The notes below the pieces were generated by a model. The model was not told the origin of the DNA. It saw only the letters and a list, made by a program, of their open reading frames with translations, and made no database searches. Of a stretch of DNA of 64,000 nt, positions 1 to 64,000 are shown piece after piece. This DNA is from Affinundibacterium macrobrachii. GTDB lineage: Bacteria > Pseudomonadota > Gammaproteobacteria > Burkholderiales > Burkholderiaceae_D. Within the stretch, counting starts at the first letter, position 1; the number at the start of each line of letters is the position of its first letter. Where the stretch lies: positions 496,001-560,000 of the forward strand of contig NZ_BMYT01000001.1 in NCBI RefSeq assembly GCF_014652415.1, given 5' to 3'. A program made the position numbers and the translations under genes.

Positions 1-1057
1 ACTTGGTCGTACTGGAGAAAATTTGTTGCATCGTCTCTAAATACATACGATCACGCGTGACTGCTGGCGCTTTTTGATATTCAACCAAAACCTGCTTAAA
101 GCGAGAAACATTACCTTCCGCATTCGCTACCACTTTAGAACGATAACCTTCGGCATCTTGCAACATACGAGAAGCTTCGCCGCGTGCTTTTGGAATGACG
201 TCATTCGCATAAGCTTGGCCTTCATTTTTCTGACGTTCTTTATCTTGCCCCGCTTTTACCGCATCATCAAATGCTGCTTGGACTTGCTCAGGTGGTTGTA
301 CCGCTTGCATAGTCACATTCGTGATCTGTGCGCCGGACTCGTAACGATCCAATACTTGCTGCATTAAGACATTCACATCTAATGCGACTTTCTCACGACC
401 TTCATAAAGGACAAAGTCCATCTTGCTACGACCAACAATTTCACGAATTGCAGTCTCTGCAACCTGACGAATCATCTCTTCTTGATCGCGATTGCTATAC
501 AGCCATTTCGCCGCATCTTTCAGTTTGTATTGAACAGCGAATTGAATATCGATGATGTTTTCATCATCAGTTAACATCAAAGCTTCTTTTGGCTGTTTGT
601 TTTTTACATTGTTTCGATATCCAACTTCAACCGTACGAACCTGTTGCACATTGACGATTTCATGCGCTTGTATCGGTGCCGGCCAACGCCAGTTAAAACC
701 CGGATTTGCCTGATAGCTATACTTCCCAAATGTTGTGATAACACCGGTCTGACCTTCTTGTACGATAAAAAAGCCACTAATCATCCAGAAAAAAGCCAAT
801 ACCGCGAGAATTACGCCAAAGCCAATCTTCGCGAATAGAGAATCATTCGGTGAACCACCATTACCACCATCAGCGCCGCCAGTCTTACCAAACATACGCG
901 CGATCGACTGGTTAAAATCTCGCCAAAGCTGATCTAAATCTGGCGGACCGTCTTCTGGTTTTCTACCATCTGGCTTATCTCCTTTTGAACCGCGCCCCCA
1001 TTGCGGGTCGTTCAAAGAGAGTAATGGCCTTAAGCGATTAAAAAAAGGAATTCGCAT
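1..1057 (-). CDS. hflK: HflK, membrane protease regulator subunit (3' end outside window)
   Basis: HflK forms, with HflC, the membrane SPFH/prohibitin-type complex that binds FtsH and modulates its proteolysis. Translation shows the typical glycine- and proline-rich start with SLNDPQWGRG, a single transmembrane segment (IGFGVILAVLAFFWMISGFF), then the SPFH domain with VVGRSKMD-like and alanine/glutamine-rich coiled-coil sequence; the C-terminus runs off the left edge, where hflC would be expected. I chose the ATG at 1057 because MRIPFFNRLRPLL leads straight into the conserved start. An in-frame ATG at 1132 would add 25 residues that look non-coding and has no Shine-Dalgarno sequence. It lies downstream of hflX in the same orientation. 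Confidence 0.93.
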   Translation of the reverse strand, partial: MRIPFFNRLRPLLSLNDPQWGRGSKGDKPDGRKPEDGPPDLDQLWRDFNQSIARMFGKTGGADGGNGGSPNDSLFAKIGFGVILAVLAFFWMISGFFIVQEGQTGVITTFGKYSYQANPGFNWRWPAPIQAHEIVNVQQVRTVEVGYRNNVKNKQPKEALMLTDDENIIDIQFAVQYKLKDAAKWLYSNRDQEEMIRQVAETAIREIVGRSKMDFVLYEGREKVALDVNVLMQQVLDRYESGAQITNVTMQAVQPPEQVQAAFDDAVKAGQDKERQKNEGQAYANDVIPKARGEASRMLQDAEGYRSKVVANAEGNVSRFKQVLVEYQKAPAVTRDRMYLETMQQIFSSTTK

Positions 1058-1233
1058 TCGTTGATTACCCGATAAATTGTTGAATTTAATTACTAAATGG
1101 ACTTTTGCAAAACTTACATTTGAATCACTCATTTTTTGTTAGTGTAGATACGTTTCAACGATCAACACCTGAGCGACATCAATTTATTTAAGTCCTGTTT
1201 TTAAAATAGAACAAAAGAAACACAAACCGAAAC

Positions 1234-2346
1234 CTAATCATCCATATCAATTACATCTGCAACTTGTTCGGAACTATCTGCATCCTTCTGCATCAGCTCA
1301 ACGATCGCATTACGCAACAAATCAATACCTAAACCATTTTTTGCACTAACGAAAACTCTGCTAATTTTACCATATTCATCCCGCTCGATTGCAGGAGGCA
1401 AATCGGCCTGATCTATCTTATTCCAAACCAATAATTGCGGAATATGGTCGGCACCAATTTCCTTCAAAACATGATTCACTTGATCAATTTGATCATTGCG
1501 AACGGCACTTCCACCATCGACCACATGCAATAACAAATCTGCATGTATCGTTTCCTCCAGAGTCGCTCTAAAGGAAGCAACTAATTGGTGAGGTAAATCT
1601 CGAATAAAACCAACCGTATCAGAAACAACAATATTGCCAACACCATCTAAGTACAGACGACGCGAGGTGGTATCCAAAGTAGCAAACAATTGATTTGCGG
1701 CATACGTTCCCGCCTTGGTCAAAGTATTAAACAAGGTTGATTTACCAGCATTGGTATAACCAACCAAAGATACTGTAAACGTACTGCTCCGACCTCTCGA
1801 ACGCCTCTGCGTCTCCCTTTGCTTATGCAATTTTTCCATCTTTGCCTTAAGCATCTTGACGCGCTCACCGAGCAAACGGCGATCTGTTTCCAACTGCGTT
1901 TCACCTGGACCACGCAAGCCGATACCACCTTTTTGTCGTTCCAGATGCGTCCATCCACGAACCAAGCGCGTGGCTAGATGCTGCAACTGCGCCAACTCGA
2001 CTTGAACCTTACCTTCATGGCTTTTAGCGCGCTGCGCAAAAATATCAAGAATTAAGCTGGTACGATCCACCACCCGAATCTTCAGGTGACGCTCCAGATT
2101 TCTCTGCTGCGCTGGTGATAGTGCGTGATTGAATATGACCAGATCTAAACCAAGGTCAGTGACCGCATGCGCAATCTCATCAGCTTTTCCTGATCCGACA
2201 AATAAGGCGGCATCAGGACTAGATCGCTTACATGCAATGCTTGTGATACTCTCAGCCCCTGCAGAAAGAGCGAGCTGAGAAAGCTCATCTAAACTCGCAG
2301 CAAAGTCTCCTTTGCCGAAGTCCACGCCAACTAGAGCAGCGCGCAT
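1234..2346 (-). CDS. hflX: GTPase HflX
   Basis: HflX is a ribosome-associated GTPase that splits or rescues stalled 50S/70S ribosomes under stress. The 370-residue product has the N-terminal HflX domain with ILDIFAQRA (about 99-107) and the glycine-rich GGIGLRGPGETQLE motif (about 140-153), a basic coiled-coil linker (160-187), then the G domain: Walker A GYTNAGKS (196-203), DTVGF (243-247) and NKID (309-312). The C-terminus is short and acidic. It follows hfq by 44 bases and precedes hflK, the conserved hfq-hflX-hflK order of Gram-negative bacteria, so co-transcription is likely. Confidence 0.97.
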   Translation of the reverse strand: MRAALVGVDFGKGDFAASLDELSQLALSAGAESITSIACKRSSPDAALFVGSGKADEIAHAVTDLGLDLVIFNHALSPAQQRNLERHLKIRVVDRTSLILDIFAQRAKSHEGKVQVELAQLQHLATRLVRGWTHLERQKGGIGLRGPGETQLETDRRLLGERVKMLKAKMEKLHKQRETQRRSRGRSSTFTVSLVGYTNAGKSTLFNTLTKAGTYAANQLFATLDTTSRRLYLDGVGNIVVSDTVGFIRDLPHQLVASFRATLEETIHADLLLHVVDGGSAVRNDQIDQVNHVLKEIGADHIPQLLVWNKIDQADLPPAIERDEYGKISRVFVSAKNGLGIDLLRNAIVELMQKDADSSEQVADVIDMDD

Positions 2347-2390
2347 ATGAACCTAAAAGAAATTCGAATACCTGAAAAATTCAAGAATAA

Positions 2391-2627
2391 TTACTCAGCT
2401 TCAGATTCGGAATTAATGCTCACTGCACGCGCAGGAACAACAGTAGAAATTGCGTGCTTATACACCATTTGCGTAACTGTATTACGCAACAACACGACAT
2501 ACTGATCAAATGACTCAACATGACCTTGTAGCTTAATGCCATTGACCAGATAAATTGAAACAGGAATGTGTTCTTTTCTTAACGCATTCAAAAATGGGTC
2601 TTGTAACAGTTGCCCTTTATTGCTCAT
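2391..2627 (-). CDS. hfq: RNA chaperone Hfq
   Basis: Hfq is the hexameric Sm-like RNA chaperone that pairs small RNAs with mRNAs. The 78-residue product carries both Sm signatures: Sm1 with [27 protein letters not shown] and Sm2 with the [10 protein letters not shown] block. The C-terminal tail is short (about ten residues), as in other betaproteobacteria. GGAG lies a few bases before the ATG. A stem-loop sits in the leader between der and this gene (see 2663-2689). Confidence 0.98.
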
Positions 2628-2662
2628 AACAGCTCCATTGTGTTGTTGTGATTAGGAGTTGG

Positions 2663-2689
2663 GGACACCTTTGATTATTTCAAGTGTCC
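2663..2689 (-). promoter_or_regulatory. Stem-loop in the der-hfq interval
   Basis: On the minus strand the ends GGACACTTGA and TCAAAGGTGTCC pair around an AATAA loop, giving about ten base pairs with a two-base bulge. It lies 36 bases before the hfq start and about 90 bases after der. No U-run follows, so it is either the hfq leader structure or a weak der terminator. Confidence 0.45.
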
Positions 2690-2775
2690 AAAAGATAATT
2701 AAGATACCACGAGAAGTTCTTTTTTTAAATACTTCAAAGAAATTTAACGAAGTAAAGTTTGCGTAAACAGCCCTT

Positions 2776-4119
2776 TTACTTCGAATCTTTGGTGAACGGA
2801 TTTTTACCCGAGCGCATTTCTATACGCAAAGGTGTGCCCGTTAAATTAAATGTTTCTCTAAAATGTTTTTCAAGATAACGTTTATAGACATCACCAATCG
2901 CCTCTAACGCATTACCGTGAATAACAATGATCGGTGGATTTTGTCCACCTTGATGTGCATAACGCATTTTCGGACGAATTGATCCTTTACGCTTAGGCTG
3001 CTGATGTTCAACAGCCTCAATCAATGCACGGGTCAATTTTGGCGTGGACAGATTGGCCATCGCCGCTTCATATGCGGAATCAATCGACTTCATCAACGGA
3101 CCGATACCAGTCGACTTTAACGCTGAGATAAAATGGAACTTAGCAAATGTTAAGAAATTCAACTTACGCTCAATATCCATTTTGATTTCGTCACGTCGAT
3201 CACTTTGCAAACCATCCCACTTATTGACACCAACGACTAGCGCGCGTCCAGACTCAAGAATAAATCCAGCAATATGCGCATCTTGCTCAGAAATGTCTTG
3301 TTGAGCATCCAGCAATAATAGAACGACATTCGCTTCAGATACCGACTGCAAGGTCTTCACCACGGAGAATTTTTCAATCGCCTCAAACACCTTACCACGG
3401 CGACGAATACCTGCAGTATCGATTAAGGTGTATTGCTGACCATCACGTTCAAATGGAATTTCAATTGAGTCACGCGTGGTTCCAGGCATATCAAACGCGA
3501 TTACCCGCTCTTCACCCAACAGAGTGTTCACTAAAGTTGATTTACCAACGTTCGGGCGACCGACAATCGCAATCTTTATCCCTTTAGCTGCATCAAGATT
3601 TTCTTCTGGCTCATCTGGACGTGAGGCGTGAGCAATGTTCAGTGCCTCCTCAACCAAATCAGTAACGCCATCACCGTGCGCAGAGGAAATCACATAAGGA
3701 TCGCCTAAGCCAAGTTCGTAGAAGTCAGCGGCAACGCTGGTATAACGCATCCCTTCAGCCTTGTTCACCACCAACATGACTGAGCGACCAGATTTACGTA
3801 AAAAGTCTGTGATGGTTTTATCGTGCGGTGTAAGTCCTTGGCGACCGTCTACCAAAAAAATAATGACATCCGCTTCGGCGACGGCTTGCTTGGTTTGCTT
3901 CGCCATCTCATGCATGATGCCTTCTTTTGCAACTGGCTCAAAACCACCCGTGTCAATTACCAAAAACGGGCGTTCGCCAACCCGTCCTTCTCCATAATGA
4001 CGATCACGCGTTAAGCCTGGCAAATCAGCAACCAAGGCGTCACGAGTCCGCGTCAAACGATTGAACAAAGTGGATTTACCGACATTGGGCCGGCCGATTA
4101 AAGCAATTACTGGTTTCAT
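2776..4119 (-). CDS. der: Ribosome biogenesis GTPase Der (EngA)
   Basis: Der is an essential tandem-domain GTPase needed for 50S subunit maturation. Two G domains are visible, each with GRPNVGKST (residues 9-17 and about 187-195), followed by the KH-like C-terminal domain ending in a lysine-rich tail. I start at the ATG at 4119 ([13 protein letters not shown]) because the reading frame upstream, to 4170, overlaps bamB and adds 17 non-conserved residues. The start lies four bases after the bamB stop. It is 447 residues, normal for the family. bamB-der adjacency is conserved in many proteobacteria. Confidence 0.97.
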
Positions 4120-4123
4120 TAAT

Positions 4124-5290
4124 TTATTCCGTCGCGAATGCGACAACAGCACCTGACTTTGTTTGCACAATCAGGTTATTACCGGCAATCACCGGCGCAG
4201 ACATAATCTTACTTCCATCCGTTGGCATACGTGCCAAGAAAGAACCATCTTCTCTAGATAAAAAATGCAAGAATCCCAATCGATCGCCAATCACGACAGC
4301 GCGACCAAACGACGTTGGCGTAGCTAAACCGCGATTCGTCAACTTATCATTCTTCCATACTGTGGCACCACCATTGATGTCGTAACCATAGACACCTCCG
4401 GCATTGTCGGCAGCAAAAGCAAAACGCTCGTCAGCTGCAACACCAACCTCGCTAGAAATACTCTTAGCCCATTTGACAGTACCATTCGCTGCATCAAAGC
4501 ACGCTACACGACCTTGATAACTAGCAGCACAAACTGTATTGCCTACCAAGGCTGGTGCACCAGACATATCAACGATACGCTCTAATTCAGTTGCGCCTTT
4601 TGGCTCGGCTGCTGTCGCTTCCCAGCGCAAACCACCATTTTGCAATGCCAATGCGATCAACTTGCCACCAGGTGTAGAAACCATGCCAATTTGATCTTTG
4701 ATTGTAATACCGGTCGCCATACGCAAAGTCAATACAGGCAATGGGCGCTCAACTGCCCATTTTAATGCGCCAGTATCTGCGTCAAACGCTGTAATTCGAT
4801 TATCGATACTATGAACCAATACCAAAGAATCAGTTACCGCTGGAATCGACAAAATTTCGCTACTCGCTTGCGCTTTCCAACGCAATTTACCTTGCGTGTC
4901 ATAGGTGAACAAAGCACCTTTTTGCGCAGCCACTGCAACTATTTTGGCATTCGCACCAACACCTGCAGTCAGAGGCAAATCAGCTTTAATCTTCCAGACA
5001 AGCTGCCCATTCGCGGCATTAACTTTAGCAATTGTCCCATCTGCACTTGCAGCATACAATTCAGAGCCGACTACCGCAGGACTAAAAAAATATTCTCCAG
5101 AACTTCCTACACTAAGCGTCCAAGCATTTTTTACCGACATACTTGGCGTAAAAATTTGCAAAGGTGCAGGCGCTGTTTTTGTATCTTCTTTTGCAAATGG
5201 ATTAAGCCAAGATAAACTAGAACAAGCGCTTAATAAAGTAACGCTACACAAGGATACAACGAGGCTGCGAGGAAGCATAGTCAATTTCAT
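4124..5290 (-). CDS. bamB: Outer membrane assembly lipoprotein BamB
   Basis: BamB is the eight-bladed beta-propeller lipoprotein of the BAM complex, which inserts beta-barrel proteins into the outer membrane. The product has a lipoprotein signal peptide with lipobox LLSAC (Cys23), then repeated PQQ-like propeller motifs such as [17 protein letters not shown] and ANGTVKWAK. At 388 residues it matches the family. It is separated by one base from the upstream yfgM-like gene and by four bases from der, so translational coupling is likely. Confidence 0.96.
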
Positions 5291-5291
5291 A

Positions 5292-5960
5292 TTATTTCTT
5301 GTCTGAAGTTACAGCAACTTTCATTTCGGGCGCACCACCTAATGCATCAAGCTTAATTTGCACTAGTTGTTTACCAACATGCTTTTCACCCATTTTATCC
5401 AATGCACTCTTATATGTTTCACGCGCTTCTTTGAGCTTATTTTGCGCAACAAAAACATCTGCTTTTCTGTCTAGTACATCAGCTTCAAATTCGGCAGGAA
5501 ATTCGCCTGACAAAGTCTTTAAAGCCTCATCAAGATTTTTCTCATCAAGAAAAATCGCAGCCAAACGCAGTTTCGCTAATGCTTGAAATTCTTTGGTATG
5601 TCCATGCTCAACAACCCAAGACAATTGTGTTTTTGCTGTCTTCAAATCATTCGCGTCAAACGCGGTTTTAGCCGCAGTTAAAGCAGCCATCGTTGCGTAC
5701 GAGGTACCAGCAAATTTGGTCACCAAGTTTGCACTAGCGCCCTGCACTTTTGCATTATCTTTCGATGCTGCTGCGCGTTGCACTTCTTCATAAATTGTTG
5801 ACGCCTGACTTGCCTGGCCCAATTGATAATTCTTCCAAGCCGTCCAAGCCGCAAAACTGGATAAGGCAGCGATTAATAACCAAGTAATTAAATTACCATA
5901 TTGTTTCCACCAAGCTTTGAGGGTGTCTATCTGTTCTTGCTCTTCGAGATCGTATGCCAT
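5292..5960 (-). CDS. yfgM: YfgM-like periplasmic TPR protein (ancillary SecYEG translocon subunit)
   Basis: YfgM is a single-pass inner-membrane protein with a periplasmic TPR domain that interacts with SecYEG and PpiD. The N-terminus has the family signature MAYDLEEQEQIDTLKAWW, then a transmembrane segment (LITWLLIAALSSFAAWTAW) and alanine-rich TPR-like helices. I start at the ATG at 5960; the longer frame to 6041 overlaps hisS and would place an unlikely hydrophobic stretch first. The stop is one base from bamB. Length 222 residues. A ppiD gene also lies in this window, 22 kb away. Confidence 0.92.
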   Translation of the reverse strand: MAYDLEEQEQIDTLKAWWKQYGNLITWLLIAALSSFAAWTAWKNYQLGQASQASTIYEEVQRAAASKDNAKVQGASANLVTKFAGTSYATMAALTAAKTAFDANDLKTAKTQLSWVVEHGHTKEFQALAKLRLAAIFLDEKNLDEALKTLSGEFPAEFEADVLDRKADVFVAQNKLKEARETYKSALDKMGEKHVGKQLVQIKLDALGGAPEMKVAVTSDKK

Positions 5961-5967
5961 TTTTTTA

Positions 5968-7329
5968 TTAATGATGAAGGTGAATATGATTAGGATTATC
6001 GCACTGAGATTCGTCGTGATCAGCACCAACGATCTGATCAACTAAGTAATCAACAGCGGTATCAAAAGGAACACTAGTTTGATTATTTGCAAAGTCTTCC
6101 GAACGCATTGACTTTACGGTTACGGTTTCAGCAGCAGCTTCATCTTCGCCAATAATCACAGCAAATGCAGCGCCACTAGCATCTGCCTTTTTCATTTGCG
6201 ATTTAAAACTACCGATTCCAGTAGCAGATGCGCAATGTAACACAACATCTAAGCCTGCATCACGCAAACGCTCACCTAAAACAAAAGATTGCATTTGCGC
6301 TTGCTCGCCTTGGTGCACTAAATACACATCACATGATTGAGCGACTTCCGCATCGCCGTTGAGTTTCATGAGCTCCAGCAAGCGTTCGACGCCCATCGCG
6401 AAACCACATGCTGGCGTATGTTTACCGCCAAACATCGTGAACAAGGTATCGTATCGACCACCAGCACAAACAGTGCCTTGCGCACCTAATTCATCGGTAA
6501 CCCATTCAAACACTGTGCGATTATAGTAATCCATACCACGCACTAATCGCGGATTGATGGTAAATGGAATGCTATTGTGACGTAATATCTTTTGCACACC
6601 TTCAAAATGTGCTTTTGATTCTTCGCCCAAGAAATCCAACAACTTCGGTGCATTATTTACCAAATCTTGCATGCTTGGATTTTTCGTATCGAGAATACGC
6701 AAAGGATTTGAATACAAACGGCGCTGAGCCTCTGCATCCAACTGATCTTTGTGCCGTTCAAAGTAGGCAATCAATTCTGCACGATGTTGATTGCGTTCCG
6801 CCGCATCACCAATCGAGTTTAATTCTAAGCGTACATTTGTGAGCCCCAAATCATCCCACAAGCGCTGACACATCACGATCAATTCAGCATCAATATCCGG
6901 ACCGGCAAAGCCCAAAGCTTCTGCACCGACTTGATGAAATTGACGATAACGCCCACGTTGCGGCTTTTCATGACGGAACATTGGCCCGTTATACCAAACA
7001 CGCTTTGGTCCATCGTAAGTGATGTTATGTTCAAGTGCTGCACGCACAATACCAGCCGTGTTTTCAGGGCGCAGCGTTAACTTGTCGCCATTCATCGAAT
7101 CTTCAAAAGAATACATTTCTTTTTCAACGATATCCGTCACCGCTCCCAAGCCGCGCGCAAATAATGGCGTCGACTCAACGATCGGTGTCCTCATTTGCTG
7201 AAAACCGTAACTCTTTAATACAGATTGCACCGTATTTTCAAACAATTCCCAAAGTGCAGCTTGCTCAGGAAGAATGTCATTCATTCCCTTGATACCACTG
7301 ATCTTTTCTATTTTCTTATCTTCGGACAT
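5968..7329 (-). CDS. hisS: Histidyl-tRNA synthetase
   Basis: This class II aminoacyl-tRNA synthetase charges tRNA-His. Visible class II motifs include [10 protein letters not shown] near the start, [16 protein letters not shown] (motif 2) and the histidine-A signature [15 protein letters not shown], followed by GGRYD and GFAMGVERL (motif 3) and the anticodon-binding domain. At 453 residues it is longer than the usual 420-430. The extra length is a polar C-terminal tail that includes five histidines and one cysteine in the last 17 residues. It sits between ispG and the yfgM-like gene, a conserved arrangement. Confidence 0.97.
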
Positions 7330-7390
7330 GCCGTCATTTCCAATTTACTTTTAATTAAACTATGTCTGTGCTTATAACAATTTTAAAATC

Positions 7391-8653
7391 TTAAACTTGT
7401 GGTGAGTAACGTGTCTGCACATAATCCAAAACTATTTTTTGGAAATCTTGCGCGATGTTTTCACCACGCAAAGTCATCGCTTTAACACCATCGATAAAGA
7501 CTGGCGCGGCTGGTGACTCACCTGTTCCAGGCAAACTAATACCAATATGCGCATGCTTGGATTCGCCTGGGCCATTCACAATACAGCCCATCACTGCCAC
7601 ATTCATACCTTCAACACCTGGATACTGTGTTTTCCATACTGGCATTTGTTCACGCAAAAACGACTGAATGTCATCTGCAAGCTCTTGAAACACAGTCGAA
7701 GTTGTTCTGCCACATCCAGGGCAGGCAATCACCATCGGCATAAACTTACGTAAGCCCATGGTTTGCAAAATCTCTTGCGCAACAAACACCTCTTTGCAGC
7801 GATCACCACCAGGCTCAGGCGTTAATGAAATACGAATCGTATCGCCAATTCCTTCTTGCAGCAAAACCGATAGTGCAGCGGTTGAGGCAACAATGCCCTT
7901 ACTTCCCATGCCTGCCTCGGTCAAACCCAAGTGCAATGGATAATCACAATGCTTACTAATTTCACGATACACAGAGATCAAATCCTGCACACCAGATACT
8001 TTGCAAGACAAAATAATCTGATCACCGGGCAAGCCCAACTGCTCGGCACGTTGCGCACTCTCAATCGCCGATGTTATCAAAGCCTGATACATGACAGTTT
8101 GTGCACTTAGCGGCACAGCGCGCTGAGAATTCTCATCCATGATGCGCGCCAATAAGGCCTGATCCAAACTGCCCCAGTTCACGCCAATTCGCACTGGCTT
8201 TTGATACAGACATGCCATTTCGATCATCTGTGCAAATTGCGTATCACGCTTTGCACCTTGGCCGACATTGCCGGGATTAATTCGGTACTTAGACAAGGCC
8301 TTCGCACAACCGGGAAAGTCTTTCAAAAGAGTATGCCCGTTGTAATGAAAATCACCAACCAAGGGGACATCAATACCCATGCGATCAAGTTGCTCGCGAA
8401 TTGCTGGCACTGCCTGCGCTGCCTCAGGATTATTGACAGTGATCCGCACCAACTCAGAACCAGCGCGCGCCAAGTCTTTAATTTGAATTGCGGTAGCGAT
8501 CGCATCAGCCGTATCGGTATTTGTCATAGATTGAATAACAACCGGGGCATCGCCACCAACAACAACAACCTTATCTCGATAACGAATTTGAACAGCACGA
8601 GATTGACGTCGTAAAGCTGCACCACAGGCAATTTCTTTTAAATCGACTAGCAT
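7391..8653 (-). CDS. ispG: 4-hydroxy-3-methylbut-2-enyl diphosphate synthase (IspG/GcpE)
   Basis: IspG catalyses the penultimate step of the MEP isoprenoid pathway, reductive ring opening of MEcPP to HMBPP, using a 4Fe-4S cluster. The TIM-barrel half contains [13 protein letters not shown] and GVNWGSLD; the cluster-binding half has CPGCGR and a later cysteine in [10 protein letters not shown]. The electron donor is usually a ferredoxin or flavodoxin. The stop lies four bases from the rodZ stop-side neighbour's start region: the gene begins two bases after the rodZ stop, indicating an operon. Length 420 residues fits betaproteobacterial IspG. Confidence 0.97.
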
Positions 8654-8655
8654 AT

Positions 8656-9651
8656 TTACTTCACAACCAGGTTAGCGACGTTATTGCCACGCTCAGACGT
8701 CACAGTCATTGGCGAACCACGCAAGATAGCATCAACTCCTGCAGCGTTACCAAGCTTGACGTATAGCACTTGCTTCACGCTAAATGCTTCCTCAGTTCCG
8801 GCTTTTGCCAAGTGAGAACTCAAAATAGTACCTGCTTCAGTTTTTACCTGTACCCAAGAATCTTGCCGAAACTTAAGAACAAACGATTCGCTAGCAGCAG
8901 GTGCCGTTACCGGTTCTGCCAATGAAGCTGCTGGCTTGCTTGAATCCATAGTCTCAGCTATGGCTGGACTAGCCACAGAAGCAGTACCTGCCGTATCAAC
9001 CGTGCTAGCAGCCACCGCATTGACCTCAACAGATGCAACCGAAGCTGCGACAGAATTTGGAACCGTGCCGAGCACTTGACTAGCTTGAGCTACAGCTGGC
9101 TCATCCAGCGCTGGAGAAGAATCCAAAGCTTGCGTCACAGCGACATTCTCTTTTTGTTCAAAAGCACTACGAATGTTTTTACCGAACTCGGTAGATTGCA
9201 AAATCAAGAAAACCCCAATAATGACAATCAAAACGATGACACCAATGATATATCGACGATTATTATCGTGACTGCCGTGCAAGGATAAACGCGACTCCAC
9301 AAATGGGGTCGACAAGGCCGGGCGCATCGCTGTTTCCAATTGCGTCGATTCTGCATCTCGCGGCAATGCGGCAACCAGATGATCTGCTTCAATCCTCAAC
9401 AACTTTGCATATGCTCGAACAAATCCACGCACAATCACCATTTTAGGAAGTGCTGCGAAATTATCCGACTCCAAAGCGGTGACTTGCGCTTGCGAAAGCT
9501 TCAATTGTTCAGCGACGAAGGGAATTGTCCAATTTTTACTTTGCCGACTAGCAGCCAACTGTGCGCCTACCGAATTCAAAGTTGTTGTGCTATCTACCGT
9601 GATAATCGGCTTGCTTGAATCCATCACTTCAGTCTCTAATACATCACTCAT
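8656..9651 (-). CDS. rodZ: RodZ-like helix-turn-helix membrane protein
   Basis: RodZ links MreB filaments to the cell-wall elongation machinery. The product has an N-terminal cytoplasmic Xre-type HTH_25 domain (about 26-95, with [16 protein letters not shown]), one transmembrane helix (about 133-152), a long alanine/serine/valine-rich periplasmic linker and a C-terminal DUF4115 beta domain ([14 protein letters not shown] onwards). I start at the ATG at 9651: it overlaps the pilW stop as ATGAGTGA and has an AAAGGTG Shine-Dalgarno sequence, whereas the frame to 9678 adds nine unsupported residues. Length 331. Confidence 0.92.
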
Positions 9652-10441
9652 TAAAAGCACCTTTTTGAAACAGAGCAAATTCTCTTGAATTTGGATGTCG
9701 ACGTCGCAATTGAGTTCCCAAATTATTTACAGAGGTCTGATCACCTAATTTATGATCAATCTTTATCGCAATCCATAATACATCTGCCGCAAAAATCTCT
9801 TCTTTCAAAACGCGCTGAATGAATGGTCGCGCTTTATCAAATTGTGATTTATCGTAATAAACCTTAGCCAAATTCGCATTTGCAGAAGGATTCATCGGAT
9901 CGAGCTGATATGCCATCAAAAAGTATTTTTCTGCGCTATTCAAATCTTTCATGCGCAAACTACAAACCCCAGCACTCATCATCGCCTTCAACGGCGTTGG
10001 ATAACTACGATCACCTAAAATTCGGTCGTACAGTGGCAATGCTTGCTTTTCTCGTCCATTTTGGCACAAGAACCACGCATAGTTGTTGCGAATTTCTGAG
10101 TTACTTGGATCCAACTTCAATGCATGCAGAAAATTTTCTTCAGCACGCTGCGGATCGTTCATTTCCATCTGTATCAATGCACGCAAGCTATAGGCATTGG
10201 CGAACTGCGGCGAAATGGAGATGACATTTCGAATCTCTTCTAAAGCCAACTTGAATTGGCCTTCCTTAAAGTAGTCGACCGCCAATTGCATACGAATCGA
10301 CACCCGTCGCTGCAGATCAGGATTCTCTGCAACAGTCTTCTCGTCATCGAGAGAATTTGAAAATTTTGAGCTTGAACAAGCCGACAATGACATCGCGCAA
10401 AAAGTAATTACCAGAACACAAGTCGACTTTAAAAATCTCAT
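9644..10441 (-). CDS. pilW: Type IV pilus biogenesis/stability lipoprotein PilW (PilF)
   Basis: PilW/PilF is the outer-membrane pilotin lipoprotein that stabilises the PilQ secretin and type IV pili. The sequence starts with a lipoprotein signal peptide ending LSAC (Cys22) and continues as consecutive TPR repeats (residues about 50-230), for example FANAYSLRALIQMEMNDP and NSEIRNNYAWFLCQNG. Length 265 residues. Its start overlaps the rlmN stop by one base (TAATG) and its end overlaps the rodZ start by eight bases. This rlmN-pilW-rodZ order is conserved among betaproteobacteria. Confidence 0.94.
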   Translation of the reverse strand: MRFLKSTCVLVITFCAMSLSACSSSKFSNSLDDEKTVAENPDLQRRVSIRMQLAVDYFKEGQFKLALEEIRNVISISPQFANAYSLRALIQMEMNDPQRAEENFLHALKLDPSNSEIRNNYAWFLCQNGREKQALPLYDRILGDRSYPTPLKAMMSAGVCSLRMKDLNSAEKYFLMAYQLDPMNPSANANLAKVYYDKSQFDKARPFIQRVLKEEIFAADVLWIAIKIDHKLGDQTSVNNLGTQLRRRHPNSREFALFQKGAFNE

Positions 10442-11595
10442 TATTTTATCTCCGTAATTTTCCCAAAATTTGGACCAAATTTCTTCTGATACTCTGACAT
10501 TTGCTGCATACGCTCTTGTACTCGCGTTCTATCTTGCACCTCACCGGCCAACTGACCACATGCCGCATCAATATCATCACCGCGCGTTTTACGCACAGTC
10601 GTGACAATACCAGCGTCCATCAAAATTTGTGCGAATAATTTAATGCGCACATTGGGTGAACGTTTCAAACCAGATTCAGGGAAAGGATTGAACGGAATTA
10701 AATTAAATTTACATGGAACGGTTTTGACTAACGCAACCAATTCTCGCGCATGCTGATCGGTATCATTCACACCGTCCAACATACAGTATTCGAAAGTAAT
10801 AAAATCACGCGGAGCAAATTCAAGATAACGACGACATGCATCCATCAACTCATGCAATGGATACTTCTTATTCAATGGCACCAAACCATCGCGCAATTGA
10901 TCATTTGATGCATGCAAGGACACCGCTAAAGCAACTGGACATTCTTTAGCGAGCTTATCAATCATTGGCACCACACCACTAGTCGACAAGGTCACTCGGC
11001 GACGCGACAAACCATATGCATTATCATCAAGCATTAACTTTAAGGCAGTCACGGTGGGCTCAAAATTTAAGAGTGGCTCCCCCATTCCCATCATCACCAC
11101 ATTGGTAATTTGACGCTCACCTTTTGGGCCAGGCTCTATGCCTTTAGTCCGACGCAACTCGAACTCAGCCATCCATAACTGGCCGATAATTTCACCCACG
11201 CTCAAGTTGCGATTAAATCCTTGTTTTCCGGTAGAACAGAAACGGCAATTTACCGCGCAGCCAGCCTGCGTAGAAATACACAAAGTGCCACGATTTTCTT
11301 CCGGAATGAATACAGTCTCAACGGCATTACCGTTTCCGACATCGACTAACCACTTACGTGTACCATCTGCCGATGTATGATCACTGATTACCGCAGGCGC
11401 AGAAATGTGCGCGCGACCAGCTAATTTTTCTCGCAAAGATTTGGCGAGGTCGGTCATTTCATCAAAATTACTTGCGCCAAATTGATGAATCCAACGCTGC
11501 AATTGTTTTGCACGAAATGGCTTCTCACCCAACTCACCGCAATATGCTACGAGCTGTGCAGGATCAAAATCCAATAAGTTGGTGAGTACCGTCAT
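10441..11595 (-). CDS. rlmN: Dual-specificity 23S rRNA/tRNA adenine C2-methyltransferase RlmN
   Basis: RlmN is a radical SAM enzyme that methylates C2 of A2503 in 23S rRNA and A37 in several tRNAs. The radical SAM motif CAVNCRFC gives the Cys113-x3-Cys117-x2-Cys120 cluster. The GMGEPLLN motif binds SAM, and a C-terminal cysteine in DAACGQLAG is in the position of the resolving/methyl-carrying residues. Length 384 residues. It lies downstream of ndk in the same orientation and is translationally coupled to pilW. Confidence 0.97.
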
Positions 11596-11667
11596 TTAAA
11601 TCTTCTCAATTAATTTTTTTACCACTGATTTCGCTCAATTATTTTTCCATAACTAAGCGCAATCACA

Positions 11668-11687
11668 ACTGGGGCATTCGCCCCAGT
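11668..11687 (-). terminator. Hairpin between ndk and rlmN
   Basis: A perfect eight-base-pair stem (ACTGGGGC with GCCCCAGT) closes a four-base loop 37 bases after the ndk stop. The minus-strand sequence after the stem is not U-rich, so termination would be partial. It would let rlmN and downstream genes be read at a lower level than ndk. Confidence 0.45.
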
Positions 11688-11723
11688 CAAAACATCTATT
11701 TAATTCAACAAACCTAACACAGA

Positions 11724-12149
11724 TTAACGTGAGTACACGTTCAATGCTGGGAAGAAGTAAGCGATTTCAACAGCTGCTGTTTCTGGCGCGTCGGAACCGT
11801 GTACTGCGTTTGCATCGATAGATTCTGCGAAATCAGCGCGGATTGTGCCTTTTTCTGCTTTCTTAGGATCTGTTGCGCCCATCAAGTCACGATTTTTCAA
11901 AATCGCGCCTTCGCCTTCCAATACTTGCACGAATACTGGACCAGAGATCATGAAGTCGACCAAATCTTTGAAGAATGGACGAGCTGCGTGAACAGCGTAG
12001 AAACCTTCTGCTTCAGCGCGGGACAATTGTGTCAAACGAGCTGCAACAACTTTCAAGCCAGCGCCTTCAAAGCGACTTACGATTTGACCGATAACATTTT
12101 TTGCAACTGCATCAGGTTTAATGATTGATAATGTACGTTCGATAGCCAT
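11724..12149 (-). CDS. ndk: Nucleoside diphosphate kinase
   Basis: Ndk transfers the gamma phosphate from ATP to other nucleoside diphosphates through a phosphohistidine. The active-site histidine lies in [10 protein letters not shown] (His117), and the product begins with the family signature [15 protein letters not shown]. Length 141 residues is exactly typical. GGAG lies seven bases before the ATG. It starts the long minus-strand operon running to hflK, with a hairpin before rlmN. Confidence 0.98.
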
Positions 12150-12465
12150 CTAAAAACTCCAATAAAAAGAAAGGGTTAAGACAAAATTTCAAGAATTCAT
12201 CTAACCTTAGATTTTAGCACGAAACCACTTCACCTAGGAAACATGTCTATTTTCTATTTACATGAAACTTTTGCGGCATAAGAAGCAAATTTCATTACTT
12301 TGACAATGCAGTACACCAAATACACATAAAAACTATTAATTAAGCTAGAAATGTAATCCACTTTGCAATCTCCAAACATTTCTAGAATATGACAAGCATG
12401 GTGTAGACAAGCAGCAACTGTTAGACTTCGCGCTTCTTTCAGAATTAAGAAAAAAGAGCAACGAC
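12150..12465. other. Divergent intergenic region between ndk and dbpA
   Basis: This 316-base AT-rich region separates two divergent genes. It should hold both promoters. Only the ndk extended -10 candidate and a TTGACA at 12300-12305, with no convincing -10 partner for dbpA, stand out. I see no RNA gene or repeat here. Confidence 0.6.
12211..12216 (-). promoter_or_regulatory. Possible extended -10 element of the ndk promoter
   Basis: On the minus strand TAAAAT is preceded by TGC, an extended -10 form. It sits about 60 bases before the ndk start. No good -35 hexamer is present at the expected distance. Confidence 0.35.
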
Positions 12466-13851
12466 ATGACCCAAACTGTAAAACGTTTTTCCGACCTACC
12501 GCTAAGCCCTGCTTTGATCAACAATCTTAGCACTCTTGCATACGTTGAAATGACAGAAATTCAAGCGAACAGTATTCCGGTCATGCTAGAACAACGTGAC
12601 TTAATTGCTCAAGCCAAAACTGGGAGCGGCAAAACTGCTGCTTTTGGCATCGGCATCTTAAGCAAACTCAATCCCAGCTATTTTGCAACCCAGGCCTTAG
12701 TAGTTTGCCCAACCAGAGAGTTGGCAGATCAAGTGTCGAATGAATTACGCCGATTAGCACGTGCCACCCCCAATGTAAAAATTCTTACTTTATGTGGAGG
12801 CACACCGATGCGTCCACAAATCGCCTCACTTGAACACGGCGCGCACATTGTCGTTGGCACACCAGGACGCTTACTAGATCACATTGGCCGCGATAGCATC
12901 AACTTGGCAACAGTTCAAACACTGGTACTCGATGAAGCCGACCGTATGGTGGATATGGGTTTCTTCGAAGATATCGTTGGCATTGTGGCAGCTTGCTCTC
13001 CGCGCCGCCAAACCTTATTGTTTTCAGCGACTTACCCAAGCGATATGCGGCATGCGACCGCTAGCTTTTTACGGGACCCCGTCGAAATAAAAGTCGAAAG
13101 TCAACACGCTAGTCAACAAATCGAACAATTCTTCTTTGAAGTGACCCCAGAAAACAGAAATGCGGCGGTCAGCCAATTACTGTTTCACTACCAACCGACT
13201 TCGACCATCGCATTTTGCAACACCAAGATTCACTGTGATGAACTGGCAGAAGAACTACAACACCAAGGTATTACTGCCCTAGCTCTACATGGAGATATGG
13301 AACAACGTGATCGAGATGAAATCTTAGTCTTATTTGCCAATCAAAGTTGCTCCGTGCTAGTTGCCACCGATGTTGCTGCACGCGGCATCGACATCCAATC
13401 TTTGGGCGCGGTAATCAATGTTGATGTATCGAAAGACACAGAAGTTCACATTCACCGCATTGGCCGCACTGGTCGCGCTGGCGAACGCGGCTTAGCACTG
13501 ACGCTCGCAGCACCAAACGAGAAAAAATGGGTAAAACTGATCGAAGAATATCAAGGACAAGAGGCGATTTGGAAGTCACTGACAGATTTGAGTCTCAATA
13601 GAACTGAGCTGATCGCACCAAAAATTAGCATCTGCATCGCAGGAGGCAAAAAAGATAAATTACGCCCAGGTGATATTCTAGGTGCGCTGACTGGCGACGT
13701 CGGCATTAGTAAGGATCAAGTTGGAAAGATTAATGTATTTGAGTTTATGTCTTATGTGGCAGTGGATCGGGTGATCGCTGATCAAGTTTTAAGCAAGCTA
13801 GGGCGCTGCACGATCAAAGGTAGACAGTTTAAAATTCGAGAAATTACCTGA
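12466..13851 (+). CDS. dbpA: ATP-dependent RNA helicase DbpA
   Basis: DbpA is a DEAD-box helicase activated by hairpin 92 of 23S rRNA and acting in late 50S assembly. Helicase motifs are clear: Q motif upstream, AKTGSGKT (50-57), PTREL, DEAD (156-159), SAT, and HRIGRTGRAGERG. The C-terminal 75 residues form the DbpA RNA-binding domain (RRM-like), with KLRPGDILGALTGDVGI and the basic ending GRQFKIREI. At 461 residues it is full length. It is transcribed away from ndk; the response regulator gene follows after 73 bases. Confidence 0.94.
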   Translation: MTQTVKRFSDLPLSPALINNLSTLAYVEMTEIQANSIPVMLEQRDLIAQAKTGSGKTAAFGIGILSKLNPSYFATQALVVCPTRELADQVSNELRRLARATPNVKILTLCGGTPMRPQIASLEHGAHIVVGTPGRLLDHIGRDSINLATVQTLVLDEADRMVDMGFFEDIVGIVAACSPRRQTLLFSATYPSDMRHATASFLRDPVEIKVESQHASQQIEQFFFEVTPENRNAAVSQLLFHYQPTSTIAFCNTKIHCDELAEELQHQGITALALHGDMEQRDRDEILVLFANQSCSVLVATDVAARGIDIQSLGAVINVDVSKDTEVHIHRIGRTGRAGERGLALTLAAPNEKKWVKLIEEYQGQEAIWKSLTDLSLNRTELIAPKISICIAGGKKDKLRPGDILGALTGDVGISKDQVGKINVFEFMSYVAVDRVIADQVLSKLGRCTIKGRQFKIREIT

Positions 13852-13924
13852 TCGTCAGCGCAACCATTAACGCAAATATTTGCAAGCACCTAAACCTCGA
13901 CTTAAAAAATATAGATCACTTTTT

Positions 13925-14557
13925 ATGATAAGAATTTTAATCGCAGACGACCACACTATCATGCGAGAGGGGCTGAAACGCATACTCGATGGCATCGAAG
14001 ATATTCAAGTAATCGGAGAAGCAATTGATGGCCATGACACCATTACTAAAGTTCGCTCAGAGAAATTTGATGTGTTGCTATTAGATCTTTCTATGCCTGG
14101 TCGTAGCGGTGTTGACTTAATTCACCAAATCAAAGAAGAGTTTCCCAAATTACCGATTTTGATTCTCACGATGCATGAAGAAGAACAATACGCGGTTCGC
14201 GCAATTCGAGCAGGCGCGAATGGCTATCTCACCAAAGAAAGCGCTGGAACACAGTTGGTGACCGCACTACGAAAAGTCGCGTCTGGTCGACCTTACATCA
14301 GCATGGAAGTTGCCGAACAACTGGCGATGTCAGCCATGCCATCGGCGAATAACGACCTTACTCACAGCGCCTTATCTGATCGAGAATTTGAAGTTTTCTG
14401 TCACTTAGCCAAAGGCAAATCCATCACCGAGATTGGTGAAATTTTGCACTTGAGTGTAAAGACCGTGAGCACGCACAAAACCAGAATTATGCAAAAGATG
14501 GAATTGCAATCCATATCCGAACTCGTTCAATATGCAATGACGCATCATTTACTGTAA
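13925..14557 (+). CDS. NarL/FixJ-type response regulator with LuxR HTH
   Basis: This is a two-component response regulator that should bind DNA after phosphorylation. The receiver domain has the acidic pair DD at 8-9, the phospho-acceptor Asp54 in LLLDLSMPG, ILTMHE and the lysine in YLTKES. The C-terminal LuxR HTH (about 145-205) contains LSDREFEVFCHLAKGKS and LSVKTVSTHKTRIMQKM. I start at the ATG at 13925; an upstream in-frame ATG (13880) adds 15 residues ahead of the conserved MIRILIADDH. Regulators of this class pair with HisKA_3 kinases, and one such kinase is encoded 3 kb downstream (17557-19533). The pairing is an inference. Confidence 0.92.
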   Translation: MIRILIADDHTIMREGLKRILDGIEDIQVIGEAIDGHDTITKVRSEKFDVLLLDLSMPGRSGVDLIHQIKEEFPKLPILILTMHEEEQYAVRAIRAGANGYLTKESAGTQLVTALRKVASGRPYISMEVAEQLAMSAMPSANNDLTHSALSDREFEVFCHLAKGKSITEIGEILHLSVKTVSTHKTRIMQKMELQSISELVQYAMTHHLL

Positions 14558-14598
14558 TTACTCACGATCATTTGTCGACATGTAGAGATGTATCAGAT

Positions 14599-14633
14599 AA
14601 AGGCTGCTTTTCCATAAGCAGCCTTTTGCTTTT
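14599..14633 (+). terminator. Rho-independent terminator after the LuxR-type regulator
   Basis: A GGCTGC/GCAGCC stem extended by flanking A and T residues encloses a TTTTCCATAA loop and is followed by TTTTGCTTTT. It lies 42 bases after the regulator stop. Confidence 0.8.
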
Positions 14634-14859
14634 CTATTGCGCAACACCATCAAATAAAGCTCGCATTAATTGATTCATTCCGTTATTAGCAATCAAATTC
14701 ACATCAAGCTTGACTCCCTCCCCCCTAATTCAACCATCAAAATAAATCGCAGTTGATGGCGCGCCAGCCGTAACTCTTACCTATCAGGTCTGAGCAATTA
14801 CAGCATTCAACGCCACCCCACTAGGAATATTCCTACAAATCGCTGGAAAACTCCCACAC

Positions 14860-14889
14860 TTTAAATCAGCGAACACTGATTTAAATCAA
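14860..14889 (+). promoter_or_regulatory. 26-bp inverted repeat overlapping an FNR-like box
   Basis: TTTAAATCAG (14860-14869) and CTGATTTAAA (14876-14885) form a perfect ten-base inverted repeat with a six-base spacer. The right arm continues into CTGATTTAAATCAA (14876-14889), which matches nine of the ten defined bases of the FNR consensus TTGAT-N4-ATCAA. A CATAAT -10-like hexamer follows at 14903-14908. With that -10, a bound FNR dimer would overlap the -35 region, consistent with repression or autoregulation. Start-site mapping is absent, so the sign of regulation is unknown. Confidence 0.5.
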
Positions 14890-14960
14890 ACCCATGTTTG
14901 CCCATAATGCACCCATGCCGATAACGCTAGTCAACTAGCAAACTACAAAACACACGCGCT

Positions 14961-15335
14961 ATGAACTTGTTTATTGTCGAAGATTCACTTCTGATTCAAA
15001 ACCGTTTGGTACGGTTTATCGAAGAACTACAAGATGTCAGTATCGTTGGCATCTCGCCCGACATTGGCAGTGCCTACGACAAAATCTTACAAGCACATGC
15101 AGATGCCATGATTCTTGATATACAACTCAGTGACGGTAACGGTTTAGTACTACTAAAAAAAATAAAACTAACTCATCCGGAAATTCGCGTTGTTGTATTA
15201 ACCAATCATTCAAGCGAGGCAAATCGCATGCAAGCATTGCGCGCCGGCGCTGATAGTTTCCTCGATAAATCAACTGATTTCGAGCAAATTCCCAGCATCT
15301 TACATCGCTGGCAAGCAACTGGTTCCGCGCATTAA
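14961..15335 (+). CDS. Receiver-only response regulator
   Basis: The 124-residue product is a single CheY-like receiver domain without an output domain. It has the acidic pocket near residues 7-8 (VEDS), phospho-acceptor Asp53 in MILDIQLSDG, the conserved threonine in VVLTNHSS and a lysine in FLDKST. It has no DNA-binding or enzymatic domain, so it would act by protein contact or as a phosphate sink. The FNR-family gene follows after 57 bases on the same strand, suggesting co-transcription. The specific partner is unknown. Confidence 0.88.
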   Translation: MNLFIVEDSLLIQNRLVRFIEELQDVSIVGISPDIGSAYDKILQAHADAMILDIQLSDGNGLVLLKKIKLTHPEIRVVVLTNHSSEANRMQALRAGADSFLDKSTDFEQIPSILHRWQATGSAH

Positions 15336-15392
15336 AGCTAACTGACAAGTCATCATTCAGAATTTAAAAATCCACTTTATAGAGAGTAAATC

Positions 15393-16259
15393 ATGTCTAA
15401 CTTATCTACAATTTCACAAGCAAGCCGTTTTACTGATGCATCTAACTTGTCAGATAATGCATGGCGTCAGCACGGTAGCCTTTGGTCGAATTTGCGCCAA
15501 GTTTGTGAATTACTCTCAATCCCAGCGCCAGTCACCGTGGATGACGAGAACACGCTGTTCCAGCATGTTCGTTTTAAAGCAGGTCAACGTATTCATCGCA
15601 TCGGTCAAGCATTCGACACTTTGTATATCGTGAACTCAGGTTTCTTGAAAACCGTACATATTGATGAGTATGGCAATGAACAAGTATTGAGCTTCCCAAT
15701 GAAAGGCGATTTGCTCGGCATCGATGGCATACACAAACAACATTACGCCTCCGAGGCAATTGCACTAAGTGACTGCGATATCATTCTTTTGCCCTACAAA
15801 GCATTTACTTCACTCGGTCGCACACACGTCGAATTAGAACAAGCAATGTTCAGTGTCATGAGTAGAGAAATCGTTCGCGAACAAATGATGATCAGTATGC
15901 TGAGCGCACTCAGTGCAGAAGCAAAAGTAGCACGTTTCCTTACCAATTTAGGTGAACGATTCAATCAAATGGGCTACTCTGGTCGCAGCTTTAACTTGCG
16001 CATGACACGTCAAGAAATTGGTAGCTACTTAGGTTTAACATTAGAAACTGTTAGTCGTACATTGTCCGCTCTAAATGAGTTGGGCATGATCTCAGTAGAA
16101 CAGCGCGAAATTAATTTACTTGATCCTGTGGCACTTAAAACCTTACGCCGTCTCCCACCAGCTAAAGCACGAATCAAAGTCGCAGAAAAAGTCAGCGCAC
16201 TCGTCAACAAAAATTTGCTTCCACAATGGAATGGTGAATTAGCAGCGGCGATGAATTAA
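15393..16259 (+). CDS. Crp/FNR-family transcriptional regulator without the N-terminal Fe-S cysteine cluster
   Basis: The product has a cyclic-nucleotide-like beta-roll (about 50-160), a dimerisation helix and a C-terminal winged HTH with LTLETVSRTL. The E-T-V-S-R sequence is the FNR recognition-helix signature that reads TTGAT half-sites. Oxygen-sensing FNR proteins use three N-terminal cysteines plus one central cysteine as 4Fe-4S ligands; here only Cys38 and Cys128 exist in the whole protein. Cys128 (SDCDI) aligns with the central ligand. The protein is longer than E. coli FNR (288 residues) with extensions at both ends. It lies between a receiver protein and a universal stress protein gene. 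Likely targets include the FNR box before ccoN. Confidence 0.93.
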   Translation: MSNLSTISQASRFTDASNLSDNAWRQHGSLWSNLRQVCELLSIPAPVTVDDENTLFQHVRFKAGQRIHRIGQAFDTLYIVNSGFLKTVHIDEYGNEQVLSFPMKGDLLGIDGIHKQHYASEAIALSDCDIILLPYKAFTSLGRTHVELEQAMFSVMSREIVREQMMISMLSALSAEAKVARFLTNLGERFNQMGYSGRSFNLRMTRQEIGSYLGLTLETVSRTLSALNELGMISVEQREINLLDPVALKTLRRLPPAKARIKVAEKVSALVNKNLLPQWNGELAAAMN

Positions 16260-16275
16260 GCAAAGGCTTCAAATT

Positions 16276-16297
16276 TCTAGGTTAAATCTAGGTTAAA
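16276..16297 (+). repeat. Tandem 11-bp direct repeat
   Basis: TCTAGGTTAAA occurs twice head-to-tail (16276-16286 and 16287-16297), directly after the regulator stop and before the hairpin at 16301. The second copy continues into AATAAAG. Confidence 0.6.
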
Positions 16298-16300
16298 ATA

Positions 16301-16342
16301 AAGGCGTCTGCACTAGTCAAAGTCAACTAGTGCAAACGCCTT
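16301..16342 (+). terminator. Hairpin terminator after the FNR-family gene
   Basis: AAGGCGTCTGCACTAGT pairs with ACTAGTGCAAACGCCTT, with one mismatch, around a CAAAGTCA loop. It lies 41 bases after the stop codon; the following TTATAT is only weakly U-rich. Confidence 0.7.
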
Positions 16343-16415
16343 ATATGCATTAGAAATCTGTTCAAAAATCTATTTAAAAAATTCCGCTACACAAACTCTT
16401 CATGTGAGGTATGCC

Positions 16416-17255
16416 ATGTCATATAAAACCATCTTGGTACATGTAGATGAATCAAAAAGTGCGCTCAAACGTACACAATTAGCCCATCAAATCGCAGCAA
16501 AATTCGATGCCCATGTGACTGGCGTAGCACTCACAGGAATCTCACGTTATATCTTCGAAAGCACCGATCTTGGTGTTGGCGATCCAAATATGATGTTGCA
16601 CCTGACTGGTTTACGCGAGCGCGCAGAGCGCGCAATAACGGCATTCAAGCAAGCAAGTCTCGACTTGGGCGCATCCACTAGCGAATGTCTCATTGCCAAT
16701 GATGAAGCGAATGGCGGCTTGGGATTACGGGCGCGTTACGCTGATTTAATTGTGATCGGACAAACGAATCGAAACGAACCATCCCCGTCGGTGTTGTCGG
16801 ATTTTCCTGAGTTTATGATTGTCAATTCTGGCCGTCCTGTTCTCATTACGCCTTATAGCACTGAAATCAATACAGTTGCAGAGCGCTGCTTGATCGCTTG
16901 GGATGGTAGTCGTGAGGCTGCGCGCGCTTTAACCGATGCCCTACCTTTACTAAAAACCAGTAAAGTAGTACAAGTTTTAATCATTAACCCAGAGAAGCAA
17001 AGTGAAGCGCACGGTGAAGAGCCTGGCGCTGACATCGCATTGTTCTTAGCTCGACATGGCGTCAACGTCGAAATTTCTACAAGATTTAGCAGCCAAGATA
17101 CTGGCTCCAGTATTCTTGCCGCCTGCAAAGAATGGAGTGCGGACTTGTTAGTGATGGGTGGTTACGGTCATTCTCGTTTCCGCGAGATGATTATGGGTGG
17201 CACAACCAGAACTATTCTAGAAAAGATGACGATTCCTGTTTTGATGTCGCATTAA
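16416..17255 (+). CDS. Universal stress protein with two UspA domains
   Basis: The 279-residue protein is a tandem fusion of two UspA folds. The first begins YKTILVHVDESKSAL; the second begins with RCLIAWDGSREAARAL and ends with the ATP-binding loop in VMGGYGHSRFREMIMGGTTRTI (glycine pattern G-x2-G-x9-G-T). Such proteins accumulate under energy or oxygen limitation in many proteobacteria. I start at ATG 16416, which has GAGG six bases upstream; a GTG at 16404 is in frame but contains that ribosome-binding site. It lies between the FNR-family regulator and a histidine kinase. Confidence 0.92.
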   Translation: MSYKTILVHVDESKSALKRTQLAHQIAAKFDAHVTGVALTGISRYIFESTDLGVGDPNMMLHLTGLRERAERAITAFKQASLDLGASTSECLIANDEANGGLGLRARYADLIVIGQTNRNEPSPSVLSDFPEFMIVNSGRPVLITPYSTEINTVAERCLIAWDGSREAARALTDALPLLKTSKVVQVLIINPEKQSEAHGEEPGADIALFLARHGVNVEISTRFSSQDTGSSILAACKEWSADLLVMGGYGHSRFREMIMGGTTRTILEKMTIPVLMSH

Positions 17256-17280
17256 TCTTTGCTAAGTCACGACTGAGACT

Positions 17281-17319
17281 AACTGCCTGACAGCAAGTAT
17301 GATGCGCTGTCAGGCAGTT
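17281..17319 (+). terminator. Long inverted repeat after the universal stress protein gene
   Basis: AACTGCCTGACAGC and GCTGTCAGGCAGTT form a perfect 14-base-pair stem with an 11-base loop, 25 bases after the stop. A short U-containing tail (ACGTTTCTATC) follows. It is probably a terminator and mRNA 3'-end stabiliser. Confidence 0.7.
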
Positions 17320-17495
17320 ACGTTTCTATCTCGCCAATTGTGCCAGATACGTTATGCAGACTGGGGAAGCAATATTCTCCAGAAACCTAGCAATGACTAA
17401 TTGCACTAAGTTTTGCAAACGCAGATAGTCCTGATGTATGTTGCAGACATCATCAAAAATGCGCTGAATCAAAGACTGAATTTGCCGATGTAGTC

Positions 17496-17525
17496 CAACA
17501 ATCGTTCAACAATCACCCAACAATA
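17496..17525 (+). repeat. Three CAACAAT repeats phased at 11 bp
   Basis: CAACAAT begins at 17496, 17507 and 17518, an exact 11-base period; the first two copies extend to CAACAATC. The array ends 32 bases before the histidine kinase start, so it may be a cis-regulatory array on one helical face. The region 17320-17495 shows nothing else I can support. Confidence 0.55.
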
Positions 17526-17556
17526 AGTACGCAGCTTTTCCACTCTCGCTCAAATC

Positions 17557-19533
17557 ATGACAAACGCTACCAGCATCGAACTCAAACGCATTACTTGGAT
17601 TAGTATTGTCTTATTTCTTTTATCCTGCTATCTCTGGTCGCAACGAGAGTTTTTCTCACAGTTTAAAACTCCAAGTGCATTGACCATCCACACCGGTCTC
17701 GAAACGGCAACCATCATTATTTTTACCTCGGTCTTTATGGTTTGCTGGAATGCGTTTGGCAATCTACGCAAGCGCAGTAGCTTAATACTGGCTGTAACTT
17801 TCTTAAGCGCGTCGATTTTTGGTTTCTTTCATGCGATTTCATTTCAAGGTATGCCTGGCTTTCCGGCAGCAATCGACATGCATAAATCATTGAGTTTTTG
17901 GCTGCTCTCGCGCTATTTAATCAGCCTTACTTTATTAGGTTTGGTTCTGCAAACTCGTGATATCGATATTTCAGAATCCATCTCGAAGATTAGTGTGTAT
18001 TTAGGATTGGTGCTCACTATCATCGCCACGTTTATTATTTTCACTTACCCTGAAATATTTCCAACCACCTATCAAAAAGGCTATGGGCAAACAACATTTA
18101 AAATTCATTGTGAAATGGTCTTGGTTGCGCTCAACTCACTTACCGCTGGTTTATTTTATCGACAAATAGTTCAATCAGATCGTATTGATAGTGAGGGGCA
18201 TCTCAAAATAAAACGGAGTATGTTGTTCTTTGCCGCTGCGATGATGGCGATCTCAGAAACCTATTTTTCTTTGTACAGTTTTCCTGACGAAATTTTCGTG
18301 GTAATTGGACATGCGTTCCAAGTCATCGCTGCGCTGGCTATTTATCGCGGCATGGTTAGCATCAATATTCACGCCCCCTACTCTAGCTTGATTCAAACCA
18401 CTAAAGATCTACAGCAAACGGCGGATGAATTGCTGATTCACAAGCAAAGATTGACCGGTGTGATTGAAACTGCCATGGACGGCATACTGACAATCAACGA
18501 TCAACACAAAATCATATTAGTGAATCCTGCCGCGGCACAAATCTTTGGATACACAGTCGAGGCTTTAATTGGCGCCTCAATCGATATTGTGATTCCTATG
18601 CGCCACAGAAACGTGCATAGCGCACACGTTCATCAATTTGGTGAGCGTGGCACTACGCGTCGCAAAATGGGGGGAAATTTTGATGATTATTACGTTACTG
18701 GATTACATGCAGACGGAACAGAATTTCCTATCGAAGCATCTATCTCTAGTTTGATTGAAAATGAAAAACGTTTTTACACCGTGATTTTCCGCGACATTAG
18801 CGAACGTAAAGCCGCAAAAGAAAAGATGGCGCAATATCATTCTGAGTTAACCCAGCTTTCTTCCGCACTGCAAAGTATTCGTGAAGAAGAACGTAAACAC
18901 ATAGCACGTGAATTGCATGACGATTTGGGACAATTACTTGCAGCCCTTCGCATGGATTTGTCTTTACTTCAGCGCGATCAAAACATGACCGATAAGTCGC
19001 GTCTAACAGTATCGAGCATGGATCAATTATTGTTGACCTCGATCACCACTTTACGTCGTATCGCAACCGATCTGCGGCCAAGAGCACTTGATGAAGGCGG
19101 TCTATTTTTTGCATTGCAGACCTTGCAGAAAGAATTCTCTCAACGTCACGGTGTTCATTGCGATTTAATCGCAGACGAAGAACAACTCATACTCGATGAT
19201 GAACGGAGTACAGCAATTTATAGGATTATCCAAGAATCCTTAACCAACGTTGCTCGTCACGCAAAAGCAAATCACGTCGATATTCAATTCGAACGAACAG
19301 AGGATGCTCTCCAATTTGTGATTCAAGATGATGGTCGCGGCATCGAAGAAGGCGCAATGAACAAAACACGATCATTTGGTCTGGTGGGCATGCGTGAACG
19401 CATTAAAGCAATGCAAGGCAAATTCAAAGTTCGCAGTGAAGTTGGAAAAGGAACTCGAATAGAAATTCACATTCCATTAGATACGCCAATTTATAATCCT
19501 GCAAAAACATCAACTCATTTGGTGCAAAATTAA
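17557..19533 (+). CDS. Membrane histidine kinase: MASE3-like sensor, PAS, HisKA_3, HATPase
   Basis: The first 260 or so residues contain several transmembrane helices and resemble the MASE3 membrane sensor domain (GFFHAISFQGMPGFP and SRYLISL). A PAS domain follows (about 303-420, starting TGVIETAMDGILTIN, with NPAAAQIFGYT). The dimerisation domain is HisKA_3, with phospho-acceptor His454 in ARELHDDLGQ. The ATPase domain has the N box in ESLTNVARHAKA, DDGRGI and a G-rich SFGLVGMRERI. Kinases of this NarX/DegS-like class phosphorylate LuxR-type regulators; the one at 13925 is the nearest candidate. No Shine-Dalgarno sequence is evident. The ligand of the MASE3 domain is unknown. Confidence 0.92.
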   Translation: MTNATSIELKRITWISIVLFLLSCYLWSQREFFSQFKTPSALTIHTGLETATIIIFTSVFMVCWNAFGNLRKRSSLILAVTFLSASIFGFFHAISFQGMPGFPAAIDMHKSLSFWLLSRYLISLTLLGLVLQTRDIDISESISKISVYLGLVLTIIATFIIFTYPEIFPTTYQKGYGQTTFKIHCEMVLVALNSLTAGLFYRQIVQSDRIDSEGHLKIKRSMLFFAAAMMAISETYFSLYSFPDEIFVVIGHAFQVIAALAIYRGMVSINIHAPYSSLIQTTKDLQQTADELLIHKQRLTGVIETAMDGILTINDQHKIILVNPAAAQIFGYTVEALIGASIDIVIPMRHRNVHSAHVHQFGERGTTRRKMGGNFDDYYVTGLHADGTEFPIEASISSLIENEKRFYTVIFRDISERKAAKEKMAQYHSELTQLSSALQSIREEERKHIARELHDDLGQLLAALRMDLSLLQRDQNMTDKSRLTVSSMDQLLLTSITTLRRIATDLRPRALDEGGLFFALQTLQKEFSQRHGVHCDLIADEEQLILDDERSTAIYRIIQESLTNVARHAKANHVDIQFERTEDALQFVIQDDGRGIEEGAMNKTRSFGLVGMRERIKAMQGKFKVRSEVGKGTRIEIHIPLDTPIYNPAKTSTHLVQN

Positions 19534-19732
19534 TGATGCAAGGATGACGGTTTATTTATTCAAGGGTTAAATCATGCAGAACTAAGTTCAACTAAACTAA
19601 ACCCAACTAATCCAATTCAACTTAATTTAGCTAATTGAAGCCTAAAAAACAAAGTTAAAATCTATTGGCAACAAACTAGAAATGCGATTATCCTGAGAGA
19701 ATACGCGTACAGAATTTACAGGAGTTCTCGCC

Positions 19733-20068
19733 ATGGCAATCTCAGCGCTCAACACTGGTTTATCCGGCATGAAGGCATATCAAGGCGCCTTAGATAGCAG
19801 CGCTAATAATGTTGCCAACGCGCTCACGAAAGCTTACCAGCCACAGGTAGCAAGTTTTCAAGAGGCGCCAACTAGCGGCGTGCGAGTCAATATCAGTAAA
19901 GAAAGTCAAGAATTAGCGGCGCAAGAAAATCTAGATCGTCCTAGTGGTACCGATCTAGCGACCGAGATTACTAATAGCCTGCAATACAAAGCAGGGTTTG
20001 AACTATCTGCCAAAGTAGTGAAAACTGCTGATGAAGTGCTTTCAAGCTTGCTTGATATTCGTAAGTAA
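19733..20068 (+). CDS. Orphan short flagellar-rod-like protein (FlgB/FlgC-type ends)
   Basis: The 111-residue product has both terminal signatures of axial flagellar rod proteins. The N-terminal part has INTGLSGMKAYQ-like sequence (here LNTGLSGMKAYQGALD) and SSANNVANALTKAYQP, matching the NN-AN-x-T-GY motif. The C-terminal part resembles the coiled-coil end with LQYKAGFELSAKVVKTADEVL. The middle is only about 45 residues, shorter than FlgC. A ribosome-binding site (CAGGAG) precedes the ATG. No flagellar gene is nearby, so whether it enters a flagellum is unknown. Confidence 0.8.
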   Translation: MAISALNTGLSGMKAYQGALDSSANNVANALTKAYQPQVASFQEAPTSGVRVNISKESQELAAQENLDRPSGTDLATEITNSLQYKAGFELSAKVVKTADEVLSSLLDIRK

Positions 20069-20086
20069 CTTGAATGTTGAAGCCTT

Positions 20087-20920
20087 TCAGATAGGCGTAA
20101 TGCACAAAAATTCAGGCATATTCTTCATATCAAAATAAAAAAGACCGAATAGACCAAAACCTATCAAAATTGCGGCAAATAGATATTGCACGGCAAGCAT
20201 CAAACCATGCTGTTTCAATGTCTTAGACATTGCTTGTGCAATCAAAAGGTGCGGCAAAGCAGCCAATCCAAATAACAGCATCAATACCGCGCCAGACCAG
20301 GCTGCGCCAGACAATAAAGCAAATGGTGCAACTGCGTACGACAATCCACAAGGCAGACTTCCCCATGCCATTCCAAGAAACAATGGATGCGCACTTGCTT
20401 TTTGCAAATTAGGCATAACGCGTGCATAAACGCCTTGAATTTTTTCATTCAGAAAATTGGGAACTAGAAGGTGTAAGCGTACACCTAGCAAACGCAGACC
20501 TAATATGATTAAGGCGATATTACCAACAACGAAGAAAATACTGGTGATAGGAAAATCAAGTTTCCAACGTAAACTAGCTGCCCCTATACCACCAAAAACA
20601 GCGCCGATCAACGCATAGGTAGCTAGGCGTCCGGTGTGCAATAGAATTTGATAGCTAAGCTGAGTAAGGTTTTCTGACTTCGACTGAACCAGGACATTGC
20701 CGGCAGCAGCAATTGGGATCACACGGCGAGGCGTAGAAACAGACGAACCATCAACGACATTTAAGATGGGAGTTGAAGCACTAGATGCAGTCGATGCTGC
20801 AGATCGAAAGCTAGGTAGCCTGCTCAAAATGCTCGCGATGCCACCGCACATTCCAACACAGTGAAAGCCGCCAATTAGACCAGCTGAGATCGCTGCTAAG
20901 ATGAGCGGCAAGGTGAGCAT
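20087..20920 (-). CDS. TauE/SafE- or DsbD_2-like membrane protein of the cbb3 cluster
   Basis: The 277-residue protein has about six hydrophobic segments and the N-terminal motif GGFHCVGMCGG typical of the COG2836-type proteins that neighbour cbb3 oxidase assembly genes, often annotated as sulfite exporter TauE/SafE family. A paired-cysteine HCVGMC motif at the membrane edge suggests metal or thiol chemistry. Its start lies 12 bases after hemN, so it is the last gene of the ccoNOQP-ccoGH-hemN run. Precise function is unproven; copper handling for the oxidase is an inference from context. Confidence 0.82.
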   Translation of the reverse strand: MLTLPLILAAISAGLIGGFHCVGMCGGIASILSRLPSFRSAASTASSASTPILNVVDGSSVSTPRRVIPIAAAGNVLVQSKSENLTQLSYQILLHTGRLATYALIGAVFGGIGAASLRWKLDFPITSIFFVVGNIALIILGLRLLGVRLHLLVPNFLNEKIQGVYARVMPNLQKASAHPLFLGMAWGSLPCGLSYAVAPFALLSGAAWSGAVLMLLFGLAALPHLLIAQAMSKTLKQHGLMLAVQYLFAAILIGFGLFGLFYFDMKNMPEFLCITPI

Positions 20921-20932
20921 AACTTTGAGAAA

Positions 20933-22363
20933 CTAGATTAATTTAGAATACTTCGCACCGCTTTGACGTGACAAATAATGATCGAAAATCATACTAAAAG
21001 CACGCACGAACATACGCCCTTTTGATGTCACACTCACGCTCGCGTCATTCAGATCAAGCAAGCCCTCGTCAGCATAAAAGCGCGCACGTTCTAATTCGTC
21101 GTGAAAATATTCGGCAAAAGAAATCTGATATTTTGCTTCGATCTCAGCAATATTTAAGGTCGTACAACACATCAAATCCATGATAATTTCGCGACGCAAT
21201 AAATCATCTTGACTCAGATGAAAGCCTTTCTCGACTGGCAAATGCCCAGCATCAAGCGCGGCATAATACTCATCCAAGGTACGTAAATTTTGCACGTAAG
21301 AAGCGCCGATCTTACCGATAGAAGACAAACCCAACGCAACCAAATCACAATCTGCACGCGTGGTATAGCCTTGGAAATTGCGATGTAAAGATTTATCTTT
21401 GACCGCCAAAGCCAAACTATCATCCGGCTTCGCAAAATGATCCAAGCCTATGTAGACATATCCCTCTGCGAGTAAACGACGCAAAGACATTAAGAAGATT
21501 TGCAAACGTTGTTCAGCAGATGGCAAATCTACTTCGTTAATGCGACGCTGCGGTTTAAAACGGGTCGGTAAATGGGCGTAATTGTACAGAGCAATGCGCG
21601 CAGGAGATAAGGCGATGACTTGATCTAAGGTACGCGCAAAGCTTTCCAAACTTTGCTTTGGCAGTCCATAAATCAAATCAAAATTAATCGACTGGAATCC
21701 AACTGCGCGACTTTGATTAATACATTGTTCTACCATCGAATAAGGTTGAATCCGATGAACCGCAACTTGTACTTGTTCGTCAAAATCTTGTACACCCAAG
21801 CTGGTACGATTAAATCCAAGCTCAGCTAGCAACTGTAGCGTCTGCGTTGTTACTGTGCGCGGATCGATTTCGATCGAAATTTCAGCATCATCTGCGAAAT
21901 CAAAATGCTCGCGCAGCATTGCCATCAAACCACGCATTTCATCTTCACTCAAAAATGTTGGCGTGCCGCCACCAAGATGAAGCTGAGAAACCACTTCGCG
22001 TTCGGTCAAGTATTGCTTCACCAACTTAAGCTCTTGCGCGAGGTAACTTAAATAAATGGCAGACTTACTTCTATCCTTAGTAATCACCTTATTGCATGCG
22101 CAGTAGTAGCAAAGTGAGGCACAAAAAGGAATATGAATATACAAAGAGAGCGGTGGCTTATTATTTGACTGGTTTCTTTGCTGGAGGTACTGAATATACG
22201 AAGTTTCAGTGAAGTCAGTATGAAAACGATCTGCTGTCGGATACGACGTATATCGTGGCCCCAACGAATCGAAACGTCGAATCAAGTCTTCAGAAATTTC
22301 TAAGTGATCGTTGACCTTGTGCGAAGTGGCGTTTGAACTTGCGGATAATGTTGAGATTGACAT
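20933..22363 (-). CDS. hemN: Oxygen-independent coproporphyrinogen III oxidase
   Basis: HemN is the radical SAM enzyme that converts coproporphyrinogen III to protoporphyrinogen IX without oxygen. The cluster motif is CASLCYYC (Cys81, Cys85, Cys88), in HIPFCASLCYYCACNKVITK, and the N-terminus has the family's GPRYTSYPTADRF. Length 476 residues is a full HemN rather than the shorter HemW. It lies in the cbb3 gene run, where it supports haem supply for the oxidase at low oxygen, and is predicted to be under the FNR box at 28216. Confidence 0.96.
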   Translation of the reverse strand: MSISTLSASSNATSHKVNDHLEISEDLIRRFDSLGPRYTSYPTADRFHTDFTETSYIQYLQQRNQSNNKPPLSLYIHIPFCASLCYYCACNKVITKDRSKSAIYLSYLAQELKLVKQYLTEREVVSQLHLGGGTPTFLSEDEMRGLMAMLREHFDFADDAEISIEIDPRTVTTQTLQLLAELGFNRTSLGVQDFDEQVQVAVHRIQPYSMVEQCINQSRAVGFQSINFDLIYGLPKQSLESFARTLDQVIALSPARIALYNYAHLPTRFKPQRRINEVDLPSAEQRLQIFLMSLRRLLAEGYVYIGLDHFAKPDDSLALAVKDKSLHRNFQGYTTRADCDLVALGLSSIGKIGASYVQNLRTLDEYYAALDAGHLPVEKGFHLSQDDLLRREIIMDLMCCTTLNIAEIEAKYQISFAEYFHDELERARFYADEGLLDLNDASVSVTSKGRMFVRAFSMIFDHYLSRQSGAKYSKLI

Positions 22364-22369
22364 TGTATT

Positions 22370-22627
22370 CTAAGAAGTTTTTTGTAAAAGTAAGGCGGTC
22401 AACCAACTAGAGAAAGTACCAAGTGCCCAGAAAATCAGAAAGCCGATAGTGTACGCGCCGAGCATATGCACTTGCAGGCGCTCATCTAACACAATCAACT
22501 CCATAGGATCGACCAAACTAAAAAACACGCCAGTTGCGACGCAAGCCATTAAAAAAGCAGGCCATAAAACGACCATCAAAGTCGATTTGAATGAGGTCTT
22601 CTCATGTTGTGCATTGCTCGATTCCAA
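22370..22627 (-). CDS. Unnamed two-helix membrane protein between ccoH and hemN (TTG start)
   Basis: I do not recognise a named family. The 85-residue product has a short polar N-terminus rich in Ser/Asn/Lys, a first membrane helix (about 15-35, MVVLWPAFLMACVATGVFFS), an external segment with LVDPMEL, and a second helix (AYTIGFLIFWALGTFSSWLT). I start at TTG 22627 because GAGGAG (22634-22639) sits six bases upstream, ideal spacing; the longer frame to 22753 overlaps ccoH and has no such signal. It lies six bases before hemN, so it is probably co-transcribed with cbb3 genes. A role in oxidase assembly is inference. Confidence 0.78.
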   Translation of the reverse strand: MESSNAQHEKTSFKSTLMVVLWPAFLMACVATGVFFSLVDPMELIVLDERLQVHMLGAYTIGFLIFWALGTFSSWLTALLLQKTS

Positions 22628-22700
22628 ACTTAACTCCTCTACCAAATACAAATTATTTATTCGAGAAACAGCCGACGACGATTTCACAACAATATAACAT

Positions 22701-23258
22701 TTAAGGCATCGGTGACAACCGCAAATTTCTTTGTAGTGGCTCAACCCAGTCACCGGTTAAACGCCATTCATTTGTTTCCAACTTCACGTGCAATACTTGT
22801 AGCACGCCAGAATTAACAGCCGTCTCAAATTTCTTATCTTGCGCAAAATCAGCCTCAAATTGATCAGCTGAAACACGCTTGAGCGGAAGGCGACGAATGA
22901 CTTCTTCTACTGATCCAGCGGCCGCACCAGAACTCGCCAAACTAACCTGCACCAGGTCAGGTAAAGCTTGCTTGGAATTCAATTGCATTACGATCTTTTT
23001 ACTGGCCAAATCAAATTGCAAATTCGCCGCCAACGCTAACTCGCGCGCTTTCGCATCACGCTGCAAATTGGTATTAATCATCAAACCTTGTCGATAGTAG
23101 TCTTTTGCAACGACTTGATCTGCACCGCGAAAAGCAATAAAGCCCGTAACTACGCTGGCAAACACGACTAACAAAGGACCACCAACTACGAGTAATAACC
23201 AAGGTTCTTTATACCAAACATCTTTTTTAATTGGCTGCGTTAATATGCCTGAATTCAT
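22701..23258 (-). CDS. ccoH: CcoH/FixH family cbb3 oxidase assembly protein
   Basis: CcoH is a single-pass membrane protein needed for assembly and stability of cbb3 oxidase. The sequence shows KEPWLLLVVGGPLLVVFASVVTGFIAF, the FixH membrane helix, followed by VVAKDYYRQGLMIN, the conserved FixH segment, and a periplasmic beta domain. Length 185 residues. It follows ccoG by 45 bases. Confidence 0.93.
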   Translation of the reverse strand: MNSGILTQPIKKDVWYKEPWLLLVVGGPLLVVFASVVTGFIAFRGADQVVAKDYYRQGLMINTNLQRDAKARELALAANLQFDLASKKIVMQLNSKQALPDLVQVSLASSGAAAGSVEEVIRRLPLKRVSADQFEADFAQDKKFETAVNSGVLQVLHVKLETNEWRLTGDWVEPLQRNLRLSPMP

Positions 23259-23303
23259 CTTTTTTCCTTACGTCCTAAATCACATCAAAAAATTGACTCA
23301 ACA

Positions 23304-24716
23304 TTATCTAGGAACTAAAAACACTGCTTTTTCAACCACTGAAATTTTCTCTTGCTCTGTATCCGCAATAACAAATCGAATTCGATTTGAACCAGTTGGA
23401 ACCACTCCTGCTGGCACACTGACACGAACTGGAAAAGCTTGGCTAGTAGCCGACTTAATCGTAACGCGGTCTTCGCCAACAATGGTTGCACCTGAAATGC
23501 CCTTCACGCTGATACGGAAAGTTCTTGCCGCTTCTTGCGTATTCATAATTTGCAAACGATACACATTCTCGATAGCGCCAACTTCCGTAATTTTTGGCAT
23601 TGCTCGATCTCGCAAGATATCTACTTTCAATGGTACTCGATAGGCAAGTGATACTGCGGCAACTAAAATAATTAAACCAAGTATCGCACCATAGACTAAT
23701 GTGCGCAAACGGAATACTCGTTTCCACATCGCCTCTTTTGTCATTTTTTCGACTAGAGCGTGTTCTGTTGTGTAGCGAATCAAACCACGTTCATAGCCCA
23801 TTTTATCCATGACTTGGTCGCAACCATCAATACATGCACCGCAGGCGATACACTCGTACTGCAAACCATGACGGATATCGATACCGGTCGGGCAGACCTG
23901 TACACAAATTCCGCAATCTACGCATGATCCTAATCCTTGCGCTTTGAAATCAATTTTCTTATTTCTTGATCCGCGCGGTTCGCCACGATCGGTGTCATAG
24001 GTAACGATAAGCGTATCTTTATCAAACATCGCACTTTGGAAACGCGCATAAGGACACATGTACTTACAAACCTGCTCGCGCATAAAGCCAGCATTACCAT
24101 AGGTGGCGAATGCATAAAACAAGAACCAGAAGGTTTCCCATGGTCCCAAGTTAAAGCTAACTACTTCCGCCGCTAATATTTGAATTGGCGTGAAATAGCC
24201 AACAAAAGTAAAACCAGTCCAAAGTGCAATTAACAACCAAATCAGATGCTTAGTTGATTTGAGTCGGAATTTATTGAATGACATCGGCGCTTGATCTAAC
24301 TTCATTCGGGCATTACGATCCCCCTCAATTTTTGCTTCCACCCACATGAATATCTCGGTGTACACAGTTTGGGGACAGGCATAACCGCAGAATAAGCGAC
24401 CTGCTATTGCCGTAAATAGAAATAAGGAAAGTGCTGAAATGACCAGCAAAACGGCGAGATAAATAAAATCTTGCGGCCACAACACAAGGCCGAAAATATA
24501 GAATTTACGATTGACTAAATCAAAGAGGACAGCTTGTCTATCATTCCAAGTAAGCCAAGCCGATCCATAAAACAAAATCTGGGTAAAAAATACCAACACC
24601 CAACGCCATGATTGAAACCACCCTTTTTGAGAACGCGCATAAATCTTCTTTCGCTCTTCAAACAAAGCCAGTTCTGCTTCGTCACTAGGCACTGGAATAA
24701 TAGGTATTTTTTTCAT
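23304..24716 (-). CDS. ccoG: Cytochrome c oxidase accessory protein CcoG (FixG/RdxA)
   Basis: CcoG is a membrane 4Fe-4S protein that reduces Cu(II) to Cu(I) for cbb3 assembly. The product has about five transmembrane segments and CGYACPQTVYTEIF, then two ferredoxin-type motifs, CVDCGICVQVCPTGID and CIACGACIDGCDQVM, and the C-terminal immunoglobulin-like FixG domain. Length 470 residues matches the family. It starts 170 bases after ccoP; the gap holds no gene and could contain a secondary promoter or processing site. Confidence 0.96.
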   Translation of the reverse strand: MKKIPIIPVPSDEAELALFEERKKIYARSQKGWFQSWRWVLVFFTQILFYGSAWLTWNDRQAVLFDLVNRKFYIFGLVLWPQDFIYLAVLLVISALSLFLFTAIAGRLFCGYACPQTVYTEIFMWVEAKIEGDRNARMKLDQAPMSFNKFRLKSTKHLIWLLIALWTGFTFVGYFTPIQILAAEVVSFNLGPWETFWFLFYAFATYGNAGFMREQVCKYMCPYARFQSAMFDKDTLIVTYDTDRGEPRGSRNKKIDFKAQGLGSCVDCGICVQVCPTGIDIRHGLQYECIACGACIDGCDQVMDKMGYERGLIRYTTEHALVEKMTKEAMWKRVFRLRTLVYGAILGLIILVAAVSLAYRVPLKVDILRDRAMPKITEVGAIENVYRLQIMNTQEAARTFRISVKGISGATIVGEDRVTIKSATSQAFPVRVSVPAGVVPTGSNRIRFVIADTEQEKISVVEKAVFLVPR

Positions 24717-24885
24717 TTTTAATACGAACTCAATTTTACTATCTGACAGCAGCCAAACAGATCTTACAGGCTTAAAGCCTTAAGGTATGCGAATCTAGAT
24801 TGTGGACTCGCACACCACTTTACATCTATTTACATCTTACAAACGTACTGCGTGTTACTGCTTGCATTAGTGATTGCTGCTTATA

Positions 24886-25893
24886 TTACTTGCTTGCAGA
24901 ACTAGCATCCGTACTTGCTGATGGTGCTGCATCACTAATTTGCTTCAATGCACTCGCTTCTGCATCCGTCACTGCGCCTGTATTTGACAAACCCCATACG
25001 TATGCAGTCAATAAATGGATTTTAGCATCTGTCAAAATTGCTTTATGCGCTGGCATTTGATTTGCACGACCTTTGTTGATGGTTTCCATGATGTTTTCAA
25101 TACCACCACCATATAACCAAACCTTATCGGTCAAGTTAGGCGCACCCAAAGCTTGATTGCCTTTGCCATCAGCACCGTGACAAGCAGCACAAACACCAAA
25201 CTTTGATTTACCAATTGCTGCTTTAATTGGATCATGTGCAGCACCTGACAAACTCATGACATAGTTGGCGACATTTTTTACGTCATCATCAGAACCGATC
25301 GCCGCACCCATAGGAGGCATTTGACCATGACGACCTTCCATCAAAGTGGTTTTAATCACTTCAGGCGTGCCACCATATAACCAATCGCTATCAGTCAAAT
25401 TTGGATAACCCTTGCCACCTTGCGCGTCTGAACCATGGCATTGTGCGCAACTGTTCAAAAACAAACGCTGACCAATTTCAATTGCTTGCGGATCTTTGGC
25501 GACCAACTTTACATCGGTATTGAGATACTTATTAAATAAAGGACCGTATTGCTTCTCACCATCCTTCATTTCTTTCGCATAAGCACCTTCTTGACTCCAG
25601 CCAAATGTACCTTGATAAGAGCCCATACCTGGATACACAATCAAATACCCAACACTGTAAATAATCGTCAAGTAAAACAACCACATCCACCATTTAGGCA
25701 ATGGATTATTTTGCTCCATCAAAGACTCATCCCAAACGTGCCCAGTAGTTTCTGCTGGCAGCGGCTTTCCGTCTGCACCAATTTTCACTTTGACTTTGGA
25801 TTGAGACCATAACAACAATCCACAAGCAAGAATACTGATGCCTGTTAATACCGCAATCGCGGTACTCCACCATTCGCTAAAAAAATCTGCCAT
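24886..25893 (-). CDS. ccoP: Cytochrome cbb3 oxidase dihaem subunit CcoP
   Basis: CcoP is the membrane-anchored dihaem cytochrome c subunit that passes electrons to CcoO and CcoN. Two haem motifs are present: CAQCH (Cys149, Cys152, His153) and CAACH (Cys235, Cys238, His239), each with distal Met-containing loops such as GRHGQMPPMG and GRANQMPAHK. It has two N-terminal membrane helices (about 10-30 and 67-88) and an alanine/serine-rich tail. Length 335. It follows ccoQ by two bases. Confidence 0.97.
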   Translation of the reverse strand: MADFFSEWWSTAIAVLTGISILACGLLLWSQSKVKVKIGADGKPLPAETTGHVWDESLMEQNNPLPKWWMWLFYLTIIYSVGYLIVYPGMGSYQGTFGWSQEGAYAKEMKDGEKQYGPLFNKYLNTDVKLVAKDPQAIEIGQRLFLNSCAQCHGSDAQGGKGYPNLTDSDWLYGGTPEVIKTTLMEGRHGQMPPMGAAIGSDDDVKNVANYVMSLSGAAHDPIKAAIGKSKFGVCAACHGADGKGNQALGAPNLTDKVWLYGGGIENIMETINKGRANQMPAHKAILTDAKIHLLTAYVWGLSNTGAVTDAEASALKQISDAAPSASTDASSASK

Positions 25894-25895
25894 GG

Positions 25896-26042
25896 CTATT
25901 TTCCATTCTCATTATCAAGTGGCAATTTTGCCAATTCTTCAAAACGGGCTTTGTTCTTAGAACTAAATGCCCAGTACAGGATGCCAATAAAAGCAATCAG
26001 ACTAACCACCGTCATCACGCTACTTAAAATTGTAAAGTTCAT
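25896..26042 (-). CDS. ccoQ: Cytochrome cbb3 oxidase small subunit CcoQ
   Basis: CcoQ is the small single-helix subunit that stabilises the cbb3 complex. The 48-residue translation is MNFTILSSVMTVVSLIAFIG followed by ILYWAFSSKNKARFEELAKL and a short acidic end: one membrane helix and a cytoplasmic polar tail, as in CcoQ/FixQ. It lies between ccoO (30 bases upstream) and ccoP (two bases downstream), the canonical position. Confidence 0.92.
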   Translation of the reverse strand: MNFTILSSVMTVVSLIAFIGILYWAFSSKNKARFEELAKLPLDNENGK

Positions 26043-26072
26043 CTTCAATTCTCCTGAAAGATTTCCGACACC

Positions 26073-26690
26073 CTAGTTCTTGTTTTTGATTGCAGTACCC
26101 AATACCTGCAAATACGCAATCAAGGCTTCCATTTCTGTTTTACCAGATACTTCTTCAGCAGCTTTTGCAATTTGCTCATCGGTATATGGCACGCCCAAAG
26201 TCTTCATCGCACGCATTCTTGGTGCCATTCCGGCGCCATCAACCGTTGCCTTTAACAACCAAGGATAAGCTGGCATATTGGACTCTGGCACGACAGAACG
26301 TGGATCAGTTAAGTGATCTTTATGCCATGTGTCGCTATAACGTCCACCGACACGTGCCAAATCTGGGCCTGTACGTTTACTACCCCATTGGAATGGATGA
26401 TCATAAACAGACTCACCTGCAACAGAATAGTGACCATAGCGTTCAGTTTCAGCACGGAACGGACGGATCATTTGTGAGTGACAGCCGTAGCAACCTTCAC
26501 GCAGATACACATCACGCCCAGCCAATTCTAAAGCGCTGTAAGGCTTCATGCCCTGCACTGCTTGTGTCGTGGTTTTTTGGAAAAACAGCGGCACGATTTC
26601 AACTAAACCACCAACGCTGATCGTCAAAATGACCAGCACTAACATAAGACCGATATTGCGCTCGATCAAATCATGAGTAAATTTACGCAT
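26073..26690 (-). CDS. ccoO: Cytochrome cbb3 oxidase monohaem subunit CcoO
   Basis: CcoO is the membrane-anchored monohaem cytochrome c subunit. One N-terminal helix (about 14-35) precedes the haem site CYGCH (Cys67, Cys70, His71) in [17 protein letters not shown], and the acceptor methionine region ([10 protein letters not shown]) follows. Length 205 residues. It lies 27 bases after ccoN. Confidence 0.97.
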
Positions 26691-26717
26691 AGAGATTCTC
26701 CTGATGATTACTCGAGA

Positions 26718-28157
26718 TTAGGCGTGAGCCGAATGTGCTGGCAATGCAGGAATCGCATTGTTCACAGGTTTTGCGAGCATCATCGTTTTTGCAACGTTGT
26801 ACACCATCAACAGCATACCGCTCAGATACAAGACGCCACCAACGAGACGAATCACATAGTATGGATAAGTCGCTTTTACAGACTCAACAAATGAGTAAGT
26901 CAAAGTACCGTCTTCATTCACTGCGCGCCACATTAAACCTTGCATCACCCCAGCAATCCACATCGCCGCGATATACAAAACGATACCAATCGTCGCAATC
27001 CAGAAATGCATTTCAATCAAACGCTTGCTATACATTTCTGTTTGACCAAACAGACGTGGAACGAGGTAATACAAACTACCGATAGAAATAAAGCCGACCC
27101 AACCCAAGGCACCGGAATGTACGTGACCAACAGTCCAATCAGTGTAATGTGAAAGTGCATTGACCGTCTTGATCGCCATCATTGGACCTTCAAAAGTAGA
27201 CATACCGTAGAAGGACAAAGAAACAATTAAGAAACGCAAGATAGGATCTGAACGCAACTTACTCCAAGCACCAGACAAAGTCATGATACCGTTGACCATA
27301 CCGCCCCATGAAGGTGCCAACAAGATCAAAGAGAACAACATACCAATCGACTGCGCCCAATCAGGCAATGCGGTGTAATGCAAGTGATGTGGACCCGCCC
27401 ACATGTATGTAAAAATCAATGCCCAGAAGTGAACGATGGACAAGCGATAAGAGTAAACCGGACGACCAATTTGTTTTGGAACAAAGTAGTACATCATGCC
27501 CAAGAAACCAGCTGTCAAAAAGAAACCAACCGCGTTATGGCCGTACCACCATTGCACCATGGCATCTTGCACACCAGAATAAGCGGAATAAGATTTCATG
27601 AACGACACTGGCATCGCCGCACTATTGACGATATGCAGAACCGCTACCGCAACAATGAAGGCACCGAAAAACCAGTTCGCGACATAGATATGCTCTACTT
27701 TACGCTTAACGATCGTACCGAAGAAGACGATCGCGTAAGATACCCAAACTACCGCGATCAAAATATCGATAGGCCATTCCAATTCGGCATACTCTTTACC
27801 TTGAGTAAAACCCAGTGGCAGACTAACTGCAGCGGCAACAATCACCAATTGCCAGCCCCAGAACACGAACTCGATCAATGGTCCACCGAATAAACGCGCA
27901 TTCGTAGTACGTTGAACAACGTAAAACGAGGTCGCAAATAAGGCGCAGCCACCAAAGGCAAAAATCACCGCATTGGTATGCAATGGACGCAATCGCCCAT
28001 AGCTCAACCAAGAAATACCGGATAAAAATTCTGGCCAGGCAAGTTGAGTTGCAATCAATACGCCAACCAGCATACCGACTACGCCCCAAACTACTGCCAT
28101 GACAGAAAATTGGCGAACAACTCTATAGTTGTAGGTGTTTTCATTGTTTATTGTCAT
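26718..28157 (-). CDS. ccoN: Cytochrome cbb3 oxidase catalytic subunit CcoN
   Basis: CcoN is the haem-copper oxidase catalytic subunit of the high-affinity cbb3 oxidase. Twelve hydrophobic segments are apparent. Haem and CuB ligand contexts are visible: [47 protein letters not shown] and [17 protein letters not shown]. Length 479 residues. It is the first gene of the operon, preceded by the FNR box at 28216-28229. Confidence 0.98.
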
Positions 28158-28187
28158 GATCTCACTCGGTTAAAAAAATACAGTTGC

Positions 28188-28229
28188 AGGATAACAATCG
28201 TTCCTCAGAGCTACATTGATACAAATCAA
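28188..28229 (-). promoter_or_regulatory. FNR box and class II promoter of the cco operon
   Basis: TTGATACAAATCAA (28216-28229) matches the FNR consensus TTGAT-N4-ATCAA at all ten defined bases. On the minus strand, TATCCT (28193 to 28188) lies centred 32 bases from the box centre, the spacing expected for an activator at -41.5 with a -10 element. A start site near 28181 would leave a leader of about 25 bases before ccoN. Confidence 0.8.
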
Positions 28230-28422
28230 ATATAACCTGTATTGCAAAGCAACTTTTCATTGTTTTGAGGATTTGCCGAAGATAGCTGCCAAAACACCAC
28301 AAATTCTTCGTAAATTTCAGTTTTCGAGATCAATTGAATATGCCACTTTTAGGATCGATCCGACGAAAATAACTTGTATTTTTACAACCACGACAAAGCT
28401 GGATGAATTATTCGATTAAACA
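28230..28422. other. AT-rich interval between the cco promoter and the ppiD terminator
   Basis: This part of the 316-base intergenic region contains no open reading frame with support, RNA gene or clear repeat. It lies upstream of the FNR box. Confidence 0.5.
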
Positions 28423-28454
28423 TAAAAAAAGCAGCCCTAAGGCTGCTTTTTTTT
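28423..28454 (-). terminator. Rho-independent terminator of ppiD
   Basis: GCAGCC-CTAA-GGCTGC is flanked by seven A residues on the left and eight T residues on the right. On the minus strand this is a hairpin followed by a U-run, 20 bases after ppiD. Confidence 0.88.
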
Positions 28455-28473
28455 CAAACCAATCAATAAGATA

Positions 28474-30393
28474 TCAAGGTGCGCTTGTAGTCGATTTCGC
28501 GTTCAAAGCTGTCTTGTTAATTTCAACTTTTGCCTTTTTCTTTAAGGCTTCCACAAAGCTGTAAATATCTTGTTGCGCCGCTGCATTCTCTAACTGTTGT
28601 GCCTCACTTGCACGACGAGCAGGATCTGGCGTGCCGGCCGCCACTTTGGCAATACGATACACACTATAGCCAACACCAGGCACATCGACACCAACAAATG
28701 TTGGCAATTTTGAGACGTCGGCTTTCATGATCGCCAATAAAGCATCATTGCTTAAATCGGCCTTCTTCAAGCGAGACACTGTCTTCACTTCAGAAAAATG
28801 ATTGGCACTATCTGCCGATTTCAATGCAGCTAATTTTGCCTCACCATTTTTCTTCGCCAATGCCAAAGCCTCAACTTCTAACACCTTAGCCTGGATCAAT
28901 GTTTTAACATCGTCAAATGGGCGCTTTGAGGCTGGCTTGTACTCAACAACGCGGCCAGATACAAGCGTATTTGGTGCGATTTCAATCGCCTCAATATTAT
29001 TCTTTTTCTTTAACGCGTCATCAGAAAAAATCGCGCTCAAGAATTTCGGATTATTTGCGACCATGGTTGCTGGCATACCTGGAATAGGCTGACGATTTAA
29101 GTTTGAAACCTTCTCGATTTTCAACTTCAATTTATCAGCGACTGCTTGCAAACTGTCAGCTTGCTCATCTACGGTATTGGTAAAAGTCTCAGCTGCTTCA
29201 GCATAGGCTTTCGTTGCTTTCTGCTTCTTAATATCGCTAATCAACTGCGCCTTCACTTCTTCCAACGGCTTCACAGCAGCTGGCTTAATCGCTGTCAATT
29301 GAATGATATGAATACCGAAATCGGTTTGCACCAAACCACTAATTTCACCTTCTTTGAGTTTGAATGCCGTTTCATCAAACGCCTTAACCATCGCGCCGCG
29401 CGCAAAGAAATCTAAGTCACCACCACGCTCAGCAGAGCCCGGATCTTGTGAATTTTCTTTCGCTAACTTTGCAAATTGTGACGGATCTTTACGCACCTGC
29501 GCCAACAAGGCTTCTGCCTTCGCCTTCACATTTTTTGTTTCGTCTGCAGAAGCATCTTTTTTCAAATTCAGCAGAATGTGGCTCGCACGACGCAATTCAT
29601 CTGTCGAATAATTTTTCATGTTTTGATCGTAATGCGCTTTAACTTCAGCATCAGCAACCACAATATGCTCTGCCAACACGTCGTTACTGAGTACGACATA
29701 TTCAGCATTGACCAACTCTGGAATTTCAAATTGTTTTGCGTTCTTATCGTAATAAGCACGCAACATCTCATCAGTGATCTTGATTGAAGCAGCAAAATCT
29801 TTCGCATTAAAATTAAGCGCTTGAACTTCGCGCTCTTGCTCTGAGATTAGCGCAATGCGATTCGCAATTGTTTTAGAACTGATCGCCGTATTTTGAACCG
29901 CACCAATTAACTGCTGCATGGTCATATCTTGGCGCAAACTTGCCTCGTACATCACAGGTGTCATGCCTTGCATCGCTAACAAACTTTTATAGCGCTCTCC
30001 GTCAAAAGAGTTGTCCTCTTTCTTCAATCCTGGCGTCTCCAAAATAGTTTGTTGCAATACTTGGTCAGATACGGTCAATTTACTCTTCACGGCTTCTGCA
30101 GTCAGTGCTTTTCGAGCGATCAAATCATCTAACACATTTTGGCGCGCTTCTGGCGTGTTCAACATCTGCGCATCGAATTCAGGCCCATAAGCTTGTTTCA
30201 AACGATCGAGTTGATTACTCAAAGCTTGATCAAATTCTTGTTGACTAATAGCTTGACCAGCGACCGTCGCGACATTGGTTCTCACATCGCGTTGCGTGAA
30301 ACTTTCAATACCAAAGAAGGCAAATGAAGGGAAAATAATCACCAACAGCACGCCTTGCATGATGCGTTTATGGGTACGGATATACTCAAACAT
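28474..30393 (-). CDS. ppiD: Periplasmic folding chaperone / PPIase PpiD
   Basis: PpiD is a membrane-anchored periplasmic chaperone near the Sec translocon. The 639-residue protein has a short cytoplasmic N-terminus and one membrane helix (about 12-30, [20 protein letters not shown]), a SurA_N-like domain, and a parvulin (PPIC) domain about residues 265-360 with [23 protein letters not shown] and FGIHIIQL. The C-terminal chaperone region follows. It lies downstream of tRNA-Asp and hupB, a conserved gammaproteobacterial and betaproteobacterial order (hupB then ppiD). Confidence 0.96.
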
Positions 30394-30439
30394 GATTGAC
30401 CAATCAATTCGAAAATTTACGACAAAAAAAATAAATATA

Positions 30440-30467
30440 AAAAAAGGCGAACAGATGTTCGCCTTTT
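30440..30467 (-). terminator. Terminator of the tRNA-Val/tRNA-Asp unit
   Basis: On the minus strand GGCGAAC-ATCT-GTTCGCC is followed by a T-run (TTTTTTTATA). It lies seven bases beyond the encoded CCA end of tRNA-Asp. Confidence 0.88.
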
Positions 30468-30473
30468 AGATGT

Positions 30474-30550
30474 TGGCGGAGCGGACGGGGCTCGAACCCG
30501 CGACCCCCGGCGTGACAGGCCGGTATTCTAACCAACTGAACTACCACTCC
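30474..30550 (-). tRNA. tRNA-Asp (GTC)
   Basis: The 77-base cloverleaf has the acceptor stem GGAGTGG paired with CCGCTCC-like 3' sequence, anticodon loop CTGTCAC with anticodon GTC, TTCGAGC T-loop and encoded CCA. It follows tRNA-Val by 21 bases in the same direction. Confidence 0.97.
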
Positions 30551-30571
30551 AAATTCTTGCTGTTTTATGTC

Positions 30572-30647
30572 TGGTGGGCGCTGAGAGGCTCGAACTCCCG
30601 ACCTAAGCCTTGTAAGGGCTCCGCTCTACCAACTGAGCTAAGCGCCC
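30572..30647 (-). tRNA. tRNA-Val (TAC)
   Basis: The 76-base cloverleaf has acceptor GGGCGCT/AGCGCCC, D-arm AGCTCAGTTGGTAGAGC, anticodon loop CTTACAA (anticodon TAC) and encoded ACCA. It lies 46 bases downstream of hupB and 21 bases upstream of tRNA-Asp. Confidence 0.97.
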
Positions 30648-30693
30648 GACATTAAAACGATTTGAGACCTGCCGAGGCAAATCACGAAGAACA

Positions 30694-30966
30694 TTAGTTT
30701 ACCGCATCTTTCAAAGCTTTGCCAGGCTTAAATTTAGGAACCTTAGCAGATTTGATTTTAATCGCTTCACCAGTACGTGGGTTACGACCTGTACGCGCAG
30801 CACGCTTGCCTACAGAAAAAGTACCAAAGCCAACCAAGGTCACGGTGCCGTTTTTCTTCAATGTTGTTTTAACTGCAGCAATCATTGCGTCCAATGCACG
30901 AGCAGATGCTGCTTTAGACAAATCAGCAGATTTAGCGATATGGTCGATCAATTCAGTTTTATTCAC
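30694..30966 (-). CDS. hupB: DNA-binding protein HU-beta
   Basis: HU is the small nucleoid-associated protein that bends DNA. The 90-residue product starts [12 protein letters not shown] and has the DNA-binding arm signature [21 protein letters not shown] and the closing [20 protein letters not shown]. Length is typical. A strong promoter and a leader stem-loop precede it (31066-31095 and 31022-31044). Confidence 0.98.
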
Positions 30967-31021
30967 TTACGGTCCCCTCACAAAAAATTAAGACTACGAT
31001 GATATTTCGACTTTTTAATTC

Positions 31022-31044
31022 AACCCGCAATCAGCATGCGGGTT
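31022..31044 (-). promoter_or_regulatory. Stem-loop in the hupB leader
   Basis: AACCCGCA and TGCGGGTT form a perfect eight-base-pair stem with a seven-base loop, about 15 bases after the predicted start site and 56 bases before the hupB ATG. The sequence after it is A-rich, not U-rich, so it is unlikely to be a terminator. Confidence 0.5.
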
Positions 31045-31065
31045 AGCGGAAATTTTGCATCCGGT

Positions 31066-31095
31066 ATTAGATCAATTCGATCCGCATTGTGTCAA
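31066..31095 (-). promoter_or_regulatory. Predicted sigma-70 promoter of hupB
   Basis: On the minus strand TTGACA (31095-31090) is a perfect -35 hexamer, followed after 18 bases by TCTAAT (31071-31066), five of six bases matching the -10 consensus. Confidence 0.72.
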
Positions 31096-31385
31096 GCAGT
31101 TTGCTAGCTTTTTTGAATTCCATTAAAAAAAAACAGAAAAAACCTGCAAACAATGATCAGCAAACATTAGAAAAGCGATTGAAATAAAAGTTCAACATGA
31201 TCTTGGCACCCAATTCATACACAAAAAAACGAAGCCATACCGACTCTTAATGCAACCATAAAATTAATCAAAGTCACTGAATATCCAACTCAGTCATCTG
31301 CGGCATGCACATGGACAACAAAAATCGCATATAGTTAAGCCCTTTTTCGTTTTAATTTTCGTTTTAATTTATACGGTTTATTCTC

Positions 31386-33008
31386 ATGATGAAATTTGAT
31401 GTCGCCATTGTTGGAAGTGGTTTAGCAGGATTATCGGTTGCCTTGCATCTAGCGAAGACCCATAAAGTCGCTATCATTTCCAAACGCACACTGCTCGATG
31501 GCGCAAGCAATTGGGCGCAAGGCGGGATCGCAGCGGTACTAGACTCGCACGACAGTCATGAGCAACATATCTCCGATACGATTATTGCAGGTGGCGGCTT
31601 GTGTGACGAAGCAGCGACCAGAGCGATCATTGAGCAAGGCCGAGCGGCAATAGACTGGCTGATTGAACAAGGTGTCCCTTTCACCAAAGATCAACATGCA
31701 GAACTTGGTTTTCACCTGACACGCGAAGGCGGCCACAGCCAAAGAAGAATTATTCACGCAGCTGACGCAACCGGACATGCGGTACAAGTCACGCTCGAGC
31801 AGCTGGTTAGAAACCATCCGAACATCAGTTTATTTGAACATCATTATGCAATTGATGTCATCACTTCAAGCAAGATCGGCGATACATCTGCGACTCCACG
31901 TTGCCTTGGCTTATATGTGCAAGATGTAAAAACTGGCGCCGTCCACACTTTCGCCGCACAACATACTGTGATGGCAACTGGCGGCGCGGGCAAAGTTTAT
32001 TTATACACGACCAATCCAGACACCGCTACTGGTGACGGTATCGCGATGGCATGGCGCGCCGGCTGTCGCGTCTCCAATATGGAGTTTATGCAATTTCATC
32101 CTACCTGTTTGTATCATCCTTACGCTAAATCCTTTTTGGTGACAGAGGCTGTGCGTGGTGAAGGTGGCATTTTGAAATTACCACCCGAAGCGGGTGCTGC
32201 TGCTGGCACAAGATTCATGTTAGCGCACGATGAACGCGCAGAGCTTGCACCAAGGGATGTAGTTGCACGAGCGATCGATTTTGAAATGAAAAAACGCGGG
32301 CTCGATTATGTTGAACTCGACATCAGTCATCAGCCACCAGAATTTTTAAAAGAACACTTCCCAACGATTTATGCGCGCTGCTTAGAATTAGGCATCGACA
32401 TCACCAAGCAAGCGATTCCAGTCGTGCCGGCTGTTCATTTTACCTGCGGCGGCGTCGTCACCGACACTTTAGGGCGCACCGACATTCCTGCCCTATATGC
32501 AGTTGGTGAAACCGCTTACACTGGCTTACATGGAGCGAATCGCTTAGCAAGCAATTCGCTGTTGGAGTGTTTAGTCGTTGGCAAAGCCGCAGCGCAACAC
32601 ATCAGTGAACAAGAATATTTTGAGATTCCAGACTTACCTGCCTGGGACGAGAGCCGTGTATCGGATGCAGATGAAGAGGTGGTCATCGCCAATAACTGGG
32701 ACGAATTGCGTCGCTTCATGTGGAATTATGTCGGGATTGTGCGCACCACCAAACGTCTAGAGAGAGCAAAACACCGCATCAAGCTACTCAAAGAAGAAAT
32801 TGACGAGTACTACGCAAATTTCCGTATTTCGAATAATTTATTAGAACTGCGCAATCTAGTAGAAGTCGCTTCACTCATCGTCAATAGCGCTTTATCACGT
32901 CGTGAAAGTCGTGGTTTACACTTTAGTAGAGACTACCCAAATACACTTCCTAAGGCATTGCCAACCGTACTTTCACCAAAACAAAAAGTAAAAGCGCCAA
33001 AGAAATAA
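31386..33008 (+). CDS. nadB: L-aspartate oxidase
   Basis: NadB oxidises L-aspartate to iminoaspartate, the first step of de novo NAD synthesis, using FAD. The N-terminus has the FAD-binding [14 protein letters not shown], followed by the succinate dehydrogenase/fumarate reductase family segments [31 protein letters not shown] and [15 protein letters not shown]. The helical C-terminal domain and a basic tail complete 540 residues. A second ATG follows immediately. nadA and nadC are not in the window. Confidence 0.96.
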
Positions 33009-33047
33009 TTAGTAGGTAAACACCGCACTGAAATCTGACTTATTTAA

Positions 33048-33085
33048 AACAGCGTAAATCATTGCACACAAAGATTTACGCTGTT
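33048..33085 (+). terminator. Convergent terminator between nadB and radA
   Basis: AACAGCGTAAATC and GATTTACGCTGTT form a 13-base-pair stem around a 12-base loop. It lies between the convergent nadB and radA genes and may work in both directions. Confidence 0.75.
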
Positions 33086-33126
33086 ATTTGCGCTGTTCTT
33101 GGCTCAAAAATACATCAATCACTGAA

Positions 33127-34509
33127 TCAATCCACCAGCCCATCAACGTCACGGATTTTATTCAAGGCCTCATCAATGCGATCGACCGCAATGATTTGCA
33201 AGCCTTCTATTTTCTGTTTCGGAGCATTTGATTTCGGGATCATCGCAATCGAAAAACCCAATTTCGCAGCCTCGCGTAATCGCTCTTGTCCGCGCGGCGC
33301 GGGACGAATTTCACCTGCTAAACCAACTTCTCCAAACACCACTAAACCTCGCGGCAATGGCTTATTTCGCATAGAGGAATTAATCGCCAACAATACCGCT
33401 AAATCTGCTGCCGGCTCAGTAATTTTGACACCGCCAACCGCATTAATAAACACATCTTGATCAAACGCGGCGACACCGGCGTGACGGTGTAATACAGCGA
33501 GCAGCATCGCCAAACGATTTTGCTCTAGGCCAACCGATAATCGCTTAGCATTGGGTGCATGCGAGGTATCAACCAGCGCTTGAATTTCAACAAGCAGCGG
33601 ACGCGTGCCCTCTTGTGTGACCATGACACAAGAACCTGGAACTTGAGCATCATGCTGCGATAAAAATAAAGCAGACGGATTCGAAACACCTTTTAATCCA
33701 CGCTCGGTCATTGCAAATACGCCCAATTCATTCACCGCGCCAAAACGATTTTTTATCGCGCGAACTAGGCGAAAACTCGAATGCGTATCACCTTCAAAAT
33801 ACAACACTGTATCGACGATATGCTCCAACACCCGAGGTCCAGCCAACGCCCCCTCTTTTGTCACATGCCCCACCAAAATCATGGTGACGTTCATGGTCTT
33901 TGCGAGCCTAGTTAGCTGCGCTGCGCATTCTCGCACTTGTGCCACTGAACCTGGCGCGGAACTTAAGGCATCCGAATACATGGTTTGAATCGAGTCGATT
34001 ACCACCACTTGCGGCTTATGTTCAGCAAGTGTGTTGAGCACTTTTTCCAGTTGAATCTCAGCCTGCAAAGATAGGTTTTTTGCATCCACAGCAAGTCGCT
34101 TTGCACGCAAGGCAATTTGAGCGCCAGACTCTTCACCGCTTACATAAAGCACTTTCTTGAACTTGCTCAAATTCGATAAGGCTTGCAGTAGCAAAGTCGA
34201 CTTACCGATACCAGGGTCTCCGCCAATCAGTACAACGCCACCAGGCACCAAGCCACCGCCCAAGACTCGGTCAAATTCTTCAATATCGGTACCAAAGCGA
34301 GGAATGTCTTGCGCTTCGATATCAGCCAAATTCAACACTGGAGAAGCCTGCGCTAGACCTTGATATTTATTCGAATAACGATTGCCGCCATCCTCGACCA
34401 AAGTTTCGACTAAGGTATTCCATTGCTGGCACGAAGGACACTGCCCAGCCCATTTACTTTGCACACCACCACATTCTGTACAGGTGTAATTTGTTTTTTG
34501 TTTAGCCAT
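33127..34509 (-). CDS. radA: DNA repair protein RadA (Sms)
   Basis: RadA is a RecA-like ATPase/helicase that processes recombination branches. The 460-residue product has the N-terminal C4 zinc finger (Cys10, Cys13, Cys24, Cys27), Walker A GDPGIGKST (97-105), the RadA-specific KNRFG motif (253-257), and a C-terminal Lon-protease-like domain with GGVKITEPAADLA and LPRGLVVFGEVGLAGEIR. In related genomes it neighbours lplT, as here, on the opposite strand. Confidence 0.97.
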   Translation of the reverse strand: MAKQKTNYTCTECGGVQSKWAGQCPSCQQWNTLVETLVEDGGNRYSNKYQGLAQASPVLNLADIEAQDIPRFGTDIEEFDRVLGGGLVPGGVVLIGGDPGIGKSTLLLQALSNLSKFKKVLYVSGEESGAQIALRAKRLAVDAKNLSLQAEIQLEKVLNTLAEHKPQVVVIDSIQTMYSDALSSAPGSVAQVRECAAQLTRLAKTMNVTMILVGHVTKEGALAGPRVLEHIVDTVLYFEGDTHSSFRLVRAIKNRFGAVNELGVFAMTERGLKGVSNPSALFLSQHDAQVPGSCVMVTQEGTRPLLVEIQALVDTSHAPNAKRLSVGLEQNRLAMLLAVLHRHAGVAAFDQDVFINAVGGVKITEPAADLAVLLAINSSMRNKPLPRGLVVFGEVGLAGEIRPAPRGQERLREAAKLGFSIAMIPKSNAPKQKIEGLQIIAVDRIDEALNKIRDVDGLVD

Positions 34510-34699
34510 TTGAATTGCAGATTTTTTGATGCGAAATGTTGATCAATGGTGGTAAAAGAAAATACTGATATTTTACTCAGTATTGCTGGTTTATTACATC
34601 GATTGATTGTCGCATTTCAATAAATCCTGCCTTGTTTCATGGTATAAAGCATGCCTGCTAGACAAAGCAAATTAAAAAAAGCAAAGGTCAACAGAACGA

Positions 34700-35962
34700 A
34701 TGAAACGCGGTTTTTATACAATTATGGCGGCGCAGTTTTTCTCGTCGCTTGCAGATAACGCTCTGCTGATCGCAGCGATTGCATTACTAGTTACGATGGA
34801 GGCTCCGTTATGGATGACTCCACTGCTGAAATGGAGTTTTGCACTGTCTTACGTGCTCTTAGCCGCTTTCGTTGGTGCATTTGCTGACTCGCGGCCTAAG
34901 GGTAAAGTGATGTTTTTTACCAACTTAATTAAAATTATTGGCTGTGGCTTAATGTTCTTTAATGTCCACCCAGTGATTGCTTATGGCGTGGTGGGCTTTG
35001 GCGCTGCGGCCTACTCCCCAGCCAAGTACGGCATCCTAACTGAACTGCTGCCTGCGGAAAAATTAGTCGCGGCAAATGGTTGGATCGAAGGCCTAACAAT
35101 TAGCTCTATCATTCTTGGGGTCGTGTTAGGCGGTAAGTTAGTTGACCCACAAATTTCCGCCAAATTATTAAGCTTTGATTTTCCTATTGTTGATGTAGGA
35201 ATTACCACAACCAACCAATCAGCGCTATGCGCTATCACTATTTGCTATGTTATCGCGGCGATTTTTAATCGCTACATTCCCGATACCGGCGCCAGATATC
35301 AGCAACAAAAATCCAATCCAGTTTGCCTACTGAAAGACTTCGCACACTGCTCAATCAAGCTATGGCGCGATAAGCTTGGGCAAATTTCACTCGCCGTCAC
35401 TACGCTATTTTGGGGTGCGGGCGCGACTTTGCAGTATTTGGTATTGAAATGGGCAGAAGTAAATTTGCATATGCCACTGAACAAAGGCAGTGAACTACAA
35501 GGGGTGTTTGCAGTCGGCATCGCAATTGGTGCGCTGTTTGCAGCACGCATTGTTCCGCTAAAGAAATCGCTGTCCGTTATGCCACTGGGCGTATTAATGG
35601 GCTTGGTAGTTACCACCATGATTTTCGTCAAAAACGTTTGGCTTGCGTATCCATTACTCATTTTTATCGGCGGCTTAGCGGGCTTTTTTGTGGTGCCAAT
35701 GAATGCTTTACTTCAACATCGTGGTCACGTATTAATGAGTGCGGGTCATTCAATCGCTGTGCAAAACTTTAATGAGAACTTATCCATTCTCGTTTTACTT
35801 TCCATTTACGCGATTATGGTGTCCTTAGATTTATCGACCAATGTCGTGATCGTCATCTTCGGTTTATTTGTTGCATCCACCATGTATGCGGTGATGCTAA
35901 AACATAAGGCGAATCAAAAAATATTTGATTCAATTGCTTTAATCGGCGAAGAAAAACACTAG
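34700..35962 (+). CDS. lplT: Lysophospholipid transporter LplT
   Basis: LplT is a major-facilitator-type flippase that brings lysophospholipids back across the inner membrane. The 420-residue protein has about twelve hydrophobic segments and family motifs QFFSSLADNALLIAAIALL, YSPAKYGILTELLPAEKLVAANGWIEG and PMNALLQHRGH. It is not fused to the acyltransferase Aas, which is not seen in this window. It converges on the DUF1853 gene with 11 bases between stops. Confidence 0.93.
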   Translation: MKRGFYTIMAAQFFSSLADNALLIAAIALLVTMEAPLWMTPLLKWSFALSYVLLAAFVGAFADSRPKGKVMFFTNLIKIIGCGLMFFNVHPVIAYGVVGFGAAAYSPAKYGILTELLPAEKLVAANGWIEGLTISSIILGVVLGGKLVDPQISAKLLSFDFPIVDVGITTTNQSALCAITICYVIAAIFNRYIPDTGARYQQQKSNPVCLLKDFAHCSIKLWRDKLGQISLAVTTLFWGAGATLQYLVLKWAEVNLHMPLNKGSELQGVFAVGIAIGALFAARIVPLKKSLSVMPLGVLMGLVVTTMIFVKNVWLAYPLLIFIGGLAGFFVVPMNALLQHRGHVLMSAGHSIAVQNFNENLSILVLLSIYAIMVSLDLSTNVVIVIFGLFVASTMYAVMLKHKANQKIFDSIALIGEEKH

Positions 35963-35973
35963 GCAAAAACAAC

Positions 35974-36966
35974 TTATCGCTGAATTTGGCCTGCTTTGTC
36001 AGGCCAATCATTCGGCACCACCATGCCGCGACAAAATTCCTGCATTAAATCACCATTCTTTTTCATGATTGCCACCAATACTGGTGTTGAATCGGTATGG
36101 AAATAACGTTGTAAAGTATCGAGTATCATACTTTTATCCATCACCTCATCAGCCGAAACTTGTGCGGGCGCCAACCATTGCAAACGTTCTAATTTCAAAG
36201 CATAGGGAATCGCAAGTTGCTCAAACTCAGCTAAAGTCCACCAAAACCCTAAACAGTGATTTGCAGCCACACCAGAAACGACGCGTTTAGGTTCTGAACT
36301 GCGATAAAACAGCCAACCTTTTACCAAAGCCCGCGCTGCAATAATTCGAGATTGAACTAGTTTTCTGGCAGCCTCATGCTGCGACAAAGTTAACTGCCGT
36401 TGCAAGATTTTTTGCATCTTCGCTCCCAAACTATCATTCAAATTGGGACCTAAATAATCATACACGCTTGGCGCACTTGGACTTGCTTGAAGAGGAGAGT
36501 TCGTTGACGACGCTTGTCGCAAATGAGAAGACTTAGGCAGTTGCTGCTGAAATAAATAAAACTTTGTCGCTAATTCTAGGTGTAGCAATCCACCTTGTGC
36601 AAACAATAGGTAGTCGAATTCACCTATGGTTTCAGCTTTGTCGTTATGAACTTGCAAACCATGCGCATACAAAAGTCCTTCATGACTAAAATAATAGGTC
36701 AGCAAATTTTCGGCGTAATGTCCAAGCCTTAAGAATCGATGGATTTTCAAGGCCTCGTGCAGAGGACTTGGATGCGCGTCAAGATGAAATAACCAATTGC
36801 GCAATTGATTGTAATCAGGCACATCAAGTGAGCCTAATTGTCGCCACCAGATCGCAGAATCTTTATCCAATAAATCAGGAGAGGTAATCAACCAAGCTAG
36901 GGCACGCACGTGTTGATCATTTAACTGCCACCATTCTCTATGAAATTGTTCTTGAAAAGTATTCAT
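35974..36966 (-). CDS. DUF1853 family protein
   Basis: The 330-residue product matches DUF1853, a family of unknown function, through WLITSPDLL near the N-terminus, the LGHYAENLLTYYF block and GEFDYLLFAQGGLLHLELATKFYL (about 117-140). The latter has the form of an acidic-then-ExxxK nuclease-like core, but catalytic activity has not been shown here. It lies 68 bases after the UDG-like gene and could be the last gene of a tsaB-rimI-UDG-like operon. Confidence 0.85.
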   Translation of the reverse strand: MNTFQEQFHREWWQLNDQHVRALAWLITSPDLLDKDSAIWWRQLGSLDVPDYNQLRNWLFHLDAHPSPLHEALKIHRFLRLGHYAENLLTYYFSHEGLLYAHGLQVHNDKAETIGEFDYLLFAQGGLLHLELATKFYLFQQQLPKSSHLRQASSTNSPLQASPSAPSVYDYLGPNLNDSLGAKMQKILQRQLTLSQHEAARKLVQSRIIAARALVKGWLFYRSSEPKRVVSGVAANHCLGFWWTLAEFEQLAIPYALKLERLQWLAPAQVSADEVMDKSMILDTLQRYFHTDSTPVLVAIMKKNGDLMQEFCRGMVVPNDWPDKAGQIQR

Positions 36967-37034
36967 CGCTCGCCCCTACCCTAGAAAGTGACACTTCAAT
37001 AAAAATGCACCAAGCTATACGCACTGCCAAGCAT

Positions 37035-37781
37035 TTAAAGAATTTTACGGAGTCTACAGAGATCTGCCCATACTTCCGACTTTAACTTCGGATTCAATAA
37101 TATTGCCTCAGAACTATAAGTAACAATAACAGGAATATCTTGATAACTGTGTTGCATCTTGCGCAAACCAGCAAATTCAGGAGCATCATCAAGCGCCAGT
37201 AAAGCTGAAGCAGCAGTCTCACCAAATAGCAACAATGCGCGCGCTTGTGTTAGGCGAATCTCTTGCTCTAAGAAGTGCTTGCATGATGCAATATCCGACG
37301 AGGATATTTGCGATCTTGAGGAGTCCTCATGCGGTGCTCTTGCCTTCAGCACTGACGTTCTACGAACGCGGATATCGCGTTGATCGCTTAGCGCTCTGGC
37401 GATATTATCGAACAATTTCTCAGAGAGATTAATTTCTGCTGGCGCAGCGAATTCAGTAACCAACAGTACATCGAACGCTTCAACCCCAACGTCCCGACCA
37501 GCAGGAAGCTGCGTTGTTTTTCCTAGCAGTCCGCACTGCGAACATGCTTCACACTGTCGAATGCCGTCTTGCAGCATTTCCCAAGAATCAGGTTTTTCAT
37601 GACGAATTTCTTCAGCAATTGTAGACCCGCCATCAGCTATCTGAACACCCGCATTAATTGCTGTGTGCGTGACCGTTTCAACGATCACTTCGGTGCTCGT
37701 GTCTGCGCCTAAGAATCGCTCCTGCCAAATCTCGCCGATACCTAAATTTTGTAGATAGTAGTTGCGAAGATCATTCATCAT
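37035..37781 (-). CDS. Degenerate family-4-type uracil-DNA glycosylase-like protein
   Basis: The C-terminal 170 residues follow the type 4 uracil-DNA glycosylase fold: CEACSQCGLLGKTTQ (77-91), a central strand with DVLLVTEFAAP, SCKHFLEQEIRLTQARALLLFGETAASALL (166-194) and LLNPKLKSEVWADL. Key positions differ from active enzymes. The GEAPG loop is TEFAAP (109-114), the KCRPP cysteine is alanine (KARAP, 146-150), and the HP motif is replaced by TYSSE (221-225). Canonical uracil excision is therefore doubtful. It overlaps rimI by four bases (ATGA), the usual position of this gene in Burkholderiales. The first 70 residues are not conserved. Confidence 0.85.
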   Translation of the reverse strand: MMNDLRNYYLQNLGIGEIWQERFLGADTSTEVIVETVTHTAINAGVQIADGGSTIAEEIRHEKPDSWEMLQDGIRQCEACSQCGLLGKTTQLPAGRDVGVEAFDVLLVTEFAAPAEINLSEKLFDNIARALSDQRDIRVRRTSVLKARAPHEDSSRSQISSSDIASCKHFLEQEIRLTQARALLLFGETAASALLALDDAPEFAGLRKMQHSYQDIPVIVTYSSEAILLNPKLKSEVWADLCRLRKIL

Positions 37782-38293
37782 GATTCATTCTGAATAGAGT
37801 TATTATTGGTCGGAACCGCAATACGCATCACGATTGCATCCTCTCTTAATCCATCTTGTGCAGGGTAATATCCCTTACGACGCCCGATTTCCTCAAATCC
37901 AAATCGCTGATACACCGAGATTGCTCGATGATTACTCACACGAACTTCGAGCATGATGGAAACAAACTGCTTCTCGCTCGCAATCTGCAACATTTTCTTC
38001 AACAAAATATAGGCGTACCCTAATTTTTGTTTTTTCGCGTGAACAGCAAAGGTCAGCAAATGAAATTCATCAACCACTGGCATTAAAAAGAAATAGGCGA
38101 CCAACTCCCCCTGATCATCACGAATCCCGTATGCCTCGTGCGCATTTTGCAAAGTATCGACAAAATTCCCATAAGTCCATGGATGGGTATAGACCGCCTG
38201 TTCAATCGCCAAAACTTCATCCAAATCATCTAAACCGAGAACACAAAACTGGTATTTGGCAAATTCTGCAATTGACTGAATGTTTCCACTCAT
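37778..38293 (-). CDS. rimI: Ribosomal protein S18 alanine N-acetyltransferase
   Basis: RimI acetylates the N-terminal alanine of ribosomal protein S18. The 171-residue product is a GNAT domain: VLAIEQAVYTHPWTYGNF, then the acetyl-CoA loop region KQKLGYAYILLKKML and the RimI signature MLEVRVSNHRAISVYQRFGFEEIGRRKGYY. It is coupled by four-base overlaps to tsaB upstream and the UDG-like gene downstream. Confidence 0.94.
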   Translation of the reverse strand: MSGNIQSIAEFAKYQFCVLGLDDLDEVLAIEQAVYTHPWTYGNFVDTLQNAHEAYGIRDDQGELVAYFFLMPVVDEFHLLTFAVHAKKQKLGYAYILLKKMLQIASEKQFVSIMLEVRVSNHRAISVYQRFGFEEIGRRKGYYPAQDGLREDAIVMRIAVPTNNNSIQNES

Positions 38294-38976
38294 ATCGCAT
38301 TCGCCAAAACACGTTCTGCCGTAGTTAACGCCACTTTATTTCTCAAATAAAGTGGTTGTGCTTGCGAGGCATCGACTTGCAAACCTAATTGCAAATGTCT
38401 CTCAGCAATACTTGCAATGTATTTTGCATGCGGCATTTCTGTCACATGTGGCAATTCATTTGCATGACTCGGCAAATCTAATCCATGCCCAAGCACAAGC
38501 TTAGTCGCATGATTTTTCGCATAGACCAACACATGCTCTAACACATTTAAATCTGGTGCATGTAACTCTCGCCAATCGCCATCATGCCATTGGTAATGTG
38601 CCCAATAAACTTCGGACATACGCGCATCCAAACAACAAACTACATTCTCTACGCGATGATGCATTCTTGCAGCCTCAGCCATCGCCAGCAGGCTAACCAC
38701 CGGCAACACAGGAAGCTGTAAACCAAAGGCCAATCCTTGCACAACTCCGCACGCGGTGCGTACACCCGTGAAAGCGCCAGGACCACAACCAAAAGCAATT
38801 GCGTTCAATTGGTTGATACCAATTCCAGCCTGCTGCAATAATTCTTGTACAGCAGGCAGCAAGCCAAAAGAATGGGTTTGAACACCAGTCAAATCACGTT
38901 GCGTAATTTGCTGACCAGAAATTAAAGCAACTGAAGCCAGATCAGTTGAAGTTTCGAGAGCTAAGAGGATCGTCAT
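38290..38976 (-). CDS. tsaB: tRNA threonylcarbamoyladenosine biosynthesis protein TsaB
   Basis: TsaB is the TsaD-binding paralogue needed for t6A37 modification of tRNAs reading ANN codons. The 228-residue product has the ASKHA-fold N-terminus LLALETSTDLASVALI, TGVQTHSFGLLPAVQELL and the signature GCGPGAFTGVRTACGVVQGLA. It starts the tsaB-rimI-UDG-like operon on the minus strand. tsaD is not in the window. Confidence 0.95.
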   Translation of the reverse strand: MTILLALETSTDLASVALISGQQITQRDLTGVQTHSFGLLPAVQELLQQAGIGINQLNAIAFGCGPGAFTGVRTACGVVQGLAFGLQLPVLPVVSLLAMAEAARMHHRVENVVCCLDARMSEVYWAHYQWHDGDWRELHAPDLNVLEHVLVYAKNHATKLVLGHGLDLPSHANELPHVTEMPHAKYIASIAERHLQLGLQVDASQAQPLYLRNKVALTTAERVLANAI

Positions 38977-39076
38977 TCCGCTATTTTACCGCGTACTTCG
39001 GCTAGAAGCACCGGATTTGCGTCAGATTAAAGCCGCCCAATACAAGCATAAACTTTGATCGGTTAAAATAAAGCCT

Positions 39077-39508
39077 ATGAATACTCAAACTTATATCAGC
39101 GATGATTTGGTCGCAATTCAAAGCAAACTAAAAGAAAGTCCATGGTTGATTACCTGTCTTTGTGCAGCGTGGTGTGGAACTTGCAAATCCTATCGCGAGG
39201 CATTTGATTTATTACAGAATGCACATCCAGAGAAGTGCTTTGCATGGATAGATATTGAAGATCACGCAGACTTAGTCGATGCGCTTGATATTGAGAACTT
39301 CCCAACAATCTTAATTCAGTATGAAAGCAAACTTCTGTTCTTAGGGACGATGCTTCCAGATGCCAATCTAGTCAATCGTCTCATCTCATCTTTGGATGAT
39401 AGCCTGCAACGACTTGGACTCGATCAAACACCGAGCACAATTCAAAATTCCGACTACCCACTTCCAGCAAACTGGAGCCTAAGAGAATTAATTGAGAGAA
39501 TTGATTAA
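39077..39508 (+). CDS. Thioredoxin-like protein
   Basis: The 143-residue product has a thioredoxin fold with active site AWCGTCKSY (Cys33 and Cys36) and a cis-proline region NFPTILIQY. Two further cysteines, Cys27 and Cys29, lie just ahead of the active site. The final 40 residues extend beyond thioredoxin and end in WSLRELIERID. It has no signal peptide, so it is cytoplasmic. A TAAAAT hexamer lies just ahead of the ATG and may be a -10 element giving a very short leader. Partner unknown. Confidence 0.85.
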   Translation: MNTQTYISDDLVAIQSKLKESPWLITCLCAAWCGTCKSYREAFDLLQNAHPEKCFAWIDIEDHADLVDALDIENFPTILIQYESKLLFLGTMLPDANLVNRLISSLDDSLQRLGLDQTPSTIQNSDYPLPANWSLRELIERID

Positions 39509-39588
39509 GAAAATTAACTAACAACCCGCAAACAACAAGGCAGTCAATGCAGCATGAAGAAGGTGCTCACTGCTTTTTAATCGCCCAA

Positions 39589-39724
39589 ACGAAAAAAGGG
39601 ATTAGATTTTCATCTAATCCCTCAAATCTGGTGCGGCTGGCAGGAATCGAACCCACGACCCCTTGGTTCGTAGCCAAGTACTCTATCCAGCTGAGCTACA
39701 GCCGCGAAGAACAAGATTATAGCA
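39589..39724 (-). repeat. tRNA-Arg transcription unit, copy 1
   Basis: This 136-base unit contains a -10 element (TATAAT on the minus strand, 39721 to 39716), tRNA-Arg and a terminator hairpin (39598-39621, GGGATTAGAT with ATCTAATCCC) followed by a T-run. It recurs 279 bases away at 39868-40003 with only a few differences. Confidence 0.9.
39629..39705 (-). tRNA. tRNA-Arg (ACG), copy 1
   Basis: The 77-base cloverleaf has acceptor GCGGCTG/CAGCCGC, D-arm AGCTCAGCTGGATAGAG, anticodon loop CTACGAA (anticodon ACG, where A34 is expected to be deaminated to inosine), T-loop TTCGATT and encoded CCA. The sequence is identical to the copy at 39908-39984. Confidence 0.97.
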
Positions 39725-39867
39725 GAACAAAATACAAATATGAAGCGTTTTGCCTAAGAATTTCATCCAAGCAAGTACAAACACACTAGATTTTTATCCT
39801 TAGCGAAAGCCATCAGCATGTTCTGGCATCCCATCAAGCAACTCAAATCACAGAACTAGAGCTAGAT

Positions 39868-40003
39868 ACGAAAAAAGGGGTTAGATTTTCATCTAACCCC
39901 TTAAATCTGGTGCGGCTGGCAGGAATCGAACCCACGACCCCTTGGTTCGTAGCCAAGTACTCTATCCAGCTGAGCTACAGCCGCGAAGAACAAGATTATA
40001 GCA
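39868..40003 (-). repeat. tRNA-Arg transcription unit, copy 2
   Basis: This copy has the same TATAAT -10 element, the same tRNA and a hairpin (39877-39900) reading GGGGTTAGAT with ATCTAACCCC. Compared with copy 1, one stem pair changed from A-T to G-C on both sides, preserving pairing. The sequence between the copies (39725-39867) is unrelated and non-coding. Confidence 0.9.
39908..39984 (-). tRNA. tRNA-Arg (ACG), copy 2
   Basis: Identical in sequence to copy 1, with anticodon ACG in loop CTACGAA and encoded CCA. It has its own promoter-like and terminator-like elements. Confidence 0.97.
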
Positions 40004-40122
40004 TAGCAATTTGGTTTTTATAAGTCCCGTTCAATAATTCATACCTAAATCAATTAAAGTCTAATTTCGAACTGACAAATACACATCGAATAAAGCTCTT
40101 AATCGATAGGATCGCAGCCATT

Positions 40123-42000
40123 TTAAATTTCAACTTGCGCACCAACTTCGATTACGCGATTACTCGGAATTTGATAATAATCTGCGGCATCCCTTGCGTT
40201 TCTGGACATCGTCACAAACAAGCCTTCACGCCACATCGCCATCCCACCTCCAGGACTAGAAATAATAGTCTGACGAGAAATAAAGTAAGAAGTCTCCAAT
40301 GGCTCAAACTCTAAGCCAAACGGTGCGCACAATGCCAACGCATTTGGAATATCTGGTTCATTTTTGAACCCATAGTAGACATCAACTTGAAAGCAGTTAT
40401 TTTTTAGGTCAGTCACCTTGATTCGCTCTGAAAAAGGCACCCAAGGGATTTCTCGATTGTGCAAAGTAATAAAAACAACCCGTTCATGCAAAATCTTATT
40501 ATGAGAAAGATTGTGCAGTAAGGCGTGCGGCACGCCATCAGCCTCACCACGAAGAAATACGGCAGTACCAGCAACTCTTACCGGAGGAGAAATAAACAAA
40601 GACTCCAAAAACTCTTCCAACGGAATCGCATGCTTCTTCAAATTATCAAACACGAGCGAACGTCCACGACGCCATGTCAACATCACTACACAAATGCCGA
40701 AACCAAGCGCAATCGGGAACCAACCGCCACTGAAGAACTTCATCGCGTTCGACGAGAACAAAGAAATATCAATCAATAAGAAAAAGGAAGTCGAAGCGAT
40801 ACACAACGCAAGGTTATATTTCCAACCATAGCGGATGACGAAGAAGGTCAAAATAGAAGTCACCAGCATCGTGCCCGTATTCGCAATACCGTATGCCGAT
40901 GCCAAATTAGAAGCTGACCCAAAGCCGATCACCGCACCAACCACTGCTGCCAATTGCAACCAATTCACAACTGGAATATAGATCTGCCCAATCTCTTTCG
41001 ATGAGGTATGAATAATTTTCATACGAGGTAAGAATCCAAGCGAAATTGCCTGCTTGGTCATAGAAAATGCGCCTGAAATCGTCGCTTGCGATGCAATCAC
41101 CGCTGCCATCGTCGACAACACAACCAGGGGATAGATACTCCAATCACCCAATTGATTAAAAAATGGATTAGAAACAGCCGTCGGCTCAATCATCAGCAAG
41201 GCGCCCTGCCCCAAATAATTCAAACCCAAAGCAGGAAACACAATCAAGAACCATGCGGTACGTATCGGTTTTGCACCAAAATGTCCCATGTCAGCATACA
41301 AGGCTTCGGAACCAGTAAAAGCAAGTACAACAGCACCCAGCGCAATGAAAGCAGCCCAACGGTGATAATACAAAAACTCGAGTGCATGGATAGGATTAAA
41401 CGCTTCCAAAATCGCCGGCACGCGCAAAATATTGTAGATTCCCATTGCCGCCAAAACCGCAAACCACAACACCATGACTGGCCCAAAAAATTTGCCAATA
41501 GTGGCCGTGCCTCTAGACTGAACCGCATACAAAGCGATCAAAATCACTAAAGTAATCGGCACCACAAAAGGCTTGAGCGCTGGAGTCGCAACTTTGATCC
41601 CCTCAATCGCCGACAACACGGTCATTGCCGGTGTCACCACGCCGTCACCATAAAATAATGAAGCCCCTATCACCCCCAAAATCACCAGAGGAAAATACAT
41701 TTTAGAGTTCTTACCAACCGACTCCAAAGTCAGTGCAGCCAGCGCCATTATCCCGCCTTCGCCACGATTGTTCGCACGCAGGACTAACGTTACGTACTTT
41801 AAAGAGACGATAAAAATTAGCCCCCAAAGAATCAGCGACACAATTCCTAATATGTTTTCAGGGGTTAAAGACAAACCATGCTTGTGATCAAACACTTCTT
41901 GCATGGTATATAAAGGACTAGTACCGATATCGCCGTAAACGATACCGATCGCAGCTAATGTCAGCGCAGACAAGCTGCTCTTGGTGTGATCGTGAGCCAA
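40123..42000 (-). CDS. kup: Kup-type low-affinity potassium transporter
   Basis: Kup imports K+ with protons. The 625-residue protein has about twelve transmembrane helices and family signatures ALTLAAIGIVYGDIGTSPLYT, NRGEGGIMALAAL, FYGDGVVTPAMTVLSAIEG, and ALGAVVLAFTGSEALYADMGHFG. A C-terminal cytoplasmic domain (about 460-625) follows. It is monocistronic between the tRNA-Arg pair and tRNA-Ser. Confidence 0.96.
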   Translation of the reverse strand: MAHDHTKSSLSALTLAAIGIVYGDIGTSPLYTMQEVFDHKHGLSLTPENILGIVSLILWGLIFIVSLKYVTLVLRANNRGEGGIMALAALTLESVGKNSKMYFPLVILGVIGASLFYGDGVVTPAMTVLSAIEGIKVATPALKPFVVPITLVILIALYAVQSRGTATIGKFFGPVMVLWFAVLAAMGIYNILRVPAILEAFNPIHALEFLYYHRWAAFIALGAVVLAFTGSEALYADMGHFGAKPIRTAWFLIVFPALGLNYLGQGALLMIEPTAVSNPFFNQLGDWSIYPLVVLSTMAAVIASQATISGAFSMTKQAISLGFLPRMKIIHTSSKEIGQIYIPVVNWLQLAAVVGAVIGFGSASNLASAYGIANTGTMLVTSILTFFVIRYGWKYNLALCIASTSFFLLIDISLFSSNAMKFFSGGWFPIALGFGICVVMLTWRRGRSLVFDNLKKHAIPLEEFLESLFISPPVRVAGTAVFLRGEADGVPHALLHNLSHNKILHERVVFITLHNREIPWVPFSERIKVTDLKNNCFQVDVYYGFKNEPDIPNALALCAPFGLEFEPLETSYFISRQTIISSPGGGMAMWREGLFVTMSRNARDAADYYQIPSNRVIEVGAQVEI

Positions 42001-42154
42001 TTGAATTCCCTGTTATTATTGGTGCATTGCACAATAGACGAAGCCCAAATGAATTTCAAGACAGATTTACTGAAAAAAGACAGCGTACACGCAAAATAAT
42101 TTTTTGTAAGCCAATTTTTGCAAGCTAACAAATGCAAACCAACAAAAGAAAAAT

Positions 42155-42180
42155 GCCCGCTTAACTTTCATTAAGCGGGC
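42155..42180 (-). terminator. Terminator of tRNA-Ser
   Basis: GCCCGCTTAA and TTAAGCGGGC form a perfect ten-base-pair stem with a six-base loop; on the minus strand it is followed by ATTTTTCTTTTG. It lies ten bases beyond the tRNA CCA end. Confidence 0.88.
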
Positions 42181-42190
42181 ACCAATTCTT

Positions 42191-42282
42191 TGGCGGAGAC
42201 GGTGAGATTCGAACTCACGATCCAGGTTACCCCAGATGCTTCCTTAGCAGGGAAGTGCCTTCGGCCACTCGGCCACGTCTCC
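42191..42282 (-). tRNA. tRNA-Ser (GCT)
   Basis: The 92-base class II tRNA has acceptor GGAGACG/CGTCTCC, anticodon loop CTGCTAA (anticodon GCT), a long variable arm (CATCTGGGGTAACCTGGATC region), TTCGAAT T-loop and encoded GCCA. It lies downstream of lysC on the same strand. Confidence 0.97.
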
Positions 42283-42387
42283 ACACTCTCACAATGCAAA
42301 ATTGCATCACAAGCGAGAACGAGATCATAGCGGGTACTTCATCTTTGGTCAACTACCCACAACGAAAAACTCGCTCGTAATGACGAA

Positions 42388-43638
42388 TTACGCAGCTTCC
42401 AACTCAAATGCCTTATGCAAAGCACGTACTGCCAACTCCATATATTTCTCATCAATCAAAACTGAGATTTTGATTTCAGATGTAGAAATCATTTGGATAT
42501 TAATTCCTTCGTCAGACAAAGTACGGAACATCTGAGATGCGATCCCAACATGGCTACGCATACCAACCCCCACCACAGATACTTTGGATACTTTGGAATC
42601 ACCAATAATATTTCCTGCGCCAATATGCTCTTTCACACTCGCGTTTAATACATCCATCGCTTTGTTGTAATCACCACGTGGCACCGTAAAGGTGAAATCT
42701 GTTTTGCCGTCGACTGATTGATTTTGAATGATCATATCAACTTCGATGTTGGCATCAGCAATCGGACCAAGAATTTGAAAGGCAATACCTGGCTTATCTG
42801 GTACGCCAAACACAGTCAATTTTGCTTCATCACGATTAAATGCGATGCCAGTAATAGTGGCTTGTTCCATATTTGTATCTTCCTCAAACGAAATCAGGGT
42901 ACCGGAGACGATCTCTTCGGCTAATGGCATTAATGGGTCAGTTAATGATGACAAAACGCGAGTAGGCATACGGTAATTTCCAGCAAACTCCACAGAGCGG
43001 ATCTGCAGCACTTTGGAGCCCAACGATGCCATTTCCAACATTTCTTCAAACGTGACCGTGTTTAACTTACGCGCATCTGAAACGACGCGAGGATCGGTTG
43101 TATAAACGCCGTCAACATCGGTATAAATGAGACATTCTTGTGCTTTTAACGCAGCAGCGATTGCTACTGCAGAAGTGTCCGAACCACCGCGTCCCAACGT
43201 TGTAATATTGCCTAGCTCATCAACACCTTGGAAACCAGTGATGATGACAATTTTACCTTCGGCTAAATCCGCATTCACTTTCGCATCGTCAATAGAAGCA
43301 ATGCGCGCCTTTGTATAAGACGAATCGGTCTTAATCGGTACTTGCCATCCGGCATAAGAAACTGCCTGCTTACCTAATGCTTGCAATGCAATCGCCAGCA
43401 ATCCGACAGATACTTGCTCTCCAGTTGAGGCAATCATATCGAGTTCACGGGGATTGGGGTCTGCCATAATTTCTTTAGCTAACCCGATGATTCGATTCGT
43501 TTCGCCTGACATAGCAGACGGTACAACGACGATTTGGTAACCTGCATCATGCCATTTGGCGACGCGCTTAGCGACATTCTTGATGCGATCCGTGGACCCC
43601 ATCGAAGTACCGCCATATTTGTGGACAATTAAAGCCAT
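42388..43638 (-). CDS. lysC: Aspartate kinase
   Basis: Aspartate kinase phosphorylates L-aspartate, the entry to lysine, threonine and methionine synthesis. The 416-residue product has the kinase N-terminus ALIVHKYGGTSMGS, TGFQGVDELGNITTLGRGGSDTSAVA and two C-terminal ACT domains (from VDMIIQNQSVDGKTDFTF and INIQMISTSEIKISVLI) that bind feedback inhibitors. The length and layout fit the single-function alpha-type enzyme; an internal start for a beta subunit is possible but not evident. Confidence 0.96.
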   Translation of the reverse strand: MALIVHKYGGTSMGSTDRIKNVAKRVAKWHDAGYQIVVVPSAMSGETNRIIGLAKEIMADPNPRELDMIASTGEQVSVGLLAIALQALGKQAVSYAGWQVPIKTDSSYTKARIASIDDAKVNADLAEGKIVIITGFQGVDELGNITTLGRGGSDTSAVAIAAALKAQECLIYTDVDGVYTTDPRVVSDARKLNTVTFEEMLEMASLGSKVLQIRSVEFAGNYRMPTRVLSSLTDPLMPLAEEIVSGTLISFEEDTNMEQATITGIAFNRDEAKLTVFGVPDKPGIAFQILGPIADANIEVDMIIQNQSVDGKTDFTFTVPRGDYNKAMDVLNASVKEHIGAGNIIGDSKVSKVSVVGVGMRSHVGIASQMFRTLSDEGINIQMISTSEIKISVLIDEKYMELAVRALHKAFELEAA

Positions 43639-44246
43639 AACATTTCAAGAAGAGTGACGAAAAAGGGATAAATGCGAGAAAAAGAACGCATGACTTTACA
43701 TGTTGCTCTGCAAAATAACAAGGCGCGATCGCCTATTTTTTAAGCGAGAATCGCACCGAAAAATTCAGAAGTGAAGAAAATTCTTAGAAAACCCAATCAA
43801 AATAAACAATCATTCTGTCATTTTTCTAGAAATGAAAATTTACATGAGCAGCCCAAACAGGACACCAAATAAAGCCACACCAAGGGCTTTATTAGATTTT
43901 ATAGGAAGTTAGACGAAAATAAGATAGTAAAGCCGCTTAATACATCGACAAAACGGCCTCAATTTAGCTATAAAAGACTTTCATTCTCGGGAGAGTTCAA
44001 GCTTAAAAAGGAAATTTTTACATAACTAAAACAAATATCGATATAAGCAAAGAATTGCAGTGCATGAACGATGCAAAAATTGATGCAGACATCGACGAGT
44101 GTCGAAACTTAGCGCGCACATCAGATTTGACCTGACTGTTTACAGCACTTAAGCTCGCGCAAGAAATGCATAAAAACACAAACGAAACGGACATCTGGCA
44201 AGAAAAATCACGCCCATCATGCCCGCTTCAAAGTCACGCGCTTCGA
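43639..44246. other. Long non-coding interval upstream of lysC
   Basis: This 608-base region has no supported open reading frame and no RNA gene that I recognise. It contains AGGCGCGATCGCCT (43721-43734), a short hairpin followed on the plus strand by ATTTTTT, and an AATAAAGCC/GGCTTTATT nine-base-pair stem (43868-43893). In many betaproteobacteria tilS lies upstream of lysC; it is not here. A lysine riboswitch is not apparent. Confidence 0.5.
43868..43893 (-). terminator. Stem-loop downstream of the DUF1415 gene
   Basis: AATAAAGCC and GGCTTTATT form nine base pairs with an eight-base loop. It lies 350 bases beyond the DUF1415 stop; the flanks are AT-rich. A terminator role is tentative. Confidence 0.35.
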
Positions 44247-44798
44247 TTAAATGAATAATTTTTTCCAAGCTTCATGCCCTAATGCGCGCAGGGTCTGAAT
44301 ATTTTTATCGTAAATTTGCTCGGCTTCTGGAAACGCCTCAACCGCTTTATCTATGCTTTCTTCGCGTAGCAAATGCAGCGTTGGAAATGGTGATCGATTT
44401 GTATAATTATCGATATCATCAGGCGCCGCATCTTCAAATTGATATTGCGGGTGAAAACTCGCCACCTGCAATATACCGTCCAAATCCAACTCTTCTACAG
44501 TCGCATCAGCCACCTCAAGAAAATCGTTATAGTCAAGAAAATCTTGCATAACAAAAGGATGTATCAATAAGCATGTATCGATTTTTTCTGGATTCGCTTC
44601 CGCCAAAACTTCAAGCTCCGCTACCAAATCTTTCAATAAAGCCTCTGGCGTAGTCGCATGACTAACGAAATAGCGAATTTGATCTTTAATATGCACGCCT
44701 TTTGCAAACGGGCAGAGATTTAAGCCGATAACTGCTTTCTCCAGCCATAACTTAGTTTGTGCGATTACGACTTCATCCTTAATTTGCGCATCTTCCAT
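44247..44798 (-). CDS. DUF1415 family protein
   Basis: The 183-residue product matches DUF1415, a family of unknown function, with TKLWLEKAVIGLNLCPFAKG near the start and FHPQYQFED, NRSPFPTLHLLREESID in the C-terminal half. It is soluble with no signal peptide. It follows rpiA by 90 bases on the same strand and may be co-transcribed with it. Confidence 0.9.
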   Translation of the reverse strand: MEDAQIKDEVVIAQTKLWLEKAVIGLNLCPFAKGVHIKDQIRYFVSHATTPEALLKDLVAELEVLAEANPEKIDTCLLIHPFVMQDFLDYNDFLEVADATVEELDLDGILQVASFHPQYQFEDAAPDDIDNYTNRSPFPTLHLLREESIDKAVEAFPEAEQIYDKNIQTLRALGHEAWKKLFI

Positions 44799-44888
44799 CT
44801 TGTTACTTTCAATTGATTACTACCACGACGACTAAATTTCATTACGATCACGATGATCATTGCAATCGATCCAACTTCATTAAGTGCA

Positions 44889-45560
44889 CTAGAACTGCAA
44901 AGTCTTCACACCTTCAGATGTACCCAGCAAACAAACATTCGCGCCCTGAACTGCGAATAATCCCACAGTGACAACGCCAACAATGTTATTGATCTGCTTT
45001 TCTAAAGCGATAGGATCTACGATTTGCAAACCATAAATATCGACGATCACATTTCCGTTATCTGTTAACAATGCAGCGCCATCTTTCATGCGCAATTTAG
45101 CCTCACCACCGATTGCATTCAAAGTGCGTATAACAGATTCGCGCGCCATAGGAATCACTTCCACTGGCAAGGGAAATTTACCTAATAAATTCACCAATTT
45201 AGAACCATCTGCGATACAAACAAAGGATTTTGCGACCGACGCAACGATCTTCTCACGCGTTAAAGCGGCGCCACCACCTTTAATCATTGCTCCACTCGCT
45301 GTAATTTCATCTGCGCCATCGATATAAACTGGCATTGCACTAACTTCGTTTAAGTCAAATACTGTAATTCCATGTGCACGCAAACGACTTGCGGTTGCTT
45401 CAGAAGAAGCTACCGCACCTTTAATTTTGTGTTTGATTTTTGCAAGCTCATCGATAAAAAAATTGGCAGTAGAGCCAGTACCAACACCAACGATTTCACC
45501 TTCAACGACGTAAGCAATCGCTGCTTGCGCAACTGCTAGTTTTAATTCATCTTGTGTCAT
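44889..45560 (-). CDS. rpiA: Ribose-5-phosphate isomerase A
   Basis: RpiA interconverts ribose 5-phosphate and ribulose 5-phosphate in the pentose phosphate pathway. Motifs include [15 protein letters not shown], the YIDGADEI loop with catalytic aspartates, [15 protein letters not shown] and [13 protein letters not shown] start at ATG 45560 (MTQDELK), the family's usual start, rather than the GTG at 45569. Length 223 residues. Confidence 0.96.
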
Positions 45561-45655
45561 AGCTATCACATAAAAAGGAAAGTAATCAGAATAGCGTGAT
45601 TGTAAACGAAGCGTATGTATTTAGACGCCACATCAATACCATCCGCATAAATTTA

Positions 45656-46720
45656 TCAAACACGTAATGGCGCTTCGTCCAACAATGCAATTTGCTCACG
45701 CATCTCCAAAATGCGATCTTGCCAATAGCGCTGCGTATTAAACCAAGGAAAACCTTGCTTAAATGCGGGATCGCCCCAACGTTGCGCTAGCCAAGCGGAA
45801 TAATGCAACAATCGCAAGCTGCGCAATGCCTCAATCAAATGCAACTCCGACGAATTGAAGTGATAAAAATCCTCGTACCCCGTCAAGATATCGCATAATT
45901 GATCTTGCATTTCTCGTCGCGAACCTGACAATAACATCCACAAATCCTGAATTGCGGGTCCCATACGACTATCATCAAAATCAACAAAATGCGGCCCAGG
46001 ATGTGCGCCCGCCTCAGTCCACAATACATTTCCCATATGGCAATCGCCATGCAAGCGTAGATTTTGCACATTGCCTGCCTGTTGATATGCACCATTTACC
46101 GCCGCCAACATCGTGCGAGCAGTGGATTCATATGCATGCAAAATATCAGCGGGAATAAAATCATGTCGCAACAAAAAATCCAGCGAGGCATCACCGCAAG
46201 TCTGCGGATTGATCGTTGGACGAAACTGGAAAGGTTCGCGCGCACCAATCGCATGAATACGCCCCAAAAATCGCCCTATCCACCCCAAGGTTCCAGAACG
46301 ATCCAATTCAGGAGCACGTCCACCTTGTCTTACAAATACAGCAAAACGAAAACCGGCAAATTCCCGCAAACTATTTCCACTCGTATCTACGAGTGCAGGC
46401 ACAACTGGAATTTCAGCTGCATGAAGTTGATTTACAAATTGATGCTCCTCGCAAATTTGCGCGTCACTCCAGCGCAATGGACGGTAAAACTTCACCACCA
46501 ACGGTGGCGCGTCGTCCATACCTAACTGGTAAACACGATTTTCATAGCTATTTAAAGCTAACAGTCGTCCATCACAATGAAAACCCTGTGCATGCATTGC
46601 ATCAAATACACAATCAGGACTTAAGTTGGAGAAGTCTGTTGGATTTAATGAGGTCGAAGCTCGATCATCCAATTGATCATGGAGCATTTTTTCATCAGGA
46701 TTTAGAATATTTGGGCGCAT
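45656..46720 (-). CDS. srkA: Stress response serine/threonine kinase SrkA (YihE)
   Basis: SrkA is an atypical aminoglycoside-phosphotransferase-like protein kinase that counters programmed cell death signals in E. coli. The product has the N-lobe LNSYENRVYQLG and VVKFYRPLRW, the catalytic loop LHGDCHMGNVLW and metal-binding HFVDFDDSRMGPAIQDLWMLL. Starts are ambiguous: I use the ATG at 46720; 46687 and 46780 are alternatives, none with a strong ribosome-binding site. Length from 46720 is 354 residues, slightly longer than E. coli SrkA. Confidence 0.9.
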   Translation of the reverse strand: MRPNILNPDEKMLHDQLDDRASTSLNPTDFSNLSPDCVFDAMHAQGFHCDGRLLALNSYENRVYQLGMDDAPPLVVKFYRPLRWSDAQICEEHQFVNQLHAAEIPVVPALVDTSGNSLREFAGFRFAVFVRQGGRAPELDRSGTLGWIGRFLGRIHAIGAREPFQFRPTINPQTCGDASLDFLLRHDFIPADILHAYESTARTMLAAVNGAYQQAGNVQNLRLHGDCHMGNVLWTEAGAHPGPHFVDFDDSRMGPAIQDLWMLLSGSRREMQDQLCDILTGYEDFYHFNSSELHLIEALRSLRLLHYSAWLAQRWGDPAFKQGFPWFNTQRYWQDRILEMREQIALLDEAPLRV

Positions 46721-46859
46721 AACACGCATTGTACGTGCTTTATCACCACGAAATAGAAACAAAGCGCTACACTTCTGCAATTAAATCAATGCGTAAGTCA
46801 ATACGTAAATAACGCAACGATAAGATCAAAAAAAAACCACCTGGAAACGAGCAAGTATC

Positions 46860-47561
46860 ATGCATCTAGATGAACCACTAAGTGACAAAGAGTTTAACGA
46901 ACTCGACAAATTTTTAATGTCAGACGCTGTCGGCGATGATGGCATGACCATGGATGCCCTGCATGGCTACCTTACTGCAATCGCGCTTGGACCTGAGGCA
47001 ATCGCAATGACGGAATGGTTACCGCACGTATGGGGTCTTCCAGACCAAGGCGAGCCCAAATTCAAAAACGCCAAAGAAATGCAGCGCATCACCAATTTGA
47101 TAGCGCGTTTTATGAACGAAATTCAAATTACTTTTGAAGTCGCGCCACAAGAATTCGAACCATTATTTTGCGTGATGGAAGAAAACGGCAAAGAATTGAT
47201 TGATGGCGAAACTTGGGCTTGGGGATTTTGGGAAGGTATGCAATTACGCGCAGAAGCTTGGGAAGCCGCATGGGAATCTCCAACAATTGCACCGCTGCTC
47301 GAACCCATCTACCTGCTCGGCGCAGAAGAAATTAAAGAAGAAGAGACTAAACTAGTTGATACAGCTGAAAAATGTCATCACTTAGCCTTAAAACTAGAAG
47401 CCTCGATAGGAGAAATTCGACGCTTTTGGGCACCAATACGTAAGTCTGGCGTAACTACCGTAAAACGTGATACGCCAAAAGTTGGGAGAAATGATCCTTG
47501 CCCTTGTGGCAGCGGGAAAAAATTTAAAGTTTGTTGCGGTGCAGAGCCAACCATACATTAA
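46860..47561 (+). CDS. UPF0149 (YecA-type) protein with C-terminal SEC-C zinc motif
   Basis: The first 190 residues form a UPF0149 helical domain ([31 protein letters not shown] is characteristic in its parts, notably LHGYLTAI and WAWGFWEGM). The last 25 residues are a SEC-C motif, [20 protein letters not shown], the zinc-binding motif found at the end of SecA, where it contacts SecB and ribosomes. It is divergent from srkA. Function in this organism is unknown; E. coli YecA, of similar design, interacts with the Sec system. Confidence 0.9.
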
Positions 47562-47605
47562 TTTTCGCTAGGCCCAGACTGCATTGACTTAGCTACTTTC
47601 TTAAA

Positions 47606-47631
47606 ACGCCAGAATAATCTGGCGTTTTTTA
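47606..47631 (+). terminator. Rho-independent terminator of the UPF0149 gene
   Basis: ACGCCAGA-ATAA-TCTGGCGT is an eight-base-pair hairpin followed by TTTTTT, 45 bases after the stop. Confidence 0.9.
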
Positions 47632-47818
47632 TGCGCCCCAACTTTCTAAACAACAAATCAAAATCCAGTTTGAGGGATTCTTCTATAGGAAGGCAATAAC
47701 AATACTGTTAAGCTTGGCTCTGGAAGCAACACAGGATCGAGCAACAAATGATCGCATCAATGCTTCTCAATGAATACTTCTCAGCGTTTTTATCCCTTTT
47801 CAGCATCAGGAGATCTTT

Positions 47819-48073
47819 ATGAGCCTCGTCGAACAATTTAATCAAGCTCAGGCCGATTCCAAAAACTTACCGGAACGTCCTGACAATATGACTTTATTGA
47901 AAATTTATGCGCTATTCAAGCAAGCTAGTTCCGGTGACGCTAGCGGTGATCGCCCAGGTATGACTGACTTTGTCGCACGTGCAAAATTTGACGCTTGGGC
48001 AGAATTAAAAGGTACTTCCAATGAAGCAGCAATGCAGCAATATATTGATTTAATCGAATCGCTAAAAGACTAA
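47819..48073 (+). CDS. Acyl-CoA-binding protein
   Basis: The 84-residue product is a complete ACBP domain, a four-helix protein that sequesters long-chain acyl-CoA. Visible signatures are LLKIYALFKQASSGD, the RPGMTDFVARAKFDAWAELKG segment with lysine and tryptophan ligand-contact positions, and a final helix AMQQYIDLIESL. AGGAG lies seven bases before the ATG. It is monocistronic. Confidence 0.95.
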   Translation: MSLVEQFNQAQADSKNLPERPDNMTLLKIYALFKQASSGDASGDRPGMTDFVARAKFDAWAELKGTSNEAAMQQYIDLIESLKD

Positions 48074-48130
48074 TTTACCAACAATTCTTGGCAAAAAAGC
48101 TCCTCATTTTTCGGTAAATCGGCATCTGTA

Positions 48131-48163
48131 AACAGGTACAAACCAACAATCTTTGTACCTGTT
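48131..48163 (+). terminator. Hairpin between the convergent ACBP and hydroxyacid dehydrogenase genes
   Basis: AACAGGTACAAA and TTTGTACCTGTT form a perfect 12-base-pair stem with a nine-base loop. No strong U-run follows on either strand, but position fits a bidirectional terminator. Confidence 0.65.
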
Positions 48164-48215
48164 AATTCACCCCGAAAGCAGATCTAAATGGAAACTTCAA
48201 AGGATTCAAAAAGGA

Positions 48216-49205
48216 TTAGATTTCCAACACCTCGGGATTGAGTAAATCTGGTGGCACCTCGCCACGTACTGCCGAAATCATGTTTTTGACTGCCCTATTC
48301 ACCATTGCTCTACGAGTTCGCTCAGATGCGCTCGCAATATGCGGAGTCAACACCACATTCCTTAACCCTAAAAAATCAGGGTGAAATCGCGGTTCATTTT
48401 CAAAGACATCTAATCCTGCACCCGCAATTTGACCGTTACGCAGCGCTTGAATTAAAGCAGCATCGTCGACGATCCCTCCGCGCGCAATATTAATTAAGGT
48501 CGCGCTTGGCTTCATTTGAGCAAGTTCGGTAGCACCAATAATATGATGTACTTCGGGCGAATACGGCAACGCCAATATCAAATGATCGGCCTGTCGCAAT
48601 AGTGTCTGTTTATCGACATAGCGCGCGTGATGTGCCGCCAACTCTTTCTCTTCACTAAGTTGACTACGATTGTGATAAATCACCTCCATACCAAAACCGC
48701 TGGCACGACGCGCAATTGCCTGCCCTATACGACCCATGCCCAAAATTCCCAAACATGATCCGTGCAAATCTGCTCCCACAAAAAAATCCACACTCCATTT
48801 CGTCCACAGACCGGCTCGTAAGAAATGCTCAGCTTCGGTGACGCGTCTCGCAGTTGCCATCATCAGCGACCATGCAAAATCAGCAGTGGTTTCATTCAAC
48901 ACATCAGGTGAATTAGTAGCCATCACCCCATGCCGCGTACATGCTCGCAAATCAAAATTATCGTAACCAACCGCAATAGTAGAGATTATTTTTACGCCAG
49001 ATAACTTAGTCAATAAGTCTTGATCGACTTTTGCACTTGAAGTACAAATCATGCCAAATTTCCCTTGCAAGCTTTCTGCCAGTTCAATAGGCGAAAAAAT
49101 TCTATCCTCTTGATTTAGCTCAAGCTCAAAGAAATTACTCAATTGCGCGAGCACATCGGGAAACATCGCACGTGCGACAAGCAACTTTGGCAAGGAAGTT
49201 TTCAT
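48216..49205 (-). CDS. D-isomer 2-hydroxyacid dehydrogenase (glyoxylate/hydroxypyruvate reductase type)
   Basis: The 329-residue product is an NAD(P)-dependent D-2-hydroxyacid dehydrogenase. The Rossmann motif is GILGMGRIGQAIARRA, and the catalytic Arg, Glu and His lie in NIARGGIVDD, DVFENEP and LTPHIASASERTR. Substrate is not fixed by sequence; glyoxylate or hydroxypyruvate reductase is most likely. I start at ATG 49205 (MKTSLPKLLVARAMFPDV); the frame continues to 49286 but the added residues are not conserved. Confidence 0.92.
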   Translation of the reverse strand: MKTSLPKLLVARAMFPDVLAQLSNFFELELNQEDRIFSPIELAESLQGKFGMICTSSAKVDQDLLTKLSGVKIISTIAVGYDNFDLRACTRHGVMATNSPDVLNETTADFAWSLMMATARRVTEAEHFLRAGLWTKWSVDFFVGADLHGSCLGILGMGRIGQAIARRASGFGMEVIYHNRSQLSEEKELAAHHARYVDKQTLLRQADHLILALPYSPEVHHIIGATELAQMKPSATLINIARGGIVDDAALIQALRNGQIAGAGLDVFENEPRFHPDFLGLRNVVLTPHIASASERTRRAMVNRAVKNMISAVRGEVPPDLLNPEVLEI

Positions 49206-49367
49206 AGTCTTTTGTAGTAAAAAGGCAGAATTTAAAAGGAGAAACTGATTATACGGCACAGTAAACCAGTTACACCAAAGCCTCACTTTGAAGAATTTAA
49301 GATCTTACGGCGCAGAATCGATTGCCAGATATCACATTTACTTATGCTAATTTTATCTAAGCCGCAA

Positions 49368-49396
49368 TTGTGAGTTAGAACGATTTGCCTTAAAAT
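49368..49396 (+). promoter_or_regulatory. Predicted promoter of fdxA
   Basis: TTGTGA (49368-49373) and TAAAAT (49391-49396) are separated by 17 bases and lie about 70 bases before the fdxA ATG. Confidence 0.5.
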
Positions 49397-49467
49397 ACAA
49401 GGCTTTGCAGCTACCTCAATTTTCTAGTAGCGCTTCATCCCCCGATTTCTTTATTGATAGGCCTGTT

Positions 49468-49791
49468 ATGACCCACGTTGTGACCGAATCCTGCATCCGT
49501 TGCCGTTATACTGACTGCGTTGATGTTTGCCCAGTGGACTGCTTCCGCGCAGGTCCAAATTTCCTCGTTATTGATCCTGATGAATGTATCGATTGCGCAG
49601 TCTGCGTGGCCGAGTGCCCAGTCAATGCGATCTATGCTGAAGAAGATGTGCCGCAAGACCAGATGCAATTCATCAAAATCAATGCTGATTTGGTTCGCAG
49701 CTGGCCATCTATCACAAAAACTACCGCTCCCTTATCAGATGCAGATGAGTGGAAAGATGTGAAAGATAAATTGCAATATCTCGAACGATAA
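49468..49791 (+). CDS. fdxA: Seven-iron ferredoxin FdxA
   Basis: FdxA carries one 3Fe-4S and one 4Fe-4S cluster. The cysteine patterns CIRCRYTDCVDVCPVDCF and CIDCAVCVAECPVNAIYAEEDVP are typical of the Azotobacter FdI-like family. I start at ATG 49468 (MTHVVTESC), the conserved start; an upstream in-frame ATG (49405) adds 21 residues before it. Length 107. The ferredoxin-NADP reductase gene follows, a logical electron-transfer partner. Confidence 0.95.
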   Translation: MTHVVTESCIRCRYTDCVDVCPVDCFRAGPNFLVIDPDECIDCAVCVAECPVNAIYAEEDVPQDQMQFIKINADLVRSWPSITKTTAPLSDADEWKDVKDKLQYLER

Positions 49792-49830
49792 TCGTAATCA
49801 CGCGATTATTTGATAATTGCGTAATTAGTG

Positions 49831-49852
49831 AACTGATTTAGTGAAATCAGTT
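49831..49852 (+). terminator. Hairpin between fdxA and the ferredoxin reductase gene
   Basis: AACTGATTT and AAATCAGTT form nine perfect base pairs with an AGTG loop, followed by TGCTTCATTTTT. It could terminate fdxA transcription partially and set the ratio of ferredoxin to reductase. Confidence 0.45.
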
Positions 49853-49884
49853 TGCTTCATTTTTCTAAAGAATATTAAAGTCGT

Positions 49885-50964
49885 ATGGACAATACATCAA
49901 ATCCAGCAGTATCTACTCCAAGCAATGTGATCGAAGCCGATGCAGTCATCGTTGGCGCAGGTCCAGTTGGCTTGTTTCAAGTCTTTGAACTTGGCTTACT
50001 TGAAATCAAAGCACACGTCATCGACTCATTGCCAGTCGTTGGCGGACAATGTGTTGAGTTATATCCAGACAAACCTATCTACGATATTCCTGCCGTTCCA
50101 GTTTGTACTGGTCAAGAATTAACCGATAATTTGCTCAAACAAATCGAACCGTTTGAACCAACTTTCCATTTAAATCAAGAAGTCACTTTAGTGCAACGCC
50201 GTGCTGATGGTCGTTTTGACTTGGAAACATCCTTAGGTACAAAGTTCATCACCAAAACGATCTTCATCGCAGCTGGTGTTGGTTCATTCCAACCGCGCAC
50301 CTTAAAAGTAGACGGCATTGAAGCATTTGAAGGCTCGCAGGTATTCTATCGCGTCAAAGATCCTAGCCGTTTCGAAGGTCGTAACTTGGTAATTTGTGGT
50401 GGCGGCGACTCCGCACTCGATTGGGCTTTAGCGTTAGCTGGCAAAGCAGAGTCTGTGATTTTGTTGCACCGTCGTGAAGATTTCCGTGCAGCTCCTGCCT
50501 CAGTCGCCAAAATGAAAGAAATGTGCGACAACTATGAAATGCAATTGATCATCGGCCAAGTGACCGGCATCGAGACCAAAGATGATAAATTAGCTGAAAT
50601 CAAAGTAACTGGTGCAGATGGTGTTACACGTCGCTTGCCACTCGATGATTTATTGGTGTTCTTCGGTTTATCACCGAAACTCGGCCCTATCGCTGATTGG
50701 GGTTTAGAAATCGAGCGTAAGCAATTAAAAGTGATGGACACGGAAAAATTTGAAACCAATGTACCTGGTATTTTTGCGGTCGGCGACATCAATACTTACC
50801 CAGGTAAGAAAAAATTGATTTTATCTGGCTTCCATGAAGCCGCACTCGCTGCTTTTGGTGCTGCACCGTATATTTTCCCTGAGAAAAAAATCCACATGCA
50901 GTACACAACAACATCACCAAAATTGCATAAGATTTTGGGAGTTGAATCTCCAGTATTCGATTAA
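49885..50964 (+). CDS. Ferredoxin-NADP+ reductase, thioredoxin-reductase-like type
   Basis: The 359-residue flavoprotein belongs to the thioredoxin reductase-like FNR type. It has FAD-binding [15 protein letters not shown], the [19 protein letters not shown] segment, NADP-binding [13 protein letters not shown] and [28 protein letters not shown]. Unlike thioredoxin reductase, it lacks a CxxC redox motif. It catalyses electron exchange between NADPH and ferredoxin, most simply FdxA encoded 93 bases upstream. Confidence 0.94.
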
Positions 50965-50989
50965 ATTTAATTAAATTACCATCAAAAAA

Positions 50990-51015
50990 GCGCAAAGAAT
51001 TTCTTTGCGCCTTTT
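50990..51015 (+). terminator. Rho-independent terminator between convergent reductase and SDR genes
   Basis: GCGCAAAG and CTTTGCGC pair around a short AATTT loop, with six A residues before and CTTTTT after it. It can serve both convergent genes. Confidence 0.88.
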
Positions 51016-51050
51016 TATTTAAAACACCACTAATGAATGACTAAGTCGTA

Positions 51051-51827
51051 CTACGACGCACTAAGGCCGTCATCCGCAGAAACGATAGATCCGTTAATGA
51101 ACCGAGACTCTTCCGCAGCTAACAAAAGTAACAATCCATCTAAATCTTCTGGTGTACCCACTCGCTTTCGGGGCAACATATCGATGAGTTTTTTCCCTTG
51201 TTCTGTTCTAAAATGTTCTTCGTTAATTTCTGTTTCAATGTAACCTGGGCAGATCGCATTTACATTAATTCCGAATTTACCCCACTCCACTGCCATCGCT
51301 TTAGTCATCTGCACCACAGCTGCTTTACTCATGCAGTAAATACCTAATTGTGGGATCACGCGCAATCCAGCAACAGATGCAATATTGATGATACGGTGCT
51401 GTTTTTTGTGATCGCCTTTATAGCGTGCAATCATTCGTTTAGCAGTTTCCTGTGCCACAAAAAAGGAGCCGCGCTGATTTGTATCCATCACGAACGCATA
51501 ATCTTCTGGTGTGACATCCACTAATTTTTGCTGAGTCGAAACTCCGGAATTATTAATCAGAATATCAATCGGCCCAGCCTCTGTTTCCGCATGCGCAATT
51601 GCCGATTTAATGCTCGCATAATCTGTCACATCTAGCGTCACTACATGTGCAGCACCACCATCCGCCTCGATTTCGGCGCGCAGTTCTTTTAAACGATCTA
51701 CTCGACGTGATGCCAGCACAACCTGAGCACCAGCCATCGCCAACACTTTGGCAAAGCGCGCCCCCAATCCACTAGATGCGCCAGTAACAAGAGCGACCTT
51801 ACCTTCAAAATTGACTTCTATACCCAT
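51051..51827 (-). CDS. SDR family oxidoreductase
   Basis: The 258-residue product is a classical short-chain dehydrogenase/reductase with cofactor motif TGASSGLGARFA, NNSGVS, and catalytic Tyr and Lys in YCMSK. It resembles 3-ketoacyl-type reductases; substrate is unknown. I start at ATG 51827 because GGAGA lies upstream at good spacing; the frame to 51878 adds 17 residues not seen in the family. It ends at a shared terminator with the ferredoxin reductase gene. Confidence 0.92.
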   Translation of the reverse strand: MGIEVNFEGKVALVTGASSGLGARFAKVLAMAGAQVVLASRRVDRLKELRAEIEADGGAAHVVTLDVTDYASIKSAIAHAETEAGPIDILINNSGVSTQQKLVDVTPEDYAFVMDTNQRGSFFVAQETAKRMIARYKGDHKKQHRIINIASVAGLRVIPQLGIYCMSKAAVVQMTKAMAVEWGKFGINVNAICPGYIETEINEEHFRTEQGKKLIDMLPRKRVGTPEDLDGLLLLLAAEESRFINGSIVSADDGLSAS

Positions 51828-52219
51828 TTCGATCTCCAACAAATTATCAATATAAATTCCGCTTGCGCCAAATAACAATTTAATTGAATAAGAATTTCGT
51901 TACCCAGCGATTTCCTTGAAATCATACTCGCAATCAACATTGCGATGGGCAATTACTGAATCGTTAATCTACTGAAATCAATTTTTTATTGAAAAAGACT
52001 AGTCTTTGAATAGAAATTCAGCATTTTCTCGATGCACTTAGTTAAGGTTTAGAATGAAAATCTGGGATAATTCGAATTCGAGTGCGAATTCAAATTACAA
52101 CAGCAATACCGCATTAGAAATCCACCACTAGTCGATCACCTTGCACATTTACGTAAGTGCCAATAAGATCGTGCATCAACTTTAGCTAGCTACAGCATTC
52201 AAATTAGAAAGTCCTTACT
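51828..52219. other. Divergent intergenic region between the SDR and ETF-QO genes
   Basis: This 392-base AT-rich region contains CGAATTC repeated around 52072-52090 and a TAGAAT -10-like hexamer near 52050. No open reading frame or RNA gene is supported; the promoters of both flanking genes should lie here. Confidence 0.5.
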
Positions 52220-53893
52220 ATGATGACTACTTCACAAAAATTACTAGAAGAATACGGACCGCGTGATGCGATGGAATATGACGTCGTCATTGTCGGCGGT
52301 GGCCCTGCTGGCTTGTCTGCTGCAATTAAGCTCAAACAATTGGCGTCGGAAAGCGGAAAAGAAGTGTCAGTAGTAGTGCTAGAAAAAGGTGGCGAACCTG
52401 GCGCACATATCTTGTCTGGCGCAATTATGGATCCGATTGCACTTGCCGAGTTATTCCCCGATTGGAAAGAATTAGGAGCGCCGTTAAATACACCTGTTAC
52501 CGAAGATCGTATTTATGTTCTAACTGAAAATAGCGCATTTAAAACGCCAAATTGGTTGGTTCCAAAATGTTTTCATAACGAAGGCAATTACATCGTCTCG
52601 CTTGGTAACGTCACCCGATGGCTTGCACAGCAAGCAGAAGCGCTTGGTGTAGAAGTATTCCCTGGCTTCACCGCAGCAGAAGTGCTATTCAATGAAGATG
52701 GCTCGGTAAAAGGGGTTGCCACCGGCAATATGGGTGTCAATCGCGAAGGTGAAGCTTCATCATCCTTCCAAATCGGAATGGAATTGCATGCGAAGTACAC
52801 ACTATTTGCAGAAGGTGCACGTGGACATCTTGGCAAACAGATGATCGCCAAGTATGAACTTGATAAAGGGAAAGACCCTCAATCTTACGGTATCGGCATT
52901 AAGGAATTATGGGAGATTGATCCATCCAAACATCAAGAAGGCCTAGTGGTTCACACGACTGGCTGGCCAATGATGAGTGACTATGCTGGCTCATTCCTTT
53001 ACCACTTAGAGAACAATCAAGTAGCCGTCGGTTATGTGGTCGGTCTAGCTTACGAGAACCCATACATTTCGCCGTTTGAAGAATTTCAACGGTTTAAGAC
53101 TCATCCTACGATTCGTGGCTTCTTTGAAGGTGCCAAACGTATTTCCTATGGCGCACGTGCGATCACCGCTGGTGGACTACAATCACTGCCCAAACTAACT
53201 TTTCCGGGTGGCGCCTTAATTGGCTGTGATGCAGGCTTCTTAAACATGAGCCGAATTAAAGGAAGTCATGCTGCAATCAAAACAGGTATGCTCGCAGCGA
53301 CCGCGGCATTTGAAGCACTGGGTGCCAATCGACAGCATGACGAGTTGATCGCTTACACAAGCGCATTTGAAGCCTCTTGGTTGCATGAAGAATTACATGT
53401 CGCGCGTAACGTCAAAAATTTATTGAAAAAAGGTGCTTACGGTTCACCTTTGGTATGGCTAGATCAAGTGTTATTGCGAGGTAAAGCGCCCTGGACTTTG
53501 CGCCATTCGACACCAGACCATGCCTGTCTGCGCCCTGCTTCTGAGTTCACACCGATTAACTATCCTAAGCCAGACGGTAAGTTAACTTTTGATCGCTTGT
53601 CTTCTGTATTCATCTCTAACACCAACCACGCTGAAGATCAGCCTATCCATCTGACATTGAAAGATGCTAGCGTGCCGGTCAACGTTAATTTAGCAAAATA
53701 TGCAGGTCCAGAAAGCCGTTACTGCCCAGCAGGTGTATATGAATTTGTGAAAACAGATGAAGGCAACGATCGCTTGCAAATCAATGCACAAAACTGTGTG
53801 CACTGTAAAACTTGCGACATTAAAGACCCGACACAGAATATCGTATGGGTGACACCTGAAGGTGGTGGCGGGCCGAACTACCCAAGTATGTAA
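52220..53893 (+). CDS. Electron transfer flavoprotein-ubiquinone oxidoreductase
   Basis: ETF-QO passes electrons from reduced ETF (fatty acid and amino acid oxidation) to ubiquinone at the membrane. The N-terminal FAD site is VVIVGGGPAGLSAAIKL; the membrane-associating core includes GAHILSGAIMDPIAL and GGLQSLPKLTFPGG; and the C-terminal 4Fe-4S domain has CPAGVYEF and NCVHCKTCDIKDP. Length 557 residues matches the bacterial enzyme. ETF subunit genes are not in this window. A second ATG follows the first directly. Confidence 0.96.
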   Translation: MMTTSQKLLEEYGPRDAMEYDVVIVGGGPAGLSAAIKLKQLASESGKEVSVVVLEKGGEPGAHILSGAIMDPIALAELFPDWKELGAPLNTPVTEDRIYVLTENSAFKTPNWLVPKCFHNEGNYIVSLGNVTRWLAQQAEALGVEVFPGFTAAEVLFNEDGSVKGVATGNMGVNREGEASSSFQIGMELHAKYTLFAEGARGHLGKQMIAKYELDKGKDPQSYGIGIKELWEIDPSKHQEGLVVHTTGWPMMSDYAGSFLYHLENNQVAVGYVVGLAYENPYISPFEEFQRFKTHPTIRGFFEGAKRISYGARAITAGGLQSLPKLTFPGGALIGCDAGFLNMSRIKGSHAAIKTGMLAATAAFEALGANRQHDELIAYTSAFEASWLHEELHVARNVKNLLKKGAYGSPLVWLDQVLLRGKAPWTLRHSTPDHACLRPASEFTPINYPKPDGKLTFDRLSSVFISNTNHAEDQPIHLTLKDASVPVNVNLAKYAGPESRYCPAGVYEFVKTDEGNDRLQINAQNCVHCKTCDIKDPTQNIVWVTPEGGGGPNYPSM

Positions 53894-53952
53894 TTGGTCA
53901 ACAGTAAGATCCGTAATTGAATAGATCCATCAACAGATCCATTTCGGAACAT

Positions 53953-53984
53953 AAAAAAACCGCTGTTTTCAGCGGTTTTTTTTT
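53953..53984 (+). terminator. Bidirectional terminator between ETF-QO and Nudix genes
   Basis: AACCGCTG-TTTT-CAGCGGTT is preceded by an A-run and followed by a T-run, so it reads as a terminator from both sides of two convergent genes. Confidence 0.9.
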
Positions 53985-54564
53985 ATAAATTCCATTCTTG
54001 GTTTACCAGCTTATCTAACCAAAACGCACCAATCACCGTTTTTACATCCGTGACTTTTCCTGCTTTGACCCAGTCCAACAATTCAGAAAGTGGCACCGTA
54101 AAGGTCTCCAAAAACTCTTCTTCATCGAGCTTTGCATCACCTGCGACTAAACCACGCGCGAGATAAATATCTAAGTGCTCATCAGCATAAGCAATTGCGT
54201 TATGAATTGTGCAAACAAACTGCCATTCACTAGCGGTATAGCCAGTTTCCTCTTTAAGTTCACGTTTAGCGCAGACGAGTGAATCCTCGTTTGGGTCAAT
54301 CTTCCCAGCTGGAAATTCAATGAAGACTTGATTCAGAGGATAACGAAACTGACGCTCCATCAAGACCGAGCCATCATCAAATAAGGGAAGAATCACGACA
54401 GCACCAGGATGCTTGATGTATTCTCTGGTGACTAATTTGCCGTCAGGCAGTTTAACGGTATCTTTTTCTACTTGTAAAAAGCTACCTTGATAGACTGACC
54501 GACTATCAATTTTGGTTTCTGCTAATTGAGGATTTTGATCAGGTTCTAGATCAAGTATGCGCAT
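53983..54564 (-). CDS. Nudix hydrolase, ADP-ribose pyrophosphatase type
   Basis: The 193-residue product carries a complete Nudix box, G87-x5-E-x7-REL-x2-EE-x-GY, in the sequence starting GKIDPNEDS. Upstream elements KHPGAVVILPLFDDG and RQFRYPLN match ADP-ribose pyrophosphatases. I start at ATG 54564; the longer frame to 54669 overlaps the DUF2818 gene. It lies 14 bases after that gene, as in other Burkholderiales nuo clusters. Confidence 0.93.
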   Translation of the reverse strand: MRILDLEPDQNPQLAETKIDSRSVYQGSFLQVEKDTVKLPDGKLVTREYIKHPGAVVILPLFDDGSVLMERQFRYPLNQVFIEFPAGKIDPNEDSLVCAKRELKEETGYTASEWQFVCTIHNAIAYADEHLDIYLARGLVAGDAKLDEEEFLETFTVPLSELLDWVKAGKVTDVKTVIGAFWLDKLVNQEWNL

Positions 54565-54578
54565 GGCGATTCCAAACC

Positions 54579-54881
54579 TTAATCTGCGCTTTTTCGTAAA
54601 TAGCGATAAACAAAACCAGGGAAAGCAAAGACAATGAAAAGACAAGCGGTAATCGCATAAAACTCCCATCCTTGTGGAAAGCGATTACCTGCATTCGATT
54701 CAAGTAGAAATCCAAGTGCACCGACGACAAAATAAAGCACAAGCAATTCTAACAATCGCAGCCATACACTTTTCTTGCTATTCAATTGTATTAAGCCAAA
54801 AACACGCTCTGTAAAGAATGGCAAGCTAGCGGCAAGAAGTGCCACGACAATCACAAGCGAACTTGATAGTGATGTATTCAA
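54579..54881 (-). CDS. DUF2818 family membrane protein
   Basis: The 100-residue product has three hydrophobic segments (about 7-22, 45-62 and 76-92) and matches DUF2818, a small membrane protein of unknown function normally encoded right after nuoN in betaproteobacteria. It lies 33 bases after nuoN and 14 bases before the Nudix gene. A complex I-associated role is suggested only by position. Confidence 0.88.
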   Translation of the reverse strand: MNTSLSSSLVIVVALLAASLPFFTERVFGLIQLNSKKSVWLRLLELLVLYFVVGALGFLLESNAGNRFPQGWEFYAITACLFIVFAFPGFVYRYLRKSAD

Positions 54882-54914
54882 AGCACTTCTCGTCTAAAGG
54901 AATAGTCAACCAAT

Positions 54915-56393
54915 TTAAGAAGCCAAAGTGCTCTTAATTGCGTTAATACAGCTTTGCAATAATGAGCCTGGCATGATACCCAAAATCAGCACTGCTAAAC
55001 CATTCGCACTTAAGACGATCTTCAAGTCCATGTGGGCAACGATAGGAGAAGTATCAACAGGCTCATCAAAGTACATCACCTTAACCACACGTAAGTAGTA
55101 GAAAGCACCGATCAAAGAGAACAAGACAGCAACCACTGCTAACCAAATCTGACCCGCTGCAACGACTGAACTTAAGACCGACAATTTAGCGTAGAAACCC
55201 ATCAACGGAGGAATACCCGCCAACGAGAACATCAGCAACAACATAATGAAAGCGAACCACTTATTGCGCTTATTTAGACCTTTGAGGTCAGCGATATTTT
55301 CTGCCTCAAAACCAGCACGTGACAACAACAAAATAATGCCGAACGTACCCAAAGTTGTCATCACATAGGTGATCGCATAAAACATCGACGCACTGTAAGC
55401 TTCTCCAGCTAAACTAATGTTGCCGTTTGAAACACCAGATAAGAAACCGAGCAGCATAAAACCCATTTGAGAAATCGTTGAGTAAGCCAACATACGCTTC
55501 AAATTGGTTTGAGCAATCGCAGTAATATTACCAATTGCCATAGATAATACAGCGAGGACCATCAACATTTGCTGCCAGTCGACTACTTGTGGGAACAAGC
55601 CTTCCACCAACAAGCGATAAGTAATTGCAAATGCTGCTAATTTAGGAGCACCACCTAATAACAGGGTTACGACCGTAGGCGAACCTTGATAAACGTCAGG
55701 CACCCACATATGGAACGGCACAACGCCTAATTTAAAAGCTAAACCTGCTACCAAAAATACGATACCAAACACCAAAATTGGTTTGTTTGCGGTGGCGGAA
55801 GCGGCAATGACAGACATTTCATTCAAGTTCAATGTACCAGTCGCACCGTAGAGCATAGAGATTCCGTACAACAAGAAACCAGAAGCTAAAGCACCCAATA
55901 CAAAATACTTCATCGCCGCCTCAGTAGAAACCGTATGGTCACGACGCAATGCAACCAAGGCATATAATGCTAGGGACATCAACTCTAAACCAAGATAAAT
56001 AATCAAAAGATTATTACCTGAAATCATGACCATCTGGCCCAGCAATGCGAATAAAGCTAGCACGTAAAATTCACCGCCAAGCAAGCCATTAGTCATTCCG
56101 CGGTCGCTTGCATATTGGCGACCATAAATCAAAGTGACGCCTACCGCAATGTAACTAAACATCTTTAGCAAGTTAGACATTGCATCAGAGACAAACATAT
56201 TATTGCTGAGATAAACCGGACTAGATGTCGTTGCGTTCATCGTTAGCACACCGCATACGCCCAAAGCAATCAGGCTCAACGCATACGTCACATTGCGCTT
56301 ATCGTCAGCCAGAAACATATCGATCAACAAGATCGCACAAATCGATAGCAGTAAAAATATCTCAGGATACAGTGATGTTGGAATCATGTTCAT
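54915..56393 (-). CDS. nuoN: NADH-quinone oxidoreductase subunit N
   Basis: NuoN is one of three antiporter-like proton-pumping subunits of complex I. The 492-residue protein has about fourteen hydrophobic helices and conserved motifs [35 protein letters not shown] and [17 protein letters not shown] second ATG two codons in is possible. It follows nuoM by 28 bases. Confidence 0.97.
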
Positions 56394-56421
56394 ATTATTG
56401 ATTTCTAATTTCTAATGACGA

Positions 56422-57915
56422 TTATGGAGCAATTTTCGAAGTTGCAACATGCTTCAACAAATCGGCCACGGATACTTGCATAGCATCGGTAAATGGCGCT
56501 GGATAGAGTCCCATAGCAATCACAGCGATTGCTAACACACCCAACATAAAGAACTCACGGCTATTTAAGTCGCTTAATTTAGCTACATGGTCATGCGTAA
56601 TCGCACCAAACACCACACGTTTAACCATCCACAAGGAATAGGCTGCACCGAAAATTAAAGCTGTCGCAGCTAATAAACCAATCCAGAAGTTAAATTTAAC
56701 AGCGCCAATGATGACCATAAATTCGCCAACGAAACCAGAAGTAGCTGGAAGACCGCAATTCGCCATCGAGAATAAAACGAATAAAGCGGCAAACTTAGGC
56801 ATGGTATTGACCACTCCACCGTAGTCAGCGATTTCACGTGAATGTACGCGATCATACAAAACGCCAATACACAAGAACATCGCAGCAGAAATAAAGCCAT
56901 GCGAAATCATTTGTACAATCGCGCCCTGCACTGCTAATTCATTAAACATGAAGAAGCCAAGTGTCACGAAACCCATGTGGGCAATTGATGAGTACGCAAC
57001 CAGTTTTTTCATGTCCTTCTGCACCAGTGCTACTAGGCCAATATAGATGACGGCAATCAAAGACAGCGTAATCATCATGCCAGATAAATAGTGGCTTGCA
57101 TCTGGCGCAATTGGTAAAGAGAAACGCAAGAAGCCATAAGCACCAAGCTTCAACATAATCGCTGCCAAAACCACAGAACCACCAGTTGGTGCCTCGACGT
57201 GAGCATCAGGCAACCATGTGTGCACTGGCCACATCGGAACTTTCACGGCGAAAGCCATTAAGAATGCAATAAATAACAGAATTTGCTCATGCAAACTCAA
57301 TGGCAATTGATGCCAAGTCAAGATATCGAAAGATTGATTTGACTTGAAGTAGAGATAAATGATTGCTACCAGAGTCAACAAAGAGCCGAGCAAGGTGTAT
57401 AAGAAAAATTTGAATGCAGCATAAACACGATTCGGTCCGCCCCAAATACCTACGATGATGTACATCGGAATCAATGTCGCTTCGAAGAAGACATAAAACA
57501 ACAATCCGTCTGTCGCGCAGAAAACACCAATCATGAGACCAGACAGAATCAAGAACGCGCCCATGTATTGAGCCACATTTTTCTCGATCACTTCCCATGC
57601 CGCAATAACGACGATAACCGTAATAAATGCGGTCAAAGGCACTAGCCACATTGAGATGCCATCGACACCGAGCGCATAGAAAGCATTAAATCGTTCGATC
57701 CAATTGAATTGTTCAACAAACTGCATACCATGCGCAGCGTTATCAAATCCTTGAATCACAGGAATTGTGACAGCAAAGCTAATTAGCGAACCAACTAAGG
57801 CAATCAGACGAACCAATGATGGGTTCTTATCACGACCAAAAGCTAATACGAAAACGCCAAATGCGATAGGTAACCAAATCGACAGGCTTAATAATGGAGA
57901 GTTTGACAGCATCAT
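56422..57915 (-). CDS. nuoM: NADH-quinone oxidoreductase subunit M
   Basis: NuoM is an antiporter-like membrane subunit of complex I. The 497-residue product has the charged helix FFEATLIPMYIIVGIWG with its key glutamate, KVPMWPVHTWLPDAHVEAPTGG and KKLVAYSSIAHMGFVTLG. It follows nuoL by 20 bases. Confidence 0.97.
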   Translation of the reverse strand: MMLSNSPLLSLSIWLPIAFGVFVLAFGRDKNPSLVRLIALVGSLISFAVTIPVIQGFDNAAHGMQFVEQFNWIERFNAFYALGVDGISMWLVPLTAFITVIVVIAAWEVIEKNVAQYMGAFLILSGLMIGVFCATDGLLFYVFFEATLIPMYIIVGIWGGPNRVYAAFKFFLYTLLGSLLTLVAIIYLYFKSNQSFDILTWHQLPLSLHEQILLFIAFLMAFAVKVPMWPVHTWLPDAHVEAPTGGSVVLAAIMLKLGAYGFLRFSLPIAPDASHYLSGMMITLSLIAVIYIGLVALVQKDMKKLVAYSSIAHMGFVTLGFFMFNELAVQGAIVQMISHGFISAAMFLCIGVLYDRVHSREIADYGGVVNTMPKFAALFVLFSMANCGLPATSGFVGEFMVIIGAVKFNFWIGLLAATALIFGAAYSLWMVKRVVFGAITHDHVAKLSDLNSREFFMLGVLAIAVIAMGLYPAPFTDAMQVSVADLLKHVATSKIAP

Positions 57916-57935
57916 GATTATCTTATTATGGTCAC

Positions 57936-59981
57936 TTATTTAGCAAACGGTGTAGGCGCAAAATGCATGAAATAAATCAAGAAGCCTAATACACCCAAAA
58001 TCATTACCAGCGCATAGTGATAAATGAATCCAGTCTGGAACAAGCGAATTAATTTGGAGAACAAGCCAACTAATTTCGCACTACCATTTACGACTAAACC
58101 ATCAATCAAACCTTTGTCGCCCACATTCCACAAGCCACCGCCCAATAAGCGCGCACCACCAGCAAATACGACTTCGTTAAATTTGTCCATGTAGTATTTA
58201 TTATCAAGCAAAGCAAATACTGCACTGAACTTCTGCTTAATCATGGTAGGGATCAATGGTTTCACCATGTAGAAGTAATAAGACAAAGCAACGCCAGCTA
58301 CCGCCAACCACAATGGCGCAGTTTGTAAAGAGTGCACAGCCATCGCTTGCCAGCCATGGAACTCTTGCTTTAACTCACTCATCGCATGATGTGCATGTGA
58401 ATCAACAAAGATCACATCTTTAAAGAAATCACCATATAGCATAGGTTCGATCACGTACAAACCAATCAATACAGATGGGAACGCTAACAACACGAGTGGA
58501 ACCCAAACTACAGCAGGCGATTCATGTGGTTTTTGTCCTGGTGCCAAGCCATGATGATGATCATCATGGTGGTCGTCGTGTCCATGTGCAGCATGTGCAT
58601 GTCCGAAGTTTTCTTTGCCATGGAACACCAAGAAATACATACGGAAAGAGTAAAACGCGGTCACGAACACACCAGCCAATACCGCGAATTTAGCGAAACC
58701 AGAGCCAGGCAGATGTGACAACATCACTGCTTCAATAATCGAATCTTTTGAATAGAAACCAGAGAAGAATGGCGTACCAATCAAAGCTAAAGAACCTAGC
58801 AAAGATGTGATCCAAGTGATCTTCATGTATTTACGCAGGCCACCCATGTTACGAATATCTTGATCATGGTGCATACCTATGATGACGGAACCAGCTGCCA
58901 AGAACAATAAGGCTTTGAAGAAAGCGTGCGTCATCAGATGGAACACGGCGACAGAGTAAGCCGAAGCGCCCAAAGCAATGGTCATATATCCCAATTGAGA
59001 TAATGTTGAGTACGCGACGACACGTTTAATATCATTCTGAATAATGCCAAGGAAGCCCATGAACAATGCGGTGATAGAACCGATAACCATGATAAAACTC
59101 AAGGCTGTGTCGGACATCTCAAACAAAGGAGACATGCGAGCGACCATGAAAATACCTGCGGTCACCATCGTTGCAGCATGAATCAATGCAGAGATCGGTG
59201 TTGGACCTTCCATCGAATCTGGCAACCAAACATGCAAAGGAAATTGTGCAGATTTACCCATCGCACCAATGAACAAGCAAATACATGCAACAGTAATTAA
59301 CATCCAATCCGTGCCAGGCAACATCAAGGGAGCGAGCTGCTCTTTCTTTGCGAACACTTCGGCATAATCCATCGAACCAGTGTAAGCAACCAACAAACCA
59401 ATACCTAAAATGAAGCCAAAATCACCAACGCGATTGACCAAAAATGCTTTCATGTTGGCATAAATTGCCGTCGGCTTGGTATACCAAAAACCGATCAACA
59501 AATAAGATACCAAGCCAACCGCTTCCCAACCGAAGAAAAGCTGCAAGAAGTTATTGCTCATGACGAGCATCAACATCGAGAATGTGAACAAGGAGATATA
59601 AGCAAAGAAGCGGTTATAGCCTTCATCTTCCGCCATGTAACCAACAGTGTAGATATGCACCATCAGCGACACGAATGTGACCACGCACATCATCATCGCT
59701 GTCAAACTATCGACTAAAAAACCAACTTCCAACTTCAAACTACCCACTGTCATCCAGTGATATAAAGTCGCGTTGTATCTTGCTCCATCCAAAACTTCGG
59801 ATAAAGTCATACAAGACAAAATAAAAGCGATCAAGACCCCAAGAATCGTCGCAGAATGCGACACCTTGCGTCCAACCAGATTTCCAAAAAATTTGGTGCC
59901 TAACAGACCTGCTATTGCCGCACCAGCTAATGGTGCTAATGGTACTGCCAGCAATAAATGTGGGTTAAGTTGCCCCGCCAT
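57936..59981 (-). CDS. nuoL: NADH-quinone oxidoreductase subunit L
   Basis: NuoL is the distal antiporter-like subunit with the long lateral helix of complex I. The 681-residue product has FFGWEAVGLVSYLLIGFW, KSAQFPLHVWLPDSMEGPTPISALIHAATMV in segments and VVAYSTLSQLGYMTIALG. A histidine-rich loop (about 460-490, with many HHDD-type repeats) precedes the last helices; such loops occur in other betaproteobacterial NuoL proteins. Confidence 0.97.
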   Translation of the reverse strand: MAGQLNPHLLLAVPLAPLAGAAIAGLLGTKFFGNLVGRKVSHSATILGVLIAFILSCMTLSEVLDGARYNATLYHWMTVGSLKLEVGFLVDSLTAMMMCVVTFVSLMVHIYTVGYMAEDEGYNRFFAYISLFTFSMLMLVMSNNFLQLFFGWEAVGLVSYLLIGFWYTKPTAIYANMKAFLVNRVGDFGFILGIGLLVAYTGSMDYAEVFAKKEQLAPLMLPGTDWMLITVACICLFIGAMGKSAQFPLHVWLPDSMEGPTPISALIHAATMVTAGIFMVARMSPLFEMSDTALSFIMVIGSITALFMGFLGIIQNDIKRVVAYSTLSQLGYMTIALGASAYSVAVFHLMTHAFFKALLFLAAGSVIIGMHHDQDIRNMGGLRKYMKITWITSLLGSLALIGTPFFSGFYSKDSIIEAVMLSHLPGSGFAKFAVLAGVFVTAFYSFRMYFLVFHGKENFGHAHAAHGHDDHHDDHHHGLAPGQKPHESPAVVWVPLVLLAFPSVLIGLYVIEPMLYGDFFKDVIFVDSHAHHAMSELKQEFHGWQAMAVHSLQTAPLWLAVAGVALSYYFYMVKPLIPTMIKQKFSAVFALLDNKYYMDKFNEVVFAGGARLLGGGLWNVGDKGLIDGLVVNGSAKLVGLFSKLIRLFQTGFIYHYALVMILGVLGFLIYFMHFAPTPFAK

Positions 59982-60071
59982 AATGACCCTTTGTTATCTT
60001 GATTCTTTTAAATTCTAGAATTGTCTTACTTGTCGCCGACTAAAAAAATTATCCGCTAAAAATACTAGCTA

Positions 60072-60380
60072 TTAGCCTTTCAAGCTTCCCAAGTCGTCAA
60101 CATTGATTGTGTCCAAATTACGGAATAAAACAACCAGAATCGCTAATCCTATCGCTGATTCAGCAGCGGCTACCGTCAAAATGAAAAACACAAATATCTG
60201 CCCCGCAGCATCCCCAAGATAGTGAGAGAACGCTACGAAATTCATGTTCACTGATAACAACATCAATTCTATTGCCATCAATAAAACGATGATGTTCTTG
60301 CGATTCATGAAAATACCAACTACTGAAATCGCAAATAAAATCGCGCCTAAAATCAAAAAGTGAGTTAATGTCAAAGTCAT
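60072..60380 (-). CDS. nuoK: NADH-quinone oxidoreductase subunit K
   Basis: NuoK is the small three-helix membrane subunit of complex I with glutamates in the membrane. The 102-residue product includes [23 protein letters not shown] and [19 protein letters not shown], carrying both conserved glutamates. Its start abuts the nuoJ stop (TAAATG). Confidence 0.97.
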
Positions 60381-61028
60381 TTATGCACCTGTTTTTTCTG
60401 TATTTGTCTGTGCATCGTTTTGCGTCGCTGTGCGATCAGACTCCGCCTTCATGCTGACGATACGAATACGATCAGCGCGCTTCACTTTCACCGCCGCAGC
60501 TGGATCAAAATACTTGCTGTCTTTGCGACGACGCAACGTTAAGGCTACCGCTGCAACAATCGCCAATAACAAAATTACTGCCGCAACTTCAAACGCAAAA
60601 ATGTAATTCGTAAAAATCTCTATACCTAATGCTTTTGTTCCGCCAATTTCAGACGCAGCTGCTGGCACTGAATTGTCAGGACGCAAAAAGCCCTTCAACA
60701 ATACCGCGGACATTTCAAGCGCTACGATCACGCCAACGATTGCAGCTAACGGCAAACGCCCCCAAAAGCCCTCGCGTAATTTATCCATATTGATATCTAA
60801 CATCATCACGACGAATAAAAACAAGACCATGACAGCGCCAACATAAACCAACACCAACACAATCGCTAAAAACTCCGCTTTCAATAACAACCAGATGCCC
60901 GCTGCAGTAAAGAACGACAACACTAAAAACAATGCAGCATGAACAGGATTACGCGCAGTAATCACCTGTGTCGCAGCGAGAATCAAAATCGCTGAGAATG
61001 CATAAAATAAAGCAGTAACAAAATCCAT
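60381..61028 (-). CDS. nuoJ: NADH-quinone oxidoreductase subunit J
   Basis: NuoJ is a membrane subunit of complex I. The 215-residue product has five helices including NPVHAALFLVLSFFTAAGIWLLL and LVYVGAVMVLFLFVVMMLD. The last 50 residues are hydrophilic and basic then acidic, a cytoplasmic tail typical of longer betaproteobacterial NuoJ. It follows nuoI by 18 bases. Confidence 0.96.
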   Translation of the reverse strand: MDFVTALFYAFSAILILAATQVITARNPVHAALFLVLSFFTAAGIWLLLKAEFLAIVLVLVYVGAVMVLFLFVVMMLDINMDKLREGFWGRLPLAAIVGVIVALEMSAVLLKGFLRPDNSVPAAASEIGGTKALGIEIFTNYIFAFEVAAVILLLAIVAAVALTLRRRKDSKYFDPAAAVKVKRADRIRIVSMKAESDRTATQNDAQTNTEKTGA

Positions 61029-61046
61029 AATTCGGCTCTTCCAGTC

Positions 61047-61535
61047 TTAGCGGTATTTGGCGTCAGCTTGACGTGCTGCCGCAATCTCTGGTTCGTAACG
61101 ATCACCCACTGCCAGCAACATCTCTTTAGTGAAATACAAGTCACCCCGTTTTTCACCGTGATATTCCAATACATGCGTTTCAACAATGGAATCAACCGGG
61201 CAAGATTCTTCGCAAAAACCGCAGAAGATACACTTAGTCAAATCGATGTCATAGCGTGTGGTACGACGTGAACCATCCTCACGTTGATCGGACTCAATCG
61301 TGATTGCCATCGCTGGGCACACTGCTTCACACAATTTACATGCGATACAACGCTCTTCACCATTTGGATAACGACGCAAAGCATGCAAACCACGAAAACG
61401 TGGAGACTGAGGTGTTTTTTCCTCAGGAAACTGCACCGTGATTTTACGTGCAAACATATAACGACCAGTCAAGGCCAAGCCCTTGATCAACTCGCGCAGC
61501 ATTAAACTGCCAAAGAAATCCTTAATTGCTTCCAT
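61047..61535 (-). CDS. nuoI: NADH-quinone oxidoreductase subunit I
   Basis: NuoI binds two 4Fe-4S clusters (N6a and N6b) in the peripheral arm of complex I. The cysteine motifs [12 protein letters not shown] and [12 protein letters not shown] are intact, and the N-terminal amphipathic helix contacts the membrane. Length 162 residues matches the family. It follows nuoH by 40 bases. Confidence 0.97.
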
Positions 61536-61575
61536 TATTTGCTTCCATTATTTGCTAGCGTTTTTCTTTAGCTGA

Positions 61576-62661
61576 TTACTTCCAAATATTCCAGGAGGTT
61601 TGCATCCATGCAGCGACGATAACCAAATAAACCAAGGTCAGTGGGATAAATACTTTCCAGCCCAATCGCATAATTTGATCATAGCGATAACGTGGGAAAG
61701 AAGCACGTGCCCAAATAAACAGGGACACCACAAAGAAGGTTTTCACACCCAACCAAATCCATCCAGGTAAATAAGCCAACAAGCCTAATACAGGCACTTC
61801 GTGACCAATTGGAGAATTCCAGCCACCCAAGAACATTAAAGACGCGAGTGCAGAAATCAAAATCATGTTGGCATATTCTGCCAAGAAGAACATCGCAAAG
61901 GACATACCAGAGTATTCAACCATATGACCAGCAACGATCTCGGACTCACCTTCAACAACGTCGAAAGGATGGCGATTTGTTTCGGCAATACCGGAAATGA
62001 TGTAAATCACAAACATCGGCAACAACGGCAACCAGTTCCAAGACAAGAAATTCCAGCCTTGCTCTGCGAAGTAACCTTTAGATTGACCATTAACTACATC
62101 AATTAGATTTAAACTACCAGAGACCATCAACACAATAACCAGAACGAAGCCCATCGCGATTTCATAAGAAACCATTTGCGCCGATGCGCGCATCGCACCG
62201 AGGAAAGCATATTTCGAATTTGAAGCCCAACCCGCGATGATGATGCCGTAGACTTCCATCGAAGTGATCGCCATGATCAACAACAAGCCTGCATTTACAT
62301 TCGCCAACACCACATCTGGGCCAAAAGGCACAACCGACCACGCAGCTAACGCAGGCATAATCGTCATAATCGGAGCGATAACGAATAAAACTTTATTCGC
62401 TTTTGCTGGAATAATGATTTCTTTAAGCAGCAACTTCAAAGCATCTGCAATAGGCTGCAATAGACCAGCTGGGCCGACCCGATTTGGACCAAGACGCACA
62501 TGCATCCAGCCAATCATTTTACGTTCCCACAAGGTCAAATAAGCAACGCAGCCCATCACTGGTAATGTGATGCAAACAATCTTGATCAACGTCCACACTA
62601 ATGGCCACAAACCACCAAGGTATTGCACGCCGTAAGATTGAACCGTATCTAAGAAATTCAT
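61576..62661 (-). CDS. nuoH: NADH-quinone oxidoreductase subunit H
   Basis: NuoH forms part of the quinone-binding site of complex I. The 361-residue product has about eight helices, with [45 protein letters not shown] and [24 protein letters not shown], and carries the conserved acidic loop. Its start overlaps the nuoG stop by one base (TAATG). Confidence 0.98.
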
Positions 62662-64000
62662 TATGCACGCTCCACATTAATTGGGCCGAACATCGCACCC
62701 AGTTGATGCGTTGCCAAAACACCGGCAGCCACGCGTACGACTGTCGCGGGCAAAGATTTATCAAGCTTGGCAGAAACCATAACTGAAGCACCTGCTTGTG
62801 TGAGTTTTACAAAATCACCATCTGCGATACCAAGGCGAGCAAACTCCGCAGCACTTAAACTCACTACGCTCACTTTTGCGTCAGCGGTACGCTGTAAGGA
62901 TTCGGCACGACGAACAATTGCATCTGTACTGTAAATCGGCACATCAGAAACACGCTCTAAACCAGTAACCGCGGCAGAAGTCGCAATAGCAACATCAGCC
63001 CAATTAGTTAATTTATTCGACAAATCAGTTTGTCCTTGCCCCAACACCGCATCGCGAACTGATTCGGCTGTTTCAAATTCAAAGTTGTCCAAGCCTAGCA
63101 AGTTACCAAGTACGCGTAAGACCTTCCATGCTGGACGAGTGTCGCCCAAAGGTTTAACTACACCGTGGAAACTTTGCGCACGACCTTCACAGTTTACAAA
63201 AGTACCTGCAGTTTCTGTGTAAGGAGAGACTGGCAACAATACATCAGCATATTCCATGCCGTGCTTAAATGGAGACATGACCACAACCATATCAGCTTGC
63301 GCCAACACAGCTTGTGCTTGGCTTGGATTTGCAAAATCGTGTTCAGGCTCGGCATTCAACAAGATTACTGCTTTACGTGCATTACTCAAGACTTTTGCTG
63401 CAACTTCCGCACTCGCTGGTACCGCATCAGCCAAATAAGCACCGACAGTATTTGCCGCTTCTGTCAGATAGCCAAAGCCAGCGCCAGTATTCTGTGCAAT
63501 CCATTGTGCTAAAGCGTGAAGTTTAGCAGCGTCAGGATGTTGCGCTGCTGTATTTCCTAGGAAAACACCAGATGAAGCCGCTTCCGCGCCAGACAATAAG
63601 CTGGTCGCAATTGCTTGTGCTGATTCTGATACAGTTACCTCTGCCAATCCAGCTGGTTTCGCAATTTGCTTAGTGTTGGCAACTGCGGTGGCAACTTCAG
63701 ACAAGAAAGACAACCAAGCAGATGGCGCTAATACGGTCTTAGTAGCGACCTTCATTAACAGTTCATCGTCGGTTGCATGCAAAACGCTTAATTTCGCACC
63801 AGACTTCACTGCCTGACGCAAACGCGCTGCCAGCAATGGATGATCTTTACGTAAGAAAGAACCAATCACAAAAACATTTTTCAACTGCGCAAATGCCGCA
63901 ATTGACATACCCAACCACGGTTTAATCTTTGCTGTCAGTGCAAAGTCTGATTGGCGCAAACGCGTCTCGATATTTTCAGAGCCCATGCCACGAACCACGC
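62661..64000 (-). CDS. nuoG: NADH-quinone oxidoreductase subunit G (5' end outside window)
   Basis: This is the C-terminal part of the molybdopterin-oxidoreductase-like NuoG subunit, which holds Fe-S clusters in the peripheral arm. The visible 446 or so residues include [36 protein letters not shown] and the [20 protein letters not shown] motif; the N-terminal cysteine clusters lie beyond the right edge. The frame remains open to base 64000, so the gene is cut by the window rather than truncated. Confidence 0.96.

Follow-up and report, generated by a model that had tools for sequence, protein, structure and literature searches.

The rhizobial cascade of FixL or hFixL, FixJ or FxkR, and FixK acts on the sequence TTGAT-N4-ATCAA, and the K-box reads GTTACA-N4-GTTACA (PMC7888657). 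A FixLJ and fixK cascade has also been described in Burkholderia (PMC5234846). FixK2 contains a redox-sensitive cysteine in its DNA-binding domain and is described as devoid of the residues that make up the dimer-monomer switch in FNR (PMC12937710). According to PMC5039431, two-cysteine proteins of the FNR-like kind are common among Gram-positive bacteria, and CprK is inactivated via disulphide formation (PMC2610375). Among the papers listed by searches of the open-licence PMC literature, we found no account of the Undibacterium system presented below.

We analysed a window, i.e. a whole stretch of 64,000 nucleotides, which includes the gene of a Crp/Fnr protein termed FNRL here (Table 1). FNRL resembles the FNR proteins of E. 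coli, Aliivibrio and the canonical Burkholderiales in its fold as judged by sequence, in the E..SR helix and in an acidic residue at the place of Asp154, and its locus shares with theirs an FNR box before ccoN and a position beside the cbb3 genes. It differs from them by keeping one of the four cluster ligands, by extending beyond E. coli FNR at either end, and by a control that appears to rest with a two-component system. Like the FixL-FixJ (or hFixL-FxkR)-FixK systems, the locus combines a kinase and a response regulator (RR) with a cluster-free Crp/Fnr gene, and TTGAT-N4-ATCAA precedes the cbb3 oxidase genes in the window and in Undibacterium. Unlike in those systems, FNRL fits the NCBIfam Fnr model (163 bits, below the cutoff of 228) far better than the FixK model (88 bits, below the cutoff of 300), the RR scores best as UvrY/SirA/GacA (179 bits, below the cutoff of 280) rather than as FixJ (85 bits, cutoff 255), the palindrome of the FNRL promoter is not the K-box, the kinase carries MASE3, and an extra receiver-only (REC-only) protein is present.

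The FLP, FlpA/B, FlpS and CprK proteins are likewise FNR-like, with two cysteines and an incomplete ligand set (in part after PMC5039431), but they belong to Gram-positive bacteria, and the comparison is by description. Fnr1 and Fnr3 of Herbaspirillum seropedicae, a related bacterium, control respiratory genes and genes of universal stress proteins in the manner of FNR, whereas they are described as ligating a cluster with conserved cysteines (PMC5934665; compared by description). Our favoured reading, which we hold to be moderately probable on the sequence evidence, is that FNRL is a cluster-free FNR paralogue forming the output of a FixL-FixJ-FixK-like two-component cascade with few targets, perhaps one.

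Table 1. Features of the FNRL locus and the neighbouring cbb3 region, in window coordinates
Feature	Position	Strand	Basis
NarL/UvrY-type response regulator (RR), REC + GerE HTH	13880..14557	+	Pfam Response_reg, GerE
Perfect palindrome TAGGAATATTCCTA, candidate RR operator	14822..14835	.	upstream-region alignment, genome scan
FNR/FixK-type box CTGATTTAAATCAA, 9 of 10, centre 78 bp before REC	14876..14889	+	motif scan
Stand-alone receiver (REC-only) protein	14961..15335	+	Pfam Response_reg; Asp/Lys pattern of receivers, by eye
FNRL, regulator of FNR type that lacks the 4Fe-4S ligand set	15393..16259	+	ORF translation, Pfam, NCBIfam, alignment
Cys38 codon (FNR Cys29 position)	15504..15506	+	alignment
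Cys128 codon (FNR Ser119 position)	15774..15776	+	alignment
Crp/Fnr helix-turn-helix with ETVSR, residues 202-233	15996..16091	+	Pfam
Universal stress protein (USP)	16404..17255	+	Pfam Usp; same place in 20 fetched Undibacterium stretches
MASE3-PAS-HisKA_3-HATPase sensor kinase	17557..19533	+	Pfam
hemN, cbb3 neighbourhood	20933..22363	-	name by eye from translation; synteny
ccoN of cbb3 oxidase, then ccoO, ccoP, ccoG, ccoH	26718..28157	-	names by eye
Exact FNR box TTGATACAAATCAA, centred 65 bp before ccoN (- strand)	28216..28229	+	motif scan

Cluster-ligand positions and the cysteine pair of FNRL

The FNRL open reading frame starts with ATG and encodes 288 residues with the Pfam domains cNMP_binding, HTH_Crp_2 and Crp. 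Its closest named relative is a protein of Undibacterium baiyunense (99%), and among solved proteins, those closest in sequence are regulators of the FNR type (best E 2.8e-37). We aligned 75 distinct FNRLs of the family, comprising the best-scoring matches and hand-picked further copies rather than every match; they were left from 81 distinct proteins after removal of two canonical FNRs, L133-L135 (~30% identity) and the degenerate L144. Across all 75 proteins, 55 of the 288 positions of FNRL are invariant (MAFFT). The sequence-only reading had ascribed an FNR recognition helix (ETVSR) to this protein, and the alignment bears this out: E218, S221 and R222 match E209, S212 and R213 of E. coli FNR and are invariant in 75/75 FNRLs. 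Its count of two cysteines, at positions 38 and 128 of the 288-residue window protein, is likewise correct. The excluded L133, L134 and L135, from three Undibacterium genomes, represent another Crp/Fnr group in which the FNR ligand set is missing (27-28% identity across the aligned region); their helix reads E-S-V/I-S-R, and a gene for a universal stress protein lies near L135.

In a small tree that we rooted on canonical FNR, and that carries a long-branch warning naming f204, all FNRLs fall on one side with an SH-aLRT value of 100. A tree with CRP, a pSymA ORF and L004 as outgroups, whose branches were very long and in which canonical FNR came out within FNRL, was set aside. The matches to FNRL in the plasmid collection are all below 60% identity; FNRL may or may not belong to the Burkholderia FixK/lxa group.

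To map the cluster ligands, the FNRLs were aligned in MAFFT to the FNR of E. coli together with 21 regional FNRs of the canonical kind. Here Cys38 coincides with the FNR ligand Cys29, and a pairwise HMMER alignment with Aliivibrio FNR instead sets it opposite Cys23; since it faces a ligand in either alignment, one ligand position is kept. The places of Cys20, Cys23 and Cys122 are occupied in FNRL by Ser29, Ser32 and Ile131, and these three ligand positions are lost in 75/75 FNRLs. Specifically, the Cys20 place varies (K, N, S, R, E, T or D among the 75 proteins), Ser32 is invariant, and the Cys122 place is Ile in 73 and Val in two. The Cys128 column holds Ser119 in FNR and a cysteine in CRP, so Cys128 is not the fourth ligand. 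The earlier statement that the N-terminal Fe-S ligands are gone is right in that the set is incomplete, but has to be amended in that Cys38 keeps one ligand position, that of Cys29. The description of FNRL as a cluster-ligand-poor relative of FNR holds, which confirms the earlier observation.

Cys38 and Cys128 are both present in 75/75 family FNRLs, spaced by 90 residues in 67 of them and by 89-92 in the remainder, and such retention at near-constant spacing argues against chance. These are the only cysteines in 33 of the proteins, and 42 have extra cysteines elsewhere. Moreover, Cys38 is one of just three invariant positions (S32, C38 and L41) in the first 55 residues. This conservation favours a thiol switch, in which a reversible Cys38-Cys128 disulphide, or mixed oxidation, would control dimerisation or DNA binding and FNRL would itself be the redox sensor; we judge this the strongest rival to the cascade, but unlikely. 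It also draws support from E163, which stands at the place of FNR Asp154, the dimer-switch position, and is Glu in 75/75; the pSymA ORF, which we take to be FixK, has Ala there. Precedents are found among the two-cysteine FNR-like proteins of Gram-positive bacteria, such as the thiol-switch regulator FLP of Lactobacillus casei, and in CprK.

The pair is only partly kept outside the family, where six FNRLs from two other families have both cysteines in 2/6, Cys38 in 3/6 and Cys128 in 5/6. Among these, the three f204 proteins have Ala at Cys38 and also lack Ser32, and L181 has Ser at Cys128. L182, a family paralogue found later, has neither cysteine, which brings the count to 75/76 in the family; three further rows with the pair (L189-L191, with L189 from the same genome as L123) are uncounted. 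Hence the conservation of Cys38 and Cys128, complete among the 75 close relatives, does not extend to the distant FNRLs or to L182, and the pair cannot be a general mechanism. Cys128 may be structural, because CRP also has a cysteine in this column, and in Streptococcus suis FlpS the C129S exchange left arcABC expression unchanged (PMC5039431). An AlphaFold2 model from the window FNRL and 10 close relatives (pLDDT 53.5) is too poor to place the thiols or to measure the Cys38-Cys128 distance. Together, these alignments suggest that the pair may matter in one clade, and not as a general mechanism or an obligatory sensor. The NarL-type RR next to the main FNRL copies and the palindrome ahead of FNRL are kept more constantly than the pair.

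A clearly less probable alternative is that a small molecule or haem occupies the cNMP-type pocket, which would make FNRL an allosteric regulator independent of the kinase. The cNMP_binding domain is indeed intact; however, the closest solved relatives are of the FNR type, which PMC12937710 describes as having no ligand in the pocket, and the linkage to the operator and the kinase would go unexplained. Very improbable, in turn, is an unusual metal or Fe-S site made of Cys38, Cys128 and non-cysteine ligands such as Ser32. The invariance of Ser32 (Cys23 place) and Cys38 (Cys29 place) in 75/75 would suit such a site, and PMC5039431 mentions non-cysteinyl ligation of a cluster in L. lactis FlpA, but the Cys20 place is variable, the Cys122 place holds only Ile or Val, and the f204 proteins are without Ser32 and Cys38. 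Finally, a canonical 4Fe-4S FNR with its cysteines hidden by a sequencing or annotation error, for which no supporting point was found, is refuted by the recurrence of the same residues in dozens of genomes and further opposed by the four cysteines of the canonical FNRs of the genus (L131, L132) and by the sub-cutoff Fnr score.

The gene cassette, the palindrome and the FNR boxes

The cascade that we favour builds on the neighbours of FNRL, which in the window follow the order RR, REC-only, FNRL, USP and kinase; the likely true start of the RR is an in-frame ATG at 13925. Twenty Undibacterium stretches were fetched from the 36 genus genomes with FNRL, and all 20 have the order RR-REC-FNRL-USP, with the kinase next in 18. 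ccoN lies inside the stretch in 17 of the 20; L098 and L099 are without it, and the L093 stretch ends early. The five-gene order also occurs in L179 (G701, another family; genes partly named by eye), and L184 and L185 show the order HK-RR-REC-FNRL.

Among 20 primary family loci outside Undibacterium, an RR homologue (72-76% identity) lies upstream of FNRL in 15, and a REC-only homologue was found beside FNRL in none; in the remaining family loci that were searched, FNRL does not adjoin cbb3 genes. The RR adjoins FNRL in one of eight further family copies, and it is not beside FNRL in L119-L122 or in six Undibacterium second copies. A kinase was established directly upstream of the RR in five of the 15 primary loci with an RR, and eight of the 15 have no ORF of at least 200 codons there; with just five adjacent kinases, the kinase must be elsewhere in most of these loci. 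Pfam was run on eight of the 11 ORFs found upstream of the RR (leaving out L116, L185 and L190), and seven of the eight proved to be HisKA_3 kinases; their input domain is PAS or CHASE-PAS, or none was recognised. Where kinases adjoin the RR, the regulator and its target stay alike and the sensor changes. The suggestion of the sequence-only reading that FNRL depends on its neighbours appears well directed, but the RR and the kinase, acting through the promoter, are better candidates than the receiver-only protein, which was not found next to FNRL in the 20 primary family loci outside Undibacterium.

The exact palindrome TAGGAANNTTCCTA occurs once in the 4.27-Mb Undibacterium genome, and the reversed control gives zero sites. 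Among 43 genomes of the genus, 29 hold exactly one exact site (29 sites), compared with 15 sites in 10 of the 43 for the reversed pattern. By coordinates, 26 of the 29 sites lie just upstream of FNRL and two elsewhere (G009, G041), and that of G026 lies on a contig end between the RR and a REC fragment of the same cassette. G041 holds the exact palindrome but no FNRL, and of the 36 genomes with FNRL, 10 lack an exact site in front of this gene.

Within 700 bp upstream of FNRL, the palindrome is the top score of the locus in 20/20 Undibacterium loci, 21/21 other primary loci, 4/5 usable loci outside the family and 8/9 further copies, with L113 and L183 (one family and one f203/f204 locus) left out for short upstream sequence; among Undibacterium second copies, it is the best of the locus in two of six and not in the other four. 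The scores are 9-12 of 12, with one 8, and random windows of the same loci give 7-10. Canonical-FNR loci score 6-9 of 12, i.e. background level, and the 12 of 24 that nevertheless count as best-of-locus are put down to ties in short loci. As the loci are related, the binomial p-values of this test overstate independence.

BvgA is a NarL-family regulator, and we compared the palindrome with its heptad. The palindrome reads as inverted ATTCCTA heptads, one base off the BvgA heptad TTTCCTA (PMC4314077), and thus fits a NarL-family regulator; the RR would be expected to bind here. The view that the RR has few targets is based on exact 12-of-12 sites, a criterion that would overlook degenerate ones; many FNRL promoters elsewhere score 9-11 of 12. 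Further FNRL copies lie away from the RR (L125-L130 and L136-L143), and some keep the palindrome upstream (exact in L140 and L143, one mismatch in L142), which suggests that one RR could drive both copies. Additionally, a second inverted repeat, AAATCAG-N6-CTGATTT at 14863-14882, shares bases with the FNR-like box ahead of REC-FNRL; in the aligned Undibacterium sequences, the left arm of this repeat looks conserved.

The ten bases of the REC box are conserved at 0.95-1.0, with a flank mean of 0.56 (21 sequences). A 9-of-10 box lies at -58 to -78 before REC-FNRL in 17/20 Undibacterium loci, and that of L104 is visible in the alignment too; in most other loci, the box before FNRL scores 5-8 of 10. 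The ccoN box is exact in 16 of the 17 fetched Undibacterium loci with ccoN and matches 9 of 10 in the last, its bases being conserved at 0.94-1.0 against a surrounding mean of 0.62. In L103 (G029), a good FNR box before REC-FNRL is missing, and both the palindrome and an exact box at ccoN are retained. G036 and G041, which carry canonical FNR, also have the exact ccoN box, so the FNR box outlives the regulator swap.

Across the genome, 12 exact FNR boxes were found versus three for the reversed-pattern control; in the window, FNR-box-like sites with at most one mismatch are not enriched (8 vs 5.9 expected). We checked the nearest starts of all 12 exact boxes: the ccoN box lies 65 bp from the start, and the other exact boxes have, by eye, no clear respiratory gene at their nearest starts. 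Another regulator of the same genome, L004, has an ETFSR helix and could read FNR boxes. On contig 3 of G000, near 29872 (L079), an exact box lies 13 bp before the start of an NrdB-like gene (class Ia ribonucleotide reductase, by eye).

Distribution of FNRL and canonical FNR

The 43 genomes of the genus divide into 36 with FNRL, two with canonical FNR without FNRL, and five with neither. Canonical FNR was not found in any of the 36, some of which are incomplete (down to 65%). In G036 and G041, canonical FNR stands beside the cbb3 genes and FNRL is absent; the canonical FNRs of the genus have all four cysteines. As for the five genomes with neither gene, G026 has an assembly gap, G022 and G033 are less complete assemblies, the complete G032 has no close ccoN either (best E 1.9e-4), and in G030 (96% complete) ccoN is present and preceded by an exact box. 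We infer that in Undibacterium the FNRL cassette took the place of canonical FNR at the cbb3 locus.

In the wider family, FNRL is present in 126 of 195 genomes (E <= 1e-90; count from tables). Canonical FNR (E <= 1e-60) is missing from 36 of the 126 and accompanies FNRL in the other 90, so the swap from FNR to FNRL is not general. Among 300 genomes of the order, FNRLs beyond the family were found in six genomes, which belong to two families. These six were read as FNRL among 117 order genomes with a match, and the remaining matches (37-46%) were taken as canonical FNR; L186-L188, the three remaining order matches examined, have four cysteines each. In 369 genomes of the class, just G000 and one canonical FNR (L171) passed E 1e-50.

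A proposed two-component cascade

To relate the kinase to known sensors, we compared its PAS domain (residues 294-430) with solved structures. Fourteen relatives were obtained at E <= 0.001, eleven of them FixL or DosP and the other three a 'heme PAS sensor protein', YddU and a multi-sensor kinase, and FixL and DosP structures are the first matches. His354 lies opposite a FixL His (HMMER) that we take to be the haem ligand, and its column holds His in 25/29 aligned rows, some of them fragments. The distal Arg of FixL is missing, as judged by eye. These matches are suggestive of a FixL-like haem sensor, for which the PAS domain is a candidate.

The ligand loss, the conserved cassette, the palindrome with the boxes, and the failure to find canonical FNR are seen at the sequence level; onto them we project a cascade whose binding, phosphorylation and sensing steps are all conjectural. 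The membrane kinase at 17557, with MASE3 and a FixL-like PAS domain, would sense oxygen or the respiratory state and phosphorylate the NarL/UvrY-type RR at 13880, which would bind the palindrome at 14822-14835 and turn on REC-FNRL. FNRL would then bind FNR boxes, raising its own operon (box 14876) as well as the cbb3 oxidase via the box before ccoN (28216). The main doubt comes from E163: with an acidic residue preserved at the place of FNR Asp154, FNRL may retain gating after translation, perhaps by thiols.

A broader scenario, which we regard as doubtful, is that an FNR subfamily common in the family handed its sensing to a dedicated two-component system, with changeable kinases and an RR having about one high-affinity operator per genome, the FNRL promoter. 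Cys38 and Cys128 would add a second gate in the family, so that FNRL would act as an AND gate for the kinase signal and the redox state of the cytoplasm, and the Undibacterium unit would have replaced canonical FNR at the cbb3 locus with the box unchanged. If the cascade is real, it would be a natural loss of the sensing part of an oxygen switch, its DNA target unchanged and its job moved to a two-component system. The change of sensor at a fixed promoter is directly testable, because Undibacterium has both states (FNR in two and FNRL in 36 of the 43 genomes). The analysis also provides a predicted operator and target for an RR that is not assignable to a named regulator, and cautions that a gene annotated as FNR-like in these genomes may not encode an oxygen sensor with an Fe-S cluster.

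Between the kinase and the cbb3 genes, the window also encodes a stand-alone protein of 111 residues (19733-20068), flagellar rod/hook-like by eye. Apart from L098, L099 and L103, where it is absent, a homologue occurs in the Undibacterium stretches (17/20).
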